Shown: in pieces, positions 1 to 54,003 of the stretch
Layout of the letters: the number at the start of each line of letters is the position of its first letter
Numbering within the stretch: the stretch's first letter is position 1
Assembly (NCBI GenBank): GCA_016872215.1
Contig: VHAX01000001.1
Location: 1-54,003 of the forward strand
Direction: 5' to 3'
DNA from: Sphingomonadales bacterium
GTDB taxonomy: Bacteria; Bacteroidota; Bacteroidia; UBA7662
Length of the DNA: 54,003 nt
Notes under the pieces: model-generated
Database searches by the model: none
What the model saw: the letters and a program-made list of their open reading frames with translations, nothing else
Told to the model about the DNA's origin: nothing
Translations under genes and position numbers: made by a program

Positions 1-1603
1 CCACCACCAAGGCCGAACGATTTGCCAAAAGGCTGTTCATAGCGTTTTGAAGAAGTAATTCCGTTTCGGAGTCAACAGAGGCTGTCGCCTCATCGAGCAC
101 CACAAGTGGGGGGTTAAGCACCATCATGCGAAGGAATGCAATCAGTTGCCTTTGTCCGGTCGACAAAGCCGCTCCCCGCTCGCGAACTTCATAATCCAAT
201 TCACCGGGTAGCCGTTCGAGAAAACGATAAATGCCTGCACCCCGTGCAATGGCTCTGATTCGTTCGCGATCAATCGCCGGGTCTTTGAGGGTAATGTTTT
301 CATAAACGTTTCCTGAAAAGAGAAAAACGTCCTGAAGGATGAATCCAATTCTTCCCCGGAGCTCCGCCAATGACATCTCCTCTATGTTCATGCCATCCAA
401 ATATACTTCCCCCTCACTGTGTGTATAAAACCGTCCCAATACGTTCACAACCGATGTTTTCCCGGAACCCGTACTCCCCACAAGCGCCAGTCGCTTGCCT
501 GGCTTCAGATCAAAACTGATTCCCCGCAACACCGGCAGATTCGGGCGGTAACTAAAATGGACATTCTTGAACACAACCGATCCGGTAGATCCAGAGGGCA
601 GCGACTGACCCTGATTGTCTTCCTGTTCGTTTACCTCCATCAATTTGAATACCCTTTCGGCCGCAACGACACCCATCTGAAGGCTGTTGAACTTATCGGC
701 CAACAGACGAATGGGCCTGAAGAACTGGTTGAGGTACAGGATGAAAGCGATAAGGACACCCTGGCTCACCCCTCCTCCTACGGCCTGAAGAGCACCCCAG
801 CTAACCACCAGTCCGAGAGAAACCGCTGTGAGGATTTCGACCACCGGAAAGAAAACGGAATAGTAGAGAACCCCTCTTAAATGTGCCTGCTGCAATTCAT
901 GGTTGACCGACCTGAAAGTATTCAGGCTTTCCTTTTCGCGGTTGAATACCTGAATGATGCCCATCCCGGTTAAGTGTTCCTGCACAATGGTGTTGAGACG
1001 TGCCACTTCACGGCGGACTTCCTGATAGGAGCCCCGCACTTTTTCTTTGAATAACCAGGTGGCCCACAGGAGGGGCGGCAGAACCACCAGGCCGATGAGG
1101 GTGAGCCGCCAGTCTGTATACAGCATAATTCCCAGCAGCACAAGTAACTGCAGCAGATCGCCCCAAATGGTGAGCAGACCCTGCGAAAAGACCTCAGCGA
1201 TCGATTCAATATCACTTATGGTGCGTGTGGTGAGGGTGCCAACCGGTGTGCGGTCGTAGTAGCTGAGCCGCAGAGTGGAAAGGTGGTGAAACAACTTTTG
1301 TCGGAGTCGCCTCACTACTGTCTGCCCGAGCCATGCGCTCTTGTAGGTAAAGTAATAGCGAAACAAAGCCTCCAAAAGCAGGAGGCCGATCATCCACAGA
1401 GTGTATTTCAGCAGTCCGTTCACATCACCCTTCTGCATCGGGCCATCCACCATATTTTGGATCAGCATAGGCCTAAGGGGAGAAATTAAGGCCAGGGCGA
1501 GCACCGTAATCATGATGAACAACACAACTGCCCGATTTTCCCGAAGCAGCTGAAGTGTTTTCTTCATCAAATAAGTGCTGTTAACACTTGTTTTTTTACT
1601 CAT
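1..1603 (-). CDS. ABC transporter, fused permease/ATPase (MsbA-like exporter), 3' end beyond window
   Basis: Half-transporter of the ABC exporter class, expected to work as a dimer in the inner membrane. The substrate (lipid, drug or peptide) cannot be told from sequence. The N-terminal half is an ABC transmembrane domain with several hydrophobic segments. The C-terminal half has Walker A GSTGSGKTS, a Q-loop (FILQDVFLFSG), a slightly altered signature LSTGQRQL instead of LSGGQ, and Walker B LVVLDEATASVD. The reading frame stays open to base 1, so the last residues after the Walker B/H-loop region are missing. About 534 codons are present out of a usual 580-600. The ATG at 1603 overlaps the truA stop as ATGA, which implies translational coupling. 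A later in-frame ATG ten codons downstream is an alternative start. Confidence 0.9.
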   Translation of the reverse strand, partial: MSKKTSVNSTYLMKKTLQLLRENRAVVLFIMITVLALALISPLRPMLIQNMVDGPMQKGDVNGLLKYTLWMIGLLLLEALFRYYFTYKSAWLGQTVVRRLRQKLFHHLSTLRLSYYDRTPVGTLTTRTISDIESIAEVFSQGLLTIWGDLLQLLVLLGIMLYTDWRLTLIGLVVLPPLLWATWLFKEKVRGSYQEVRREVARLNTIVQEHLTGMGIIQVFNREKESLNTFRSVNHELQQAHLRGVLYYSVFFPVVEILTAVSLGLVVSWGALQAVGGGVSQGVLIAFILYLNQFFRPIRLLADKFNSLQMGVVAAERVFKLMEVNEQEDNQGQSLPSGSTGSVVFKNVHFSYRPNLPVLRGISFDLKPGKRLALVGSTGSGKTSVVNVLGRFYTHSEGEVYLDGMNIEEMSLAELRGRIGFILQDVFLFSGNVYENITLKDPAIDRERIRAIARGAGIYRFLERLPGELDYEVRERGAALSTGQRQLIAFLRMMVLNPPLVVLDEATASVDSETELLLQNAMNSLLANRSALVV

Positions 1604-2391
1604 ATTTGGGTCGACGGCACTACGGAGTCAGGAATTCGGTCCAGGCAGATGGAAACGGGATAGGCAACTTCCTCCAGAAAGAGCCCTTGTGGTGGCGCTG
1701 CCAGTCCACATTTGCGCTTAGGGGAGTCGGACAAAAGCTCCACCCACCAATCCACGCTTTTCCTACCCTGGGCGATGACCATCAGGCTGCCTACAATAGC
1801 CCGAACCATTTGACGGAGAAATCGATCGGCCTGTATGGTGAAAATGAGTTGATCGGAATCAATAACCCATTCGGCGCGCTCCACTTTGCACTCATTGGTT
1901 TGGTTGCCACCATGGGTCTTGGCGAAGCAACCAAAATCGGTTTGTTTCAGGAGCATTTGGGCGGCTGGATTGAGCAGTTCAGGATAAGGCAGCGCGTGAA
2001 TCAACCAAGATCGATCCACCAGAAAGGGATCCGGGTTTCGATGGATATAGTAGCGGTACACCCGATACTGTGCGGAATAACGCGCATGGGCATCGGGCGA
2101 CACCTCATGTATCCGATCGATTCGTATGTCGGGGGGGAGCAATTGGTTTAGACGAGCGGATAAATCGAAAGGTAACTCATCTTCAAAATCAAAATGTGCA
2201 ACCATCTGGCGGGCGTGAACACCCGCATCGGTTCGCCCCTGCCCTGTGAGTCTTATAGACATCCGCAACAACTTGCCCATCGCCTCTTGCAGTTTCTGTT
2301 GTATGCTGACAGCATTGTTTTGCGCCTGCCATCCGTGATAGCCTGCCCCGTGGTAGGCAAACCGGATGAAATACCGCCGGTGATGAATCAT
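1600..2391 (-). CDS. truA: tRNA pseudouridine(38-40) synthase TruA
   Basis: Converts uridines 38-40 of the tRNA anticodon stem-loop to pseudouridine in the cytoplasm. 263 residues, the normal size. The protein opens with RYFIRFAYHGAGYHGWQAQ, typical of TruA. It carries the catalytic motif GQGRTDAGVHA with the nucleophile Asp at residue 55. I place the start at the ATG at 2391, which overlaps the thiolase stop as ATGA. The frame stays open another 43 codons upstream, but that stretch lies inside the thiolase gene and has no TruA character. It is the middle gene of a thiolase-truA-ABC transporter operon on the minus strand. Confidence 0.95.
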   Translation of the reverse strand: MIHHRRYFIRFAYHGAGYHGWQAQNNAVSIQQKLQEAMGKLLRMSIRLTGQGRTDAGVHARQMVAHFDFEDELPFDLSARLNQLLPPDIRIDRIHEVSPDAHARYSAQYRVYRYYIHRNPDPFLVDRSWLIHALPYPELLNPAAQMLLKQTDFGCFAKTHGGNQTNECKVERAEWVIDSDQLIFTIQADRFLRQMVRAIVGSLMVIAQGRKSVDWWVELLSDSPKRKCGLAAPPQGLFLEEVAYPVSICLDRIPDSVVPSTQI

Positions 2392-3599
2392 GCGCAGTTT
2401 TCGAGCAACATCGCCAATCCTTGTCCCACCCCCACGCAAAGTGAAGCTACGCCGTATTTGAGGGCAGGGTCGTCCTTCATTTGATGCACCAACGTAGTCG
2501 CAATACGCGCCCCCGAACAACCCAGAGGATGTCCGAGCGCAATAGCGCCTCCCTTACGGTTCACACGTTTAGGATCAATTCGGAGCTCTTGAATGCAGGC
2601 CACGGCCTGGGCGGCAAAGGCCTCATTGAGTTCAAATACATCGATAGATTCGATGGAAATACCGGTCCTTTGCGACAAGCGCTGGATAGCAGAAACCGGG
2701 CCTATTCCCATGTAGGCGGGATCTACGCCGACTGCGGAGGCCCCCACTACACGGGCTAATGGGTTTAGAGAAAAAGTCTTTAGGGTCGCCTCATTCACCA
2801 GCAGAACACAAGCAGCCCCATCGTTCATCCCAGAGCTATTACCTGCCGTAACACTGCCCTCCTTACGGAAGGCTGGTTTGAGGGCTGATAATTGTTCCAG
2901 ACTGCTCAAACGGGGGTGTTCGTCTGCCTCAAACATGCGAAGGGATTCTTTCTCGGATTTGATTTCTACTGGGATTAATTCGCGTGCAAATCCTCCTTCG
3001 GAGGCTGCGCGCGCGTAGTTACACTGTGACGAATGAGCAAACTGATCTTGTTGCTCGCGGCCTATTCTGTAACGATCGGCGACATTCTCCGCGGTTTCCC
3101 CCATACTGTAGGGATGATGAAGTGCAGATAGCGCGGGATTGGTGAATCGCCATCCCAAGGTGGTGTCGTAGGTCTCGATTTTTCGGGAAAAGGCCTGCTC
3201 TGGTTTGGCCATCACCCAGGGAGCTCTGGTCATACTCTCCACACCTCCTGCCAAATATGCGTTTCCTTCACCCAGCGATATGGCTCTGTAGGCATCGATC
3301 AATGCTTGTAGTCCACTCGCGCAGAGCCGGTTGACTGTCACCCCCCCCACCCTTACCGGCAATCCGGCGAGGAGTGCTGCCATTCGCGCTACGTTGCGGT
3401 TGTCCTCCCCAGCCTGATTGGCCGCTCCGAGCACCACATCTTCAATCACGGCAGGATCGAGGGTGGGATTTCTAACTAATAATGCGCGGATGCTTTCAGA
3501 TGCCAGGTCGTCTGGACGAACCCCAGCGAGTGACCCGCCCAATTTTCCGATGGGGGTGCGACAGGCGTCGACTAAATAAACAGATTTAATGATGGACAT
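2388..3599 (-). CDS. thiolase, acetyl-CoA C-acyltransferase family
   Basis: Degradative or biosynthetic thiolase that cleaves or forms 3-ketoacyl-CoA, acting in fatty-acid or aromatic-acid breakdown or in acetoacetyl-CoA formation. 403 residues. Seen in sequence: the acyl-accepting Cys at residue 93 in [11 protein letters not shown], the [16 protein letters not shown] His motif, and the C-terminal catalytic Cys in SLCVGVGQG. The ATG at 3599 is preferred over an in-frame start 21 bases upstream, because a TATTTTTG promoter element (3605-3612, minus) sits 5 nt before this ATG and would exclude the longer form. First gene of the operon with truA and the ABC exporter. The exact substrate chain length cannot be read from sequence. 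Confidence 0.92.
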
Positions 3600-3604
3600 A
3601 AACG

Positions 3605-3612
3605 CAAAAATA
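3605..3612 (-). promoter_or_regulatory. Bacteroidota -7 promoter element for the thiolase operon
   Basis: Reads TATTTTTG on the minus strand, an exact match to TAnnTTTG. It ends 5 nt before the thiolase ATG, so the transcript would have almost no 5' leader. I see no clear TTTG -33 box at 19-21 nt. Confidence 0.6.
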
Positions 3613-3700
3613 GAAAACAATAAGGTTTTTCAGCGGAGAGGACGCCGCATATGATCGCTCACAAATAAATTACATGTTGTTATCGCGATTTTTATTTTCT

Positions 3701-3708
3701 TATCTTTG
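3701..3708 (+). promoter_or_regulatory. Bacteroidota -7 promoter element upstream of the kinase-like gene
   Basis: TATCTTTG matches TAnnTTTG exactly, with a TTG at 3677-3679 giving a 21-bp spacer to a possible -33 box. It overlaps the more distal in-frame ATG at 3706, so translation should begin at 3727 instead. Confidence 0.6.
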
Positions 3709-3726
3709 CTTTGTACTTTATTTTTT

Positions 3727-4830
3727 ATGAGCTGGTTCCCACACCCTATACCGGTTGTATATGTGGACGAACTAGAGGTGGGTCGAAATACGTTTCGAAG
3801 CCATTTTCAGGACAATTTCGAGCTGTTTACCTGCTCAGATGCTTCACTGGCTCTTCAAGTGCTGCAAAATCGTCCTGGATGTGTGCTGGTTGCCCTGCAG
3901 CGCATGAGCAAAGCCTCGGGAATAGAACTCATTTCGGAAGTGCAATTGAAATTCCCGTCCAGCCCCTGCATTCTGCTGCATACTGAAGCGGATATTGGTG
4001 TAATTGAAAAAAGTGCCCAATCAGCGGGAATTTACCGGGCCCTTCGTACGCCCTATTCTCCAATGGTACTGCGTGCTTGTATGGAGCGTGCCTATGAAAT
4101 TTCGTGGAACAACCTTCAAATGAGTGCCATGAGGCATGAATTGGATGTGTATCGCAGAGAGCGTGATCTGCTGTCCTACAAATTGGAAACGGAATTTTTT
4201 GAGCCAATCGGACATTTAGCAGCCATATGCTCAACGGTGGTTCACAGCCTTGATACGGCGCCTGCCCATGAACTCGCAGATTTTTTGGGGCGGCGATTGT
4301 CTATGATTGGATCGGGGCGGGAACGGTTTCGAGATTTGTACCGGGGCAGCCGGGTCGAATTACTGGTCGAAAACCTAAATGCGGAAGAAATGCTGCACGA
4401 ATTAAAAAGCTCCGTTTGCCAGGTCTATGGGTTGGACCATGGGCAGATCCGAATTGAGATCAAAGGTGATGGCGTTTGGGTGGGCGACTGCGAGAAGATT
4501 AAATTGATCCTGGTACAACTACTAAACAATGCTGCATGTAGTTCCGACAGTTCCGATGAACCACTTAAAATTGCACTTTTAGCCAGTATTCAACCCGACT
4601 TTGTGAAGTTGGAAGTAGCCGATAACGGCAGGGGCATCGCATTGCCTCAGCAGCAACGGGTGTTTCGTATGTTTGAAAGCAGTCCATCGGGTAGTGGATC
4701 CGGGATGGGCTTGTTTATCTTGCGTGAAACTGTTCGCCAACTGGGGGGAGATGTCCGTCTGGAAAGCGAGGTGGGCATCGGGTCGGTTTTTCAAATCCGA
4801 ATCCCCAATCTTGTGTCGTGCCAGCATTGA
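3727..4830 (+). CDS. degenerate receiver plus histidine-kinase-like ATPase protein
   Basis: Two-domain signalling protein of 367 residues, function unknown. Residues 8-125 resemble a response-regulator receiver (VVYVDELEVGR, SGIELI, LRTPYSP). The phospho-accepting Asp is replaced by Leu57 (VLVALQRM) and the conserved Lys by Thr108. A helical DHp-like segment follows, in which the HDLKEP-type H-box reads TEFFEP, so the phospho-accepting His is Thr155. The HATPase_c domain looks intact: N-box LLNNAACSS, G1 DNGRGI, F-box VFRMFES, G2 GSGMGLFI, then VGIGSVFQIRIP. It has no signal peptide or membrane segment and should be cytoplasmic. I chose the ATG at 3727 because 3706 lies inside the promoter box. 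It is followed by htpG on the same strand after 84 bp. It may be a pseudokinase scaffold or ATP sensor; classical phosphotransfer looks impossible. Confidence 0.8.
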   Translation: MSWFPHPIPVVYVDELEVGRNTFRSHFQDNFELFTCSDASLALQVLQNRPGCVLVALQRMSKASGIELISEVQLKFPSSPCILLHTEADIGVIEKSAQSAGIYRALRTPYSPMVLRACMERAYEISWNNLQMSAMRHELDVYRRERDLLSYKLETEFFEPIGHLAAICSTVVHSLDTAPAHELADFLGRRLSMIGSGRERFRDLYRGSRVELLVENLNAEEMLHELKSSVCQVYGLDHGQIRIEIKGDGVWVGDCEKIKLILVQLLNNAACSSDSSDEPLKIALLASIQPDFVKLEVADNGRGIALPQQQRVFRMFESSPSGSGSGMGLFILRETVRQLGGDVRLESEVGIGSVFQIRIPNLVSCQH

Positions 4831-4877
4831 TATGCGGTGTAGAATGCGACAAAATGTCAGTCAGTCAGAGGTGGCAA

Positions 4878-4885
4878 TATAGTTG
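4878..4885 (+). promoter_or_regulatory. possible -7 element for htpG
   Basis: TATAGTTG matches TAnnTTTG at seven of eight informative or free positions. It lies 29 nt before the preferred htpG ATG at 4915, and its presence argues against the upstream in-frame ATG at 4888. No clear -33 box and no heat-shock operator were recognised. Confidence 0.3.
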
Positions 4886-4914
4886 CTATGCGGACTCACA
4901 AAAAACCAACATTC

Positions 4915-6732
4915 ATGAAAAAAAAAGGACATATATCTGTCAACACGGGAAACATATTCCCCATCATCAAAAAATCGCTTTATTCCAATCAGGAAGTATT
5001 TCTCAGAGAACTTGTCAGCAATGCCGTCGACGCTACACAGAAGTTGAACACCTTAGCCTCTATTGGCGAATTCAAAGGTGAAACGGGTGACACCACTATA
5101 CGGGTAAAAATCGATAAAGACAAGAAAACCATCACCATTTCGGACCGCGGAATCGGGATGACAGGCGAGGAAATTGACAAATACATCAACCAGATTGCCT
5201 TCTCGGGAGCCACCGAATTCATGGAACAGTACCGTGATAAGACAGACGGCAACATTATCGGGGCCTTTGGCCTCGGCTTTTACTCCGCTTTTATGGTAGC
5301 TGATTCTGTGGAAATCGAAAGTCTTTCCTTAAAGGAAGGCGCTACACCTGTACGTTGGACCTGCGACGGCAGCACTGAATTTGAAATAGGTGCGGGCAGT
5401 CGCACCGAAAGGGGTTCAGACGTAATCCTGCATGTGGGTGAAGACGCTGCTGATTATTTGGAAACCTGGAAATTGCGCGAGATCCTTCGGAAATACTGTC
5501 GCTTTTTGCCGGTGCCCATTCAATTGGATGAAGAGGTGATCAACTCCACAGTTCCGCTGTGGACCAAAAAGCCTGCTGAACTCACCGATGAGGAGTACCA
5601 GAAGTTCTACGAAGAGCTGTATCCCCTTGCCGAGAAACCATTGTTTCACATTCACCTCAATGTGGATTACCCCTTTAATTTGACGGGTATCCTCTATTTT
5701 CCCAAACTCAAGGCAGACTTTGAACCGAGCCGCAACAAAATCCAGTTGTATAGCCGGCAAGTTTTCATCACCGATTCGGTAGAAGACATCGTGCCGGATT
5801 ACCTGCGCCTGTTGCACGGAGTACTGGATTCCCCCGACATTCCGCTGAATGTTTCCAGAAGCTTTTTGCAGACAGATTCGAATGTGCGCAAAATCAACAG
5901 TCACATCAGCAAAAAAGTGGCCGACAAACTAGCGGAAATTTATCGGGAAGACGCGGAGGGTTTCCGTGGAAAATGGGAGCATCTGGAACTATTCGTTAAA
6001 TATGGGATGATCAGCGACGAGAAATTCGGTGAGCGATCCGCAGGATTTTGTCAGTATACCAGCACCAGCGGCGAGCAGCGGGATTGGGATTCCTACCAGA
6101 AGCATGTGGAGGTGAACCAACGCGACAAAGACGGGAATCTGGTGGTACTCTACACTTCAGACCCCGAATTGCAGCACTCTTATGTACAGGCAGCCATCCG
6201 CCGGGGCTATGATGTATTGAAAATGGGCAATGTAATCGACAGCCATTTCCTGAACCACCAGGAATCGAAACTGGAAAAAGTGCGTTTTAAGCGGGTTGAT
6301 TCGGAACCCATAGAGCAGCTGATTCCAAAAGAGCAAAACACCCCTTCTGTGCTTTCAGAAGTGCAGGAATCCGAAATTAAAACATTGTTTACCCAAACTG
6401 TGGGTGACGAAAAGCGAAAAGTAACTACGGCCGCATTATCGGCCGATGATTTGCCGGTGATGATTACCCGAAACGAGTTTATGCGCCGCATGAATGACAT
6501 GGCGGCCACGGGTGGACATCCATTCGGCATGGGACAAATGCCTGAGACCTATGATGTGGTACTGAACACGGCTCACCCTCATTTGCTGCACATTGCCAGA
6601 TGTAAAAATCCCGAAAAAAAACAATCACTTGTCAGACACAGCTACGACCTTGCCCTACTTGCGCAGGGCATGCTCAGGGGAGAAGAATTGAGCCGATTTA
6701 TGGAGCGGAGTCTATCTTTGGTTGATGGTTGA
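4915..6732 (+). CDS. htpG: molecular chaperone HtpG (Hsp90)
   Basis: ATP-dependent cytosolic chaperone that folds and remodels client proteins. 605 residues, in the family range. The N-terminal ATPase domain shows the Hsp90 signatures SNQEVFLRELVSNAVDA (catalytic Glu and ATP-binding Asn), DRGIGMTGEEID and GAFGLGFYSAFMV. The middle domain contains SRSFLQTDSNVRKI, and the C-terminal dimerisation region follows. The start at 4915 (MKKKGHISV) matches bacterial HtpG N termini. An in-frame ATG nine codons upstream is possible but overlaps a weak promoter box. It is probably its own transcription unit, between the kinase-like gene and purH. Confidence 0.97.
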   Translation: MKKKGHISVNTGNIFPIIKKSLYSNQEVFLRELVSNAVDATQKLNTLASIGEFKGETGDTTIRVKIDKDKKTITISDRGIGMTGEEIDKYINQIAFSGATEFMEQYRDKTDGNIIGAFGLGFYSAFMVADSVEIESLSLKEGATPVRWTCDGSTEFEIGAGSRTERGSDVILHVGEDAADYLETWKLREILRKYCRFLPVPIQLDEEVINSTVPLWTKKPAELTDEEYQKFYEELYPLAEKPLFHIHLNVDYPFNLTGILYFPKLKADFEPSRNKIQLYSRQVFITDSVEDIVPDYLRLLHGVLDSPDIPLNVSRSFLQTDSNVRKINSHISKKVADKLAEIYREDAEGFRGKWEHLELFVKYGMISDEKFGERSAGFCQYTSTSGEQRDWDSYQKHVEVNQRDKDGNLVVLYTSDPELQHSYVQAAIRRGYDVLKMGNVIDSHFLNHQESKLEKVRFKRVDSEPIEQLIPKEQNTPSVLSEVQESEIKTLFTQTVGDEKRKVTTAALSADDLPVMITRNEFMRRMNDMAATGGHPFGMGQMPETYDVVLNTAHPHLLHIARCKNPEKKQSLVRHSYDLALLAQGMLRGEELSRFMERSLSLVDG

Positions 6733-6796
6733 AAGTCTTCAAAAATTTCATCAAATATTTCAGTTTTTTGGCTGCGTGCAGATGATTGAAATTGCC

Positions 6797-6804
6797 TACT
6801 TTTG
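6797..6804 (+). promoter_or_regulatory. Bacteroidota -7 promoter element for purH
   Basis: TACTTTTG matches TAnnTTTG. It ends 9 nt before the purH ATG and overlaps the TTG that would open a longer frame, which supports the ATG at 6814 as the start. Confidence 0.6.
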
Positions 6805-6813
6805 CGGTTTATC

Positions 6814-8343
6814 ATGCCGCAAACCAGCCTAAAATCGGTTCGAAGCGCCCTGCTTTCCGTATACAGCAAGGAAGGACTTTTGGAGTTCGCCAAAGGCCTC
6901 CAAATACTCAACATTCAACTCATCGCATCTGGTGGAACGTATGCATTTCTACGGATGAACGGCTTGGAGGTAACGGCAGTCGAGGAACTGACCTCCTATG
7001 GTGAGATGTTGGGTGGGCGTGTTAAGACCCTTCATCCCCACATCTTCGGAGGCATTCTCGCACGTCGTTCCCAGATGAGCGATCTGAACGATCTGGCAGC
7101 CTTTCAGATACCACTGATTGACTTGGTTGTTGTGGACCTCTACCCCTTCGAGCAGGCCGTGTCGGATGCCCGTTCGCATGATGAAATCATCGAGAAAATT
7201 GACATTGGTGGCGTGGCCTTGCTAAGAGCCGCTGCCAAAAACTACGAGGATGTGGCCGTCGTGTCATCGCCAACCCAATATTCAGACCTATTAAATGCTC
7301 TTGGTAAGGGCATCGGCATCACCGCCGAATTACGTAAGGATCTGGCGACGGCAGCATTTCAACGCACCACAGATTATGACCACAATATTAGTCAATACAT
7401 ATCAGGTGAAAAAAGCATGAGGATTCATAGCGCTTTGGAATCGACTCCCTTAAATCTTAGATATGGAGAGAATCCGCAACAAGAGGGCCGGTTTTATGGA
7501 GACATTAATCAAGTGGTTGAAGTAATAGGCGGAAAACAGCTTAGCTACAATAACTTATTAGACTTAGATTCAGCGCTTTCTCTGCTCGCTGATCTGCCAA
7601 CACCTTCATTTGCCGTAATCAAGCACAACAACCCCTGTGGAGTTGCTCACCGGGCGTCTGCCCTGGAAGCATGGGAAGCCGCATTGGCGGGCGACCCGGT
7701 ATCGGCATTTGGAGGAATCATCGCATCCAATCACAAAATTGATGGGGATACCGCTCGTGAAATCGACAAGATCTTCTATGAAATACTTGTTGCACCCGAC
7801 TATACGCCGGAGGCTTTGGAGTTGCTTCAAAAAAAGAAAAATAGAATTCTGCTTAGGCAGACCTCAAAATGGCTCCCATCGCACGCACTGAGGTCGGCCT
7901 TGAACGGCATTCTCTGGCAAACGCGCGACGAACAATTAAGCGGGCCTGAGCGTTGGAAGTTGGTTACTCAATTGAAACCAGACCCATTGAGCGAAGCGGA
8001 TCTCGAATTTGCGGAGAGATTGGTGAAACACACGAAAAGTAATGCCATAGTGCTCATCAAGAACCGCCAATTAATCGGAAGTGGAATGGGGCAATCCTCC
8101 CGTATTGAGGCTCTACGACAGGCCGTGCATAAAGCCAGGAGTTTTGGATTTGATCTCACAGGTACTGTAATGGCGAGCGATGCCTTTTTCCCTTTTGCGG
8201 ACACTGTTGAAGCGGCATATGCCGAAGGCATTATGACCATACTGCAGCCCGGAGGAAGCCTTCGTGATCAGGAGAGCATTGATTTTTGTGACCAACACGG
8301 CATGGCCATGGTTTGTACCGGCCTGCGTCATTTTAAACATTAA
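6814..8343 (+). CDS. purH: bifunctional AICAR formyltransferase / IMP cyclohydrolase PurH
   Basis: Catalyses the last two steps of de novo IMP synthesis, formyl transfer to AICAR and ring closure. 509 residues, the usual length. The N-terminal MGS-like cyclohydrolase domain carries SGGTYAFLRMNGLEV, GRVKTLHPHIFGGIL and AAKNYEDVAVV. The transformylase part has LRYGENPQQEGRFYG, the catalytic Lys-His of KHNNPCGVA, GDPVSAFGGIIASN, and the C-terminal SDAFFPFADTVE and QPGGSLRDQESID. The ATG at 6814 fits the promoter box just upstream. mreB follows after 12 nt, so purH may lead the cell-shape operon. Confidence 0.97.
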   Translation: MPQTSLKSVRSALLSVYSKEGLLEFAKGLQILNIQLIASGGTYAFLRMNGLEVTAVEELTSYGEMLGGRVKTLHPHIFGGILARRSQMSDLNDLAAFQIPLIDLVVVDLYPFEQAVSDARSHDEIIEKIDIGGVALLRAAAKNYEDVAVVSSPTQYSDLLNALGKGIGITAELRKDLATAAFQRTTDYDHNISQYISGEKSMRIHSALESTPLNLRYGENPQQEGRFYGDINQVVEVIGGKQLSYNNLLDLDSALSLLADLPTPSFAVIKHNNPCGVAHRASALEAWEAALAGDPVSAFGGIIASNHKIDGDTAREIDKIFYEILVAPDYTPEALELLQKKKNRILLRQTSKWLPSHALRSALNGILWQTRDEQLSGPERWKLVTQLKPDPLSEADLEFAERLVKHTKSNAIVLIKNRQLIGSGMGQSSRIEALRQAVHKARSFGFDLTGTVMASDAFFPFADTVEAAYAEGIMTILQPGGSLRDQESIDFCDQHGMAMVCTGLRHFKH

Positions 8344-8355
8344 ATACTACAATAA

Positions 8356-9378
8356 ATGGGCATTTTTGATTTTTTTACCCAAGAAATAGCCATAGATCTT
8401 GGCACCGCGAATACACTAATTATCCATAAGGACAAAATTGTAGTGGATGAGCCGTCGATTGTGGCGGTCGACCGTAGCAGCAACAAGGTTATTGCTATTG
8501 GTCGCCAGGCGCAACAAATGCATGGAAAAACACATGAAAACATCAAAACCATTCGCCCGCTGAAGGATGGGGTGATTGCCGATTTTCATGCGGCAGAAAA
8601 CATGATCAGGGGAATGATTGCTATGATGAATCCTGGTAAGCGCCTGCTCCCACCCTCTCTAAGAATGGTCATTTGCATTCCTTCAGGAATAACGGAGGTA
8701 GAGAAGAGGGCTGTTCGTGACTCGGCCGAGCACGCAGGCGGAAGGGAAGTATATTTAATCCATGAACCAATGGCCGCCGCCATCGGGATTGGAATTGATG
8801 TAGAAGAACCGAAAGGAAATATGATAATTGATATCGGAGGCGGAACCTCGGAAATTGCCGTGATTGCACTTGCCGGAATCGTTTGCGACCAGTCCATTCG
8901 TGTGGCCGGCGACCAGTTTACTACTGATGTACTAGAATATGTGCGCAACAAGCACCACGTACTGATCGGTGAACGCACCGCCGAGCTGATAAAAATCCAA
9001 GTCGGATCTGCACTCTCACAACTCGATGAACCACCACCTACAATGATGGTCAGCGGACGAGACCTGGTGTCTGGTATTCCCCGCCAATTCAACATTGAAT
9101 ATTCTGAAATCGCCGAGGCACTAGATAAGTCAATTACTAAAGTGGAAGGCGCCATTTTGAAAGCATTGGAAATTACTCCACCCGAGCTTGCATCGGACAT
9201 CCACGAAAATGGGATTTACCTGACCGGAGGAGGCGCTTTGATCAGGGGCCTCGACAAGCGAATCAGTGCTAAAACCCATTTGCGGGTTCATGTGGCTGAG
9301 GATCCGCTCAGGGCTGTAGTGCGGGGAACTGGCATCGCGCTGAAAAACATCGAACGATTCAACTTCCTGATGACTTAA
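8356..9378 (+). CDS. mreB: rod shape-determining protein MreB
   Basis: Bacterial actin homologue that polymerises on the inner face of the membrane and guides lateral peptidoglycan synthesis. 340 residues, normal size. Actin-fold nucleotide-binding motifs are visible: IAIDLGTANTLI (phosphate 1), MIIDIGGGTSEIAVI (phosphate 2) and GIYLTGGGALIRGL (adenosine). The ATG at 8356 gives the amphipathic MGIFDFFTQE start seen in MreB. It is the first gene of mreB-mreC-mreD-mrdA-rodA, separated from mreC by 7 nt, which indicates a rod-shaped or elongated cell. Confidence 0.97.
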   Translation: MGIFDFFTQEIAIDLGTANTLIIHKDKIVVDEPSIVAVDRSSNKVIAIGRQAQQMHGKTHENIKTIRPLKDGVIADFHAAENMIRGMIAMMNPGKRLLPPSLRMVICIPSGITEVEKRAVRDSAEHAGGREVYLIHEPMAAAIGIGIDVEEPKGNMIIDIGGGTSEIAVIALAGIVCDQSIRVAGDQFTTDVLEYVRNKHHVLIGERTAELIKIQVGSALSQLDEPPPTMMVSGRDLVSGIPRQFNIEYSEIAEALDKSITKVEGAILKALEITPPELASDIHENGIYLTGGGALIRGLDKRISAKTHLRVHVAEDPLRAVVRGTGIALKNIERFNFLMT

Positions 9379-9385
9379 TCCGGCC

Positions 9386-10333
9386 ATGTGGTCGATATTC
9401 AACTATTTGTATCGCATCAGGCTGCACATTTTGTTTGTGCTGTATGCAGCCCTTGCGCTCGGAATGATCATCAGTACCGATCCCTTTCATCGTTCAAGGT
9501 GGAGATCATCTATGGTTGAAATACAGGGAAGTGCGCTAAATCGACTAAATATATGGCGAAGCTATTGGGGATTAAAAGCCGCTAATGAAGAACTACTGGA
9601 GCAATTAGCCATAGCGAGAACGCGTTTGTATCAGGCACAGTCCGTCGATTCCTCCGTAGTGCGCACCGTTCCCTTAATCAAGTCATTCGATTCCCTATTT
9701 GGTGGACCTAATGGCAATGACTCCACCGATACACTCCTTAATCAACCCGGGAGACTGGAAAATTCTGAAGTTTCTTTTAGTCACCAGGCCTCGGATTCGG
9801 CTTGTGAGTATCGGTTCATTACCGCTCGGGTAGTTGGCAACAGTACCATCCACCGACACAATTATATGATATTAAACCGCGGTTCATTGCATGGCATCAA
9901 ACCCAGAATGGGTGTTGTCGGCCCAAAGGGAGCCGTGGGAATTGTGGATCAGGTATCCGACAATTTTTGTTCGATCATCACTCTAATTCACGCCAAGGCT
10001 CGTCTCAGTGCCGGATTAGCCAAAAAAGACGCTGTGGGGACCTTGTTTTGGGAAGGCGGAATGATCAAAAGAGCCACACTAATCGATATACCCATGCATG
10101 TTCCCGTCAGAAAAGGAGATACTATTTATACCAGTGCTTATTCCCTGACCTTTCCGCCCGGTGTGCCGGTGGGGCGTGTGCACAACTACCGCATCCCCGA
10201 TGGCGAAAGTGTATATCGGATAGGAGTCGATTTGTTTACGGATTTCCGTTCGGTTCATTATGTTCATCTCATAGATTATCGCAAAAGAGAGGAGCGACTG
10301 CGTCTTGAAGAAAAAATCGCCACCGATGATTAA
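9386..10333 (+). CDS. mreC: rod shape-determining protein MreC
   Basis: Periplasmic scaffold of the elongasome that links MreB/MreD to PBP2 and RodA. 315 residues. The layout is a short cytoplasmic tail, one transmembrane segment at about residues 11-32, a coiled coil (ANEELLEQLAIARTRLYQAQ) and the beta-rich MreC core (ARVVGNSTIHRHNYMILNRGS, GVVGPKGAVGIVDQVSDNFC, TSAYSLTFPPGVPVGRV). Its end overlaps the mreD ATG by 8 bp (10326-10333), consistent with translational coupling. Confidence 0.93.
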   Translation: MWSIFNYLYRIRLHILFVLYAALALGMIISTDPFHRSRWRSSMVEIQGSALNRLNIWRSYWGLKAANEELLEQLAIARTRLYQAQSVDSSVVRTVPLIKSFDSLFGGPNGNDSTDTLLNQPGRLENSEVSFSHQASDSACEYRFITARVVGNSTIHRHNYMILNRGSLHGIKPRMGVVGPKGAVGIVDQVSDNFCSIITLIHAKARLSAGLAKKDAVGTLFWEGGMIKRATLIDIPMHVPVRKGDTIYTSAYSLTFPPGVPVGRVHNYRIPDGESVYRIGVDLFTDFRSVHYVHLIDYRKREERLRLEEKIATDD

Positions 10334-10844
10334 TCTCCTCCGTTACACTGGGTGGTTGTCTATCCTGCTGCTCATTCAGGTTTTACTGCTCGATCAGCTG
10401 GCGCTATTTGGTCTCATTTCCCCATATATTTACGTATTCTCACTGACCATACTGCCCGTAGGACTCCCCGCCTGGTTGTTTATGACCCTTGCCTTTGGCT
10501 ATGGACTCGCGTATGATGCCTACACGGCCAATTGGGGCTACCACGCACTGGCCTGCACAGCACTAGCCTACATCCGCCCAGCCTGGATCCGCTGGTATTT
10601 GCTAAAGAGTCGATACGACGACCCGGGCAGTATCCGTCTCTACAATCTGGGATGGGCGCGATTTACCACATTTGTTACCCCCTTGTACACCGTTCATCAG
10701 TTTTGCCTATACTTTTTGGAAAGTATGTCACCCAGTGAGATCCACTGGGTTCTGCTTCGTTCATTGGCAGGCGTCTTCATTCTGGTGCTGTGTTCGCTGG
10801 GATTATATTCAACCCTTTACGGTTCCTCAGGTCCTTCAAAATAA
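10326..10844 (+). CDS. mreD: rod shape-determining protein MreD-like
   Basis: Polytopic inner-membrane protein of the elongasome. 172 residues, nearly all hydrophobic, with five or six predicted transmembrane segments. MreD sequences diverge strongly, so the name rests mainly on size, hydrophobicity and position between mreC and mrdA. The ATG at 10326 is preferred over the upstream TTG at 10305: it gives the MINLLRYTGWLSILLLIQ start and an 8-bp overlap with mreC. Confidence 0.85.
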   Translation: MINLLRYTGWLSILLLIQVLLLDQLALFGLISPYIYVFSLTILPVGLPAWLFMTLAFGYGLAYDAYTANWGYHALACTALAYIRPAWIRWYLLKSRYDDPGSIRLYNLGWARFTTFVTPLYTVHQFCLYFLESMSPSEIHWVLLRSLAGVFILVLCSLGLYSTLYGSSGPSK

Positions 10845-10853
10845 TTTAGTGCA

Positions 10854-12668
10854 TTGAAATTCTCGGAAGAACAACGCGTATTGCAAATCAGCATCATCGT
10901 GGTGTTCAGCATTTTTGCATTGCGTTTGTTTTATCTGCAGATCATCGACGATTCCTATGAGATTTGGTCGCGCCAAAATTCGGTGCGACGTGAAATCGTA
11001 TACCCGGCCCGTGGAGTATTGTTCGACCGAAATAGGGAGCGTGTCGTGGTGAATCGACCCATCTACAACCTGATGGTCATTCCCCGACAGGTCGATAAGG
11101 GCATGGATACGACCGAATTTTGTCAGTTGTTAGGTATAAAAAGGGTAACCTTTGAGGAGAGAATGCAACAAATCGTTCGTCACTCCCGTTACAAGCCATC
11201 GGTTTTCGCTGCTCAGATCAGTGTAGAGGAATTCGCTGCCATACAGGAGGGACTATTTGAATTTCCCGGATTCTATGCGGAGTCGAGAGCGGTACGCCAT
11301 TACCCCAGACCTATTGCCGGACATTTGCTAGGCTATACGGGAGAGGTGAACGACAAAGACATAGAGACCTCATCCGGATATTACCTACCGGGCGATTACA
11401 TCGGGATAGCGGGACTTGAAAGAACATATGAGCCTTATTTGAGGGGAAAAAGAGGAATTCGATATAGATATGTCGATGTACACAACCGGGTCGTAGGCTC
11501 CTATAAGGATGGGACTCTGGACAGTGGAGCCACACCAGGCCATGAACTGGAACTGTCGATCGACATCAAATTGCAGGAATATGCCGAGCAACTGATGCGC
11601 AACAAGCGTGGAAGCGTTGTGGCTATTGAGCCTGAGACCGGGGAAATTCTTGTAATGGTGAGCGCCCCCGGTTATGATCCCAATCTGATGGTTGGTAAGG
11701 CGCGTACCCGTCACTATAAAGTCCTGGCCCGGGATTCGCTCAAGCCGCTGTTCAATCGTCCGATTCAGGCACAGTACCCACCAGGATCTATTTTTAAGCC
11801 CTTTCAGGCCTTAGTAGCCCAGCAATTGGGGGTGGTGAATCCAGCAACCCGATATCCATGTGGTGGCGGATACCGTATGGGCAGTCATACTGTAAAATGC
11901 ATGCATGTACACGGGGCGTTGGATCTAACGGAATCCATTCAGTTCTCTTGCAATTCCTATTATTGCTGGACCTTCAAGAATATGATCGACCACCATTCGA
12001 GTGGGGCGCCACCTTCAAAAATGTACGAAACCTGGCGTGATTATATGGACCGGTTCGCTTTCGGACGAAAAACTGGAATTGACATCCCAAATGAAACCAA
12101 GGGTGTCCTACCCCGCAATTCCTATTTCGACCGATATCATGGAAAAGGTCGTTGGCGGGCCAATACTGTTATTTCTTTGTCGATCGGGCAGGGTGAAATC
12201 GCACTGAGTCCGCTTCAAATGGCCACAGCCATGTCGGCCGTTGCCAACGGGGGCTGGTATTATGCACCCCACCTGGTTCGCGGTGTGGGGTCCGGGGCTG
12301 CAAAAAGAAAATTCCGGGGCAAAAGGTATGAAACTGGCATTGATATGCCCTTTTTCTCAGTTGTACATGAAGCGCTTCAGAGGGTTGTGGATGCAGGAAC
12401 CGCAACCGCTTATGGAAAAATTAATGGCATTACTGTTTGTGGCAAAACCGGTACTGCCCAAAATCCGCACGGAAAAGATCATGCAATATTCGTTTGTTAT
12501 GCACCGAGAGAAAATCCAAAGATAGCGGTTGCAGTAATAGTGGAAAACGCAGGCTTCGGTGGTGTTTGGGCTGCACCCATCGCTAGCCTCCTAATTGAGA
12601 AATACCTAAACGGAGAAATCAAACGAGCTGAATTAGAGAAACGATTGTTGGAAACCAATTTGTTATGA
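10854..12668 (+). CDS. mrdA: penicillin-binding protein 2 (peptidoglycan DD-transpeptidase)
   Basis: Class B PBP that cross-links peptidoglycan during elongation together with RodA. 604 residues. It has an N-terminal membrane anchor (about residues 12-31), then a PBP dimerisation domain (PARGVLFDRNRERVVVNRPI). The transpeptidase domain has all three active-site motifs: S312-I-F-K315, S365-C-N367 and K531-T-G533. The start is unusual: an in-frame stop at 10842-10844 and no in-frame ATG near the N terminus leave TTG at 10854 as the only sensible start (MKFSEEQRVLQ). The end overlaps rodA as ATGA. Confidence 0.95.
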   Translation: MKFSEEQRVLQISIIVVFSIFALRLFYLQIIDDSYEIWSRQNSVRREIVYPARGVLFDRNRERVVVNRPIYNLMVIPRQVDKGMDTTEFCQLLGIKRVTFEERMQQIVRHSRYKPSVFAAQISVEEFAAIQEGLFEFPGFYAESRAVRHYPRPIAGHLLGYTGEVNDKDIETSSGYYLPGDYIGIAGLERTYEPYLRGKRGIRYRYVDVHNRVVGSYKDGTLDSGATPGHELELSIDIKLQEYAEQLMRNKRGSVVAIEPETGEILVMVSAPGYDPNLMVGKARTRHYKVLARDSLKPLFNRPIQAQYPPGSIFKPFQALVAQQLGVVNPATRYPCGGGYRMGSHTVKCMHVHGALDLTESIQFSCNSYYCWTFKNMIDHHSSGAPPSKMYETWRDYMDRFAFGRKTGIDIPNETKGVLPRNSYFDRYHGKGRWRANTVISLSIGQGEIALSPLQMATAMSAVANGGWYYAPHLVRGVGSGAAKRKFRGKRYETGIDMPFFSVVHEALQRVVDAGTATAYGKINGITVCGKTGTAQNPHGKDHAIFVCYAPRENPKIAVAVIVENAGFGGVWAAPIASLLIEKYLNGEIKRAELEKRLLETNLL

Positions 12669-13939
12669 GAGGCACCGCGAGAAGTCAGCACTCCGTATTT
12701 CAATTTGTCGACAAGCCGCTCTTGTTTTCCTATCTCGCTTTGTGCATTTTAGGTCTGCTTACCATCTACTCGTCCGTTTATGATTCAGGTCAGGATTGGA
12801 TGAATCAGGAGAGGGAAAACGCCATGAAGCAACTGGCTTTTGTAGGTATAGCCTGGCTTTCCATTATTGTTGTTTTATCCTTAGATGCACGTTTTTTTGA
12901 GGGTTTCGCGCCCATATTCTATTTGATATTCCTGTTTTTGAGCATTCTTGTTGCCTTTGTGGGGAATGAGATCAACGGTGCCCGTGCCTGGTTTTCGATT
13001 GGCATTTTCGGACTGCAGCCAGGGGAATTTCTAAAATTAGGCACCATACTCATGATCGCCTATTTGTTGCGGGAAAAGAATGTACAACTTCGGTCTCAAT
13101 CCATCAAAAATTCATTGTTTTTTATAGTTGTACTGCCGGTCTTCAGCCTTATCCTGCAAAAGGACACCGGAAGTGCTCTGGTATATGCCTCATTTTTATT
13201 GGTGTTGTATCGGGAGGGAATGTCGCCTCTCTTGATGCAGCTCGGAATTTGGGCACTGATTCTGGGCGTCCTGACCCTGTTGTTCAACGAGAAAATTACT
13301 GCCGGTATTGTATTGGGATTGGGCATAATATATATCGCACTGTCCAACCACCGCTGGAGAATATTTGTTCGGTCCCTATCATACATAATCCCGTCTCTCC
13401 TGATAATCGGCTCTGTGGAGTTTACCTATGAAAAGGTGCTACAGCCGCATCAAAGAAAAAGAATTGATGTTTTGTTGGGTAAGGTCGACGATGTAAAAGG
13501 AGCGGGTTACAATGTTCACCAATCCCTCATAGCAATTGGTTCTGGTGGATTTGTAGGAAAAGGATATCTCGAGGGTACCCAAACGAAATTTGACTTTGTG
13601 CCCGAACAGAGTACAGACTTCATTTTTTGTACGATTGGTGAGGAATTCGGATTTGTAGGTTCGATCCTGCTACTGCTCCTTTACTTATTCGTATTGTTTC
13701 GAATACTGCAACTTGCGGAATTGCAAGGTAACCGCTTTGGGCGAGTTTACGGCTATGGAGTGGTAGCCATCCTGTTTGCACATATTGTCGTGAATATCGG
13801 GATGACTATCGGATTACTACCGGTAATCGGAATTCCCCTTCCTTTGCTCAGTTATGGCGGGTCTTCTCAGATTGCCTTTGGACTTATGTTTGGCATCATG
13901 TTGAGACTCGACAGTGGCCGCAGAACCGGCCTAAACTAA
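12665..13939 (+). CDS. rodA: rod shape-determining protein RodA (SEDS glycosyltransferase)
   Basis: SEDS-family peptidoglycan polymerase paired with PBP2 for cell elongation. 424 residues with about ten transmembrane segments. Family motifs visible are GARAWFSIGIFGLQPGEFLKLG, QKDTGSALVYASF, GSGGFVGKGYLEGTQTKFDFVPEQSTDFIF and the C-terminal GIPLPLLSYGGSSQIAFGLMFG. The ATG at 12665 overlaps the mrdA stop. It is the last recognised gene of the cell-shape cluster before a small membrane ORF. Confidence 0.96.
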   Translation: MRGTARSQHSVFQFVDKPLLFSYLALCILGLLTIYSSVYDSGQDWMNQERENAMKQLAFVGIAWLSIIVVLSLDARFFEGFAPIFYLIFLFLSILVAFVGNEINGARAWFSIGIFGLQPGEFLKLGTILMIAYLLREKNVQLRSQSIKNSLFFIVVLPVFSLILQKDTGSALVYASFLLVLYREGMSPLLMQLGIWALILGVLTLLFNEKITAGIVLGLGIIYIALSNHRWRIFVRSLSYIIPSLLIIGSVEFTYEKVLQPHQRKRIDVLLGKVDDVKGAGYNVHQSLIAIGSGGFVGKGYLEGTQTKFDFVPEQSTDFIFCTIGEEFGFVGSILLLLLYLFVLFRILQLAELQGNRFGRVYGYGVVAILFAHIVVNIGMTIGLLPVIGIPLPLLSYGGSSQIAFGLMFGIMLRLDSGRRTGLN

Positions 13940-13968
13940 CGGGACTTCCCGCTGTTAATTAGATTACT

Positions 13969-14133
13969 ATGAATTCATTTTTTCATTATTTCATTCGTGT
14001 CTTCAAGAAAGACCCTAATTCAACCCGATCCAATTTGAACCTGAGGATGATGCATGGAATCAACCGAATAAGCATCATCATGTTTGTCTTCGCACTACTA
14101 GTTATGTTGTTTCGTGCTTTATTCAAATATTGA
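13969..14133 (+). CDS. small membrane protein, 54 aa, DUF6728-like
   Basis: Short ORF starting with ATG 29 nt after rodA. It has a basic N-terminal part with FIRVFKKDPNSTRSN, then MHGINRISIIMFVFALLVMLF, a single transmembrane helix, and ends in RALFKY. From memory, the F-K-K-D-P-N and M-H-x-I-N-R-I-S-I-x-M-F pattern resembles the short Bacteroidota family DUF6728; I could not check this. The position suggests co-transcription with rodA. Function unknown. At 54 codons it is easily missed by length cut-offs, but the clear charge-then-helix layout argues that it is real. Confidence 0.65.
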   Translation: MNSFFHYFIRVFKKDPNSTRSNLNLRMMHGINRISIIMFVFALLVMLFRALFKY

Positions 14134-14252
14134 CAGGAAGTGGGTAAACAAAGGGCCTGTTAAAAATCACCTAAAGAAAATTCTCGCTTAAAAGCACTAT
14201 TTACCATTCTAAGCGGGGAATTTCCATTGAGTAGCAAAGAAGAGAGCCCCGT

Positions 14253-16382
14253 CTATCCGCGCATAATGCGCATAGTTCCTTTGAATTGCTGTTGCTGACC
14301 TTCCTCGGTGATAATCAACTCATAGAAATAACTCCCCGATTCGAGGTCATCCCCACCCCAGTTGTTTTGGTAGTCGGCACTTTCAAACACCTTTTGCCCC
14401 CAACGATTAAAGACCCGAAATACTGCACCGGGATAAAAATCCAGATTGTCGATAAACAAAACATCGTTAATGTTATCCCCATTTGGTGTAATTACATTCG
14501 GTATTTCCACAGGCATTGAAGGCATTTCGAAATCAATCGGATTTGAATAGGAACGCAAAGTGCCATCAGGCGAAATGGTACGGATCCGAACCGCATATCT
14601 CCCTTTAGGTCTTGGGCGATCATAACGGATGGTGGTATCTGTTGTTGGTCCAACTACCGGAATCCACCCCTGATCTGGGTTTTTGTAGTCGAACCATTGC
14701 ACTACATAATCAGGACTATTCCATCCGTTGTATGCAGTCCAAATCAGATCTACTTCTCGGTTATCAGGTGATGCAGATGCAAAACTGCCATCCAAACGTA
14801 TAGAGGCAATGGTATTGGAGCGGCGAGTTTCATTTCCATCGGTCATCCGCATATTGACGTTGTAGCGAATGGGGCCATCTTTGGGGTGGACAGGACTCGT
14901 GTAATCGAAGAAGGATAATACTGCGGAGTCCATTTCCTGATGCACTCTCGCGGAAACGGGAAGGATATTCTCACCCGGTGCCGCACGAAACAGGTTGTAG
15001 GCCAAAAAATAATCATAATCAAAACTATCGGGGGCTGCCCAATTAACCCTTAAATGGGCTGGGTTTAGGGAATCCACGCTTACGTTGGTGAGTGTCAACG
15101 GACGATCATAAAAGAAGCAATCCGATACGTAAAACAGCATGGTATCGTAAAGGGGCATAAACAAATCGCACTGATTGCCCAGCGTATTGCCGTCGGTACC
15201 GTTTCGGGAAACCATACAATAATACCCGTTTTGGTCGAGGGGCTCGGCGAACACGAAATCTATATAGCGCGTGCGGTCTTGTGAGTCACATGAATCTGGA
15301 GTGGCGGATTGGATTTGAATAAGCTGACCGTTGGGCCTGTACAAGCGAAAATCGGAACCATCGCGTGCCACTGTTGTGCATTGTATGCGTGAACGCAGTT
15401 CGAGTTGATAATTTAAGCTGTCCCACGAGCCGCATCCCCGTGCAACCGTATCATATAAGTATGAGGGTGTAACATTGTCACAAAACCGGCCAATACCCAG
15501 AATCACCTGTATATCGATTTTTACATATCCTACCAGTGTGCCGGCCCGGTATTCATCAACTTTAAGAGCAAATAAAGCTGTTTGCGGATTAGCTGAAAAA
15601 AAGGAAAGATTGCCGTTGCTGGGGTTGATGTTGATTACCCCGCCTACCGCGATTGCTGGAAGGGTTGCAGTATAGTTGGGTGCATAGTTGGCATTGGTGT
15701 TGTAGGCTTGCAGGGCAGGAACGAGACTATAGGCGACAGAGTCCCCATCAGGTTCACTCACGTCGAAAATCACATTGATAGGTTCGTTGATGCAATACGC
15801 CGGAATAGATGCCCCTGCAAAAGTGGCCGAATTGTTTCCGTTCGCCACATTGTTGTTGAGGTAGGAGTCGACGAAGAAATTCGTGTTGAGGGCGTTTTGC
15901 AGCGTATTGCTGTTGTTGCGGCAGCAATAACCCGTATTGGAATTGTTTTGGTTGCCCCAGGTAAAGTACCATTGGTTACAGGTAGTGTTGGTTGTACTGA
16001 ACGGAAGGGTAACCGTACCTTCCCAAACATATTTTCTGAGACCATAACGCTGCCCGCCCTGACAGGTACTGGGATCGGTTACGCAAGCTGTAGGAATTTC
16101 CTGACCCGTACCTGGGAGCCAGGACACCGTTAAGGGTACTGGAGCGCCTCCACAATTGTTGCGGTAATACACGATGGAATTGGCATTGTTAAACGGAATT
16201 TGGTTCTGTATACCCGAACAATCGTTATACAAGGTGAGGGTAATGATGTACTGATTGGCAACGGTCGTGCGCCTGTATTGAATGCTTCCACCCGCTAAGT
16301 GGGTAGCATGGGCATCAAAAAAGGGGGGGACCAAACAAAACAGCACTAATAGTGGGCGTATCAAAGCGGTTAAGTACTTCAT
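14253..16382 (-). CDS. secreted protein with T9SS type B (gliding-motility C-terminal) sorting domain
   Basis: Predicted cell-surface or secreted protein of 709 residues. It has an N-terminal signal peptide (about residues 1-26, ending ...FFDAHA), then a beta-rich region opening with THLAGGSIQYRR that is common in large Bacteroidota surface proteins. Two fibronectin-III-like stretches follow at about residues 430-620. The end is the CHU_C/gliding-motility-associated domain, with IPNVITPNGDNINDVLF, FRVFNRWGQKVFES and GTMRIMRG. That domain is known to direct export by the type IX secretion system and surface attachment. No enzyme motif is seen. Its middle-to-C-terminal part is paralogous to the neighbouring gene at 16456-18954. 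Ligand and role unknown; adhesion is a guess. Confidence 0.85.
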   Translation of the reverse strand: MKYLTALIRPLLVLFCLVPPFFDAHATHLAGGSIQYRRTTVANQYIITLTLYNDCSGIQNQIPFNNANSIVYYRNNCGGAPVPLTVSWLPGTGQEIPTACVTDPSTCQGGQRYGLRKYVWEGTVTLPFSTTNTTCNQWYFTWGNQNNSNTGYCCRNNSNTLQNALNTNFFVDSYLNNNVANGNNSATFAGASIPAYCINEPINVIFDVSEPDGDSVAYSLVPALQAYNTNANYAPNYTATLPAIAVGGVININPSNGNLSFFSANPQTALFALKVDEYRAGTLVGYVKIDIQVILGIGRFCDNVTPSYLYDTVARGCGSWDSLNYQLELRSRIQCTTVARDGSDFRLYRPNGQLIQIQSATPDSCDSQDRTRYIDFVFAEPLDQNGYYCMVSRNGTDGNTLGNQCDLFMPLYDTMLFYVSDCFFYDRPLTLTNVSVDSLNPAHLRVNWAAPDSFDYDYFLAYNLFRAAPGENILPVSARVHQEMDSAVLSFFDYTSPVHPKDGPIRYNVNMRMTDGNETRRSNTIASIRLDGSFASASPDNREVDLIWTAYNGWNSPDYVVQWFDYKNPDQGWIPVVGPTTDTTIRYDRPRPKGRYAVRIRTISPDGTLRSYSNPIDFEMPSMPVEIPNVITPNGDNINDVLFIDNLDFYPGAVFRVFNRWGQKVFESADYQNNWGGDDLESGSYFYELIITEEGQQQQFKGTMRIMRG

Positions 16383-16455
16383 AGGGTTGTGATTTTCGTT
16401 GATCGAAAAATAGTTGGCAGAAAATTAAAGGTGTATTAAAGTGAATGAGAGCGAA

Positions 16456-18954
16456 TTATCTTACCACCCTCATGGCCCCTGTTAAATCGGGTTTACCCGG
16501 GATGGTTAGCACATAAATATAGGTTCCGGCTTCTAGGCTGGTCGGGCTATAGTCGTTTTGATAAGCCGCTTGCTCAAAGACAATCTGGCCCCAGCGATTA
16601 AAAAGCGTTAGATATGAATCCGGAAAATATTCGATTTCTTCGATGTGGAAGAAGTCGTTGACTCCATCCCCATTTGGGGTTACGACATTTTTTACGACCA
16701 CGTCGCGTAATTTGATTTCGAAGAGCACATAATTACTCCATGCCTGGTAGGGATCCGATGGGTGGCGTGTGGTCACACGCACCACATAAAAACCGGGCCT
16801 TATGGGCTTATCGAATGTGTAGCTTGTGTCGATCGTTGTACCAATTAATTCTCCAACCCCTGTATCCTGAGCTGTGGCCAAATACACATCGTATGGACCT
16901 GGCCACGGCTTGTAGGGCGACCATGTGAGGAGTGCCCGTCCTCGATTTCCATCAGTCAACGTAGCATCGCCTCCCCTCAGCCAAATGTTATTGGCAGAAT
17001 CTCCACGGGCAACAACATCACCATAAATCTTCATGCGCAAAACGACCCGAAAATCGCGCGTTTCATCTTTGGGCTCGAATTCGCGTACCACAACTGTAGT
17101 ATCATATAAACTATCTATCCGAACTATTTCGCGCCAAACAGTTCCACCCATCCGGTCGTTCATGTAGATGCGGTACATATCGAAGTAACTCGAATCGAAG
17201 TTGGAAGGCATGTTCCACGTGAGGTCAATGAACTGATTATCGCGCGAGACATTGGCGTTGCGCATGTGAATGGGTGAGTTGTACTCATAACATCCCTGAA
17301 CCCGAACCACAATGGTATCGAACGGATCAGCACCCGTACCGCATTCCGCCAGGATGGCATCGCCATCACGCCCGTTACGAATCACCAGATGGTGGTCGCC
17401 ATTGTAGATCAATTCTTGTCGCAGCCTGATAAATAGACTATCCGTACGGCCGTTGCTGCAGACAAAAAATACGCTATCAATCGGAATCAGGGCACCTGCA
17501 GGGGTATACAAGCGGAATTCTGACCCACCCACATCGATAGACGAACAAAGCACGGTTCCCACCCGCACTTTGAGCACAATGCTATCTGAAAAACAGGGGG
17601 CTTCAACCACAGTAAATTTACCCGAACTGTAAAGTTGCGCGATTTCAGAAATGTTAAGCGCCCGACTCCAGAAACCGACCTCATCGATGCGCCCCGTAAA
17701 CCACTTGGGGGCCGCCACGGTATGTCGACCAATCGTATACAGGGCGCCCTCGTTGATTCCCTGGGCAAATGAGCTTGTTCCGATTAAATTTCCATCGAGA
17801 TAGGTGGTTACCTGACCGGGTTCCCAAACGGCTACCACATGATACCAACGTGCCGTATCGCAAATAGTGGTTGTAGAGTATATGCCATCGTGGTAGCGGA
17901 CATCGAGCCGATTGTTGGCTGCCTGATATCCCAAAAGAATGCTGTTTCCAAACAAATTGGCACTATCGGCGTCTACTATGGCCTGTTCACCCTGATTATC
18001 GGTGGTTCTAAACCAGGCAGAAATGCTCATGCTGGGAGAAGTGAGGCCGAAAGGAAGCTGCATATAGTCATCCACGCCATCGAATTGATAAGCACTTCTT
18101 ACATAGCCGTTTTGGTCGGGAGCAAGCAACGGACCGTTGACAGTTCCGTCCCTTCCATTCCCGCTTTCGTCGGTCGCATCGCCACTAAATGCATAATATG
18201 CCTCCAAAGCCTGCCCCAGGCTGCTGAAACCCGCCGCCAGTGGGGTTGACTGAAAGCCTCCGAAGACATCGGCCTCACAGGCCCCAACCGGGGTGAACAA
18301 CCACCCCTCGGGTGCACTAGGCGTGACCACCCACTGGGTTGAGTTTCTTCCGGGAACTACATGGGCTACGGTGCCGGTCAGGTTATGCAATCCCAACACA
18401 GCGGTGCCACCTGCCCAGGTAAGACACGGGGGTTTGTTCAGAATATGAACCTCAATAGTGTTGTTACATTCGTTAATCACGATCTGAAAGGTTCCCAAAA
18501 GTTGGGTACAGGAGAACATGGGTAGATTTTCGAAGCTGACCACAAATTTTCGAAACGGTGCTACCCCAACGGTTTGGTAGCTGATGTTGCCACTTCCATT
18601 TAGATTGGACCACCAATCCTGCCACGGACCCATAATACAATTCTTGGGAACGGTAGCAACTGCGCTAGGAATAGCAGCGGAGGTATACGTATTAGGTTGA
18701 CCACTGGTAAACGACACCCATCCATTTGACCCAACCCATGCACTGGAATAGGTCACACCGTAAAAACAAAAATCGAATCCAATCGGATATGGACCCGATA
18801 CCCCGTCGTCAGCACCTGGGGTGAAGGTACCTGTCAGGCTTTGTCCACCCCATGGCGCAGGGGAATAGGGAATTGAAGTGATGTTGTAGTTTTGAGAAAA
18901 GGCAGAGGATGATCCAAGTAAGCACAACAACAGTCCAAAAATTTTTCTCATCAT
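16456..18954 (-). CDS. secreted LamG-domain protein with T9SS type B sorting domain
   Basis: Predicted surface protein of 832 residues. Signal peptide at residues 1-20 (...LLGSSSAFSQ). Residues 21-220 form a beta-rich domain with PIGFDFCFYGVTYS and WVGSNGWVSF. Residues 250-450 form a LamG/concanavalin-like domain (ALEAYYAFSGDATDESGNG, YQFDGVDDYMQLP, ISAWFRT, GRIDEVGFWSRAL). Then come fibronectin-like stretches and the CHU_C sorting domain (VKNVVTPNGDGVNDFF, LTLFNRWGQIVFEQ, GAMRVVR). LamG domains usually bind sugars or proteins. A second in-frame ATG directly follows the first. The gene precedes the 14253-16382 paralogue by 73 nt on the same strand, probably in one operon. A TATTTTTG box on the minus strand at 18979-18986 may be the promoter. 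Confidence 0.87.
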   Translation of the reverse strand: MMRKIFGLLLCLLGSSSAFSQNYNITSIPYSPAPWGGQSLTGTFTPGADDGVSGPYPIGFDFCFYGVTYSSAWVGSNGWVSFTSGQPNTYTSAAIPSAVATVPKNCIMGPWQDWWSNLNGSGNISYQTVGVAPFRKFVVSFENLPMFSCTQLLGTFQIVINECNNTIEVHILNKPPCLTWAGGTAVLGLHNLTGTVAHVVPGRNSTQWVVTPSAPEGWLFTPVGACEADVFGGFQSTPLAAGFSSLGQALEAYYAFSGDATDESGNGRDGTVNGPLLAPDQNGYVRSAYQFDGVDDYMQLPFGLTSPSMSISAWFRTTDNQGEQAIVDADSANLFGNSILLGYQAANNRLDVRYHDGIYSTTTICDTARWYHVVAVWEPGQVTTYLDGNLIGTSSFAQGINEGALYTIGRHTVAAPKWFTGRIDEVGFWSRALNISEIAQLYSSGKFTVVEAPCFSDSIVLKVRVGTVLCSSIDVGGSEFRLYTPAGALIPIDSVFFVCSNGRTDSLFIRLRQELIYNGDHHLVIRNGRDGDAILAECGTGADPFDTIVVRVQGCYEYNSPIHMRNANVSRDNQFIDLTWNMPSNFDSSYFDMYRIYMNDRMGGTVWREIVRIDSLYDTTVVVREFEPKDETRDFRVVLRMKIYGDVVARGDSANNIWLRGGDATLTDGNRGRALLTWSPYKPWPGPYDVYLATAQDTGVGELIGTTIDTSYTFDKPIRPGFYVVRVTTRHPSDPYQAWSNYVLFEIKLRDVVVKNVVTPNGDGVNDFFHIEEIEYFPDSYLTLFNRWGQIVFEQAAYQNDYSPTSLEAGTYIYVLTIPGKPDLTGAMRVVR

Positions 18955-18978
18955 AAGGTCTCTATAAAATCAGCGAGC

Positions 18979-18986
18979 CAAAAATA
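18979..18986 (-). promoter_or_regulatory. possible -7 promoter element for the secreted-protein pair
   Basis: Minus-strand TATTTTTG, ending 24 nt before the ATG at 18954. CAAA stretches further upstream are not at the usual 19-21 nt spacing, so the -33 box is uncertain. Confidence 0.45.
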
Positions 18987-19051
18987 AACAAACAACCCGC
19001 AAATAGTGAAATCAAACGGGAATTTAAGCAAACTTTAATAGCGATTCGGCG

Positions 19052-19059
19052 TAACTTTG
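19052..19059 (+). promoter_or_regulatory. Bacteroidota -7 promoter element for lepA
   Basis: TAACTTTG, an exact TAnnTTTG match, ending 5 nt before the GTG start of lepA. Transcription would begin at or next to the start codon. Confidence 0.6.
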
Positions 19060-19064
19060 ACCCC

Positions 19065-20852
19065 GTGCAACACATCCGAAACTTCTGCATTATTGCCCAC
19101 ATCGACCACGGCAAGAGCACCCTCGCTGATCGATTACTTCAAATGACCCGGACGGTCGACCCCCGTGAGCTACAAGAACAGACACTCGACAATATGGACC
19201 TGGAACGGGAACGGGGCATCACCATAAAGAGTCACGCCATACAGATGAACTATTCGCAAGGTGGTTCTGATTATGTGCTCAACTTGATCGATACACCCGG
19301 CCATGTCGATTTTTCCTACGAAGTTTCGCGTGCTATTGCCTCATGCGAGGGTGCGCTCCTGATTGTGGACGCTTCGCAGGGAATTGAGGCCCAAACCATT
19401 TCCAACCTTTACCTGGCCATGGAACACGATCTCACCATCATTCCGCTGCTCAACAAAATGGATCTGCCTGGCGCCAGCCCGGAGGAGGTATCCGATCAGA
19501 TCGTAGATCTGCTGGGATGCAGTCAGGATGACATCATACCCTGCAGTGGGAAAACTGGCTTAGGGATTGACCAGGTTCTGGAAGCCATAGTGGAGCGGAT
19601 TCCTTGTCCGAAAGGCGACCCCCATGCACCGGCTCAGGCATTGATTTTCGACTCGGTCTACAACAACTACCGGGGTGTTGTGGCCTATTTCCGGGTATTC
19701 AGCGGCAAGATACGCTCAGGGGAGCGGGTCAAATTCATTAATACCGGGCGCGAGTATATCGCCGAAGAGGTGGGCATCCTAAAGCTCAAACCTCAACCCC
19801 GCGAAGAGGTGCTCACCGGCGATGTGGGATACATCATCAGTGGTATTAAATCTGCCAGGGAGGTGCAGGTAGGCGACACCATTACCGCTCTGGAACGTCC
19901 CGCAACGGAGTCAATCAAGGGATTTGAGGTGGTTAAACCCATGGTTTTTGCAGGCATCTATCCTGTTGAGACTGAAGATTATGAGGAACTGAGGGAAAGC
20001 ATGGAAAAACTGCAACTGAACGACGCTTCGCTTGTATTCGAGCCTGAGTCATCCGCCGCCCTCGGTTTCGGATTTCGTTGCGGCTTCCTCGGCATGCTCC
20101 ATATGGAAATTATTCAGGAGCGTCTGGAACGAGAGTTCGACATGACCGTCATCACCACCGTACCCAACGTTTCCTATTACTGCACGACCACAAAGGGTAA
20201 AAAATTCACAGTCAACAACCCCAGCGACCTGCCCGATCCCAGTACCATCAACTTCATTGAGGAACCCTATATATCGGCACAGATCATTACCAAATCCGAA
20301 TTCATCGGGCCAATCATCGCTCTATGTATGAACAAAAGGGGAATCATCAAAAACCAGATTTACCTGACCACTAACCGGGTGGAAATCACTTTTGACATGC
20401 CTCTTGGAGAGATTGTTTTCGACTTCTATGATCGGCTAAAGACCATTTCGCGGGGATACGCCAGTTTCGACTACCAGCTGACTGAATACCGGCAATCCAA
20501 GCTGGTTCGAATGGACATCCGCCTCAATTCCGAGCCCGTGGATGCTTTGTCATCTCTGATTCACTCCGAAAAGGCCTATGAATTGGGTAAAAAAATGTGT
20601 GAGAAACTGAGAGAGCTTCTCCCCCGCCAGCAATTTGAAATCGCCATTCAGGCCTCCATCGGGGCAAAAATCATTGCACGTGAAACCATCAAAGCGCTCC
20701 GCAAGGATGTAACGGCCAAGTGTTATGGTGGGGATATCTCCCGCAAGCGCAAACTTTTGGAGAAACAAAAGAAAGGCAAGAAGCGAATGAGGCAGGTAGG
20801 CAATGTGGAAATCCCCCAAAATGCGTTTTTGGCCGTCTTGAAACTCGACTGA
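19065..20852 (+). CDS. lepA: elongation factor 4 (LepA), ribosome-associated GTPase
   Basis: Translation GTPase that acts on the ribosome and affects elongation or initiation quality. 595 residues, the standard length. The GTPase domain shows [16 protein letters not shown] (G1), the RGITIK switch I motif, [12 protein letters not shown] (G3) and NKMDLPGA (G4). The LepA-specific C terminus includes [21 protein letters not shown] and [15 protein letters not shown]. The start is GTG at 19065 ([16 protein letters not shown]), matching the family N terminus. The stop overlaps the folD ATG by one base (TGATG). Confidence 0.97.
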
Positions 20853-21739
20853 TGTTTACCCTGATCGACGGAAAGGCTGTGGCCGCCCAAATTCAAGCGG
20901 AACTCACACAGGAGGTTCAAAATCGTTCGATCAATGGCCTTCGTCGCCCACATCTGGCCGCAGTTTTGGTGGGTGACAATGGGGCCTCACAAACCTATGT
21001 CAACAATAAAATTCTGGCGTGCGAACGCGTCGGGTTTCGCTCAACGCTGATTAGGAAAGATCATACAATATCAGAACATGAATTACTGGCCTGTGTCGAT
21101 GAACTAAACGCCGACGTGGAGCTCGATGGTTTCATTGTACAACTTCCTCTCCCGAAGCACATCAATGCCGGGAAAATCAACGAGGCCATTCGCCCGGCGA
21201 AAGATGTAGATGGATTTCATGCCATAAACCTTGGCCGCATGCTGCTGAATCTGTCTGGGTATCTTCCGGCCACCCCGGCGGGTATCATAGAACTCCTCAG
21301 ACACTACAATATCGAGACAGAGGGCCGGCACTGTGTGGTTTTGGGGCGCAGCCATATAGTGGGTTCACCGTTGAGCGTACTGTTGGCGCGCGCTGCCTGG
21401 CCCGGCAATTGCACCGTCACCCTTTGCCACAGCAAAACCCGAAACCTCACAGAATATATACGAAATGCAGATATTCTCATCGCAGCTTTGGGTAAGCCAG
21501 GTTTTGTGCAGGGCAATTGGGTGAAAGAGGGCGCTGTGGTCATCGATGTGGGCACAACCCGTGTGCCCGATGCGTCGCGACCTTCCGGCTTTACATTGAT
21601 GGGTGATGTAGATTTTGATTCGGTTGCGCCACGCTGCAGCGCCATAACCCCTGTACCGGGTGGCGTTGGTCCTATGACCATCGCTATGTTATTGCGTAAT
21701 ACCCTGGATGCAGCTAACCATCGCCATTATGGCAGATAA
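20852..21739 (+). CDS. folD: methylenetetrahydrofolate dehydrogenase / cyclohydrolase FolD
   Basis: Interconverts 5,10-methylene-, methenyl- and 10-formyl-tetrahydrofolate, supplying one-carbon units, for example to PurH. 295 residues. Signatures are QTYVNNKILACERVG (catalytic Tyr and Lys), GFIVQLPLPKHI, KDVDGFHAINLG, GRSHIVGSPLSVLLA and PVPGGVGPMTIAML. The ATG at 20852 overlaps the lepA TGA. The upstream open frame to 20720 lies within lepA and is not FolD-like. The 3' end overlaps queE. Confidence 0.96.
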   Translation: MFTLIDGKAVAAQIQAELTQEVQNRSINGLRRPHLAAVLVGDNGASQTYVNNKILACERVGFRSTLIRKDHTISEHELLACVDELNADVELDGFIVQLPLPKHINAGKINEAIRPAKDVDGFHAINLGRMLLNLSGYLPATPAGIIELLRHYNIETEGRHCVVLGRSHIVGSPLSVLLARAAWPGNCTVTLCHSKTRNLTEYIRNADILIAALGKPGFVQGNWVKEGAVVIDVGTTRVPDASRPSGFTLMGDVDFDSVAPRCSAITPVPGGVGPMTIAMLLRNTLDAANHRHYGR

Positions 21740-22370
21740 AGAGAGCAAGAGCGAACTCATCGGCTCTCTTGTGGGCACCCTCCCCGTCATGGAGACCTTT
21801 TATACCCTTCAGGGAGAAGGTGCAAATCAGGGCAGGCCTGCATTTTTTGTTCGGCTGGGCGGATGTGATGTAGGGTGTGTTTGGTGTGATGTAAAAGATT
21901 CATGGCCTGCAGATGGGCATCCGCATCGAACTATAGAAGAATTAATTCAGGAAATTCAAGATGCCGGCACCCCTCACGTAGTGATCACGGGTGGCGAACC
22001 AACCCTATACGATTTGAATGAACTCTGCCGTTCTGTTCGTAATATGGGAGTGGCCATCTGGCTGGAAACGGCGGGAACAGGGATTATTCGGGGCATTTTT
22101 GACTGGATCTGTTTGTCACCCAAGAAATTCAAACCCGTTCTGGAAGAAAATTACCGATTGGCACATGAACTAAAGGTGGTGATTTACCATAAATCGGATT
22201 TGGAGTGGGCGCATGAACAAGCTCTGCGGGTAAACGATTCATGCGCGCTTTATCTGCAACCCGAATGGAGTCGGGAACGAGCAGTGCTGGATTTGATTAT
22301 TCCCTTTCTGCTGGAAAACCCCCGCTGGCGATTGTCGCTTCAGACCCACAAATACCTAGGTGTTCGCTGA
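21708..22370 (+). CDS. queE: 7-carboxy-7-deazaguanine synthase QueE (radical SAM)
   Basis: Radical-SAM enzyme making the 7-deazaguanine base (CDG) on the way to queuosine. 220 residues with the 4Fe-4S cluster motif C53-x3-C57-x2-C60 (GGCDVGCVWCDVK). Other conserved stretches are METFYTLQGEGANQGRPAFFVRL and VITGGEPTLYD. It overlaps folD by 32 bp if it starts at 21708. The ATG at 21729 is an equally possible start, with an 11-bp overlap. The last 16 codons including the stop are part of a 57-bp segment repeated just downstream (22381-22437). The stop is followed by an overlapping ATG (TGATG at 22368-22372) in frame with the next gene. No other queuosine genes are in the window. Confidence 0.92.
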   Translation: MQLTIAIMADKESKSELIGSLVGTLPVMETFYTLQGEGANQGRPAFFVRLGGCDVGCVWCDVKDSWPADGHPHRTIEELIQEIQDAGTPHVVITGGEPTLYDLNELCRSVRNMGVAIWLETAGTGIIRGIFDWICLSPKKFKPVLEENYRLAHELKVVIYHKSDLEWAHEQALRVNDSCALYLQPEWSRERAVLDLIIPFLLENPRWRLSLQTHKYLGVR

Positions 22371-22437
22371 TGCGCATTCCAAAAATCCCGCTGGCGATTG
22401 TCGCTTCAGACCCACAAATACCTGGGTGTTCACTGAT
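22315..22437 (+). repeat. tandem duplication of the queE 3' end
   Basis: The 57 bp at 22315-22371, coding the end of QueE with its stop codon, recur at 22381-22437 with four mismatches. The period is 66 bp with a 9-bp spacer. Because 66 is a multiple of three, all frames are preserved across both copies, and the frame of the downstream PorE-like gene stays open through them. Confidence 0.9.
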
Positions 22438-22459
22438 AGGTAGAGCACAAGTTTTCAGC

Positions 22460-24391
22460 ATGCCAGCGTCCAAACTCTTAAAGGCATGGGGTTTGTCCCG
22501 GATCATCTACTTAATTTTATTTCTCTGTTTTCCTTATTTTAATTTCCTTCTTGCGCAACCCGGGCCTGTTCCCGAAAAGGCCAAAAAGATGTATCAAAAG
22601 GGACTCATTCTGCTTCAGGAACGGGATTTTGAAGGGGCTATCAGTGTATTGGAATCTACCGTAAGCAAATATCCACAATATGGCAGGGCCCAATTGACAT
22701 TGGCCGAATTGTATCTGCAGGCAGGCCGCAGCGAACAAGCCATGGCAGCCTTTCAGGAGTTGCATAAAAGGGAACCTGATTTATCCTTTCGTCCCCTTTG
22801 GCATTTGGCCAGAATAGCCCACAGCAGAGAAGCGTTCGAATCATCGGCTGCCTACTGGATCGAGCTGCTGGATTACCTCAATATCCCCGAGGAAACCAGA
22901 AGAGAGGCGCAAAAGGGCAAAGACGACGCCCTATTTGCCTCAGAAGCCATCCGAAATCCCGTGCCCTACTCGCCTATTAACCTAGGCGGATGGGTCAACT
23001 CATCCGACGATGAATACATCCCGCTATTTAATGCGGACCATTCTCAGCTCATCTTTACCCGCTTGATCGACAACAAGCAAGAGGATTTATTGTCGGTCCG
23101 TTTCTCCAATGGGGAACCAGTTGAGAATGCTGTGGCACTTCCGCCTCCGTTGAACAGCCCTTCCAACGAAGGGGGGCATACAATGAGTCAGGACGGGCGC
23201 TTGATTATTTTCACCGCCTGCAACCGGGCCGACGGCAAAGGGAGCTGCGATTTATACAGCAGTATGCTGACCTCCAGCGGCTGGAGTACGCCGGTTAATC
23301 TGGGCACCCCGATCAATTCCCCCAGTTGGGAGTCGCAACCCAGTCTTTCATTTGATGGGAGAACGCTTTATTTCACCTCCAAAAGACCAGGAGGCAGTGG
23401 GGGCACTGACATTTGGATGAGTCGTTTGCAACCATCTGGCACATGGGGCGTCCCGGTTCCGCTCGATATGGGTGTCAACACGCCCGGTGATGAAAAGTTC
23501 CCCTTTATGCACCCCGATGACCACACCCTGTATTTCACTTCAACAGGTCACCCCGGGATGGGAAAATCAGATTTGTTTGTTGCACGACGTGGAGCCAAAG
23601 GATACTTCGAAAAGGCCATAAATTTAGGCTATCCCATCAATACCATCGGAGAAGAAAGCGGGTTGTTTGTATCGAGGGATGGTCAATTTGCCCTGATTAG
23701 TTCGCAGAGACCGGGTGGATATGGACGTGGTGATTTGTATCGCCTTGAACTACCTCATCCCTCCAGGCCGCTTTTGGCATCGTTTGTCGCCGGATCGGTC
23801 GTTGACTCAACAAGTGGTCGGCCGCTTGAGGCGCAGGTTGAGATCGTACGCCTCGCAGACGGTGTGTCGGTCTACAAAACACAAACTCTTCCGGTCGACG
23901 GTGGTTTTCTGACGAGCTTACCTCGTCAGGAGCGCTATGCTTTTCAGGTACAAAAAAATGGATATTTATTGTATAGCCAACATTTTGACTTGAATGTCGA
24001 CACAGCTAACGCGCGGTTCATGATTCCCCTTTCGCCTGTGCAGGCAGGCCGTGAGGTGGTCCTGCAAAATGTGTTTTTTGCCCACAATGAGTCGATATTG
24101 GACACAATGTCGCGCACCGAAATCGTAAAACTGGCTGAATTTCTGACCCTGAACCTAGAACTACGTCTGGAAATTCAAGGTCATACCGACCATGTGGGAC
24201 CAGATGATGCCAACCTTCTGCTGTCAGACCGCCGCGCCAAAAGTGTTTATGACGCCCTTATTGCTCAAGGCATTGGTAATCAGCGCCTTACATATAAAGG
24301 ATATGGTGAAACGCGACCGGTTGCCAGCAACCTGTCGGAATTAGGTAGAAGTAAGAACCGCCGAACTTCATTCGTGGTATTGCCTAATTGA
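22460..24391 (+). CDS. PorE-like OmpA-family protein (TPR, beta-propeller, CRD, OmpA)
   Basis: Periplasmic or outer-membrane-associated peptidoglycan-binding protein of 643 residues. Order: signal peptide (1-33, ...PYFNFLLAQ); TPR-like helices (about 38-160); WD40/PD40-like propeller blades (about 190-430, with repeats such as DGRTLYFTSKRPGGSGGTDIW and DHTLYFTSTGHPGMGKSDLFV); a carboxypeptidase-regulatory-like domain (about 435-505); and a C-terminal OmpA domain (530-643) with LEIQGHTDHVG, SDRRAKSVYDALI and YGETRPVASN. This is the domain order known for PorE, a type IX secretion accessory protein in Porphyromonas. Orthology is inferred, and other OmpA/PD40 proteins look similar. The ATG at 22460 gives a normal signal peptide. 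An alternative ATG at 22370 overlapping the queE stop would add 30 residues made largely of the duplicated repeat. Confidence 0.85.
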   Translation: MPASKLLKAWGLSRIIYLILFLCFPYFNFLLAQPGPVPEKAKKMYQKGLILLQERDFEGAISVLESTVSKYPQYGRAQLTLAELYLQAGRSEQAMAAFQELHKREPDLSFRPLWHLARIAHSREAFESSAAYWIELLDYLNIPEETRREAQKGKDDALFASEAIRNPVPYSPINLGGWVNSSDDEYIPLFNADHSQLIFTRLIDNKQEDLLSVRFSNGEPVENAVALPPPLNSPSNEGGHTMSQDGRLIIFTACNRADGKGSCDLYSSMLTSSGWSTPVNLGTPINSPSWESQPSLSFDGRTLYFTSKRPGGSGGTDIWMSRLQPSGTWGVPVPLDMGVNTPGDEKFPFMHPDDHTLYFTSTGHPGMGKSDLFVARRGAKGYFEKAINLGYPINTIGEESGLFVSRDGQFALISSQRPGGYGRGDLYRLELPHPSRPLLASFVAGSVVDSTSGRPLEAQVEIVRLADGVSVYKTQTLPVDGGFLTSLPRQERYAFQVQKNGYLLYSQHFDLNVDTANARFMIPLSPVQAGREVVLQNVFFAHNESILDTMSRTEIVKLAEFLTLNLELRLEIQGHTDHVGPDDANLLLSDRRAKSVYDALIAQGIGNQRLTYKGYGETRPVASNLSELGRSKNRRTSFVVLPN

Positions 24392-24419
24392 GGGGTCGTG
24401 GTATTGCCAGATTCATGGG
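24372..24419 (+). repeat. 24-bp tandem duplication at the end of the PorE-like gene
   Basis: Two adjacent 24-bp units, 24372-24395 and 24396-24419, share a 13-base identical start (TCGTGGTATTGCC) and 20 of 24 bases overall. The first unit spans the last codons and stop of the PorE-like gene; the second is downstream. Confidence 0.7.
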
Positions 24420-24519
24420 CTTGGGCGCGTCCCGGAAATTTTGTTGATTAACAAGGTGTGTAAAATGGGTTAAACCCGTTTCAATTTCAGCGCTGAAGCT
24501 GGCTCTCCATTTCAGACCA

Positions 24520-25356
24520 TCATGCACCTAAAGCCGCGCGTCTGATTCTCACCAATACCTCCAATAATTGTGACAAATCATGCAGGGGCAGCATATTGGC
24601 TCCATCCGACAATGCCTTCGATGGGTTTGGGTGGGTTTCAATAAACAGACCATCGGCACCCGCGGCGACCGAGGCTTTGGCGATCAGAGGGATCAGTTCA
24701 GGCCTTCCCCCGGTAACTCCCGCGGACTGATTGGGAATTTGCAAGGAATGTGTCACATCCATCAAAACAGGGACCTTCAATTGTTGCATATCATGGATGT
24801 TCCGGAAATCGACCACCAGATCTTGGTAACCAAAAGAATTGCCTCGTTCGGTCAGCCAGATCTTTTGATTTCCAGTGGCTGACACTTTTTCAATCGCAAA
24901 CTGCATCGAACCAGCCGATGAAAATTGTCCCTTTTTAATGTTGACCCCCTTGCCCGTGGCTCCTGCTGCCTGCAGCAATTCGGTTTGTCGACACAAAAAA
25001 GCAGGTATCTGAATTACATCTGCAACTTCCGCCGCTAGAGCGGCCTCATCGGCCTCGTGAATATCGGTCAGAACAGGTAGCGACAACTGTCTGCGCACCT
25101 CAGAGAGAGATTGTAGTCCAGCCTCATCGCCCGGGCCAGTGTAGGAACGCAAGCTGCTTCGGTTCGCTTTCCGGTAGGAGGCTTTGAAGACATAGGGTAT
25201 ATGGAGCCGTTCGCACACATCTTTGACCCTCGAGGCGACTTCCAGGCAGAGTTCCGTTGACTCCGTTACACATGGTCCGGCCACCAAAAAGAAATTTCCT
25301 CGGCTATTCCTTTCGGGATCTGAATTCCAAAGTCCCTCAAGCGCGGCCTGAATCAT
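24520..25356 (-). CDS. kdsA: 3-deoxy-8-phosphooctulonate synthase KdsA, metal-dependent type
   Basis: Condenses phosphoenolpyruvate with arabinose-5-phosphate to Kdo-8-phosphate for lipopolysaccharide inner core, in the cytoplasm. 278 residues. Family motifs are FKASYRKANRSS, VLTDIHE, IQIPAFLCRQTELL, NIKKGQF, TERGNSFGYQDLVVDFR and FIETHPNPSKALSDG. Cys29 in VAGPCVTES is the residue that marks the metal-dependent class; the Escherichia coli enzyme has Asn at this place. The ATG at 25356 overlaps the stop of the upstream glycosyltransferase as ATGA, so the two are co-translated. Its presence implies a Kdo-containing outer membrane. Confidence 0.95.
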   Translation of the reverse strand: MIQAALEGLWNSDPERNSRGNFFLVAGPCVTESTELCLEVASRVKDVCERLHIPYVFKASYRKANRSSLRSYTGPGDEAGLQSLSEVRRQLSLPVLTDIHEADEAALAAEVADVIQIPAFLCRQTELLQAAGATGKGVNIKKGQFSSAGSMQFAIEKVSATGNQKIWLTERGNSFGYQDLVVDFRNIHDMQQLKVPVLMDVTHSLQIPNQSAGVTGGRPELIPLIAKASVAAGADGLFIETHPNPSKALSDGANMLPLHDLSQLLEVLVRIRRAALGA

Positions 25357-26123
25357 AACAATGTATCGTTACCTGATTTTATTTCCCTGCGCAATCCTCT
25401 CCCCTTTGCCCTTAAACTCCACCATTTTAATTTCAGTACCCCGAAGGCTGCCTCCTTCACGATTCCCCGGGTCATTTTACTTTGACCAAGCGTACGATCC
25501 GTAAAGATAATGGTGACTTCCTCGACACGAAAACCATAAAACCAGGCCTTAAACTTCATTTCAATCTGAAAGGCGTATCCCACAAATTTTATTTCATTCA
25601 GGTCGATGCTCTGCAATACCCTGCGCCTGTAACACTTGAAACCGGCTGTGGCATCATTCACTGGCATGCCAGTGATGAATCGTACATACCACGAGGCAAA
25701 TACAGAAAGAAGTACACGACTAAGGGGCCAGTTCACTACATTGATGCCCGATATATAGCGCGATCCGATGGCCATGTCGGCACCCGCAATACAGGCCGTT
25801 CGGAGTCGTGACAGGTCGTCGGGATTGTGTGAAAAGTCGCAATCCATTTCGAAAATATACTCATACGAACGCTCCAGGGCCCATCGAAAAGCTGCGATGT
25901 AAGCCGTACCCAGTCCCTGTTTGTCCGAGCGCTCCAGAATGTGTAGTCGATGCGCATACTGCGCCATTTTTCCCTTCACCAATCCGGCGGTTCCGTCGGG
26001 CGAACCGTCATCCACTACCAGCACATCGAAGTTGGGTGTAAGAGAGAACACCTTATCCAACATCGCTTCGATGTTTTCTTTTTCATTATAGGTGGGAATT
26101 ATCACCAGGGAGTCGGATGACAC
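25353..26123 (-). CDS. polyprenol monophosphomannose synthase (dolichol-P-mannose synthase-like GT2)
   Basis: Family 2 glycosyltransferase predicted to transfer mannose (or another sugar) from a nucleotide sugar to a polyprenyl phosphate at the inner membrane face. 256 residues. The GT-A fold is evident from VIIPTYNEKENIEAML, VLVVDDGSPDGTA (DxD-like), EMDCDFSHNPDDL and KYRI-like features such as GSRYISG. Late conserved blocks are NDATAGFKCYRR and QIEMKFKAWFYGFRVEEVTIIFTDR. No long C-terminal membrane domain is present. The frame opens upstream at a TTG (26168), but GTG at 26123 gives MSSDSLVIIPTYNE, which fits the family. A near-consensus promoter box (TATTATTG, minus, 26144-26151) lies just upstream of it. 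Confidence 0.88.
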   Translation of the reverse strand: MSSDSLVIIPTYNEKENIEAMLDKVFSLTPNFDVLVVDDGSPDGTAGLVKGKMAQYAHRLHILERSDKQGLGTAYIAAFRWALERSYEYIFEMDCDFSHNPDDLSRLRTACIAGADMAIGSRYISGINVVNWPLSRVLLSVFASWYVRFITGMPVNDATAGFKCYRRRVLQSIDLNEIKFVGYAFQIEMKFKAWFYGFRVEEVTIIFTDRTLGQSKMTRGIVKEAAFGVLKLKWWSLRAKGRGLRREIKSGNDTLL

Positions 26124-26176
26124 AGCATTTATGTTTGGCTTTGCAATAATAAATAGGTGGATCGACAATTTCCTTC

Positions 26177-26184
26177 TATTTTTG
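26177..26184 (+). promoter_or_regulatory. Bacteroidota -7 promoter element for ruvB
   Basis: TATTTTTG ends 5 nt before the ruvB ATG. It excludes the longer open frame starting at 26157 and implies a leaderless transcript. Confidence 0.6.
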
Positions 26185-26189
26185 GATTA

Positions 26190-27221
26190 ATGTCGAGGAA
26201 TCCCCTAACCAACAGCGATGCCGGTGCACAGGATTCGCAGGAACGCGAACTGGAACGATATCTGCGGCCCCGCAGTTTCGATGATTTTACCGGACAAAAG
26301 GAAATTCTGGCCAATCTTCAAGTATTCGTTCAGGCAGCGCGATTGCGTTCGGAATCACTCGACCACGTTTTACTCCATGGCCCACCCGGATTGGGCAAAA
26401 CGACATTGGCCCACATCATCGCCAATGAAATGGAGGCAGGCGTCAAAATCTCCAGCGGTCCCGTCTTGGAAAAACCAGGAGATTTAGCTGGACTGCTCAC
26501 CAGTCTCGACACAGGTGATGTGCTGTTTATAGATGAAATCCACCGGCTGAGTCCGGTTGTAGAGGAGTACCTGTATTCGGCCATGGAAGACTACCGCATC
26601 GACATCATGATCGACAGCGGACCGAATGCGCGAAGCGTACAAATTACCCTAAATCCATTTACCCTCATCGGGGCCACCACCCGTTCTGGATTATTGACCT
26701 CACCGCTCCGCGCCCGCTTTGGAATTAATGCAAGACTAGAATATTACGATGCTAAACTCCTGACTACAATTGTGTTGCGATCAGCCGACATACTTAAAGT
26801 GCCGATAGAAGAACCTGGTGCCTTCGAGATTGCCCGCCGCTCACGCGGAACCCCAAGAATTGCCAACGCCTTGCTACGGAGAACGCGCGACTTTGCCCAG
26901 GTAAAGGGCAAGGGCATCATCACCTCCGATATAGCGAAAATTGCGCTCGAGGCTCTGCACGTCGACCAGCACGGTCTGGATGAGATGGACAATCGAATTC
27001 TTCGAACGGTTGTTGAGAAGTTCAAAGGGGGACCCGTGGGCCTCACCACCATTGCCACTGCAGTTGGCGAAGATCCGGGGACGATTGAAGAGGTATATGA
27101 GCCATTTTTGATTCAGGAAGGATACCTAAAACGTACACCCCGGGGTCGCGAGGCTACGGAAGCAGCTTACAAGCATTTAGGAGCGGCACCTCCCGGTTAC
27201 AATCCGGAACTTTTCTCCTAA
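26190..27221 (+). CDS. ruvB: Holliday junction branch-migration ATPase RuvB
   Basis: Hexameric motor that drives branch migration with RuvA during recombination. 343 residues. Visible are [15 protein letters not shown], Walker [12 protein letters not shown], Walker [20 protein letters not shown], sensor [19 protein letters not shown] and the C-terminal winged-helix part ([33 protein letters not shown]). The ATG at 26190 is favoured by the promoter box 5 nt upstream. ruvA is not in this window. The gene is divergent from the glycosyltransferase-kdsA operon. Confidence 0.97.
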
Positions 27222-27358
27222 TTATGCCATTCTTCTACTTACGGGACCGACCATACTATCGAGCCAACAATTCTCCTAAGCCGACCGATCCCCTCATCCA
27301 GTCGTCCTTTTAAACCGATAATTTTCCTAAGCCAAAGGAGCCAATCGATACATTCGGG
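27222..27358. other. intergenic gap with short degenerate repeats
   Basis: Lies between convergent ruvB and dapB. Two copies of AATTyTCCTAAGCC occur at 27269-27282 and 27320-27333. They resemble the last bases of ruvB (TTCTCCTAA, 27213-27221). No convincing terminator or ORF is seen. Confidence 0.5.
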
Positions 27359-28123
27359 TTAAATTCCCTTTAGTACATCTCCGAATTCAAACACGCCCGT
27401 TCGACCCACAATCCAACGCGCAGCACTGAGGGCACCCTCAGCAAATGCATTTCGATCGAATGCGGTATGTTGCAAGATGATTTCGTCACGTGTACTGCGA
27501 AAAATCAACTTGTGCGTGCCCACTACCCCATCAACCCGATGCGATACAATCGGAATGCCTCCGGCAGATGGTTCACGTAACCCGTCCGGTTCGAGTTGCG
27601 CCGATACCCGCTGCGACAAAGTAATAGCTGTACCACTGGGAGCATCTCTTTTTTCCGTATGGTGTATTTCTTCGATACCGATATTATAGTTTGGCCATGG
27701 ACCCATACATTGTGCCATCCGCTCTGCCAGTTCCCAAAAAAGATGTACACCCACCGAAAAATTGGTGGCACAGAGCATAGCGCCGCCCTTTGATTGGCAC
27801 AATTCAGCCATCCGATCGTATTCCGAATACCAGCCGGTTGTGCCCACCACAACAGGGATGCCCCGCTCTATACAAGCGCGTATGTGGCATGCTGCAGCTG
27901 AGGGGGCCGAAAATTCGATTGCGACATCCATGGGAGGTAAATCCGGCGGGAATTTATAAACAGCTGGCAAAAAGGTGGACTCCTGGCTATGCCATACCAC
28001 TTCAAAACCCTGTTCTGCGGCTATTTTATGGATGGCTTTTCCCATTTTGCCATAACCCAGCAAACCGATCCGCAATTTGGGCAGTTCGGATCGATTCGCG
28101 TTGCTTCCCAAATTATGGGTCAT
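27359..28123 (-). CDS. dapB: 4-hydroxy-tetrahydrodipicolinate reductase DapB
   Basis: Reduces the product of DapA to tetrahydrodipicolinate in the lysine/diaminopimelate pathway. 254 residues. The nucleotide-binding loop is GLLGYGKMGKAI. The catalytic block EIHHTEKRDAPSGTA holds the His pair and Lys. EFSAPSAAACHI and the ATNFSVGVHLFWEL stretch are also typical. I start at the ATG at 28123, since the upstream open frame (to 28234) lies within the neighbouring DUF5683 gene and lacks DapB character. It follows parA-parB-DUF5683 on the minus strand after 29 nt, a gene order known in Bacteroidota. dapA is elsewhere in the window (44322-45212). Confidence 0.95.
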   Translation of the reverse strand: MTHNLGSNANRSELPKLRIGLLGYGKMGKAIHKIAAEQGFEVVWHSQESTFLPAVYKFPPDLPPMDVAIEFSAPSAAACHIRACIERGIPVVVGTTGWYSEYDRMAELCQSKGGAMLCATNFSVGVHLFWELAERMAQCMGPWPNYNIGIEEIHHTEKRDAPSGTAITLSQRVSAQLEPDGLREPSAGGIPIVSHRVDGVVGTHKLIFRSTRDEIILQHTAFDRNAFAEGALSAARWIVGRTGVFEFGDVLKGI

Positions 28124-28152
28124 AGATGCACATTCAAATCGTGAAGATACCT

Positions 28153-28740
28153 TCAAAAATGGTAAACAAGCCCCAGTTGTAGACCGGCCCCGCCACGAAT
28201 ACCCGCAACGGCTCCGCCCTGACCTCCAGGCCATTGGGGTGACAGGATGTTCCAGTTCAGGCTTAGGTTATCACCCACTGTAAAAGAACTCAGATGGGCG
28301 TCCACGGCTGCATCGACCACCTGGAGCAGATAGGCGCCAAGCGTCAGCAGTATGAAGGTATCACGACCCTGTCGAAACGCATCCCGGTTGCTCTTCAGCA
28401 AGGCATTGGTTTGGGTGAGCGCATACTCATCGACCGTTAGCGAATCGCCATCGACACGGGTCCGGTATGCATCGCGATAGCGGATGTACTGTTTATGGTA
28501 GGTGTATGCCTGTGCGCCTGAAAATCCCATTAGGCCGTAGGCGACTGGAATTTTCCAATAGCTTCGGTTATAGGCTTGTCCCCAACCTGGCAGGATTAGC
28601 GACTTCCGTGTTGCCAGCCGAACCCTTATGCGATAGAGCGAGTCGGATGGAACATCGGTTGTGTCCTGGGCGCTGGCTATGAATAGATTCAGGCCAATCA
28701 GCAAAAAACTCAACAACAATCGAGTCAAGAGAAGTTTCAT
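28153..28740 (-). CDS. DUF5683 domain protein, membrane/envelope
   Basis: 195-residue envelope protein of unknown function. It has a signal peptide or N-terminal anchor (residues 1-24, ...LNLFIASAQD), then RKSLILPGWGQAYNRSYWKIP, a pattern I associate with DUF5683. Two hydrophobic stretches follow (VAYGLMGFSGAQAY and FILLTLGAYLLQVVDAAVDAHL) and a beta-strand-like, Gly-rich end in LQLGLVYHF. Its ATG overlaps the parB stop as ATGA. The conserved position between parB and dapB suggests an envelope role, but no function is established from sequence. Confidence 0.82.
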   Translation of the reverse strand: MKLLLTRLLLSFLLIGLNLFIASAQDTTDVPSDSLYRIRVRLATRKSLILPGWGQAYNRSYWKIPVAYGLMGFSGAQAYTYHKQYIRYRDAYRTRVDGDSLTVDEYALTQTNALLKSNRDAFRQGRDTFILLTLGAYLLQVVDAAVDAHLSSFTVGDNLSLNWNILSPQWPGGQGGAVAGIRGGAGLQLGLVYHF

Positions 28741-29621
28741 GCGTCAAGCAACAGGTCGAGCAAGCGATTCAAATCGGAGGGGTCGCTGAATGGGATGCTG
28801 ATTTCGCCACCACCCTTGCCATTGACACGGATTTGAACGGCTGATTCGTAATGTCGCTTCAACTGTTCCTGACTGATGCGGTATTCCGACGGAGTAGTTT
28901 GTCCCTTTTCCGCCGATTTCTTGTGGCCATGGCCCTCCTTCATGGATTTGACCAGAGCTTCGAGTTGGCGAACGCTCAGTTTTTGAGTCACGGCACGCCG
29001 GTACACATCCAGCAATACCTCCACACGTTCAAGGCCCATAAGCACTTTCGCATGCCCCATGTCGAGCTTCTTGTCCCTAATCCCAGACTGAATTTCAGGG
29101 GGTAACTTCAACAAACGTATATAGTTGGTCACCGAGCTTCTGTCCATCCCAACCCGATCGCCCAATTCTTCATGGATAACCTGGCACTCCTCCTGAAGTC
29201 GACTCAGGCTCAGCGCGATTTCCATCGGATTGAGATCTGCCCGCTGAATATTTTCCACCAATGCCATCTCGAGCATGCTTTGGTGTGTTGCATCCACCAC
29301 ATAAGCCGGCACTTCTTTTAGTCCGGCCAATCGCGAGGCCCGAAGTCTGCGTTCCCCGGAAATTAGTTGAAACTGCCCGGCCGCCAACCGACGAACGGTG
29401 AGCGGCTGAATGATTCCATGCATTTTAATGGACGCCGCTAATTCCTTGAGAGTCTTCTCATCAAAATCGGTGCGGGGTTGTAGCGGATTGGTTTCAATCT
29501 GTTGTACGGGTATCAGCGAATTACTTGTGGCCTGAACCATCAGATTCTCAGCATCGGAGGCGGATAAAAGCGCCCCCAAGCCCCTACCCAGGGCATTTCT
29601 TCGGTTTTGATTCATATTCAT
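28737..29621 (-). CDS. parB: chromosome-partitioning protein ParB
   Basis: DNA-binding CTPase that spreads from parS sites and works with ParA and SMC in chromosome segregation. 294 residues. The N-terminal GLGALL motif is the ParA-stimulating region of the family. The CTP-binding/ParB motifs are QIETNPLQPRTDF, SIKMHGIIQPLTVRR, SGERRLRASRLAGLKEVPAYV and ENIQRADLNPMEIA. A helix-turn-helix lies around RVGMDRSSVTNYIRLLKLP, and the C-terminal dimer domain ends the protein. It starts 1 nt after the parA stop. I could not identify a convincing parS site in the window. Confidence 0.96.
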   Translation of the reverse strand: MNMNQNRRNALGRGLGALLSASDAENLMVQATSNSLIPVQQIETNPLQPRTDFDEKTLKELAASIKMHGIIQPLTVRRLAAGQFQLISGERRLRASRLAGLKEVPAYVVDATHQSMLEMALVENIQRADLNPMEIALSLSRLQEECQVIHEELGDRVGMDRSSVTNYIRLLKLPPEIQSGIRDKKLDMGHAKVLMGLERVEVLLDVYRRAVTQKLSVRQLEALVKSMKEGHGHKKSAEKGQTTPSEYRISQEQLKRHYESAVQIRVNGKGGGEISIPFSDPSDLNRLLDLLLDA

Positions 29622-29622
29622 T

Positions 29623-30426
29623 TCAGTTCACTTGCGGATCCCGTTCAATGGCCACTCGGGTGAGGTTGTTTTTCTGTAGGATTTCCCTGGCGAGGTTGAG
29701 GTAGTTGATGGCACCCTTGCTCGCCGCATCGTGCATAATGGCGGAACGCCCGAAACCAGGTGCCTCGCTGAGTCGAATGTTTCTATGGATGAGCGTATCG
29801 AAGGTTATGGCCGACAAATTCTGTCGCACGTCATCTACAATTTGGTTCGACAGCCTTAATCGCGGATCGTACATGGTGAGTAGAATTCCCTCGATTTGCA
29901 GGTGCTCCTGAAAGCGATTTTGCACAATTTTAATCGTATTGAGCAGCTTACCCAAGCCCTCAAGCGCGAAATACTCACACTGTACGGGGATGACCACCGA
30001 ATCTGCTGCCGTGAGCGAATTGATGGTAATCAGTCCCAGTGAGGGGCTGCAGTCGATGATGATAAATTCATAGTGTTCGCGCACTGGTGCCAGGACTCTT
30101 TGCATGATGTATTCACGCGCCGGTCGGTTCACGAGTTCAATCTCAGCCCCTACCAGGTCGATGGTAGCGGGAAGAATGTGCAGGAAGGGCACGTCGGTTT
30201 CGATGATGTTATTTTGAACGGGCACCTCGTTCACCATGCATTCATAAAGACCAGTTTTCACCAGTCTCGGATCGATGCCAATGCCAGAGGTTGCGTTGGC
30301 CTGTGGATCTGCATCCAACAGCAAGGTGCGATATTCCAGCACAGCCAGACTGCTAGCCAGGTTTATAGCTGTTGTGGTTTTACCCACTCCTCCTTTTTGG
30401 TTAGCAATGGCAATGATTCGGGCCAT
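29623..30426 (-). CDS. parA: chromosome-partitioning ATPase ParA
   Basis: Deviant Walker-type ATPase of the ParA/MinD family for chromosome or plasmid segregation. 267 residues, without the extra N-terminal DNA-binding domain of plasmid type Ia proteins. Motifs are ANQKGGVGKTTTAINLA (deviant Walker A), LLLDADPQANATSGIG and FIIIDCSPSLGLITINSL. First gene of parA-parB-DUF5683-dapB. Minus-strand TAATTTTG at 30481-30488 is a likely promoter, about 50 nt before the start. Confidence 0.96.
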   Translation of the reverse strand: MARIIAIANQKGGVGKTTTAINLASSLAVLEYRTLLLDADPQANATSGIGIDPRLVKTGLYECMVNEVPVQNNIIETDVPFLHILPATIDLVGAEIELVNRPAREYIMQRVLAPVREHYEFIIIDCSPSLGLITINSLTAADSVVIPVQCEYFALEGLGKLLNTIKIVQNRFQEHLQIEGILLTMYDPRLRLSNQIVDDVRQNLSAITFDTLIHRNIRLSEAPGFGRSAIMHDAASKGAINYLNLAREILQKNNLTRVAIERDPQVN

Positions 30427-30467
30427 AAAGTATCTGGGATGGGGTGAAATCTATTTATTTAGCGGGT

Positions 30468-32180
30468 ATGAAGCAACCGACAAAATTAAGGGGCATATCG
30501 ACAATCTCGAAAGTATTTTTGGGGGTTTTGTGCACATTTTCGGGTTGGGTGTCGTGCAGCCCACCCGAACGCCCTATAGAGCAACGGGTATTCCGCTACA
30601 ACCAGGAGGGAGGCATTAGTTCACTAGACCCTGCATTCGCCCGTGATCAGGCCAATTTTCGCGCGGTTGCTCAATTGTTCAGCACGCTCGTAAGCGTCGA
30701 TGAAAAGCTTCAGGTACAGCCTCTACTTGCTATACGTTGGGATGTATCAGAACAAGGGAAACTATATCGATTTTATTTACGCCGTGACGTACATTTTCAT
30801 GACGACCCCTGTTTCAATAATAGGTCGAATGGCCGCAGACTGACCGCCCACGATGTTGTGTACAGCCTGAAGCGTTTATGTGACCCGGCCCTCGCCTCAC
30901 CCGGGGCATGGATCTTCCAGGGCAAACTCGCAGAAAATGGATTTTTTGCTCCAAGCGACAGCGTGTTTGAATTGCGGCTGATTCGTCCATTCCCGCCCAT
31001 TCTCGGTATGCTGGGCATGGCTTATTGCAGTGTAGTGGCGCAAGAGGCAGTGAACCGATACGGCCATTCATTGGGTGTGCATCCTGTGGGAAGCGGGCCA
31101 TTTCAACTAGCCTATTATCGGGCCGGAGATGGCTTAATTCTCCACAAAAATCCCCGGTATTTTGAAATGGAGAACGGACTCCGTCTGCCATGGCTGGAAG
31201 CTGTTCAGATCAGATTTTTGGTCGACAAACAATCGGCGTTTCTCGCGTTCCTCAGGGGTGAACTGGAATTTCTGAATGGCATAGAACCGGCCTTTCACGA
31301 CGAGATTTTTCAGGATAACAACCGCCTGAGACCAGAATACAATGACCGATTTCGGGTAGTGCATGCGCCATATCTGAACACGGAATACCTCGGTATTTTG
31401 AGCGACAGCCGATTGGGCGCATGCCACCCTGCTTTACGCGACCCCCGGATTCGCTGGGCTATTTCTACGGCAATCAACCGTGAGAAACTGGTACGTTATC
31501 TGCGCGGAGGTGTAGGAATACCAGCATATGGTGGCCTCATTCCACCTGGTCTGTCCGGATCAATTGCCCTACAGGCAGGAGTCAAATCAACAACCGTATC
31601 GGGAGCGCTAACTAATCAACCTGTTTCATCACATCAGAACAGCGTGAACCAGGCTCGGAGAGTAATGCAAGAGGCGGGCTACCCACCTGGGAGCATCAGA
31701 TTTACCCTGGCCACCAATCCTTCCTACATGGATATGGCCGTTTTTATCCAACAACAACTATCAGAAATTGGTGTGGTAGCAGATTTAGAAGCGAGTCCGG
31801 GCCCAACCTTGCGCCAAATGATCAATAAGGGTGAACGAGGCGTGTTTCGGGGAAGTTGGATCGCTGATTATCCCGACGCTGAAAATTATCTGGCATTGGG
31901 CTACTCCGGCTATGCCGCTCCGAATGGCCCAAACTACACGAGATTCTCGCATCCTCAATTCGACGCGTGGTATGAGCAGGCCCTGATGACTACAAATGAT
32001 GACGCAAGACATAAGATATATGCACGCATGGATTCGCTGCTGAGAGCTGAGTCGCCCTTCATTGTCTTGTATTACGACCAAACTCTTCGCCTGGAACAGA
32101 ATTATGTAAAGAGTCTACCCGCACATCCCCTTGATCAGCTTGATTTACGCAGGGTTCGTTACCAAAAAGTAGCCAACTAA
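30468..32180 (+). CDS. solute-binding lipoprotein of peptide/nickel ABC transporters (SBP_bac_5)
   Basis: Predicted lipoprotein of 570 residues that binds oligopeptides or another solute outside the inner membrane. It has a signal peptide with a lipobox ending WVSC (Cys about residue 30). Family 5 features are the repeated pattern GGISSLDPAFARDQANF, LQVQPLLAIRWDVSEQGKLYRFYLR, VHFHDDPCF, LTAHDVVYSLKRLCDP, HPVGSGPFQLAYYRAGDGLIL and late RLRQMINKGERGVFRG-like and NYTRFSHPQFDAWYEQA blocks. The ATG at 30468 gives a normal signal peptide; GTG at 30444 is possible. No permease or ATPase gene adjoins, so the partner transporter must be elsewhere, if there is one. Confidence 0.88.
   Translation: MKQPTKLRGISTISKVFLGVLCTFSGWVSCSPPERPIEQRVFRYNQEGGISSLDPAFARDQANFRAVAQLFSTLVSVDEKLQVQPLLAIRWDVSEQGKLYRFYLRRDVHFHDDPCFNNRSNGRRLTAHDVVYSLKRLCDPALASPGAWIFQGKLAENGFFAPSDSVFELRLIRPFPPILGMLGMAYCSVVAQEAVNRYGHSLGVHPVGSGPFQLAYYRAGDGLILHKNPRYFEMENGLRLPWLEAVQIRFLVDKQSAFLAFLRGELEFLNGIEPAFHDEIFQDNNRLRPEYNDRFRVVHAPYLNTEYLGILSDSRLGACHPALRDPRIRWAISTAINREKLVRYLRGGVGIPAYGGLIPPGLSGSIALQAGVKSTTVSGALTNQPVSSHQNSVNQARRVMQEAGYPPGSIRFTLATNPSYMDMAVFIQQQLSEIGVVADLEASPGPTLRQMINKGERGVFRGSWIADYPDAENYLALGYSGYAAPNGPNYTRFSHPQFDAWYEQALMTTNDDARHKIYARMDSLLRAESPFIVLYYDQTLRLEQNYVKSLPAHPLDQLDLRRVRYQKVAN
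30481..30488 (-). promoter_or_regulatory. -7 promoter element for the parAB operon
   Basis: Minus-strand TAATTTTG fits TAnnTTTG. It lies inside the 5' part of the divergent solute-binding protein gene, with a TTCG at about 19 nt spacing as a weak -33 candidate. Confidence 0.5.
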
Positions 32181-32209
32181 TAACCGATTTTCATGCATTT
32201 TTGCAAGCT

Positions 32210-33538
32210 ATGCGCGGCCTGGAATGGAAGAGGATTGTTCAACTGGCATGGCCGGTGGTGTTGGGTCAATTGAGCCAGGTGGCGTTATCGGTCATAGACT
32301 CCATCATGATTGGCCCGTTGGGTGCTGATCATCTAGCCGCCGTGGCCCTGTCTTCAGGGTTGTTTTTTGTGCCATTGGTATGCGCCATGAGTCTGATGTT
32401 TGCCCTATCGCCCCTCACATCGATGGCGAGCAGTGCAGGCGACGAACAGACACTGGAAAAAACCTTGAAAAATGGACTTATCATCGCCTGGGCGGTGGGA
32501 CTTCTGCTCGTCGGTACCATGTATCCGGCCACAAATCTCATGCACCTATTAGGGCAACCCGAAGAGGTAGTTGCCCTTTCTCAACCCTACCTTAGGGTTG
32601 TGGTCCTTTCAATGCTGCCCATAATGTTGTTTCAGGGTCTAAGGCAATTCAGTGAGGGTCTTGAGATTATGTTCCCTCCTCTGATTATTGGTTTAATCAT
32701 GATTCCGCTTAATATTTTTGGAAATTGGCTTTTGATCTACGGTAATTGGGGCTTTTCGGCAATGGGTATGGAAGGAGCCGCGTGGGCCACAACCCTAAGC
32801 AGAACCTTGGCGGCGATTATTATGTTGGGTGTTGTGGCTTTCGGTCCACGTCTTCGCTCCTTCGGGTTGCTAAGATGGCAACGTTCAGATTTGTGCCGGG
32901 CCACCCTCTTACGAATCCTAATGTTGGGGTTGCCCGGTTCCTTGCAGTACCTTGCGGAAACCTCTGCATTCAGCCTGGCAGCCATCATGATCGGAAGGCT
33001 CGGAAGTGTATCGCTCGCAGCACATCAAATCGCCATAAATATGGCAAGCATTAGTTTTATGGTGTCTATTGGCATTTCATCTGCCGGAGCCATCCGTATC
33101 GGACAAGCAAGAGGTCGTGGTGACCTAGAAGCAGCACGCAGAACCGGTTTTTCTGCCCTTACCCTGTCGGCTGCATTTATGGGCATTTGCGGAATTGTTT
33201 TTTTAGCGCTCCGATTGTATTTTCCTTCATTATACATTCAAGACCCGGAAGTGATTCAAATAGCCGCCCGACTCCTGATGATCGCCGCAGCGTTTCAGGT
33301 GGCAGATGGCATTCAGGCGGTAGGAGTTGGTCTTCTGAGGGGAATGGAAGATGTTAAGATGCCGACCGTTTACGTTCTTCTTGCCTATTGGCTAGTAGCC
33401 CTTCCCCTTGCCTGGCTTCTTTCCAATGTGTTTTCATTTGGCGTTGAAGGCATTTGGTCGGCTTTGGCCGTTGGACTTGCCTGCTCTGCCCTACTGCTGA
33501 CGATCCGTTTTCACTGGATTACACACAAACCTGTCTGA
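32210..33538 (+). CDS. MATE family multidrug/cation efflux transporter
   Basis: Inner-membrane antiporter of the MATE (NorM-type) family, 442 residues with about 12 transmembrane segments. The N terminus reads LAWPVVLGQLSQVALSVIDSIMIGPLGADHLAAVAL, the typical MATE opening. The second half repeats the fold with LGLPGSLQYLAETSAFSLAAIMIGRLGSVSLAAHQIAINM. Substrates cannot be predicted. The ATG at 32210 is chosen over the TTG at 32201, because a near-consensus promoter box (CATTTTTG, 32196-32203) overlaps the latter. Confidence 0.93.
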   Translation: MRGLEWKRIVQLAWPVVLGQLSQVALSVIDSIMIGPLGADHLAAVALSSGLFFVPLVCAMSLMFALSPLTSMASSAGDEQTLEKTLKNGLIIAWAVGLLLVGTMYPATNLMHLLGQPEEVVALSQPYLRVVVLSMLPIMLFQGLRQFSEGLEIMFPPLIIGLIMIPLNIFGNWLLIYGNWGFSAMGMEGAAWATTLSRTLAAIIMLGVVAFGPRLRSFGLLRWQRSDLCRATLLRILMLGLPGSLQYLAETSAFSLAAIMIGRLGSVSLAAHQIAINMASISFMVSIGISSAGAIRIGQARGRGDLEAARRTGFSALTLSAAFMGICGIVFLALRLYFPSLYIQDPEVIQIAARLLMIAAAFQVADGIQAVGVGLLRGMEDVKMPTVYVLLAYWLVALPLAWLLSNVFSFGVEGIWSALAVGLACSALLLTIRFHWITHKPV

Positions 33539-33604
33539 TCAAAAGAGCTGTTTCCAGGCAGAAATCGAATCGTTCAAAAGTTCTCAAGCGGTGAGGGTTT
33601 TCAT

Positions 33605-33612
33605 TACTTTTG
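33605..33612 (+). promoter_or_regulatory. Bacteroidota -7 promoter element for tRNA-Ser
   Basis: TACTTTTG, an exact TAnnTTTG match, ends 4 nt before the mature 5' end of the tRNA. Confidence 0.65.
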
Positions 33613-33616
33613 CAGC

Positions 33617-33704
<88 letters not shown>

Positions 33705-33734
33705 AATCAAATACAGTCCGAGACTATCCGAAAG

Positions 33735-33765
33735 TGCGTAATTGAGCCCATTACGCATTTTTTTT
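33735..33765 (+). terminator. intrinsic terminator after tRNA-Ser
   Basis: Perfect 8-bp stem TGCGTAAT/ATTACGCA with a 7-nt loop, followed by eight T. The stem can extend by A-T and G-T pairs on the outside. Confidence 0.85.
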
Positions 33766-33969
33766 GTTCTTTTTCAGTCCGTTTTTAGTATGTGTTTGTT
33801 CGACTTTCTGGTCACCAACTGTTTACCCATTCTCAAAAACCCCAAGAAGGGTGGCGGGTGTACGAACAAAATAAACATAATAGTGCTGAAAATCAATGAT
33901 TTAGGTGAACTTAATCCCAAGGGTTTCGTGTAAATTTGCTGTTCAAAATGGGGGGCACTGATAACGAAA
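33766..33969. other. intergenic region with an apparently orphan promoter box
   Basis: About 200 bp between the tRNA-Ser terminator and the end of the nitroreductase gene. It holds TAAATTTG at 33931-33938 (plus), a fit to the promoter consensus without an evident gene behind it. A 7-bp hairpin at 33956-33975 (CACTGAT/ATCAGTG, 6-nt loop) overlaps the nitroreductase stop codon. A 63-codon open frame here has no recognisable features. Confidence 0.5.
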
Positions 33970-34698
33970 TCAGTGAATAAAAATAACCTCCTTATTTGGC
34001 ACCCGAAGGCGCGGACCCCAGATACCCTTTTCGGTTCCCATTCCCACAGAAACAATCATCGTGATTTCCGCAGCCCGCGGCAATCTCAATAGTCTTTTTA
34101 CTCTAACCTCGTCGATACCTTCCATCGGGCAGGTATGGAATCCTTCCGATGCAATGGACAGCATGAAGGTCTGGGCTGCCAATGCACAGGATTTATGAGC
34201 CACAATCCGTTGAGAGGCCACCCCGCCGGTCCGGTAAAAGGGCCTAAACATGCCTGCGAAAAAGGAGATGAATCTTCTCAGCAGCGACAAAAATCCAAAC
34301 GGATCGTTGGTATAAAGGAAGGGCATCAGTTTTCCGTAATAACGCATGCCTGCTTTTTGCAGGCCATTTGGCTCTCCCAATATACCCTCTTTAACCTTGG
34401 CCAGATTCCATGCCGCCCGCTCTTTCCACTTATCGCGGCGTGCTGCAAACACCACCATCTGCTTTGCTGTTTTGGCCGCTTGCTGATTCAGGCATAGTGG
34501 AACAATTTTCTTCAACGCATCATCCGTCTGAATCCAATGAAACGACCACAATTGCATATTGCTGCTGTTGGGCGACAAAACTGACCGTTCAAGCGCACGC
34601 CTGATTACCTCTTCAGGTACAGAAACACTCGCGTCGAACGAACGATTCGAGCGTCTGAATGAAACGATTTCTTGAAAAGAAGCCGAATTTGATGTCAT
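33970..34698 (-). CDS. nitroreductase family oxidoreductase
   Basis: Predicted FMN-dependent nitroreductase-like enzyme of 242 residues. The N-terminal FRRSNRSFDASVSVPEEVIRRALE, SPNSSNMQLWSFHWI and late AAQTFMLSIASEGFHTCPMEG and ITMIVSVGMG match the nitroreductase fold. A middle insertion with FGFLSLLRRFISFFAGMF is hydrophobic and somewhat unusual. Physiological substrate unknown. The ATG at 34698 is preferred over a TTG at 34713 that would overlap katG. It lies 11 nt after katG, suggesting a shared oxidative-stress transcript. Confidence 0.85.
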   Translation of the reverse strand: MTSNSASFQEIVSFRRSNRSFDASVSVPEEVIRRALERSVLSPNSSNMQLWSFHWIQTDDALKKIVPLCLNQQAAKTAKQMVVFAARRDKWKERAAWNLAKVKEGILGEPNGLQKAGMRYYGKLMPFLYTNDPFGFLSLLRRFISFFAGMFRPFYRTGGVASQRIVAHKSCALAAQTFMLSIASEGFHTCPMEGIDEVRVKRLLRLPRAAEITMIVSVGMGTEKGIWGPRLRVPNKEVIFIH

Positions 34699-34709
34699 CG
34701 CTCCCCGAT

Positions 34710-36893
<2,184 letters not shown>

Positions 36894-36904
36894 TTATTTT
36901 CTAG

Positions 36905-36943
36905 CAAAAAGAGACCGGCTTCCTTTTTAAAGGCAAACCGGTC
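36905..36943 (-). terminator. intrinsic terminator after tRNA-Thr
   Basis: On the minus strand GACCGG pairs with CCGGTC around an inner CCTTT/AAAGG stem, followed by TCTTTTTG. The T-run coincides with the likely -7 element of katG. Confidence 0.7.
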
Positions 36944-36965
36944 AGTTTCGGGTTAATGAATTGAG

Positions 36966-37038
36966 AGCCTTCTACGGGATTCGAACCTGCGACCTACTCA
37001 TTACGAATGAGTTGCTCTACCAGCTGAGCTAAGAAGGC
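36966..37038 (-). tRNA. tRNA-Thr (anticodon CGT)
   Basis: 73-nt tRNA without encoded CCA. The acceptor stem GCCTTCT pairs with AGAAGGC. The D arm is AGCTCAGCTGGTAGAGC. The anticodon stem ACTCA/TGAGT encloses TTCGTAA with anticodon CGT, and the T arm is GCAGGTTCGAATCCCGT. The genomic bases after the discriminator are CTC, so CCA must be added enzymatically, unlike tRNA-Ser in this window. Confidence 0.96.
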
Positions 37039-37047
37039 GAGAAAGTG

Positions 37048-37079
37048 CAAAGATACGATGAAAGGGACTGAGCATCAAA
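37048..37079 (-). promoter_or_regulatory. complete Bacteroidota promoter for tRNA-Thr
   Basis: Minus-strand TTTG (37076-37079), a 20-bp spacer and TATCTTTG (37048-37055), both boxes matching the -33/-7 consensus. It ends 9 nt before the tRNA. The -33 box lies inside the last codons of the TerC gene. Confidence 0.8.
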
Positions 37080-37791
37080 CGGAAGAATCCGATTTCCGTT
37101 CCCATCGCTGTCGCAACAATTCAACGGTGAGCGAAAAACTGAGTGCAAAGTACAGATAGCCTTTGGGCAGCTCATGATGAAAACCTTCCAGCATCAGCAT
37201 AAACCCAATCAGCATCAGAAACGCCATGGCCAAAATCTGCATTCCAGGGTGGGTGGTCACAAACTTTTGTATGGGCTCTGCAAGCCATGCCATAACAGCC
37301 ATTGACAAAACAACCGCCGTAATCATAAGCCACAATTCATTGCTCAGGCCAATGGCCGTCAGTATAGAATCAACCGAAAAAATGAAGTCGATTAATACAA
37401 TTTGAGCAAGAATCCAGCTGTGTCGGTCAGTTTTCGGGATGGCAGTCTCTTCAGTTTCATCTTTCAAATGATACGGATTATTCACCTTCTTGTGCAACTC
37501 CATGGTGCTCTTGGCGAGCAGAAAGACGCCTCCCAGCATAAGAATAGAATCACGAATGCTGTAGGATTGGCCATCTACCTCTACCAAAACCTGATTGAGC
37601 CCCATCAAAAAACTGAATCCCATCAACATAATCAAACGGAACACCAACGCTAGTGCCAATCCGGATCGCCGAAGTTTTTTCCCCTCATTTCCAGAAACAT
37701 GCCGGGTGAGTAGCGTAATGAAAATGATGTTGTCGATCCCCAGCACAATCTCCAAAACCGTGAGTGTAGCAAGCGCTGCGAACCATTCCAT
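37075..37791 (-). CDS. TerC family integral membrane protein
   Basis: Polytopic membrane protein of 238 residues with about seven hydrophobic segments. The TerC hallmarks VLEIVLGIDNIIFITLL and ILAQIVLIDFIFSVDSILTAIG both carry the conserved acidic residues in membrane helices. Members are linked to metal (manganese, tellurite) export, but the ion cannot be assigned here. It follows the YwaF-like gene by 9 nt, so it is the third gene of a minus-strand membrane operon. Confidence 0.92.
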   Translation of the reverse strand: MEWFAALATLTVLEIVLGIDNIIFITLLTRHVSGNEGKKLRRSGLALALVFRLIMLMGFSFLMGLNQVLVEVDGQSYSIRDSILMLGGVFLLAKSTMELHKKVNNPYHLKDETEETAIPKTDRHSWILAQIVLIDFIFSVDSILTAIGLSNELWLMITAVVLSMAVMAWLAEPIQKFVTTHPGMQILAMAFLMLIGFMLMLEGFHHELPKGYLYFALSFSLTVELLRQRWERKSDSSV

Positions 37792-37800
37792 ATTGACAAT

Positions 37801-38520
37801 TTAACTTTTTGAATTGATGGCTTGAAAGGCGGGCACAGATTTCCAATGCGACCGAAACAATGTGGAAAGAAGAAGGTAATGTAGCAGGGCGGCAACCTCA
37901 AAACCGAAAATGTATAGAGGCCACTCCCCGACGATGAATGGATTATCGGCTTTTGGTGGCTCAACTAAATACATGTAGTTGGCGTCCAGCCAAAGATTAA
38001 TACCGGATACAGGAAGAAGCAACAGATTGTTGTAGAGCAGAGCCTTTAGCCAATCGTAGCGCATCAAGCGCCAGCCATGCGCACGAATCATGTATAAAGG
38101 CACCAGAATAATCGAAGTGTGGAAAATATAATATTCGGCTACCAGCAGGGGGTGACTACCTGAAGTCACCTGTGGGGTAAGCAGGGAATGTGTCCCCCCA
38201 ACTATCCCCCAAAAAAACAAGGGTACAAATAAACGGCGGTTCCGTGACAGCAAAACACTGACCGACAACAGATTGGAAATACCGCATAACTGAAGTGGGA
38301 GATCATTGTTGAACCGCCACCAGCCCCCGGATATCAAGAAAAACTGGACTCCAAGCCACGACGATAAAATGGAAAGAGCCCAAATACGCTCCCAAAACCG
38401 ACGACTATCTGATTCCCCGGCCCTGCTCCATCTCCAGATACCTATGCCATAGGCGGCTGAGAAAATTAATCCAAACCACCATTCCGCAGATCCGACCGGA
38501 ATTATGTATTGAACAGGCAT
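37801..38520 (-). CDS. YwaF/TIGR02206-like membrane protein
   Basis: 239-residue protein with six or seven predicted transmembrane helices. The block FNNDLPLQLCGISNLLSVSVLL and HTSIILVPLYMI are typical of the YwaF (TIGR02206) family, whose function is not established. The ATG at 38520 is 5 nt after the upstream desaturase-type gene. The end is followed by terC after 9 nt. Family assignment is from pattern memory. Confidence 0.78.
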   Translation of the reverse strand: MPVQYIIPVGSAEWWFGLIFSAAYGIGIWRWSRAGESDSRRFWERIWALSILSSWLGVQFFLISGGWWRFNNDLPLQLCGISNLLSVSVLLSRNRRLFVPLFFWGIVGGTHSLLTPQVTSGSHPLLVAEYYIFHTSIILVPLYMIRAHGWRLMRYDWLKALLYNNLLLLPVSGINLWLDANYMYLVEPPKADNPFIVGEWPLYIFGFEVAALLHYLLLSTLFRSHWKSVPAFQAINSKS

Positions 38521-38525
38521 AATGA

Positions 38526-39356
38526 TCAGGTATTGGATTGTGGCAATACGATTCCTTTGGAATCAACAACAGGACTGATCGATGGATTCGCATCCACCTG
38601 ATCTCGGCGGTTACACACCTCAAGGTATTTTATCGAATAATCGGAGCGCAACGTGCCAAGCATCCGATCCCAAAACAAAAAATATAAGGAGTAATTGCCC
38701 GTAAAATGCTGATGGTGTTGGTTGTGGTTGACCGAAGTGTTTACCCACCGACCTAACTTGCCTTCCGAAAAGCGACGGGAATACAACTCAAAGCCTAGAT
38801 GCCCATAGACGTTGTAGGCAATCATCGCCAAAAAGAATAATATCACATGTGTTAAGTGGATTGGAATCGTAAACAAAAACAAAGGAAAAATCCCGAATTC
38901 AAGCAGGGCTTCAAAAGGATGAAAGGAATAGGCCGCCCAAGGCGATGGGTTGGTTGACCGGTGATGAATTTTGTGCACATGCTTGTAAAAAAACGGCAAA
39001 TGCATCAGTCGGTGGATGAAATAAAAGTAGGTATCGTGCAACACAAAGAGGACCGGAAACAATCCCCAATAATACAACAAACCCCTATCCGAAATGAGCG
39101 GATATAAAGTAGTTCGGGGTCGAATGTCGGGGTGATGTAGAATCAGAAAACCCATCACCGCAAATATGGAAATGGTGATGACTGAATAGACCACCTCTCG
39201 AAGGTATTCTGAATTTCTGGGGAAACGAGGTTGAATTTTTTTGTAGGCCCAGTCGCGTCGCTTCCAGACATAGAATATTAAAAAAAGGATGCCGGCAAAC
39301 AACAAATAACGGCCGCCAATGCGCAGAATGACATGGGTAAACTCCGACCAGTCCAT
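38526..39356 (-). CDS. sterol desaturase / fatty acid hydroxylase family protein
   Basis: Membrane di-iron oxygenase-type protein of 276 residues. The three histidine clusters expected for the metal site are seen: HDTYFYFIHRLMH, HKIHHRSTNPSPW and HNQHHQHF. It has about four or five transmembrane segments. It probably hydroxylates or desaturates a lipid or carotenoid-like substrate, which cannot be specified. The ATG at 39356 is 3 nt from a TATTTTTG promoter box (minus), which rules out an upstream start at 39389. First gene of the operon with the YwaF-like and TerC genes, divergent from accA. Confidence 0.9.
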   Translation of the reverse strand: MDWSEFTHVILRIGGRYLLFAGILFLIFYVWKRRDWAYKKIQPRFPRNSEYLREVVYSVITISIFAVMGFLILHHPDIRPRTTLYPLISDRGLLYYWGLFPVLFVLHDTYFYFIHRLMHLPFFYKHVHKIHHRSTNPSPWAAYSFHPFEALLEFGIFPLFLFTIPIHLTHVILFFLAMIAYNVYGHLGFELYSRRFSEGKLGRWVNTSVNHNQHHQHFTGNYSLYFLFWDRMLGTLRSDYSIKYLEVCNRRDQVDANPSISPVVDSKGIVLPQSNT

Positions 39357-39359
39357 ACA

Positions 39360-39367
39360 CAAAAATA
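39360..39367 (-). promoter_or_regulatory. -7 promoter element for the desaturase operon
   Basis: Minus-strand TATTTTTG, an exact TAnnTTTG match, ending 3 nt before the ATG. It is the closest such spacing in the window. Confidence 0.6.
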
Positions 39368-39423
39368 GAGATAAAGAAGATCGGGCCAACTAAACTGAAT
39401 AACCGAAAAAGAGAGATGCTCCC

Positions 39424-39431
39424 TATTTTTG
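39424..39431 (+). promoter_or_regulatory. -7 promoter element for accA
   Basis: TATTTTTG ends 6 nt before the accA ATG at 39438 and overlaps the TTG at 39429 that would otherwise extend the frame. Confidence 0.6.
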
Positions 39432-39437
39432 CACGCC

Positions 39438-40391
39438 ATGCATTTTCTTGAATTTGAAAAACCCATACAGGAACTCCATGAGGAGTTGCAGAGGCTTAAG
39501 GGTATACATGCCAAAGGCAAAACCGACCTCTCATCGGCGATAAATGAGCTGGAAGATAAATTTACAGCCGAACGAAACATTCTTTACAGCCGGCTCACGG
39601 GTTGGCAAAGAGTCCAGGTTTCTCGCCATCCCGAAAGGCCCTACACACTGTTTTACGCGGAAAATACCTGTACCGACTTTCTGGAAATCCACGGGGATCG
39701 TGTATTCCGCGACGACAAAGCCATCGTCGGGGGGTTTGCCCGCCTCGACGGCAAGACTGTCATGATCATCGGACACCAGAAAGGAATCAACACCAAAATG
39801 CGCCAGTACCGAAATTTTGGAATGGCCAACCCGGAGGGCTATCGCAAAGCACTTCGGTTGATGAAAATGGCCGAAAAATTCGGAAAGCCCATCATCACAT
39901 TCATCGACACACCTGGCGCCTACCCTGGGCTGGAGGCAGAGGAGCGCGGTCAAGCAGAAGCAATTGCCAGGAATATTCAGGAAATGATGCGGTTGAAAGT
40001 ACCTGTTATTTGCCTGATTGTAGGTGAAGGTGCCTCTGGAGGAGCAATAGGCATTGGAGTTGGCAACATGGTGTACATGCTTGAAAACACATGGTATTCG
40101 GTTATTTCACCCGAATCGTGCAGTTCGATTCTTTGGCGCAACTGGGATCATAAAGAGCAAGCTGCTGAGGCGCTGCAACTAACGGCAGATAAAATGAAGG
40201 GGCATGGACTGATCGACGGCATTATTCCTGAACCACCCGGTGGCGCGCATAGCGACCCGAAGGCCATGGCCGACATCCTGCGCAGGCACCTCATCTCTGC
40301 GCTCTCCAAATTTGAGGGCTGGTCACCCTCCCAACTGGTAACCAGCAGAATTGAAAAATTCTCCTCGATGGGAATTTTTCAAACGATCTGA
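39438..40391 (+). CDS. accA: acetyl-CoA carboxylase carboxyltransferase alpha subunit
   Basis: Alpha half of the carboxyltransferase that makes malonyl-CoA for fatty-acid synthesis, acting with AccD and the biotin carboxylase/BCCP. 317 residues, the usual size. The helical N terminus ([20 protein letters not shown]) and the crotonase-fold core are typical: [78 protein letters not shown] and [23 protein letters not shown]. Single-gene unit; the next gene is convergent after 6 nt. accD is not in the window. Confidence 0.97.
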
Positions 40392-40397
40392 TTTTCT

Positions 40398-41771
40398 TTA
40401 ATAGGGACAGGCGAAACGTATGGAATCGGGCAGTTGACATTCGATTCTCCCGCCTGAATCCGGATTCCAGATTAAACCATTCGTGCCCCTCCATCCAATC
40501 AACCGATTCATACGGGGATCGAAGAATAAATCCGTAACCATATCGGAAAAGCGGCGTTGCCATAAACCCGTTTGTACTCCCGAACTGGGGCGGAAATACC
40601 AGACACCGGTTGTTCCGCCCAACCAGTAGCCATCGACCCCGGGCACCATTGTGCGAAACTGATGATCGACCGTGCCTGGTGATTCCTCCAGCAGCTGCTG
40701 GGTTGATAAATTATAGCGCCAAACACGTCCCAAACCCGTATTCTGTTGCTCCACCAACAGAATCCACGCATCGGACGCAACACGAGCAGCACCTAAAACA
40801 TTACCTGATACCATAAACTCCCTTAGAAGACCCTGAAAATCGGCGTGATAAATCCTCACCCGGCGAAGCGAGGAAGGCGGTCGGGCACGAAGCTCAACCA
40901 GTAAATGTTCTTGTTGTCTGGATGTGAAGACCGGAACAAAATCGGGGGGGATGGAGAATTGTCCCCCAGGCGCACCTAGTTGCGAAAATCGGAGCACATC
41001 TCCAAGACCACGAGACACATAAACGCCGTTATCAAAACCACTTATATAGGTATATGGCGACTGCCCCGGGTCGGATGGAGTAGAATAAATAGAATTGAAT
41101 GAGAAAAAATCCAGCTGATACCCCCACAAAACCGGAGAAGTTTGTCCCCTCAACCAAACCCTGCCCGATCCCGGCCAGGAAGCACACTGAATCAAATCCA
41201 AACTGACAGACGACTCACGCGGAATGAGGCCACCCAACGAATCAGATCGATAAACAGAGCTTTGCAATGCTTCTTGGATAAACCAGACCACACCCATAAA
41301 CCGACGCGGCACCGCCCATAACCGAAGTGGCAGAAAAAGGGAGCCAGTCTGATCTCCCGAAACGGCCTGAAAAACTAGCTGAAACTGACCCGATGGCAAC
41401 AAAGAATCTGTAAGCATTACTTCCCACTCAATGAGCGTGTCGCGGCCCCATAATGTGCGCACCTGCGGCGGCAGCAAGGCAACCCCGTCACTCCGCTGAA
41501 CCCTCAAAAGGGCACGATCGAGCGTTTGCTGCGATCGGATCCGAACCCGAACCTTTAGGGTGTCGGGCACCTGTATATCGAATCTCAACCCTCCTGAATC
41601 CAGTTCAATTGTGGGCGGAACACCGTCTGAGTCATCGGGTTTACAAGCTACCATTGGGTTCAGCAACAAGCCGAGCAGGCCACACAAAATGATCGGCCTA
41701 ATCTTGCAATTGTGTGCATCCAAATGCGTCAGCATCTTCCCTGAGCGAATCATGTTTTTGAGGCGAACCAT
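40398..41771 (-). CDS. predicted lipoprotein with beta-propeller-like repeats, unknown function
   Basis: 457 residues and no family I can name. A hydrophobic leader (CGLLGLLLNPMVAC) with a lipobox-like end suggests a lipoprotein; Met at 41735 would give a more compact signal peptide than the ATG at 41771. Residues about 55-165 look like an Ig-type beta domain (LKVRVRIRSQQTLDRALLRVQ). The rest has repeated motifs such as GRVWLRG, NGVYVSRGLGDVLRFSQ, GYWLGGTTGVWYF and NGLIWNPDSGG, with an aromatic-Gly pattern like propeller blades. It lies between accA and ligA, convergent with the first and divergent from the second. No catalytic motif is seen. Confidence 0.7.
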   Translation of the reverse strand: MVRLKNMIRSGKMLTHLDAHNCKIRPIILCGLLGLLLNPMVACKPDDSDGVPPTIELDSGGLRFDIQVPDTLKVRVRIRSQQTLDRALLRVQRSDGVALLPPQVRTLWGRDTLIEWEVMLTDSLLPSGQFQLVFQAVSGDQTGSLFLPLRLWAVPRRFMGVVWFIQEALQSSVYRSDSLGGLIPRESSVSLDLIQCASWPGSGRVWLRGQTSPVLWGYQLDFFSFNSIYSTPSDPGQSPYTYISGFDNGVYVSRGLGDVLRFSQLGAPGGQFSIPPDFVPVFTSRQQEHLLVELRARPPSSLRRVRIYHADFQGLLREFMVSGNVLGAARVASDAWILLVEQQNTGLGRVWRYNLSTQQLLEESPGTVDHQFRTMVPGVDGYWLGGTTGVWYFRPSSGVQTGLWQRRFSDMVTDLFFDPRMNRLIGWRGTNGLIWNPDSGGRIECQLPDSIRFACPY

Positions 41772-41799
41772 ATATTTAATGGCAACAAATTACGATATT

Positions 41800-41805
41800 G
41801 GAGGG
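41800..41805 (+). promoter_or_regulatory. strong Shine-Dalgarno-like site before ligA
   Basis: GGAGGG ends 10 nt before the ligA ATG at 41816. It supports that start over the in-frame TTG at 41798. Such sites are rare in Bacteroidota, and I see no other equally strong one in this window. Confidence 0.5.
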
Positions 41806-41815
41806 TTATTTTCCT

Positions 41816-43822
41816 ATGAACGAGGAACAAGCCCTGCATCGGATTCTTGCGCTCACGCGTGAGCTCAACGATCACAACTACCGATATTATGTACTCGATC
41901 GCCCGATCATCAGCGATCAACAGTTCGACAAGTTACTCACCGAACTCACCGGCCTGGAACATGGCTGGCCCCAGCACACTCAGCCCGATTCGCCCACCCA
42001 GCGGATCGGTGGTCAACCTATCGAAGGCTTCGAAAGTGCCCTGCATGCCTCCCCTATGTTATCTTTAGGCAACACCTATGCAGAATCGGATTTACAAGAC
42101 TTCGATCAAAGAGCGCAAAAAATATTGGGCCGGCCTACCCGCTACCTCGCAGAGCTGAAAATTGATGGTGTTGCCATTTCTCTCACCTATGAAGGAGGCA
42201 TACTCGTTCGGGCCATCACCCGGGGCGACGGTACACGGGGTGATGTGGTGACTGCCAACATACGTACCATCCCCAGCCTCCCATTGAAATTGCAGGGCAA
42301 CGACTGGCCTCGAAAAATGGAAGTTCGGGGGGAAGTGTTCATCCGCAAACCACGATTTGGGGAACTGAATCGCCGCAGACAGGAAGACGGGGAGGAAGCC
42401 TATGCCAATCCAAGAAATTTCGCTTCAGGTAGTCTGAAATTACTGGATACATCGGAGGTAAAACATCGTGGACTGGACGCCTATTTCTATGCATGGAATC
42501 AGGAACAAGCCACACAGGGTAATCAGGAAGAGATGTTAAAAAAAGCGATCGAATGGGGATTTCCGGTTTGTCCACACCATAGTGGCGCAGGAGATTTGGA
42601 GCACATACTCCAGTTCATCCATCAATGGGAAACGAAACGGGAATCGCTCGATTTCGACATCGACGGCATTGTGGTGAAGGTGAATCGATATGCCGATAGG
42701 GAAGAATTGGGTCATACGGCTAAGGCACCCCGTTGGGCCATCGCCTACAAATACAAAACGCAGGCGGCATCCACCCATCTGCTTTCGGTCGATTTCCAGA
42801 TTGGGCGCACGGGTGCTGTTACGCCCGTAGCGAATTTGACACCGGTTTGGCTGGGCGGCACCACAGTTAAGAGGGCTTCCCTCTACAACGAAGGTGAAAT
42901 TGAGCGACTGAGTCTCCGTCTGAACGATCCGGTCTGGGTGGAAAAAGGGGGTGAAATCATACCCAAAATCACGGGCATTGACACAACATCAGGTAAAAGA
43001 GGTGTTCGGCCTGTGGTTTTTCCTAAAAATTGTCCGAGTTGCGACACCCCCCTTCAGCGCATAGAAGCGCTTCATTATTGTTTGAATTCCCGCAGTTGTC
43101 CACCCCAGCAATTAGGCCTCCTGGAGCATTTCGTGTCCCGCAAGGTTATGGATCTGAATTGTGTGGGCAAGGAAACACTGGAACTACTCTGGCAGCAGGG
43201 ATTGGTGCGGAATCCTGCAGATCTCTATGATTTGCAGCACAATGCCCTTTCATCGCTCGAACGAATGGGTGACAAATCGGCCCGCCTCATCCTTGACGGT
43301 CTGGATGCATCACGCTCGGTTCCCTACCCTCGTGTACTGTTTGCCCTGGGCATTCGGCATGTAGGGGAGACCGTAGCCAAAAATCTGGCCCGGCACTTCC
43401 CCAGCATTGATTTGCTGGCCCAAGCAACTCAGTCGGAATTGTTGTCTGTGCACGACATCGGAGAGAAAATTGCCGAGCAGGTGGTGGCCTGGTTTTCGGC
43501 TGCAGAAAACTTGCGCCTTGTAGAGCGCCTGAGAAGTTTTGGACTACAGTTTTCTTGCGAACTGGAAGGAGAGCACGCAACATCCCTTTCCCAAAAACTA
43601 AAAGGACTTTCCTTTGTGTTAAGCGGCGTTTTTAAGCGTCAGGAGCGCGAGCATCTAAAAACACTGATTGAGCAACACGGAGGCAGGGTTGCTGCATCCA
43701 TAAGTGGAAAAACAAGCTATCTGCTCGCCGGAAGCGATGCAGGACCGAGCAAACTCGAGAAAGCCAGGCAATTGAAGGTAGCGCTTTTGACTGAGGAAGA
43801 ATTTGAACAACTCATCACATGA
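41816..43822 (+). CDS. ligA: NAD-dependent DNA ligase LigA
   Basis: Seals nicks in replication and repair using NAD+. 668 residues, the normal size. The adenylation Lys115 lies in AELKIDGVAISL. Around it are the Ia domain (LNDHNYRYYVLDRPIISDQQFDKL) and GEVFIRKPRFGELN. An OB fold (TGAVTPVANLTPVWLGGTTVKRA) and a four-Cys zinc site (CPSCDTP ... CLNSRSCP) follow. Helix-hairpin-helix repeats (LFALGIRHVGETVAKNLA) precede the C-terminal BRCT domain (KGLSFVLSGVFKRQERE). The stop overlaps the next gene as ATGA, starting the ligA-DUF6913-like-dapA operon. A near-consensus TATATTTA at 41771-41778 may be the promoter. Confidence 0.97.
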   Translation: MNEEQALHRILALTRELNDHNYRYYVLDRPIISDQQFDKLLTELTGLEHGWPQHTQPDSPTQRIGGQPIEGFESALHASPMLSLGNTYAESDLQDFDQRAQKILGRPTRYLAELKIDGVAISLTYEGGILVRAITRGDGTRGDVVTANIRTIPSLPLKLQGNDWPRKMEVRGEVFIRKPRFGELNRRRQEDGEEAYANPRNFASGSLKLLDTSEVKHRGLDAYFYAWNQEQATQGNQEEMLKKAIEWGFPVCPHHSGAGDLEHILQFIHQWETKRESLDFDIDGIVVKVNRYADREELGHTAKAPRWAIAYKYKTQAASTHLLSVDFQIGRTGAVTPVANLTPVWLGGTTVKRASLYNEGEIERLSLRLNDPVWVEKGGEIIPKITGIDTTSGKRGVRPVVFPKNCPSCDTPLQRIEALHYCLNSRSCPPQQLGLLEHFVSRKVMDLNCVGKETLELLWQQGLVRNPADLYDLQHNALSSLERMGDKSARLILDGLDASRSVPYPRVLFALGIRHVGETVAKNLARHFPSIDLLAQATQSELLSVHDIGEKIAEQVVAWFSAAENLRLVERLRSFGLQFSCELEGEHATSLSQKLKGLSFVLSGVFKRQEREHLKTLIEQHGGRVAASISGKTSYLLAGSDAGPSKLEKARQLKVALLTEEEFEQLIT

Positions 43823-44325
43823 AATTCCCTGATTGGATCCGGAATTTTTTGTGGTTGCAAACCCATAGGTTGCAGTTGCGCCGACCAGCGGTTGCCATAC
43901 AAAAAACGAATGCCTGGCTCATTTTATTCGATGCGCGCGATCCTGTCCAATTACAGACTGCCCAATTGTTGAAAACTCAGGTATATCCCCGGGTTTGTCG
44001 TTGTGTCGCTTTCGAACCTGAACGCGTCGAGGATTGGTTTATACCAATTTGGGAGTCACAACTCGATCTGCGCTGGCAGGCGCCGTCCAATGTTAAGGGT
44101 GTGATATGCGACAACCACTACGCCTATCTCATTCAGCTCTGCCCCAATCCGCACCCCAGTATGCAGTCACTCGAACTGCTGGCTCCAGTGACCTATCGCA
44201 TTAGCGTGAATCCAGTCAAAGACCACCCCCATCACCAGCTCACTTGCAGGTGGACAGAATCCTGCAACGCCCCTGAGGCCTCTAAAAGAATTGTCAAACA
44301 AATCGAAACCTACATCCGAATATGA
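43819..44325 (+). CDS. DUF6913-like protein between ligA and dapA
   Basis: 168 residues, no known function. It starts MKFPDWIRNFLWLQ and continues with an alpha/beta region (AWLILFDARDPVQLQTAQLLKT). The core contains VKGVICDNHYAYLIQLC and LELLAPVTYRISV. Size, the pattern of a core around a D-(Y/L)-L-I strand, and the position between ligA and dapA resemble DUF6913 of Bacteroidota; this is from memory. The ATG overlaps the ligA stop and its own stop overlaps the dapA ATG, both as ATGA. No signal peptide, so probably cytoplasmic. Confidence 0.68.
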   Translation: MKFPDWIRNFLWLQTHRLQLRRPAVAIQKTNAWLILFDARDPVQLQTAQLLKTQVYPRVCRCVAFEPERVEDWFIPIWESQLDLRWQAPSNVKGVICDNHYAYLIQLCPNPHPSMQSLELLAPVTYRISVNPVKDHPHHQLTCRWTESCNAPEASKRIVKQIETYIRI

Positions 44326-45212
44326 AATTCGAATTATCCGGCTCAGGTGTGGCCCTGATTACACCCTTTCACGGCGACGGGCAAGTCGATCTTCCGACTC
44401 TTGGCTACATGGTCGATTTTATGGTGGATGGGGGAATGGACTTTATCGTGGCTCTAGGCACAACGGCCGAAACGCCAGCCCTGAGCAAACAAGATCGTGA
44501 AGCAGCTCTCGATACGATTCGCCAGCAGTTGAATGGACGCCTGCCATTGGTTTTGGGAATGGGGGGAAATGATACCCATGAGCTTCTGGATCATATCAGG
44601 TCATTTGACCTAAGCGGAGTGGCTGCACTTTTGTCTGTTACCCCCTATTACAACCGCCCGTCACAGGAGGGGCTCTACCGGCACTATGCCCAAGTAGCGG
44701 AAGCAACCGATTTGCCCGTTATCCTATACAATGTCCCAGCCCGTACGGGTTGTAACCTTTCGGCCGAAACTACCCTGCGCCTGGCACACAACATCCCAAA
44801 TATTGTGGGAACCAAGGAGGCATCTGGCGATTTTGCTCAGATAGCGCAAATCTTGCGTGAACGACCTGATGGATATAAAGTATACTCGGGTGATGATCTG
44901 CTGAGCCTTCCCTTTCTTTCACTAGGCGCTGAGGGCGTCATCTCCGTGATTGCCAACGCCTATCCCAGGACCTTTTCGGATATGGTCCGAACTGCCCTTT
45001 CCGGCAATTTTCACAAAGCCCGCAAGCTGCATGAACAACTACTCCCTGCCATTCAAGGCATCTTTCTAGAGGGTAGTCCCGCCGGCGTTAAGTCCATTTT
45101 GGCCCAGCGCGACATGATCAAACCATACCTACGCCTACCTCTGGTCGAAATTTCCGAAAAACTAAAGCAAACGCTCTGGGCACTAGACTCGAATTGGGTG
45201 GGACCGAAATAA
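44322..45212 (+). CDS. dapA: 4-hydroxy-tetrahydrodipicolinate synthase DapA
   Basis: Condenses pyruvate with aspartate semialdehyde, the first committed step to diaminopimelate and lysine. 296 residues in a TIM barrel. The Schiff-base Lys165 lies in VGTKEASGD and the catalytic Tyr136 in VILYNVPARTG. GVALITPF, ALGTTAETPALS and SVTPYYNRPSQEGLYRHY are also diagnostic. The start overlaps the upstream gene as ATGA. It works with DapB encoded at 27359-28123. Convergent with hutU. Confidence 0.97.
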   Translation: MKFELSGSGVALITPFHGDGQVDLPTLGYMVDFMVDGGMDFIVALGTTAETPALSKQDREAALDTIRQQLNGRLPLVLGMGGNDTHELLDHIRSFDLSGVAALLSVTPYYNRPSQEGLYRHYAQVAEATDLPVILYNVPARTGCNLSAETTLRLAHNIPNIVGTKEASGDFAQIAQILRERPDGYKVYSGDDLLSLPFLSLGAEGVISVIANAYPRTFSDMVRTALSGNFHKARKLHEQLLPAIQGIFLEGSPAGVKSILAQRDMIKPYLRLPLVEISEKLKQTLWALDSNWVGPK

Positions 45213-45258
45213 TTCGTATCCTTTCAATTAAAATACAGGCCACATTTTCCTTAGATGC

Positions 45259-46965
45259 TCATTTCCCCAACCGGACACGGAGATCCAGACGATTTTTACG
45301 GGCCGTATCCCGTGCGATGTCATACCCTGCATCCATATGGCGGATTACACCCATGCCCGGGTCATTATGGAGCACACGCTTCAGGCGCTTGTCGGCTTCT
45401 TCGGTTCCATCGGCCACAACCACCATTCCGGAATGTATTGAATACCCCATGCCCACCCCTCCTCCATGGTGTAGGCTCACCCAACTTGCACCGCCTGCAA
45501 TATTAACGAAGGCATTCAGTACAGGCCAGTCGGCCACGGCATCAGACCCATCGGGCATGGCCTCCGTTTCCCGGTTGGGCGAGGCCACCGATCCGGTATC
45601 GAGATGATCGCGACCAATCACAATAGGTGCCTTCACCTTCCCTTCCCGTACCAGTCGGTTGAATTCCAACCCGGCTTTTTGTCGTGCGCCCTGGCCCAGC
45701 CAACAAATACGAGCCGGAAGACCCTGAAACGCAATCCGTTCAGACGCCATCGACAACCAACGGTGGAGTCCAAGGTCATCGGGAAATAACTCCATCAACA
45801 GATCATCGGTCAACCGGATATCCTCGGGGTCGCCCGACAAAGCCACCCAGCGGAACGGCCCCTTTCCCTCACAAAACAGGGGCCGGATATAGGCCGGAAC
45901 GAATCCCGGAAAATCAAACGCCCGGTCAAATCCTGCCTCCAAAGCCCGGCCACGCAGATTATTGCCATAATCAAAGGTGATAGCACCTCGCGCCTGCATG
46001 TCAACCATCAACTCAGTGTGCAGGCGCATATCCCCATAAGCCAATTTCAAATAGCGATCTGGGTCGGATGACCTCAATTCATCTGCGGCTACGGTCGATA
46101 GTCCACGGGGGATATAACCCACCATCGGATCATGCGCCGACGTTTGGTCGGTGAGGACATCCGGCAGGACCCCACGGTCACGCAGTCGCTCCAACAGATC
46201 CACGGCCGTACAAAGCACCCCCATACTGCGGGCAATCCCTTGCTTCTTCCATTCCAAAACCATATCAATCGCCCGATCCGGGTCGACTGTCATTTCATCC
46301 AGATAGCGGGTTTCGATCCGCTTACGTATACGCCACTCCTCTACCTCCGCGGCCAGACATACTCCCTCGGCTAGAGTGATTGCCAGAGGCTGGGCGCCAC
46401 CCATACCCCCTAAACCCGCAGTAACACATAATTTTCCATTTAAACTGCCTCCAAAGTGCTTCTGGGCGACCGCGTTGAACGTTTCATAGGTCCCCTGAAC
46501 AATCCCCTGCGATCCAATATAGATCCAACTACCCGCCGTCATTTGCCCGTACATCATCAAACCCTTGCGCTCCAATTCATCGAAGTGTGTCCAATTGGCC
46601 CAATTCGGAACTAGAAGGGAGTTGGCCAGAAGAACTCTGGGCGCATCGGGATGTGTGGGTAGTATGGCGACCGGCTTGCCGCTTTGAATAAGAAGCGTCT
46701 CATCGTCATTCAAATCGCGCAAAGCATCCAAAATGAGTCGGAGCGACTCCGGATTGCGCGCCGCCTTCCCCCTACCACCATAAACAATCAACTCCTCAGG
46801 GCGCTCTGCCACATCCGGATCTAAATTGTTGAGTAACATACGCAGGGCAGCTTCCTGCACCCATCCCTTACAGCTGATCTGGTTCCCGGTTGGGGTTCGG
46901 TATTGGGTTAAATCTATGGTTTCAGGTAATTGGATTAATTGATTTAATTGGGTATCGGTTGACAT
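45259..46965 (-). CDS. hutU: urocanate hydratase HutU
   Basis: Hydrates urocanate to imidazolonepropionate in histidine degradation, using bound NAD+. 568 residues, close to the family length of about 550-560. Typical blocks are [88 protein letters not shown] and [22 protein letters not shown]. The ATG at 46965 is used. A minus-strand TATTTTTG box (47057-47064) would give a leader of about 90 nt. No other hut gene is in the window. Confidence 0.96.
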
Positions 46966-47056
46966 GGTATATATTTAAGATTGAGGGGCACTTTCTGTGC
47001 TTATATAGAGCTTGACAATAAGAGGTTGAAGGAGTTGCCCGAAAAGTAATCAGGCA

Positions 47057-47064
47057 CAAAAATA
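47057..47064 (-). promoter_or_regulatory. -7 promoter element for hutU
   Basis: Minus-strand TATTTTTG, 91 nt before the hutU ATG. The leader between contains a small GCAC/GTGC hairpin at about 47007-47020; no known riboswitch was recognised. Confidence 0.5.
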
Positions 47065-47140
47065 TAGTTACAGAACGGAGGGTGTATTAAAAAGTTCAAT
47101 TTCCACAACCCCAAACATGAAATTCGTAAACCGAAAAGTT

Positions 47141-47148
47141 TACCTTTG
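47141..47148 (+). promoter_or_regulatory. -7 promoter element for corA
   Basis: TACCTTTG matches TAnnTTTG. It lies inside the longest open frame of corA, so translation must start downstream, at 47207. An AUG-UAA start-stop pair at 47170-47175 lies in the short leader. Confidence 0.55.
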
Positions 47149-47206
47149 CGGGCGAACTGCCCATTGCCTATGTAAACCTGCCTACAACCTTCACCCACTG
47201 CAGATC

Positions 47207-48139
47207 ATGATTCAACTATTCCATACCCAACAGTCCAAGCTGCAGGAGGTTGACCTATTAAGTGAGGGGAATTGGGTAAATGTGGTGGACCCCACCTATG
47301 AAGAGCGGTCCTGGCTCGAACAAAATTGTCCCTTCGTATTAGAGTACCTGACCGACTCGCTCGACTCCGACGAGTTGGCTCGCGTTGAGAAAGAAGACGA
47401 ATATCTGTTGGTGGTGATCCGTCTCCCTCATTTCAGAGGCGTGGAACACGACACCCCCTTCAACACCCTTCCCCTACTCGTTTTCATCACCAGTGAACAC
47501 TTCATAACGCTCTGCAAGGAAGAGAACGTGATTATACAGGAATTCATACGGGAACGCGTACGAGGCTTCAGCACCGCCAAGCGCAATCGGTTTTTACTGC
47601 AACTGATGCTCAAGACAGCCGGTAAATTTCTGGTGCACCTGCGCAACATCAACAAAATCGTGGAACAACTTGAGGATGAGCTCGAAAACTCTTTGCGCAA
47701 TCGGGAAATCATGGAATTGCTCCGGTATGAAAAAGCCCTGGTTTATTACACCACCGCCCTTCAGTCCAATGGTGCGATGATGGAGCGGTTGCGTCGCCTG
47801 CGGATCTTTAGTGCTTATGAGGAAGACGAGAATCTGCTGGAAGATGTGCTGATAGAAAACCAACAAGCCATTGAAATGACCAGCGTGAGTGTACGGGTAT
47901 TGGGACAAATGATGGAGGCCTATTCATCGATCATCAACAACAATATGAACAATGTGATGAAAACCCTCACATTAGTGACCATCGGACTCGCCATACCCAC
48001 CCTATTTGCTAGTTTATACGGAATGAATGTTCGCCTGCCGTTGCAAAACAGCTCGCTCGCATTCGGAATGGTTCTGCTGTCGAGCCTGGTCATTATGGCT
48101 CTGGTTTATTGGTTTTTTAAAAGAATTCGTTGGTTCTGA
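47207..48139 (+). CDS. corA: magnesium/cobalt transporter CorA
   Basis: Pentameric inner-membrane channel for magnesium and related divalent ions. 310 residues. There is a cytoplasmic N-terminal domain, a long helical stalk (LRNINKIVEQLEDELENSLRNREIMELLRYEKALVYYTTALQ) and two C-terminal transmembrane helices. The universal GMN motif is seen in LFASLYGMNVRLP between the helices. The ATG at 47207 (MIQLFHTQQSK) is preferred because the promoter lies inside the longer frame. Convergent with the carboxylase beta-subunit gene. Confidence 0.94.
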   Translation: MIQLFHTQQSKLQEVDLLSEGNWVNVVDPTYEERSWLEQNCPFVLEYLTDSLDSDELARVEKEDEYLLVVIRLPHFRGVEHDTPFNTLPLLVFITSEHFITLCKEENVIIQEFIRERVRGFSTAKRNRFLLQLMLKTAGKFLVHLRNINKIVEQLEDELENSLRNREIMELLRYEKALVYYTTALQSNGAMMERLRRLRIFSAYEEDENLLEDVLIENQQAIEMTSVSVRVLGQMMEAYSSIINNNMNNVMKTLTLVTIGLAIPTLFASLYGMNVRLPLQNSSLAFGMVLLSSLVIMALVYWFFKRIRWF

Positions 48140-48229
48140 TCCCAGATGTTCAACAAATGGCCGTTACGCCCCCACAGAGAACATAAATTATTTCCTAAAT
48201 CAGCGCACCCTTTTCCTGAAAGGTTAATG

Positions 48230-49873
48230 CTAAACCTGCAGCACCCCCATATTGAACTTGCGCTCAATCGGCGCGTGGTTGGCGGCTTCAATACCCATTG
48301 AAATCATGCTGCGGGTCTCGACCGGGTCGATGATCCCGTCGATCCACAAGCGAGCCGCCGCGTATTCCGGCAAGGTCTGCGATTGGTAGCGAGCGCTGAT
48401 TTGCGACAATAGTGCCGCTTCAAACTCCGGATCGGTTGCTTTTCCGGCGATCCGAGCCGATGAAAGTTGTATTTGCAACAAAACCTTTGCAGCTTGTTCC
48501 CCGCCCATAACCGCCATACGCGCGGTGGGCCACGCATAAATAAAGCGCGGGTCGTAGGCCTTTCCACACAATGCATAATTTCCGGCACCATAACTATTAC
48601 CGACTACTACGGTAAATTTTGGAACCACCGAGTTGGCCACGGCGTTCACCAATTTAGCGCCGTCCTTGATGATACCCCCATGTTCGGAACGCGAACCCAC
48701 CATAAATCCGGTGACATCCTGCAAAAAGACCAACGGAATGTGCCGCTGGTTACAATTCGCAATGAATCGGGTGGCCTTATCCGCCGAATCACTGTAGATC
48801 ACTCCCCCGAATTGCATCTCCCCCTTCGCACTCTTCACCACCTTGCGCTGGTTGGCCACCAGACCGACCGACCATCCATCGATCCGGGCATAGCCACATA
48901 CCAAGGTTTTGCCAAAGCCCGATTTGTAGGGCACAAACGAATCGGTATCGATCAAATGAGCGATGAGCTCCTCCATGTCATAGGGCCGGGCGTTACCTTC
49001 CGGAAAAACACCATAAACTCCGTTCGGATCACGCGCCGGCGCTTGGGCGGCTATCCGATCAAAACCCGCAAGGTTCGGGGCGCCCAGTTGTCCCATCAAT
49101 CGCCTGAGGGTGCCCAGACAGGCGGCATCGTCGGCCATTTTATGGTCGGTAACCCCCGAAATCTCACAGTGGGTTGAGGCACCCCCAAGGGTTTCATTAT
49201 CGACTTCCTCCCCTATAGCCGCCTTCACCAAATATGGACCGGCCAAAAAAATACTTCCAGTTTGGTCAACGATCAAGGCTTCATCACTCATAACGGGCAG
49301 ATATGCGCCACCAGCCACACAGGATCCCATAATGGCCGCCAATTGAACAATTCCCATGCTGCTCATGCGCGCATTGTTCCGGAAAATACGGCCGAAATGT
49401 TCTTTATCCGGAAAAATTTCATCCTGCATGGGAAGGTATACCCCGGCGGAGTCGACCAGGTAAATGATGGGCAAACGATTATCCATGGCAATTTCCTGAG
49501 CCCTCAGGTTCTTCTTTCCAGTCATGGGAAACCAGGCCCCTGCCTTAACTGTAGCATCATTGGCAACCACCACGCATTGTCGGCCACTAACATATCCTAC
49601 AACCACAACCACGCCCGCGGATGGGCAGCCACCATGTTCCTCATATAATCCCCAGGCGGCCAGTGCACCGACCTCCATGTAGGGGCGATCCGCATCCAGC
49701 AATTTGGTGATTCGTTCCCATGCCGTCATTTTACCCTTCTCTTTGTGTTTGGCCATGGCCTTGGCTCCTCCACCCAAGCGAACCTGATCGTGCATATGCC
49801 TATAACGCTGCATCAGCTGAAGGAAGGCATCCTCGTTGCGCTTAAACTCCAATTCTTTGTTTTTCGCTTTCAT
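48230..49873 (-). CDS. acyl-CoA carboxylase beta subunit (methylcrotonyl-CoA carboxylase type)
   Basis: Carboxyltransferase subunit of a biotin-dependent acyl-CoA carboxylase, 547 residues. Both carboxyltransferase halves are present: VDSAGVYLPMQDEIFPDKEHFGRIFRN, MGSCVAGGAYLPVMSDEALIV, and later VFLQDVTGFMVGSRSEHGGIIKDGAKLVNA, GNSYGAGNYALCGKAYDPRFIYAWP and ARMAVMGGEQAAKVL. The sequence pattern favours the methylcrotonyl-CoA (leucine breakdown) type over propionyl-CoA, but this is an inference. The ATG at 49873 is 5 nt from a TATTTTTG box. It is divergent from the SRP RNA, transaldolase and biotin carboxylase. No biotin carrier is seen nearby. Confidence 0.9.
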   Translation of the reverse strand: MKAKNKELEFKRNEDAFLQLMQRYRHMHDQVRLGGGAKAMAKHKEKGKMTAWERITKLLDADRPYMEVGALAAWGLYEEHGGCPSAGVVVVVGYVSGRQCVVVANDATVKAGAWFPMTGKKNLRAQEIAMDNRLPIIYLVDSAGVYLPMQDEIFPDKEHFGRIFRNNARMSSMGIVQLAAIMGSCVAGGAYLPVMSDEALIVDQTGSIFLAGPYLVKAAIGEEVDNETLGGASTHCEISGVTDHKMADDAACLGTLRRLMGQLGAPNLAGFDRIAAQAPARDPNGVYGVFPEGNARPYDMEELIAHLIDTDSFVPYKSGFGKTLVCGYARIDGWSVGLVANQRKVVKSAKGEMQFGGVIYSDSADKATRFIANCNQRHIPLVFLQDVTGFMVGSRSEHGGIIKDGAKLVNAVANSVVPKFTVVVGNSYGAGNYALCGKAYDPRFIYAWPTARMAVMGGEQAAKVLLQIQLSSARIAGKATDPEFEAALLSQISARYQSQTLPEYAAARLWIDGIIDPVETRSMISMGIEAANHAPIERKFNMGVLQV

Positions 49874-49878
49874 TCCGA

Positions 49879-49886
49879 CAAAAATA
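49879..49886 (-). promoter_or_regulatory. -7 promoter element for the carboxylase beta-subunit gene
   Basis: Minus-strand TATTTTTG, ending 5 nt before the ATG. Its distance from the divergent SRP RNA promoter is under 40 bp. Confidence 0.6.
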
Positions 49887-49923
49887 CTATAGGAACGCTT
49901 GCCCTATGTCTTTCGCTTTCAAC

Positions 49924-49931
49924 TATCTTTG
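49924..49931 (+). promoter_or_regulatory. -7 promoter element for the SRP RNA gene
   Basis: TATCTTTG matches TAnnTTTG. TTG at 49899-49901 with a 22-bp spacer is a possible -33 box. Confidence 0.65.
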
Positions 49932-49933
49932 CA

Positions 49934-50040
49934 ATGGGTAAGTCTTGTACGGCCAGCTCCTGCCGAATCCCCCAGGGTAGGAATACAGCAAGGGTGGGTG
50001 GTTGTAGCGGCGCGATACAAGTAGCTTACCCATTTTTTTT
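49934..50040 (+). ncRNA. ffs: signal recognition particle RNA (4.5S-like, small bacterial type)
   Basis: RNA component of the signal recognition particle, which binds Ffh and targets membrane proteins. The ends ATGGGTAAG...CTTGTA and TACAAG...CTTACCCAT form a long closing stem. The tip has the conserved domain IV: CAGG, stem GTA, tetraloop GGAA, stem TAC, AGCA, AAGG. This is the same order as the Escherichia coli RNA (CAGG, TCC, GGAA, GGA, AGCA). The closing stem is followed by eight T (50033-50040) and so also serves as the terminator. Length is about 100 nt. There is no Alu domain. Ends are estimated to within a few bases. Confidence 0.9.
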
Positions 50041-50063
50041 GCACTTTTTTCTGGTTTTATCTT

Positions 50064-50720
50064 ATGAAATTTTTTATCGATACCGCAAACCTCAATCAGA
50101 TTGCTCAGGCACAAGCATTGGGGGTTTTGGATGGCGTAACCACGAACCCCAGCCTGATGGCCCGCGAGGGCATTCGGGGAACCGACCGAATCATGGCACA
50201 CTACAAAGCGATTTGTGATCTAGTGGAAGATTGTGTCAGCGCAGAAGTAATCAGCACAGACTATGACGGAATGATGCGGGAGGCCGGGATGCTGGCAGCC
50301 ATCGATCCCAAGATTGTTGTGAAGATTCCCATGCTCGCCGATGGCATCCGGGCGATCAATTCCCTCTACAAATTGGGCGTGCGCACGAATTGTACACTGA
50401 TTTTCGGGGCGGGACAAGCTCTACTGGCCGCAAAGGCGGGAGCCACGTACGTATCTCCCTTTATAGGCCGACTAGATGATTTGGCCATTGAAGGAATTGA
50501 CCTGATCCGTCAGCTAGTCGACATCTTCGAGGTTCAGGGATTCGAAACACAGGTACTGGCGGCTTCAATTCGCAGTCCGCTCCACATCGTGCAATGTGCT
50601 GAGGCCGGGGCTCATGTCGCTACTTGTCCACTTTCCGCCATCATCGGACTGGTACATCACCCACTAACAGAAAAGGGACTGGCTCAATTCCTAGCCGATC
50701 ACGCAAAAAACAACGGTTAA
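50064..50720 (+). CDS. tal: small transaldolase (TalC/MipB type)
   Basis: Short-form transaldolase or fructose-6-phosphate aldolase of 218 residues, for the non-oxidative pentose phosphate pathway. It opens with MKFFIDTANLNQIAQAQALGVLDGVTTNPSL, the family signature. The Schiff-base Lys87 lies in KIVVKIPML. NCTLIFGAGQALLAAKAGATYVSPFIGRLDD and VLAASIRSPLHI follow. The ATG at 50064 is 23 nt after the SRP RNA T-run. A weak TATCTTAT lies directly before it, so the gene may have its own promoter or depend on read-through. The biotin carboxylase follows after 6 nt. Confidence 0.94.
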   Translation: MKFFIDTANLNQIAQAQALGVLDGVTTNPSLMAREGIRGTDRIMAHYKAICDLVEDCVSAEVISTDYDGMMREAGMLAAIDPKIVVKIPMLADGIRAINSLYKLGVRTNCTLIFGAGQALLAAKAGATYVSPFIGRLDDLAIEGIDLIRQLVDIFEVQGFETQVLAASIRSPLHIVQCAEAGAHVATCPLSAIIGLVHHPLTEKGLAQFLADHAKNNG

Positions 50721-50726
50721 ACCCGT

Positions 50727-52310
50727 ATGAACTCGCCCCCAATCCGTCCAATCCGCAGGCTGCTCATTGCCAACCGGGGCGAAATCGCCTTGCGCATCAT
50801 GCGTACATGCCGGGAGATGGGGATAGTGACCCTGGCAGTCTACTCCGAGGCAGATCGCTTGTCACCCCACGCTTTGTTTGCCGATGAGGCTTATTGCGTT
50901 GGTCCACCCCCGAGCCGCAATTCGTATCTGCGGGGTGACTACCTCATCGAGCTTGCGATCAGACACAAGGTTGATGCCATTCACCCCGGTTATGGATTTC
51001 TGAGTGAGCGTCCCGAATTTGCCCGTGCTGTGGAAGAGGCCGGATTGATTTTGGTTGGACCATCTGCACGCAGTATGGAACTCATGGGCAATAAATTAGC
51101 GGCCAGGCATACGGTTGCCGATTTTCAGATTCCAATGGTACCGGGTTCCCCCAGGGCAATCAACGACCCTATTCAAGCCATAGAGATCGCAAAAGAAATC
51201 GGGTTTCCCGTTCTGCTCAAAGCCGCAGCTGGTGGTGGTGGCAAAGGAATGCGCGTGGTGGAGTCGGCCAACGAATTCGCAGAGCAGCTGGAGCGTGCAC
51301 ACAGTGAGGCCTTGTCGGCCTTCGGTGACGATGCTGTATTTGTAGAGAAATACTTGGCAGCACCCCGTCACATCGAAATACAGCTTATTGGTGATCAACA
51401 CGGCAATATCCTGTATCTGTTTGAACGGGAATGCAGCATACAACGGCGCCACCAAAAATTGGTGGAGGAGGCTCCCTCCAGTTGCCTGACACCTGAGGTT
51501 CGCCGCACCATGGGTGAGGCCGCGGTTCGGGTTGCCAAAGCCTGCGGCTACTATAACGCAGGAACGGTAGAGTTCCTGGTGGATGAAAAGCTCAATTTCT
51601 ACTTTCTGGAGATGAATACCCGTCTTCAGGTAGAGCATCCGGTTACAGAAATGATAACGGGCCTCGATCTGGTTCGGCTCCAAATTCATGTGGCAGAGGG
51701 TCATCCCCTACCGATAAAGCAAGAGGATTTGCAGATTAATGGGCATGCCATCGAACTAAGGGTATGCGCTGAGGACCCCCTGCAACAATTTCTACCCGAT
51801 ACAGGAACTCTCGATCGATACCGTCGGCCACAAGGTCCGGGCGTTCGGGTCGATGACGGTTTTCGGGAAGGAATGGAAGTACCAGTCCACTACGACTCCA
51901 TGCTGTCCAAACTCGTGGTCCATGCCAGCAACCGCGAGGAAGCCATAGAAAGAATGATAAGAGCCGTTCAGGAATATGAAATTAAGGGTGTTAGCACAAC
52001 GCTTCCTTTCGGCCTTTTTGTGATGCGTCACCCTGCATTCCGTTCGGGACAATTCGATACCGGTTTTATCACAAAATATATTCATGGCAAAACACTTTAT
52101 CCTCAACCGTCGAAGGAGCAACTACGTGTCGCCGCTTTGACGGCTGCCTGGCATCAGGAACAACAGCAAACCGATCCATCGGGAAGACAGCTGGTGGGGC
52201 AACAACCCACATCGGAGCCTTCAAATAATGCGCTTCACACTCAGGCGGGCAATGGGACAGATATTTCATCGAATGGATTTACCCCATGGCGCATCAACCG
52301 CGGGTTTTAA
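50727..52310 (+). CDS. biotin carboxylase subunit of acyl-CoA carboxylase, with extended C terminus
   Basis: ATP-grasp enzyme that carboxylates biotin on a carrier protein, 527 residues. Diagnostic blocks are RLLIANRGEIALRIMRTCREMGI, HPGYGFLSERPEFARA, AAAGGGGKGMRVV (ATP loop), ERECSIQRRHQKLVEEAPS, LEMNTRLQVEHPVTEMITG and the C-terminal domain (ELRVCAEDPLQQFLPDTG, VHYDSMLSKLVVHASNREEA). AccC is usually about 450 residues. Here about 60 extra residues at the end are rich in Gln, Ser and Asn, with no biotinyl AMKM motif, so this is not a fused carrier. It probably serves propionyl- or methylcrotonyl-CoA carboxylase together with the beta subunit at 48230-49873. It follows the transaldolase by 6 nt. 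Confidence 0.92.
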   Translation: MNSPPIRPIRRLLIANRGEIALRIMRTCREMGIVTLAVYSEADRLSPHALFADEAYCVGPPPSRNSYLRGDYLIELAIRHKVDAIHPGYGFLSERPEFARAVEEAGLILVGPSARSMELMGNKLAARHTVADFQIPMVPGSPRAINDPIQAIEIAKEIGFPVLLKAAAGGGGKGMRVVESANEFAEQLERAHSEALSAFGDDAVFVEKYLAAPRHIEIQLIGDQHGNILYLFERECSIQRRHQKLVEEAPSSCLTPEVRRTMGEAAVRVAKACGYYNAGTVEFLVDEKLNFYFLEMNTRLQVEHPVTEMITGLDLVRLQIHVAEGHPLPIKQEDLQINGHAIELRVCAEDPLQQFLPDTGTLDRYRRPQGPGVRVDDGFREGMEVPVHYDSMLSKLVVHASNREEAIERMIRAVQEYEIKGVSTTLPFGLFVMRHPAFRSGQFDTGFITKYIHGKTLYPQPSKEQLRVAALTAAWHQEQQQTDPSGRQLVGQQPTSEPSNNALHTQAGNGTDISSNGFTPWRINRGF

Positions 52311-52386
52311 CCCATTCTTTCATACTTATTTTTCAGGCAATTCTTTAATGCCTAAAGGCAGAGGAACGACAATAATCGCCTGTAAG

Positions 52387-52410
52387 AAAAAAAACTGTCC
52401 GCTATCGGAC
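52387..52410 (-). terminator. intrinsic terminator overlapping the peptidase stop codon
   Basis: On the minus strand GTCCG, loop ATAG, CGGAC, then AG and eight T. The TAG stop of the S46 peptidase (52402-52404) lies in the loop. Confidence 0.75.
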
Positions 52411-54003
52411 CACACCCATTTCTTTAATCAGATGGGAGGCACCTGCCACTTCATCCACCATCCACAACACAAATCGAACGTCCACCCCAATTGAACGACT
52501 GTATTGTTCATTCCATGCAAAGTCATTAATGGTGGCCGTAAAGGCTCTGTCGAAATTGACACCCACTAATTCACCTCTGGCATTCATCACCGGAGATCCT
52601 GAATTGCCCCCCGTAGTGTCCAGATTGTATAAAAAAGCGACAGGAATCGATTCCGCCGATCGGTCCGACTGCATTTTCTCCTGAAGTGGGCCATATATGA
52701 GGTAGTCGGCCTCCTTTTCAGCATCACCCGTGGCGGCGCGTGACTTAGCCTGCATCCCAGCCAAATGTGTGAAGGGTGTTTGCACTTCAGCGTCTGCCGG
52801 CTGATACCCCCTCACATGACCATAGGTGAGACGCAAGGTAGAATTGGCATCCGGCACGAACTCATCGCCCACAAGCGCAAGTTTCAACTCCAGATACTGA
52901 GGCAGCAAAACAGACAACTGTGCATTGATGGCCTTCTCGCGGTTCATTAAACGCTGAACCTCTAAAACCATGACATCCGCCAATTCATCGAGAGAGCCCT
53001 TGGATCTTAAGCTTTTTTCCGGATTAGAGTTGAGCGTTCCCATAAGTTGCTCAGCATCATAGGGAAGGCCCTTGGCCAACCAGGCTCCCACCACCGCGTC
53101 GCTTTGATCGCCCAAACGGTATTGCTTCCACAACGACTCAACCGTGGCGCTTCGATGCTGAGCTGCCCATTTCGAGGGTGCACGCATCATGAAACGTAGA
53201 AATGAGGTGTCCAATCGCGGTTCGTAGCCCGACCTGAGCCGCTCGTTCTGCTTGATGACGGTCGAAACCAAAAGCTTCCTCAGGCTATCGCTGCTGGAGT
53301 CTTTGCCCGTCACCCATTGTCGGCGAGCCTCCGCACGGGTCATTGCCATCGAAAATGTGGGTGAATTTTGCTGCAGGTTATTCAGCCATAACTTCAACGG
53401 AGCATCTTGAGCCAACATGGCGTATAGACTATCGAGCGATCGGATCACCCCCGCACAGTGGGTAAAAGGTGCCTCGGGAAGAGTAAGTCTCTGTAACTCA
53501 TCCTCCTGCCTTCGCTTTTCGCCTATGATGTCGACACGGCGCAGGCCTTGAATTTTACCCTTGTAGTTCTTGGTGACATTGGCCAGTGATTTTTGTCGCG
53601 ACGCCAATCTAATCCTGGCTTCCGGATCCGCTTCGCCCAAACGGTCAATGGCTGCAATCAACCAATCGTAGGTTTCGGAGGTTATGGGCAGAAGTTGATC
53701 ACGCTGGTATTCTAAATATGAGGCGGGGTAGTGCCGAAAAGTGCGGCCGGGATACCCCATAACAAATACAAAATCTTCCTCGCGAACGCCCGATGCATTC
53801 ACCCTAAGGTGGTTTTGGGGCACAAAGGGTTTATTGTCGGGCGAATAGGTCGCCGGACTCCCATCGGATCCCACGTACGCCCTTAAAAAGGCGAAGTCAC
53901 CCGTGTGCCGTGGCCAGACCCAGTTGTCGCTCTCCCCGCCAAATTCGCCCACACTACGGGGCGGCACATACACCATTCGGATGTCGTTGATGGTCTGGTA
54001 GCG
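52402..54003 (-). CDS. S46 family dipeptidyl peptidase (DPP7/DPP11 type), N terminus beyond window
   Basis: Periplasmic or surface serine exopeptidase that removes dipeptides from peptide N termini. The 534 codons here are the C-terminal part; the family is about 700-720 residues, so the signal peptide and catalytic His-Asp region lie past 54003. Seen: VPPRSVGEFGGESDNWVWPRHTGDFAFLR, FVMGYPGRTFRHYPA and the nucleophile Ser in TTGGNSGSPVMNA. The residue 18 positions after this Ser is Arg (VNFDRAF). The equivalent residue is Arg673 in Porphyromonas DPP11, which prefers Asp/Glu at P1, and Gly in DPP7. Acidic specificity is therefore inferred. The gene ends in a terminator hairpin overlapping its stop. 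Confidence 0.93.
   Translation of the reverse strand, partial: RYQTINDIRMVYVPPRSVGEFGGESDNWVWPRHTGDFAFLRAYVGSDGSPATYSPDNKPFVPQNHLRVNASGVREEDFVFVMGYPGRTFRHYPASYLEYQRDQLLPITSETYDWLIAAIDRLGEADPEARIRLASRQKSLANVTKNYKGKIQGLRRVDIIGEKRRQEDELQRLTLPEAPFTHCAGVIRSLDSLYAMLAQDAPLKLWLNNLQQNSPTFSMAMTRAEARRQWVTGKDSSSDSLRKLLVSTVIKQNERLRSGYEPRLDTSFLRFMMRAPSKWAAQHRSATVESLWKQYRLGDQSDAVVGAWLAKGLPYDAEQLMGTLNSNPEKSLRSKGSLDELADVMVLEVQRLMNREKAINAQLSVLLPQYLELKLALVGDEFVPDANSTLRLTYGHVRGYQPADAEVQTPFTHLAGMQAKSRAATGDAEKEADYLIYGPLQEKMQSDRSAESIPVAFLYNLDTTGGNSGSPVMNARGELVGVNFDRAFTATINDFAWNEQYSRSIGVDVRFVLWMVDEVAGASHLIKEMGVVR

Follow-up and report, generated by a model that had tools for sequence, protein, structure and literature searches.

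Can a histidine kinase that carries its own receiver domain be retained by a lineage after both its receiver and its kinase core have lost the residues needed for phosphotransfer, and what would such a protein be kept for? The window considered here (the whole stretch of DNA that was analysed, 54,003 nucleotides) raises this question at 3727..4830 of the + strand, where a gene with an ATG start and no internal stop encodes a doubly inactive 367-aa protein in the domain order receiver (REC), DHp, CA. A preliminary description of the locus had proposed a pseudo two-component protein that binds ATP and signals without phosphotransfer upstream of the chaperone gene htpG.

Domain order and relation to canonical kinases

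The CA domain (residues 254-360; 4486..4806, + strand) is readily recognized by Pfam as HATPase_c, at 63.7 bits versus a cut-off of 26.4, and most of its conserved ATP-site residues are kept. The pseudo-receiver domain (residues 11-116; 3757..4074, +) reaches only 21.8 bits, below the cut-off of 30.2, and the HisKA model of Pfam has no match in the protein, whereas a canonical orthologue from a sister genus scores 67.6 bits for the receiver and 40.4 bits for HisKA. The DHp region, with approximate bounds at residues 123-225 (4093..4401, +), was delimited by alignment with canonical orthologues. Sequence matches in the PDB, obtained with phmmer, are histidine kinases and receivers, including LvrB (8vc9) over residues 40-360. 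An AlphaFold model of low confidence (mean pLDDT 51, built from a four-row alignment) has the (beta-alpha) order of a receiver; its strands beta3 (53-58), beta4 (81-85) and beta5 (103-107) place residues 57, 85 and 108 at the positions of the receiver D, T and K. By domain order and descent, the protein belongs with the LvrB-type REC-controlled histidine kinases, as seen from the full-length alignment and from the gene order it has in common with canonical members.

Loss of the phosphotransfer residues

Residues were compared with 46 homologues from outside the genus: 45 full-length matches from 395 genomes and the copy of genome G010. Altogether 92 of the 395 genomes matched; the 45 were those that matched at full length with the receiver covered, and the matches left out were mainly to DHp-CA or to a receiver alone. 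In this alignment, Leu57 (codon 3895..3897, +) occupies the column of the phospho-acceptor Asp, which is D in 46/46 homologues; Thr108 (4048..4050, +) stands in place of the receiver Lys (K in 45/46) and Thr155 (4189..4191, +) in place of the H-box His (H in 45/46), with the H-box residues Glu156 and Pro160 retained. These three replacements, all named in the preliminary description, are thus borne out. The alignment reveals two additional losses that had been overlooked there: His85 (3979..3981, +) at the receiver Thr/Ser, which is Thr or Ser in 45 of the 46, and Glu15 in place of the second Asp of the acidic pair, again Asp in 45. None of the 46 homologues outside the genus lacks both the Asp and the His.

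Within the source genus, the changes are largely the same in all copies. The first residue of the acidic pair is retained and the second is Glu in 4/4 genomes, Thr/Ser has become His and Lys has become Thr in 4/4, and the H-box His has become Thr in all three complete copies, which retain Glu and Pro of the H box; the receiver-only fragment (L005) was left out of all His and CA counts. Of the three residues whose conservation among close homologues was to be checked, Thr108 (4/4) and Thr155 (3/3) are accordingly conserved and Leu57 is not, since that position is Leu in this genome and His in the three congeners. No DHp-region His is conserved across the three complete genus copies, which makes autophosphorylation on a different His, the objection named to the reading without phosphotransfer, unlikely.

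The 367-aa protein therefore lacks the H-box acceptor His of a HisKA histidine kinase, the acidic pair, Asp, Thr/Ser and Lys of a PF00072 receiver (in their places are D-E, Leu/His, His and Thr) and the phosphorylatable Asp and His of an LvrB-type protein. It has receiver homology without phosphotransfer residues, the definition of a pseudo-receiver in passages of PMC12632262, and histidine-kinase homology with the acceptor His missing, as in DivL-like pseudo-histidine kinases.

The family outside the genus holds two further deviating members. One (L105, in G303) is an independent pseudo-histidine kinase with His replaced by Asn, N box and G2 lost, and receiver Asp and Lys intact; the other (L104, in G290) is without the receiver acidic pair and Thr and keeps Asp, Lys and the kinase His.

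The ATP site

The ATP-binding motifs had been described as intact. This is correct for most of the N, G1, F and G2 motifs in the source copy, where N268, D299, G301, G303, F313, G324, G326 and G328 are kept. It does not hold for the first N-box Asn, which none of the three complete copies retains (Gln in the source copy, Glu in the congeners), and two congeners have an eroded G2: G324, its first Gly, is Ala in G001 and G003, i.e., in two of the three complete copies.

When conserved columns were defined on 43 canonical homologues (the 46 without L104, L105 and L106), all three complete genus copies kept 14/18 columns in the CA domain (D254, N268, D299, G301, G303, I304, F313, F316, G326, G328, L329, S347, G352 and P360), compared with 4/18 in the receiver and 3/8 in DHp; the difference between CA and REC has a Fisher p of 0.002. 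The changed CA columns are the first N-box Asn (Gln/Glu), R318 (Ser in the source copy), K333 (Arg) and G324 (Ala in G001 and G003). The alignment and these retention counts support the description of a protein without phosphotransfer residues that retains most of its nucleotide-binding domain. Judged from these residues, the protein likely binds ATP, although binding may be weak or gone given the loss of the N-box Asn and, in two copies, of the G2 Gly.

Locus history and sister genera

A canonical REC-HK with normal Asp, Lys and His sits at the same locus in all four genomes of the sister genera g3 and g4. The block truA-acat / REC-HK / htpG-purH-mreB recurs in g3 and g4 and, within the reach of their contigs, in the three congeners. 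The canonical gene lies upstream of htpG in G005, G006, G008 and G010, in G005 with an additional receiver gene between; in the latter three genomes, acat and truA are a few kb off on the other side, and purH and mreB lie beyond htpG. Upstream of the REC-HK, the ORFs read in G005 and G006 include genes for a 7TMR-DISM histidine kinase, for a ThiF-like protein and for a protein of 244-246 aa, whose G006 copy has no Pfam match. True copies of the 7TMR kinase and the ThiF-like protein stand beside the REC-HK in 4/4 sister-genus genomes and in none of the four source-genus and nine g2 genomes, where searches returned just HATPase-domain or weak 7TMR-type matches for the kinase and one partial 30% match, in G001, for the ThiF-like protein. 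In g2, acat is directly beside htpG in all eight genomes with an htpG locus, and no trace of a REC-HK was seen there in any of the eight. Since the 7TMR and ThiF-like genes are missing and the g2 locus is empty, the operon has been lost; g2 no longer has the REC-HK either, and the source genus kept an altered form.

The 367-aa protein thus has its orthologue, a canonical REC-controlled histidine kinase, at the corresponding place in the sister genera, an assignment that rests on synteny because the long stem of the genus leaves the tree silent. The unchanged position among its neighbours makes a paralogue or a horizontal replacement unlikely, even if, with so long a stem, the tree is no proof of this.

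In two loci of the sister genera (L035 and L036, at about 8.2-14.5 kb), the REC-HK operon comprises a ThiF-like protein resembling the Rv1355c family, the 244-246-aa protein (without Pfam match in L036) and the 7TMR-DISM kinase, alongside a divergent single receiver protein. The REC-HK / ThiF-like / 7TMR-DISM unit is conserved in Bacteroidota; we know of no function for it.

Distribution and constraint

A search of 149 related genomes for homologues of the 367-aa protein yielded full-length homologues in the source genus and across the class. In an order sample of 21 genomes, the altered protein occurs in the four source-genus genomes and the canonical one in four g3/g4 genomes and in G018, from another family; nine g2 genomes and three genomes of family f2 have no match at E 1e-20. 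Two further genus copies (G001 and G003) are complete, with 62% identity, and that of G002 is cut by the contig end after the receiver. A scan of a contig collection with one protein as query found no relative, but the three-row genus alignment did recover the three congeners, on the Bacteroidota MAG contigs SYHW01000063, VGGT01000100 and CAIVQI010000315.

In a maximum-likelihood tree, from which L005 and L106 were left out, the genus forms one clade (support 100/100), whose stem has 3.7 changes per column, followed by 0.02-0.44 within the genus; the stem length is rough, as the genus rows were flagged for unusual composition, and its extent leaves the tree silent on the exact position of the clade. 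This shape suggests fast change along the stem and then constraint within the genus. For the closest pair, G003/G001, on which the estimates rest because remoter pairs are at or near silent-site saturation, dN/dS (Nei-Gojobori) is 0.172 for the whole gene and 0.175, 0.145 and 0.217 for REC, DHp and CA; the neighbouring truA, acat and htpG have 0.164, 0.111 and 0.068. At the level of codons, these values demonstrate purifying selection on all three domains within the genus.

The preliminary description had held that normal Asp and His in close relatives would mark a decaying single copy. Such relatives do exist outside the genus; within it, the losses are common to four genomes, and a dN/dS of 0.17, close to that of truA, speaks for a constrained gene, so that the decay reading fails. 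The suggestion of a small Bacteroidota family holds in the form of one genus under purifying selection.

The htpG neighbour and its promoter

The downstream gene htpG (4915..6732, +) is a neighbour through inherited gene order, as identified from its ORF and synteny; 84 bases separate the stop codon of the kinase-like gene from the likely htpG start on the same strand. The gap holds a predicted htpG promoter (4848..4886, +), consisting of the palindrome GACAAAATGTCA at 4848-4859 and a sigma54-like -24/-12 element at 4872-4886, recognized from sequence pattern and conservation. Weight is placed on the conservation because the -24/-12 pattern alone is expected 0.74 times by chance in the window of 54,003 nt. 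Palindrome and sigma54-like element can be read by eye upstream of htpG in 17/17 genomes; a strict script pattern matched in 7/17. Across the order, the palindrome TGNCANNNTGNCA followed by a sigma54-like TGGCA-N6-TTG occurs upstream of htpG and grpE: in 13 genomes, a pattern search returned 23 matches, of which 20 lie by htpG or grpE (one htpG promoter counted twice), versus two for the reversed control pattern. The pattern likely marks a sigma54/NtrC-type chaperone regulon, and sigma54 control of chaperones in Bacteroidota has been reported before, in passages of PMC12316311. The predicted element in the gap thus indicates that htpG is under its own control.

That the 367-aa protein regulates htpG as an operon partner could be read from the common strand, the short gap and an adjacency which, to answer the check proposed in the preliminary description, is conserved across genera. 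The conservation extends, however, to the entire block beyond the pair, and htpG has its own conserved promoter also where no REC-HK adjoins it (G017, G018 and g2). Because of these two facts, the pairing is taken as gene order and not as evidence of function; a functional link as the main reading is rejected, and regulation of htpG appears highly improbable.

Possible function

Taken together, the genome comparisons demonstrate, as far as sequence can, that the protein descends from a REC-controlled kinase, that every acceptor is gone, that the gene is constrained and that the CA domain is better kept. Because all phosphotransfer residues are gone and yet the genus keeps the gene intact, the protein probably works by binding and not by chemistry. 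The best explanation, to which we assign a probability of about 0.5, is that it is a doubly inactive pseudo-histidine kinase derived in place from an LvrB-type REC-HK and maintained for a DivL-type role in binding. The ancestor was a canonical LvrB-type REC-controlled histidine kinase (REC-DHp-CA), standing behind a 7TMR-DISM sensor kinase as in the sister genera. In the source-genus lineage, that sensor kinase was lost along with the other genes of its operon, and the leftover REC-HK gave up every phosphotransfer residue along the fast-changing stem; that the losses came in this order is presumptive. By analogy with DivL, the present protein may be a nucleotide-binding dimer without phosphate transfer, which could regulate another signalling protein through docking by its receiver and/or DHp-CA surface. 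Candidate partners would come from the few two-component proteins that the genome still has, among them PorX, an NtrC-like regulator, PhoB-like and CopR-like pairs, and a LuxR-type regulator with a 7TMR kinase. Against this reading, the gene context names no partner and nine g2 genomes live without the gene. A bolder and rather doubtful variant is that both acceptors were given up together after the loss of the sensor and that the protein was refitted at the genus level to a conformation-only nucleotide-binding switch, with Thr155-Glu156 possibly a new Thr phosphorylation site; if true, a natural His-Asp relay would have turned into a phosphate-free (or Thr-based) switch.

The good preservation of the CA domain, the best-kept part of the protein, could also suit a nucleotide-driven switch outside two-component signalling, in which CA binds or hydrolyses ATP and receiver-DHp acts on a different kind of target, as in GHKL proteins elsewhere. 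A congener CA domain even passes the Pfam cut-offs of HATPase_c_2 (28.5 versus 27.4) and HATPase_c_5 (24.0 versus 22.0), but HATPase_c_2 gives almost that score (25.8) with the canonical sister protein as well, so that this is no new trait, and with G2 eroded in two relatives such a switch seems unlikely. Chemistry might also have moved rather than ceased: Ser/Thr kinases with a histidine-kinase fold exist (BCKDK/PDHK, SpoIIAB/RsbW), and Thr155-Glu156 is present in 3/3 genus copies along with the H-box Glu and Pro, as a CA domain that phosphorylates this Thr would have it. The missing first N-box Asn and a receiver without acceptor nevertheless render a Thr kinase very improbable.

A functionless relic, left by the loss of the sensor kinase and now disappearing, would be in keeping with the vanished operon, the deletion of the gene in g2 and the small genomes of about 2 Mb, which have 5-7 receiver matches versus 10-41 in g3 and g4. 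It is hard to reconcile with a frame open in all copies, with a dN/dS in the closest pair that is similar across domains and to truA, with substitutions that are shared, not scattered, and with conserved blocks such as an invariant run in the receiver, so that we regard it as quite unlikely.

Relation to known systems

LvrB, the REC-HK prototype, resembles the 367-aa protein in its REC-DHp-CA order and a length of about 370-380 aa (passages of PMC13269768), as well as in the phmmer match noted above, and the canonical sister proteins stand behind a separate sensor kinase as LvrB does behind LvrA according to the same passages. In contrast, LvrB as portrayed there has D56 and H161, is phosphorylated and autophosphorylates, whereas the protein studied here is without acceptors and has lost its upstream kinase. 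With the Caulobacter pseudo-histidine kinase DivL, in what passages of PMC4211667 state, it has in common a replaced H-box His (Tyr550 in DivL, Thr155 here) and a retained CA domain; DivL differs in having PAS domains and all N, G1, F and G2 boxes and in binding DivK~P, while here the input is a pseudo-receiver and the N box is partly changed. ShkA, CikA and FrzS have pseudo-receivers with a receiver fold and no phosphotransfer residues, but those of ShkA and CikA act on a kinase that is still active (passages of PMC12632262), and here the kinase core is without its own His too.

Pseudo-receivers and pseudo-histidine kinases are thus each known, their origin and role being mostly open by the account in parts of PMC12632262, where 2.0% of receivers are given as without Asp and 0.9% of HisKA domains as without His. 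A protein with both losses is expected to be rare: multiplying these published rates gives about 2 in 10,000 under independence, a product and not a measured value. The earlier statement that no such system is described stands insofar as no single REC-HK with both losses was found in the literature covered, which lay mostly outside subscription journals; it does not stand for either half of the protein, given DivL and the described pseudo-receivers. The new part, not found described, is a REC-HK in which both losses have become fixed in one genus while sister genera retain its canonical ancestral form at that locus. With the states before and after at one locus and the loss of the sensor kinase documented, the change from enzyme to binding protein becomes directly testable.

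Minor observations

Antisense ORFs of the gene were taken as chance, their open stretches differing in length among the four copies. Alone among the genus copies, that of G001 (L004) has a four-residue insertion in the receiver beta3-alpha3 loop, a repeat of the adjacent residues (ASGIASG). In the first 60 aligned columns (about 3727-3906 of the window), the codons of the source genome and G003 are identical at 29/48 shared residues, more than later in the gene (p 0.02), perhaps reflecting a constraint on DNA or RNA.
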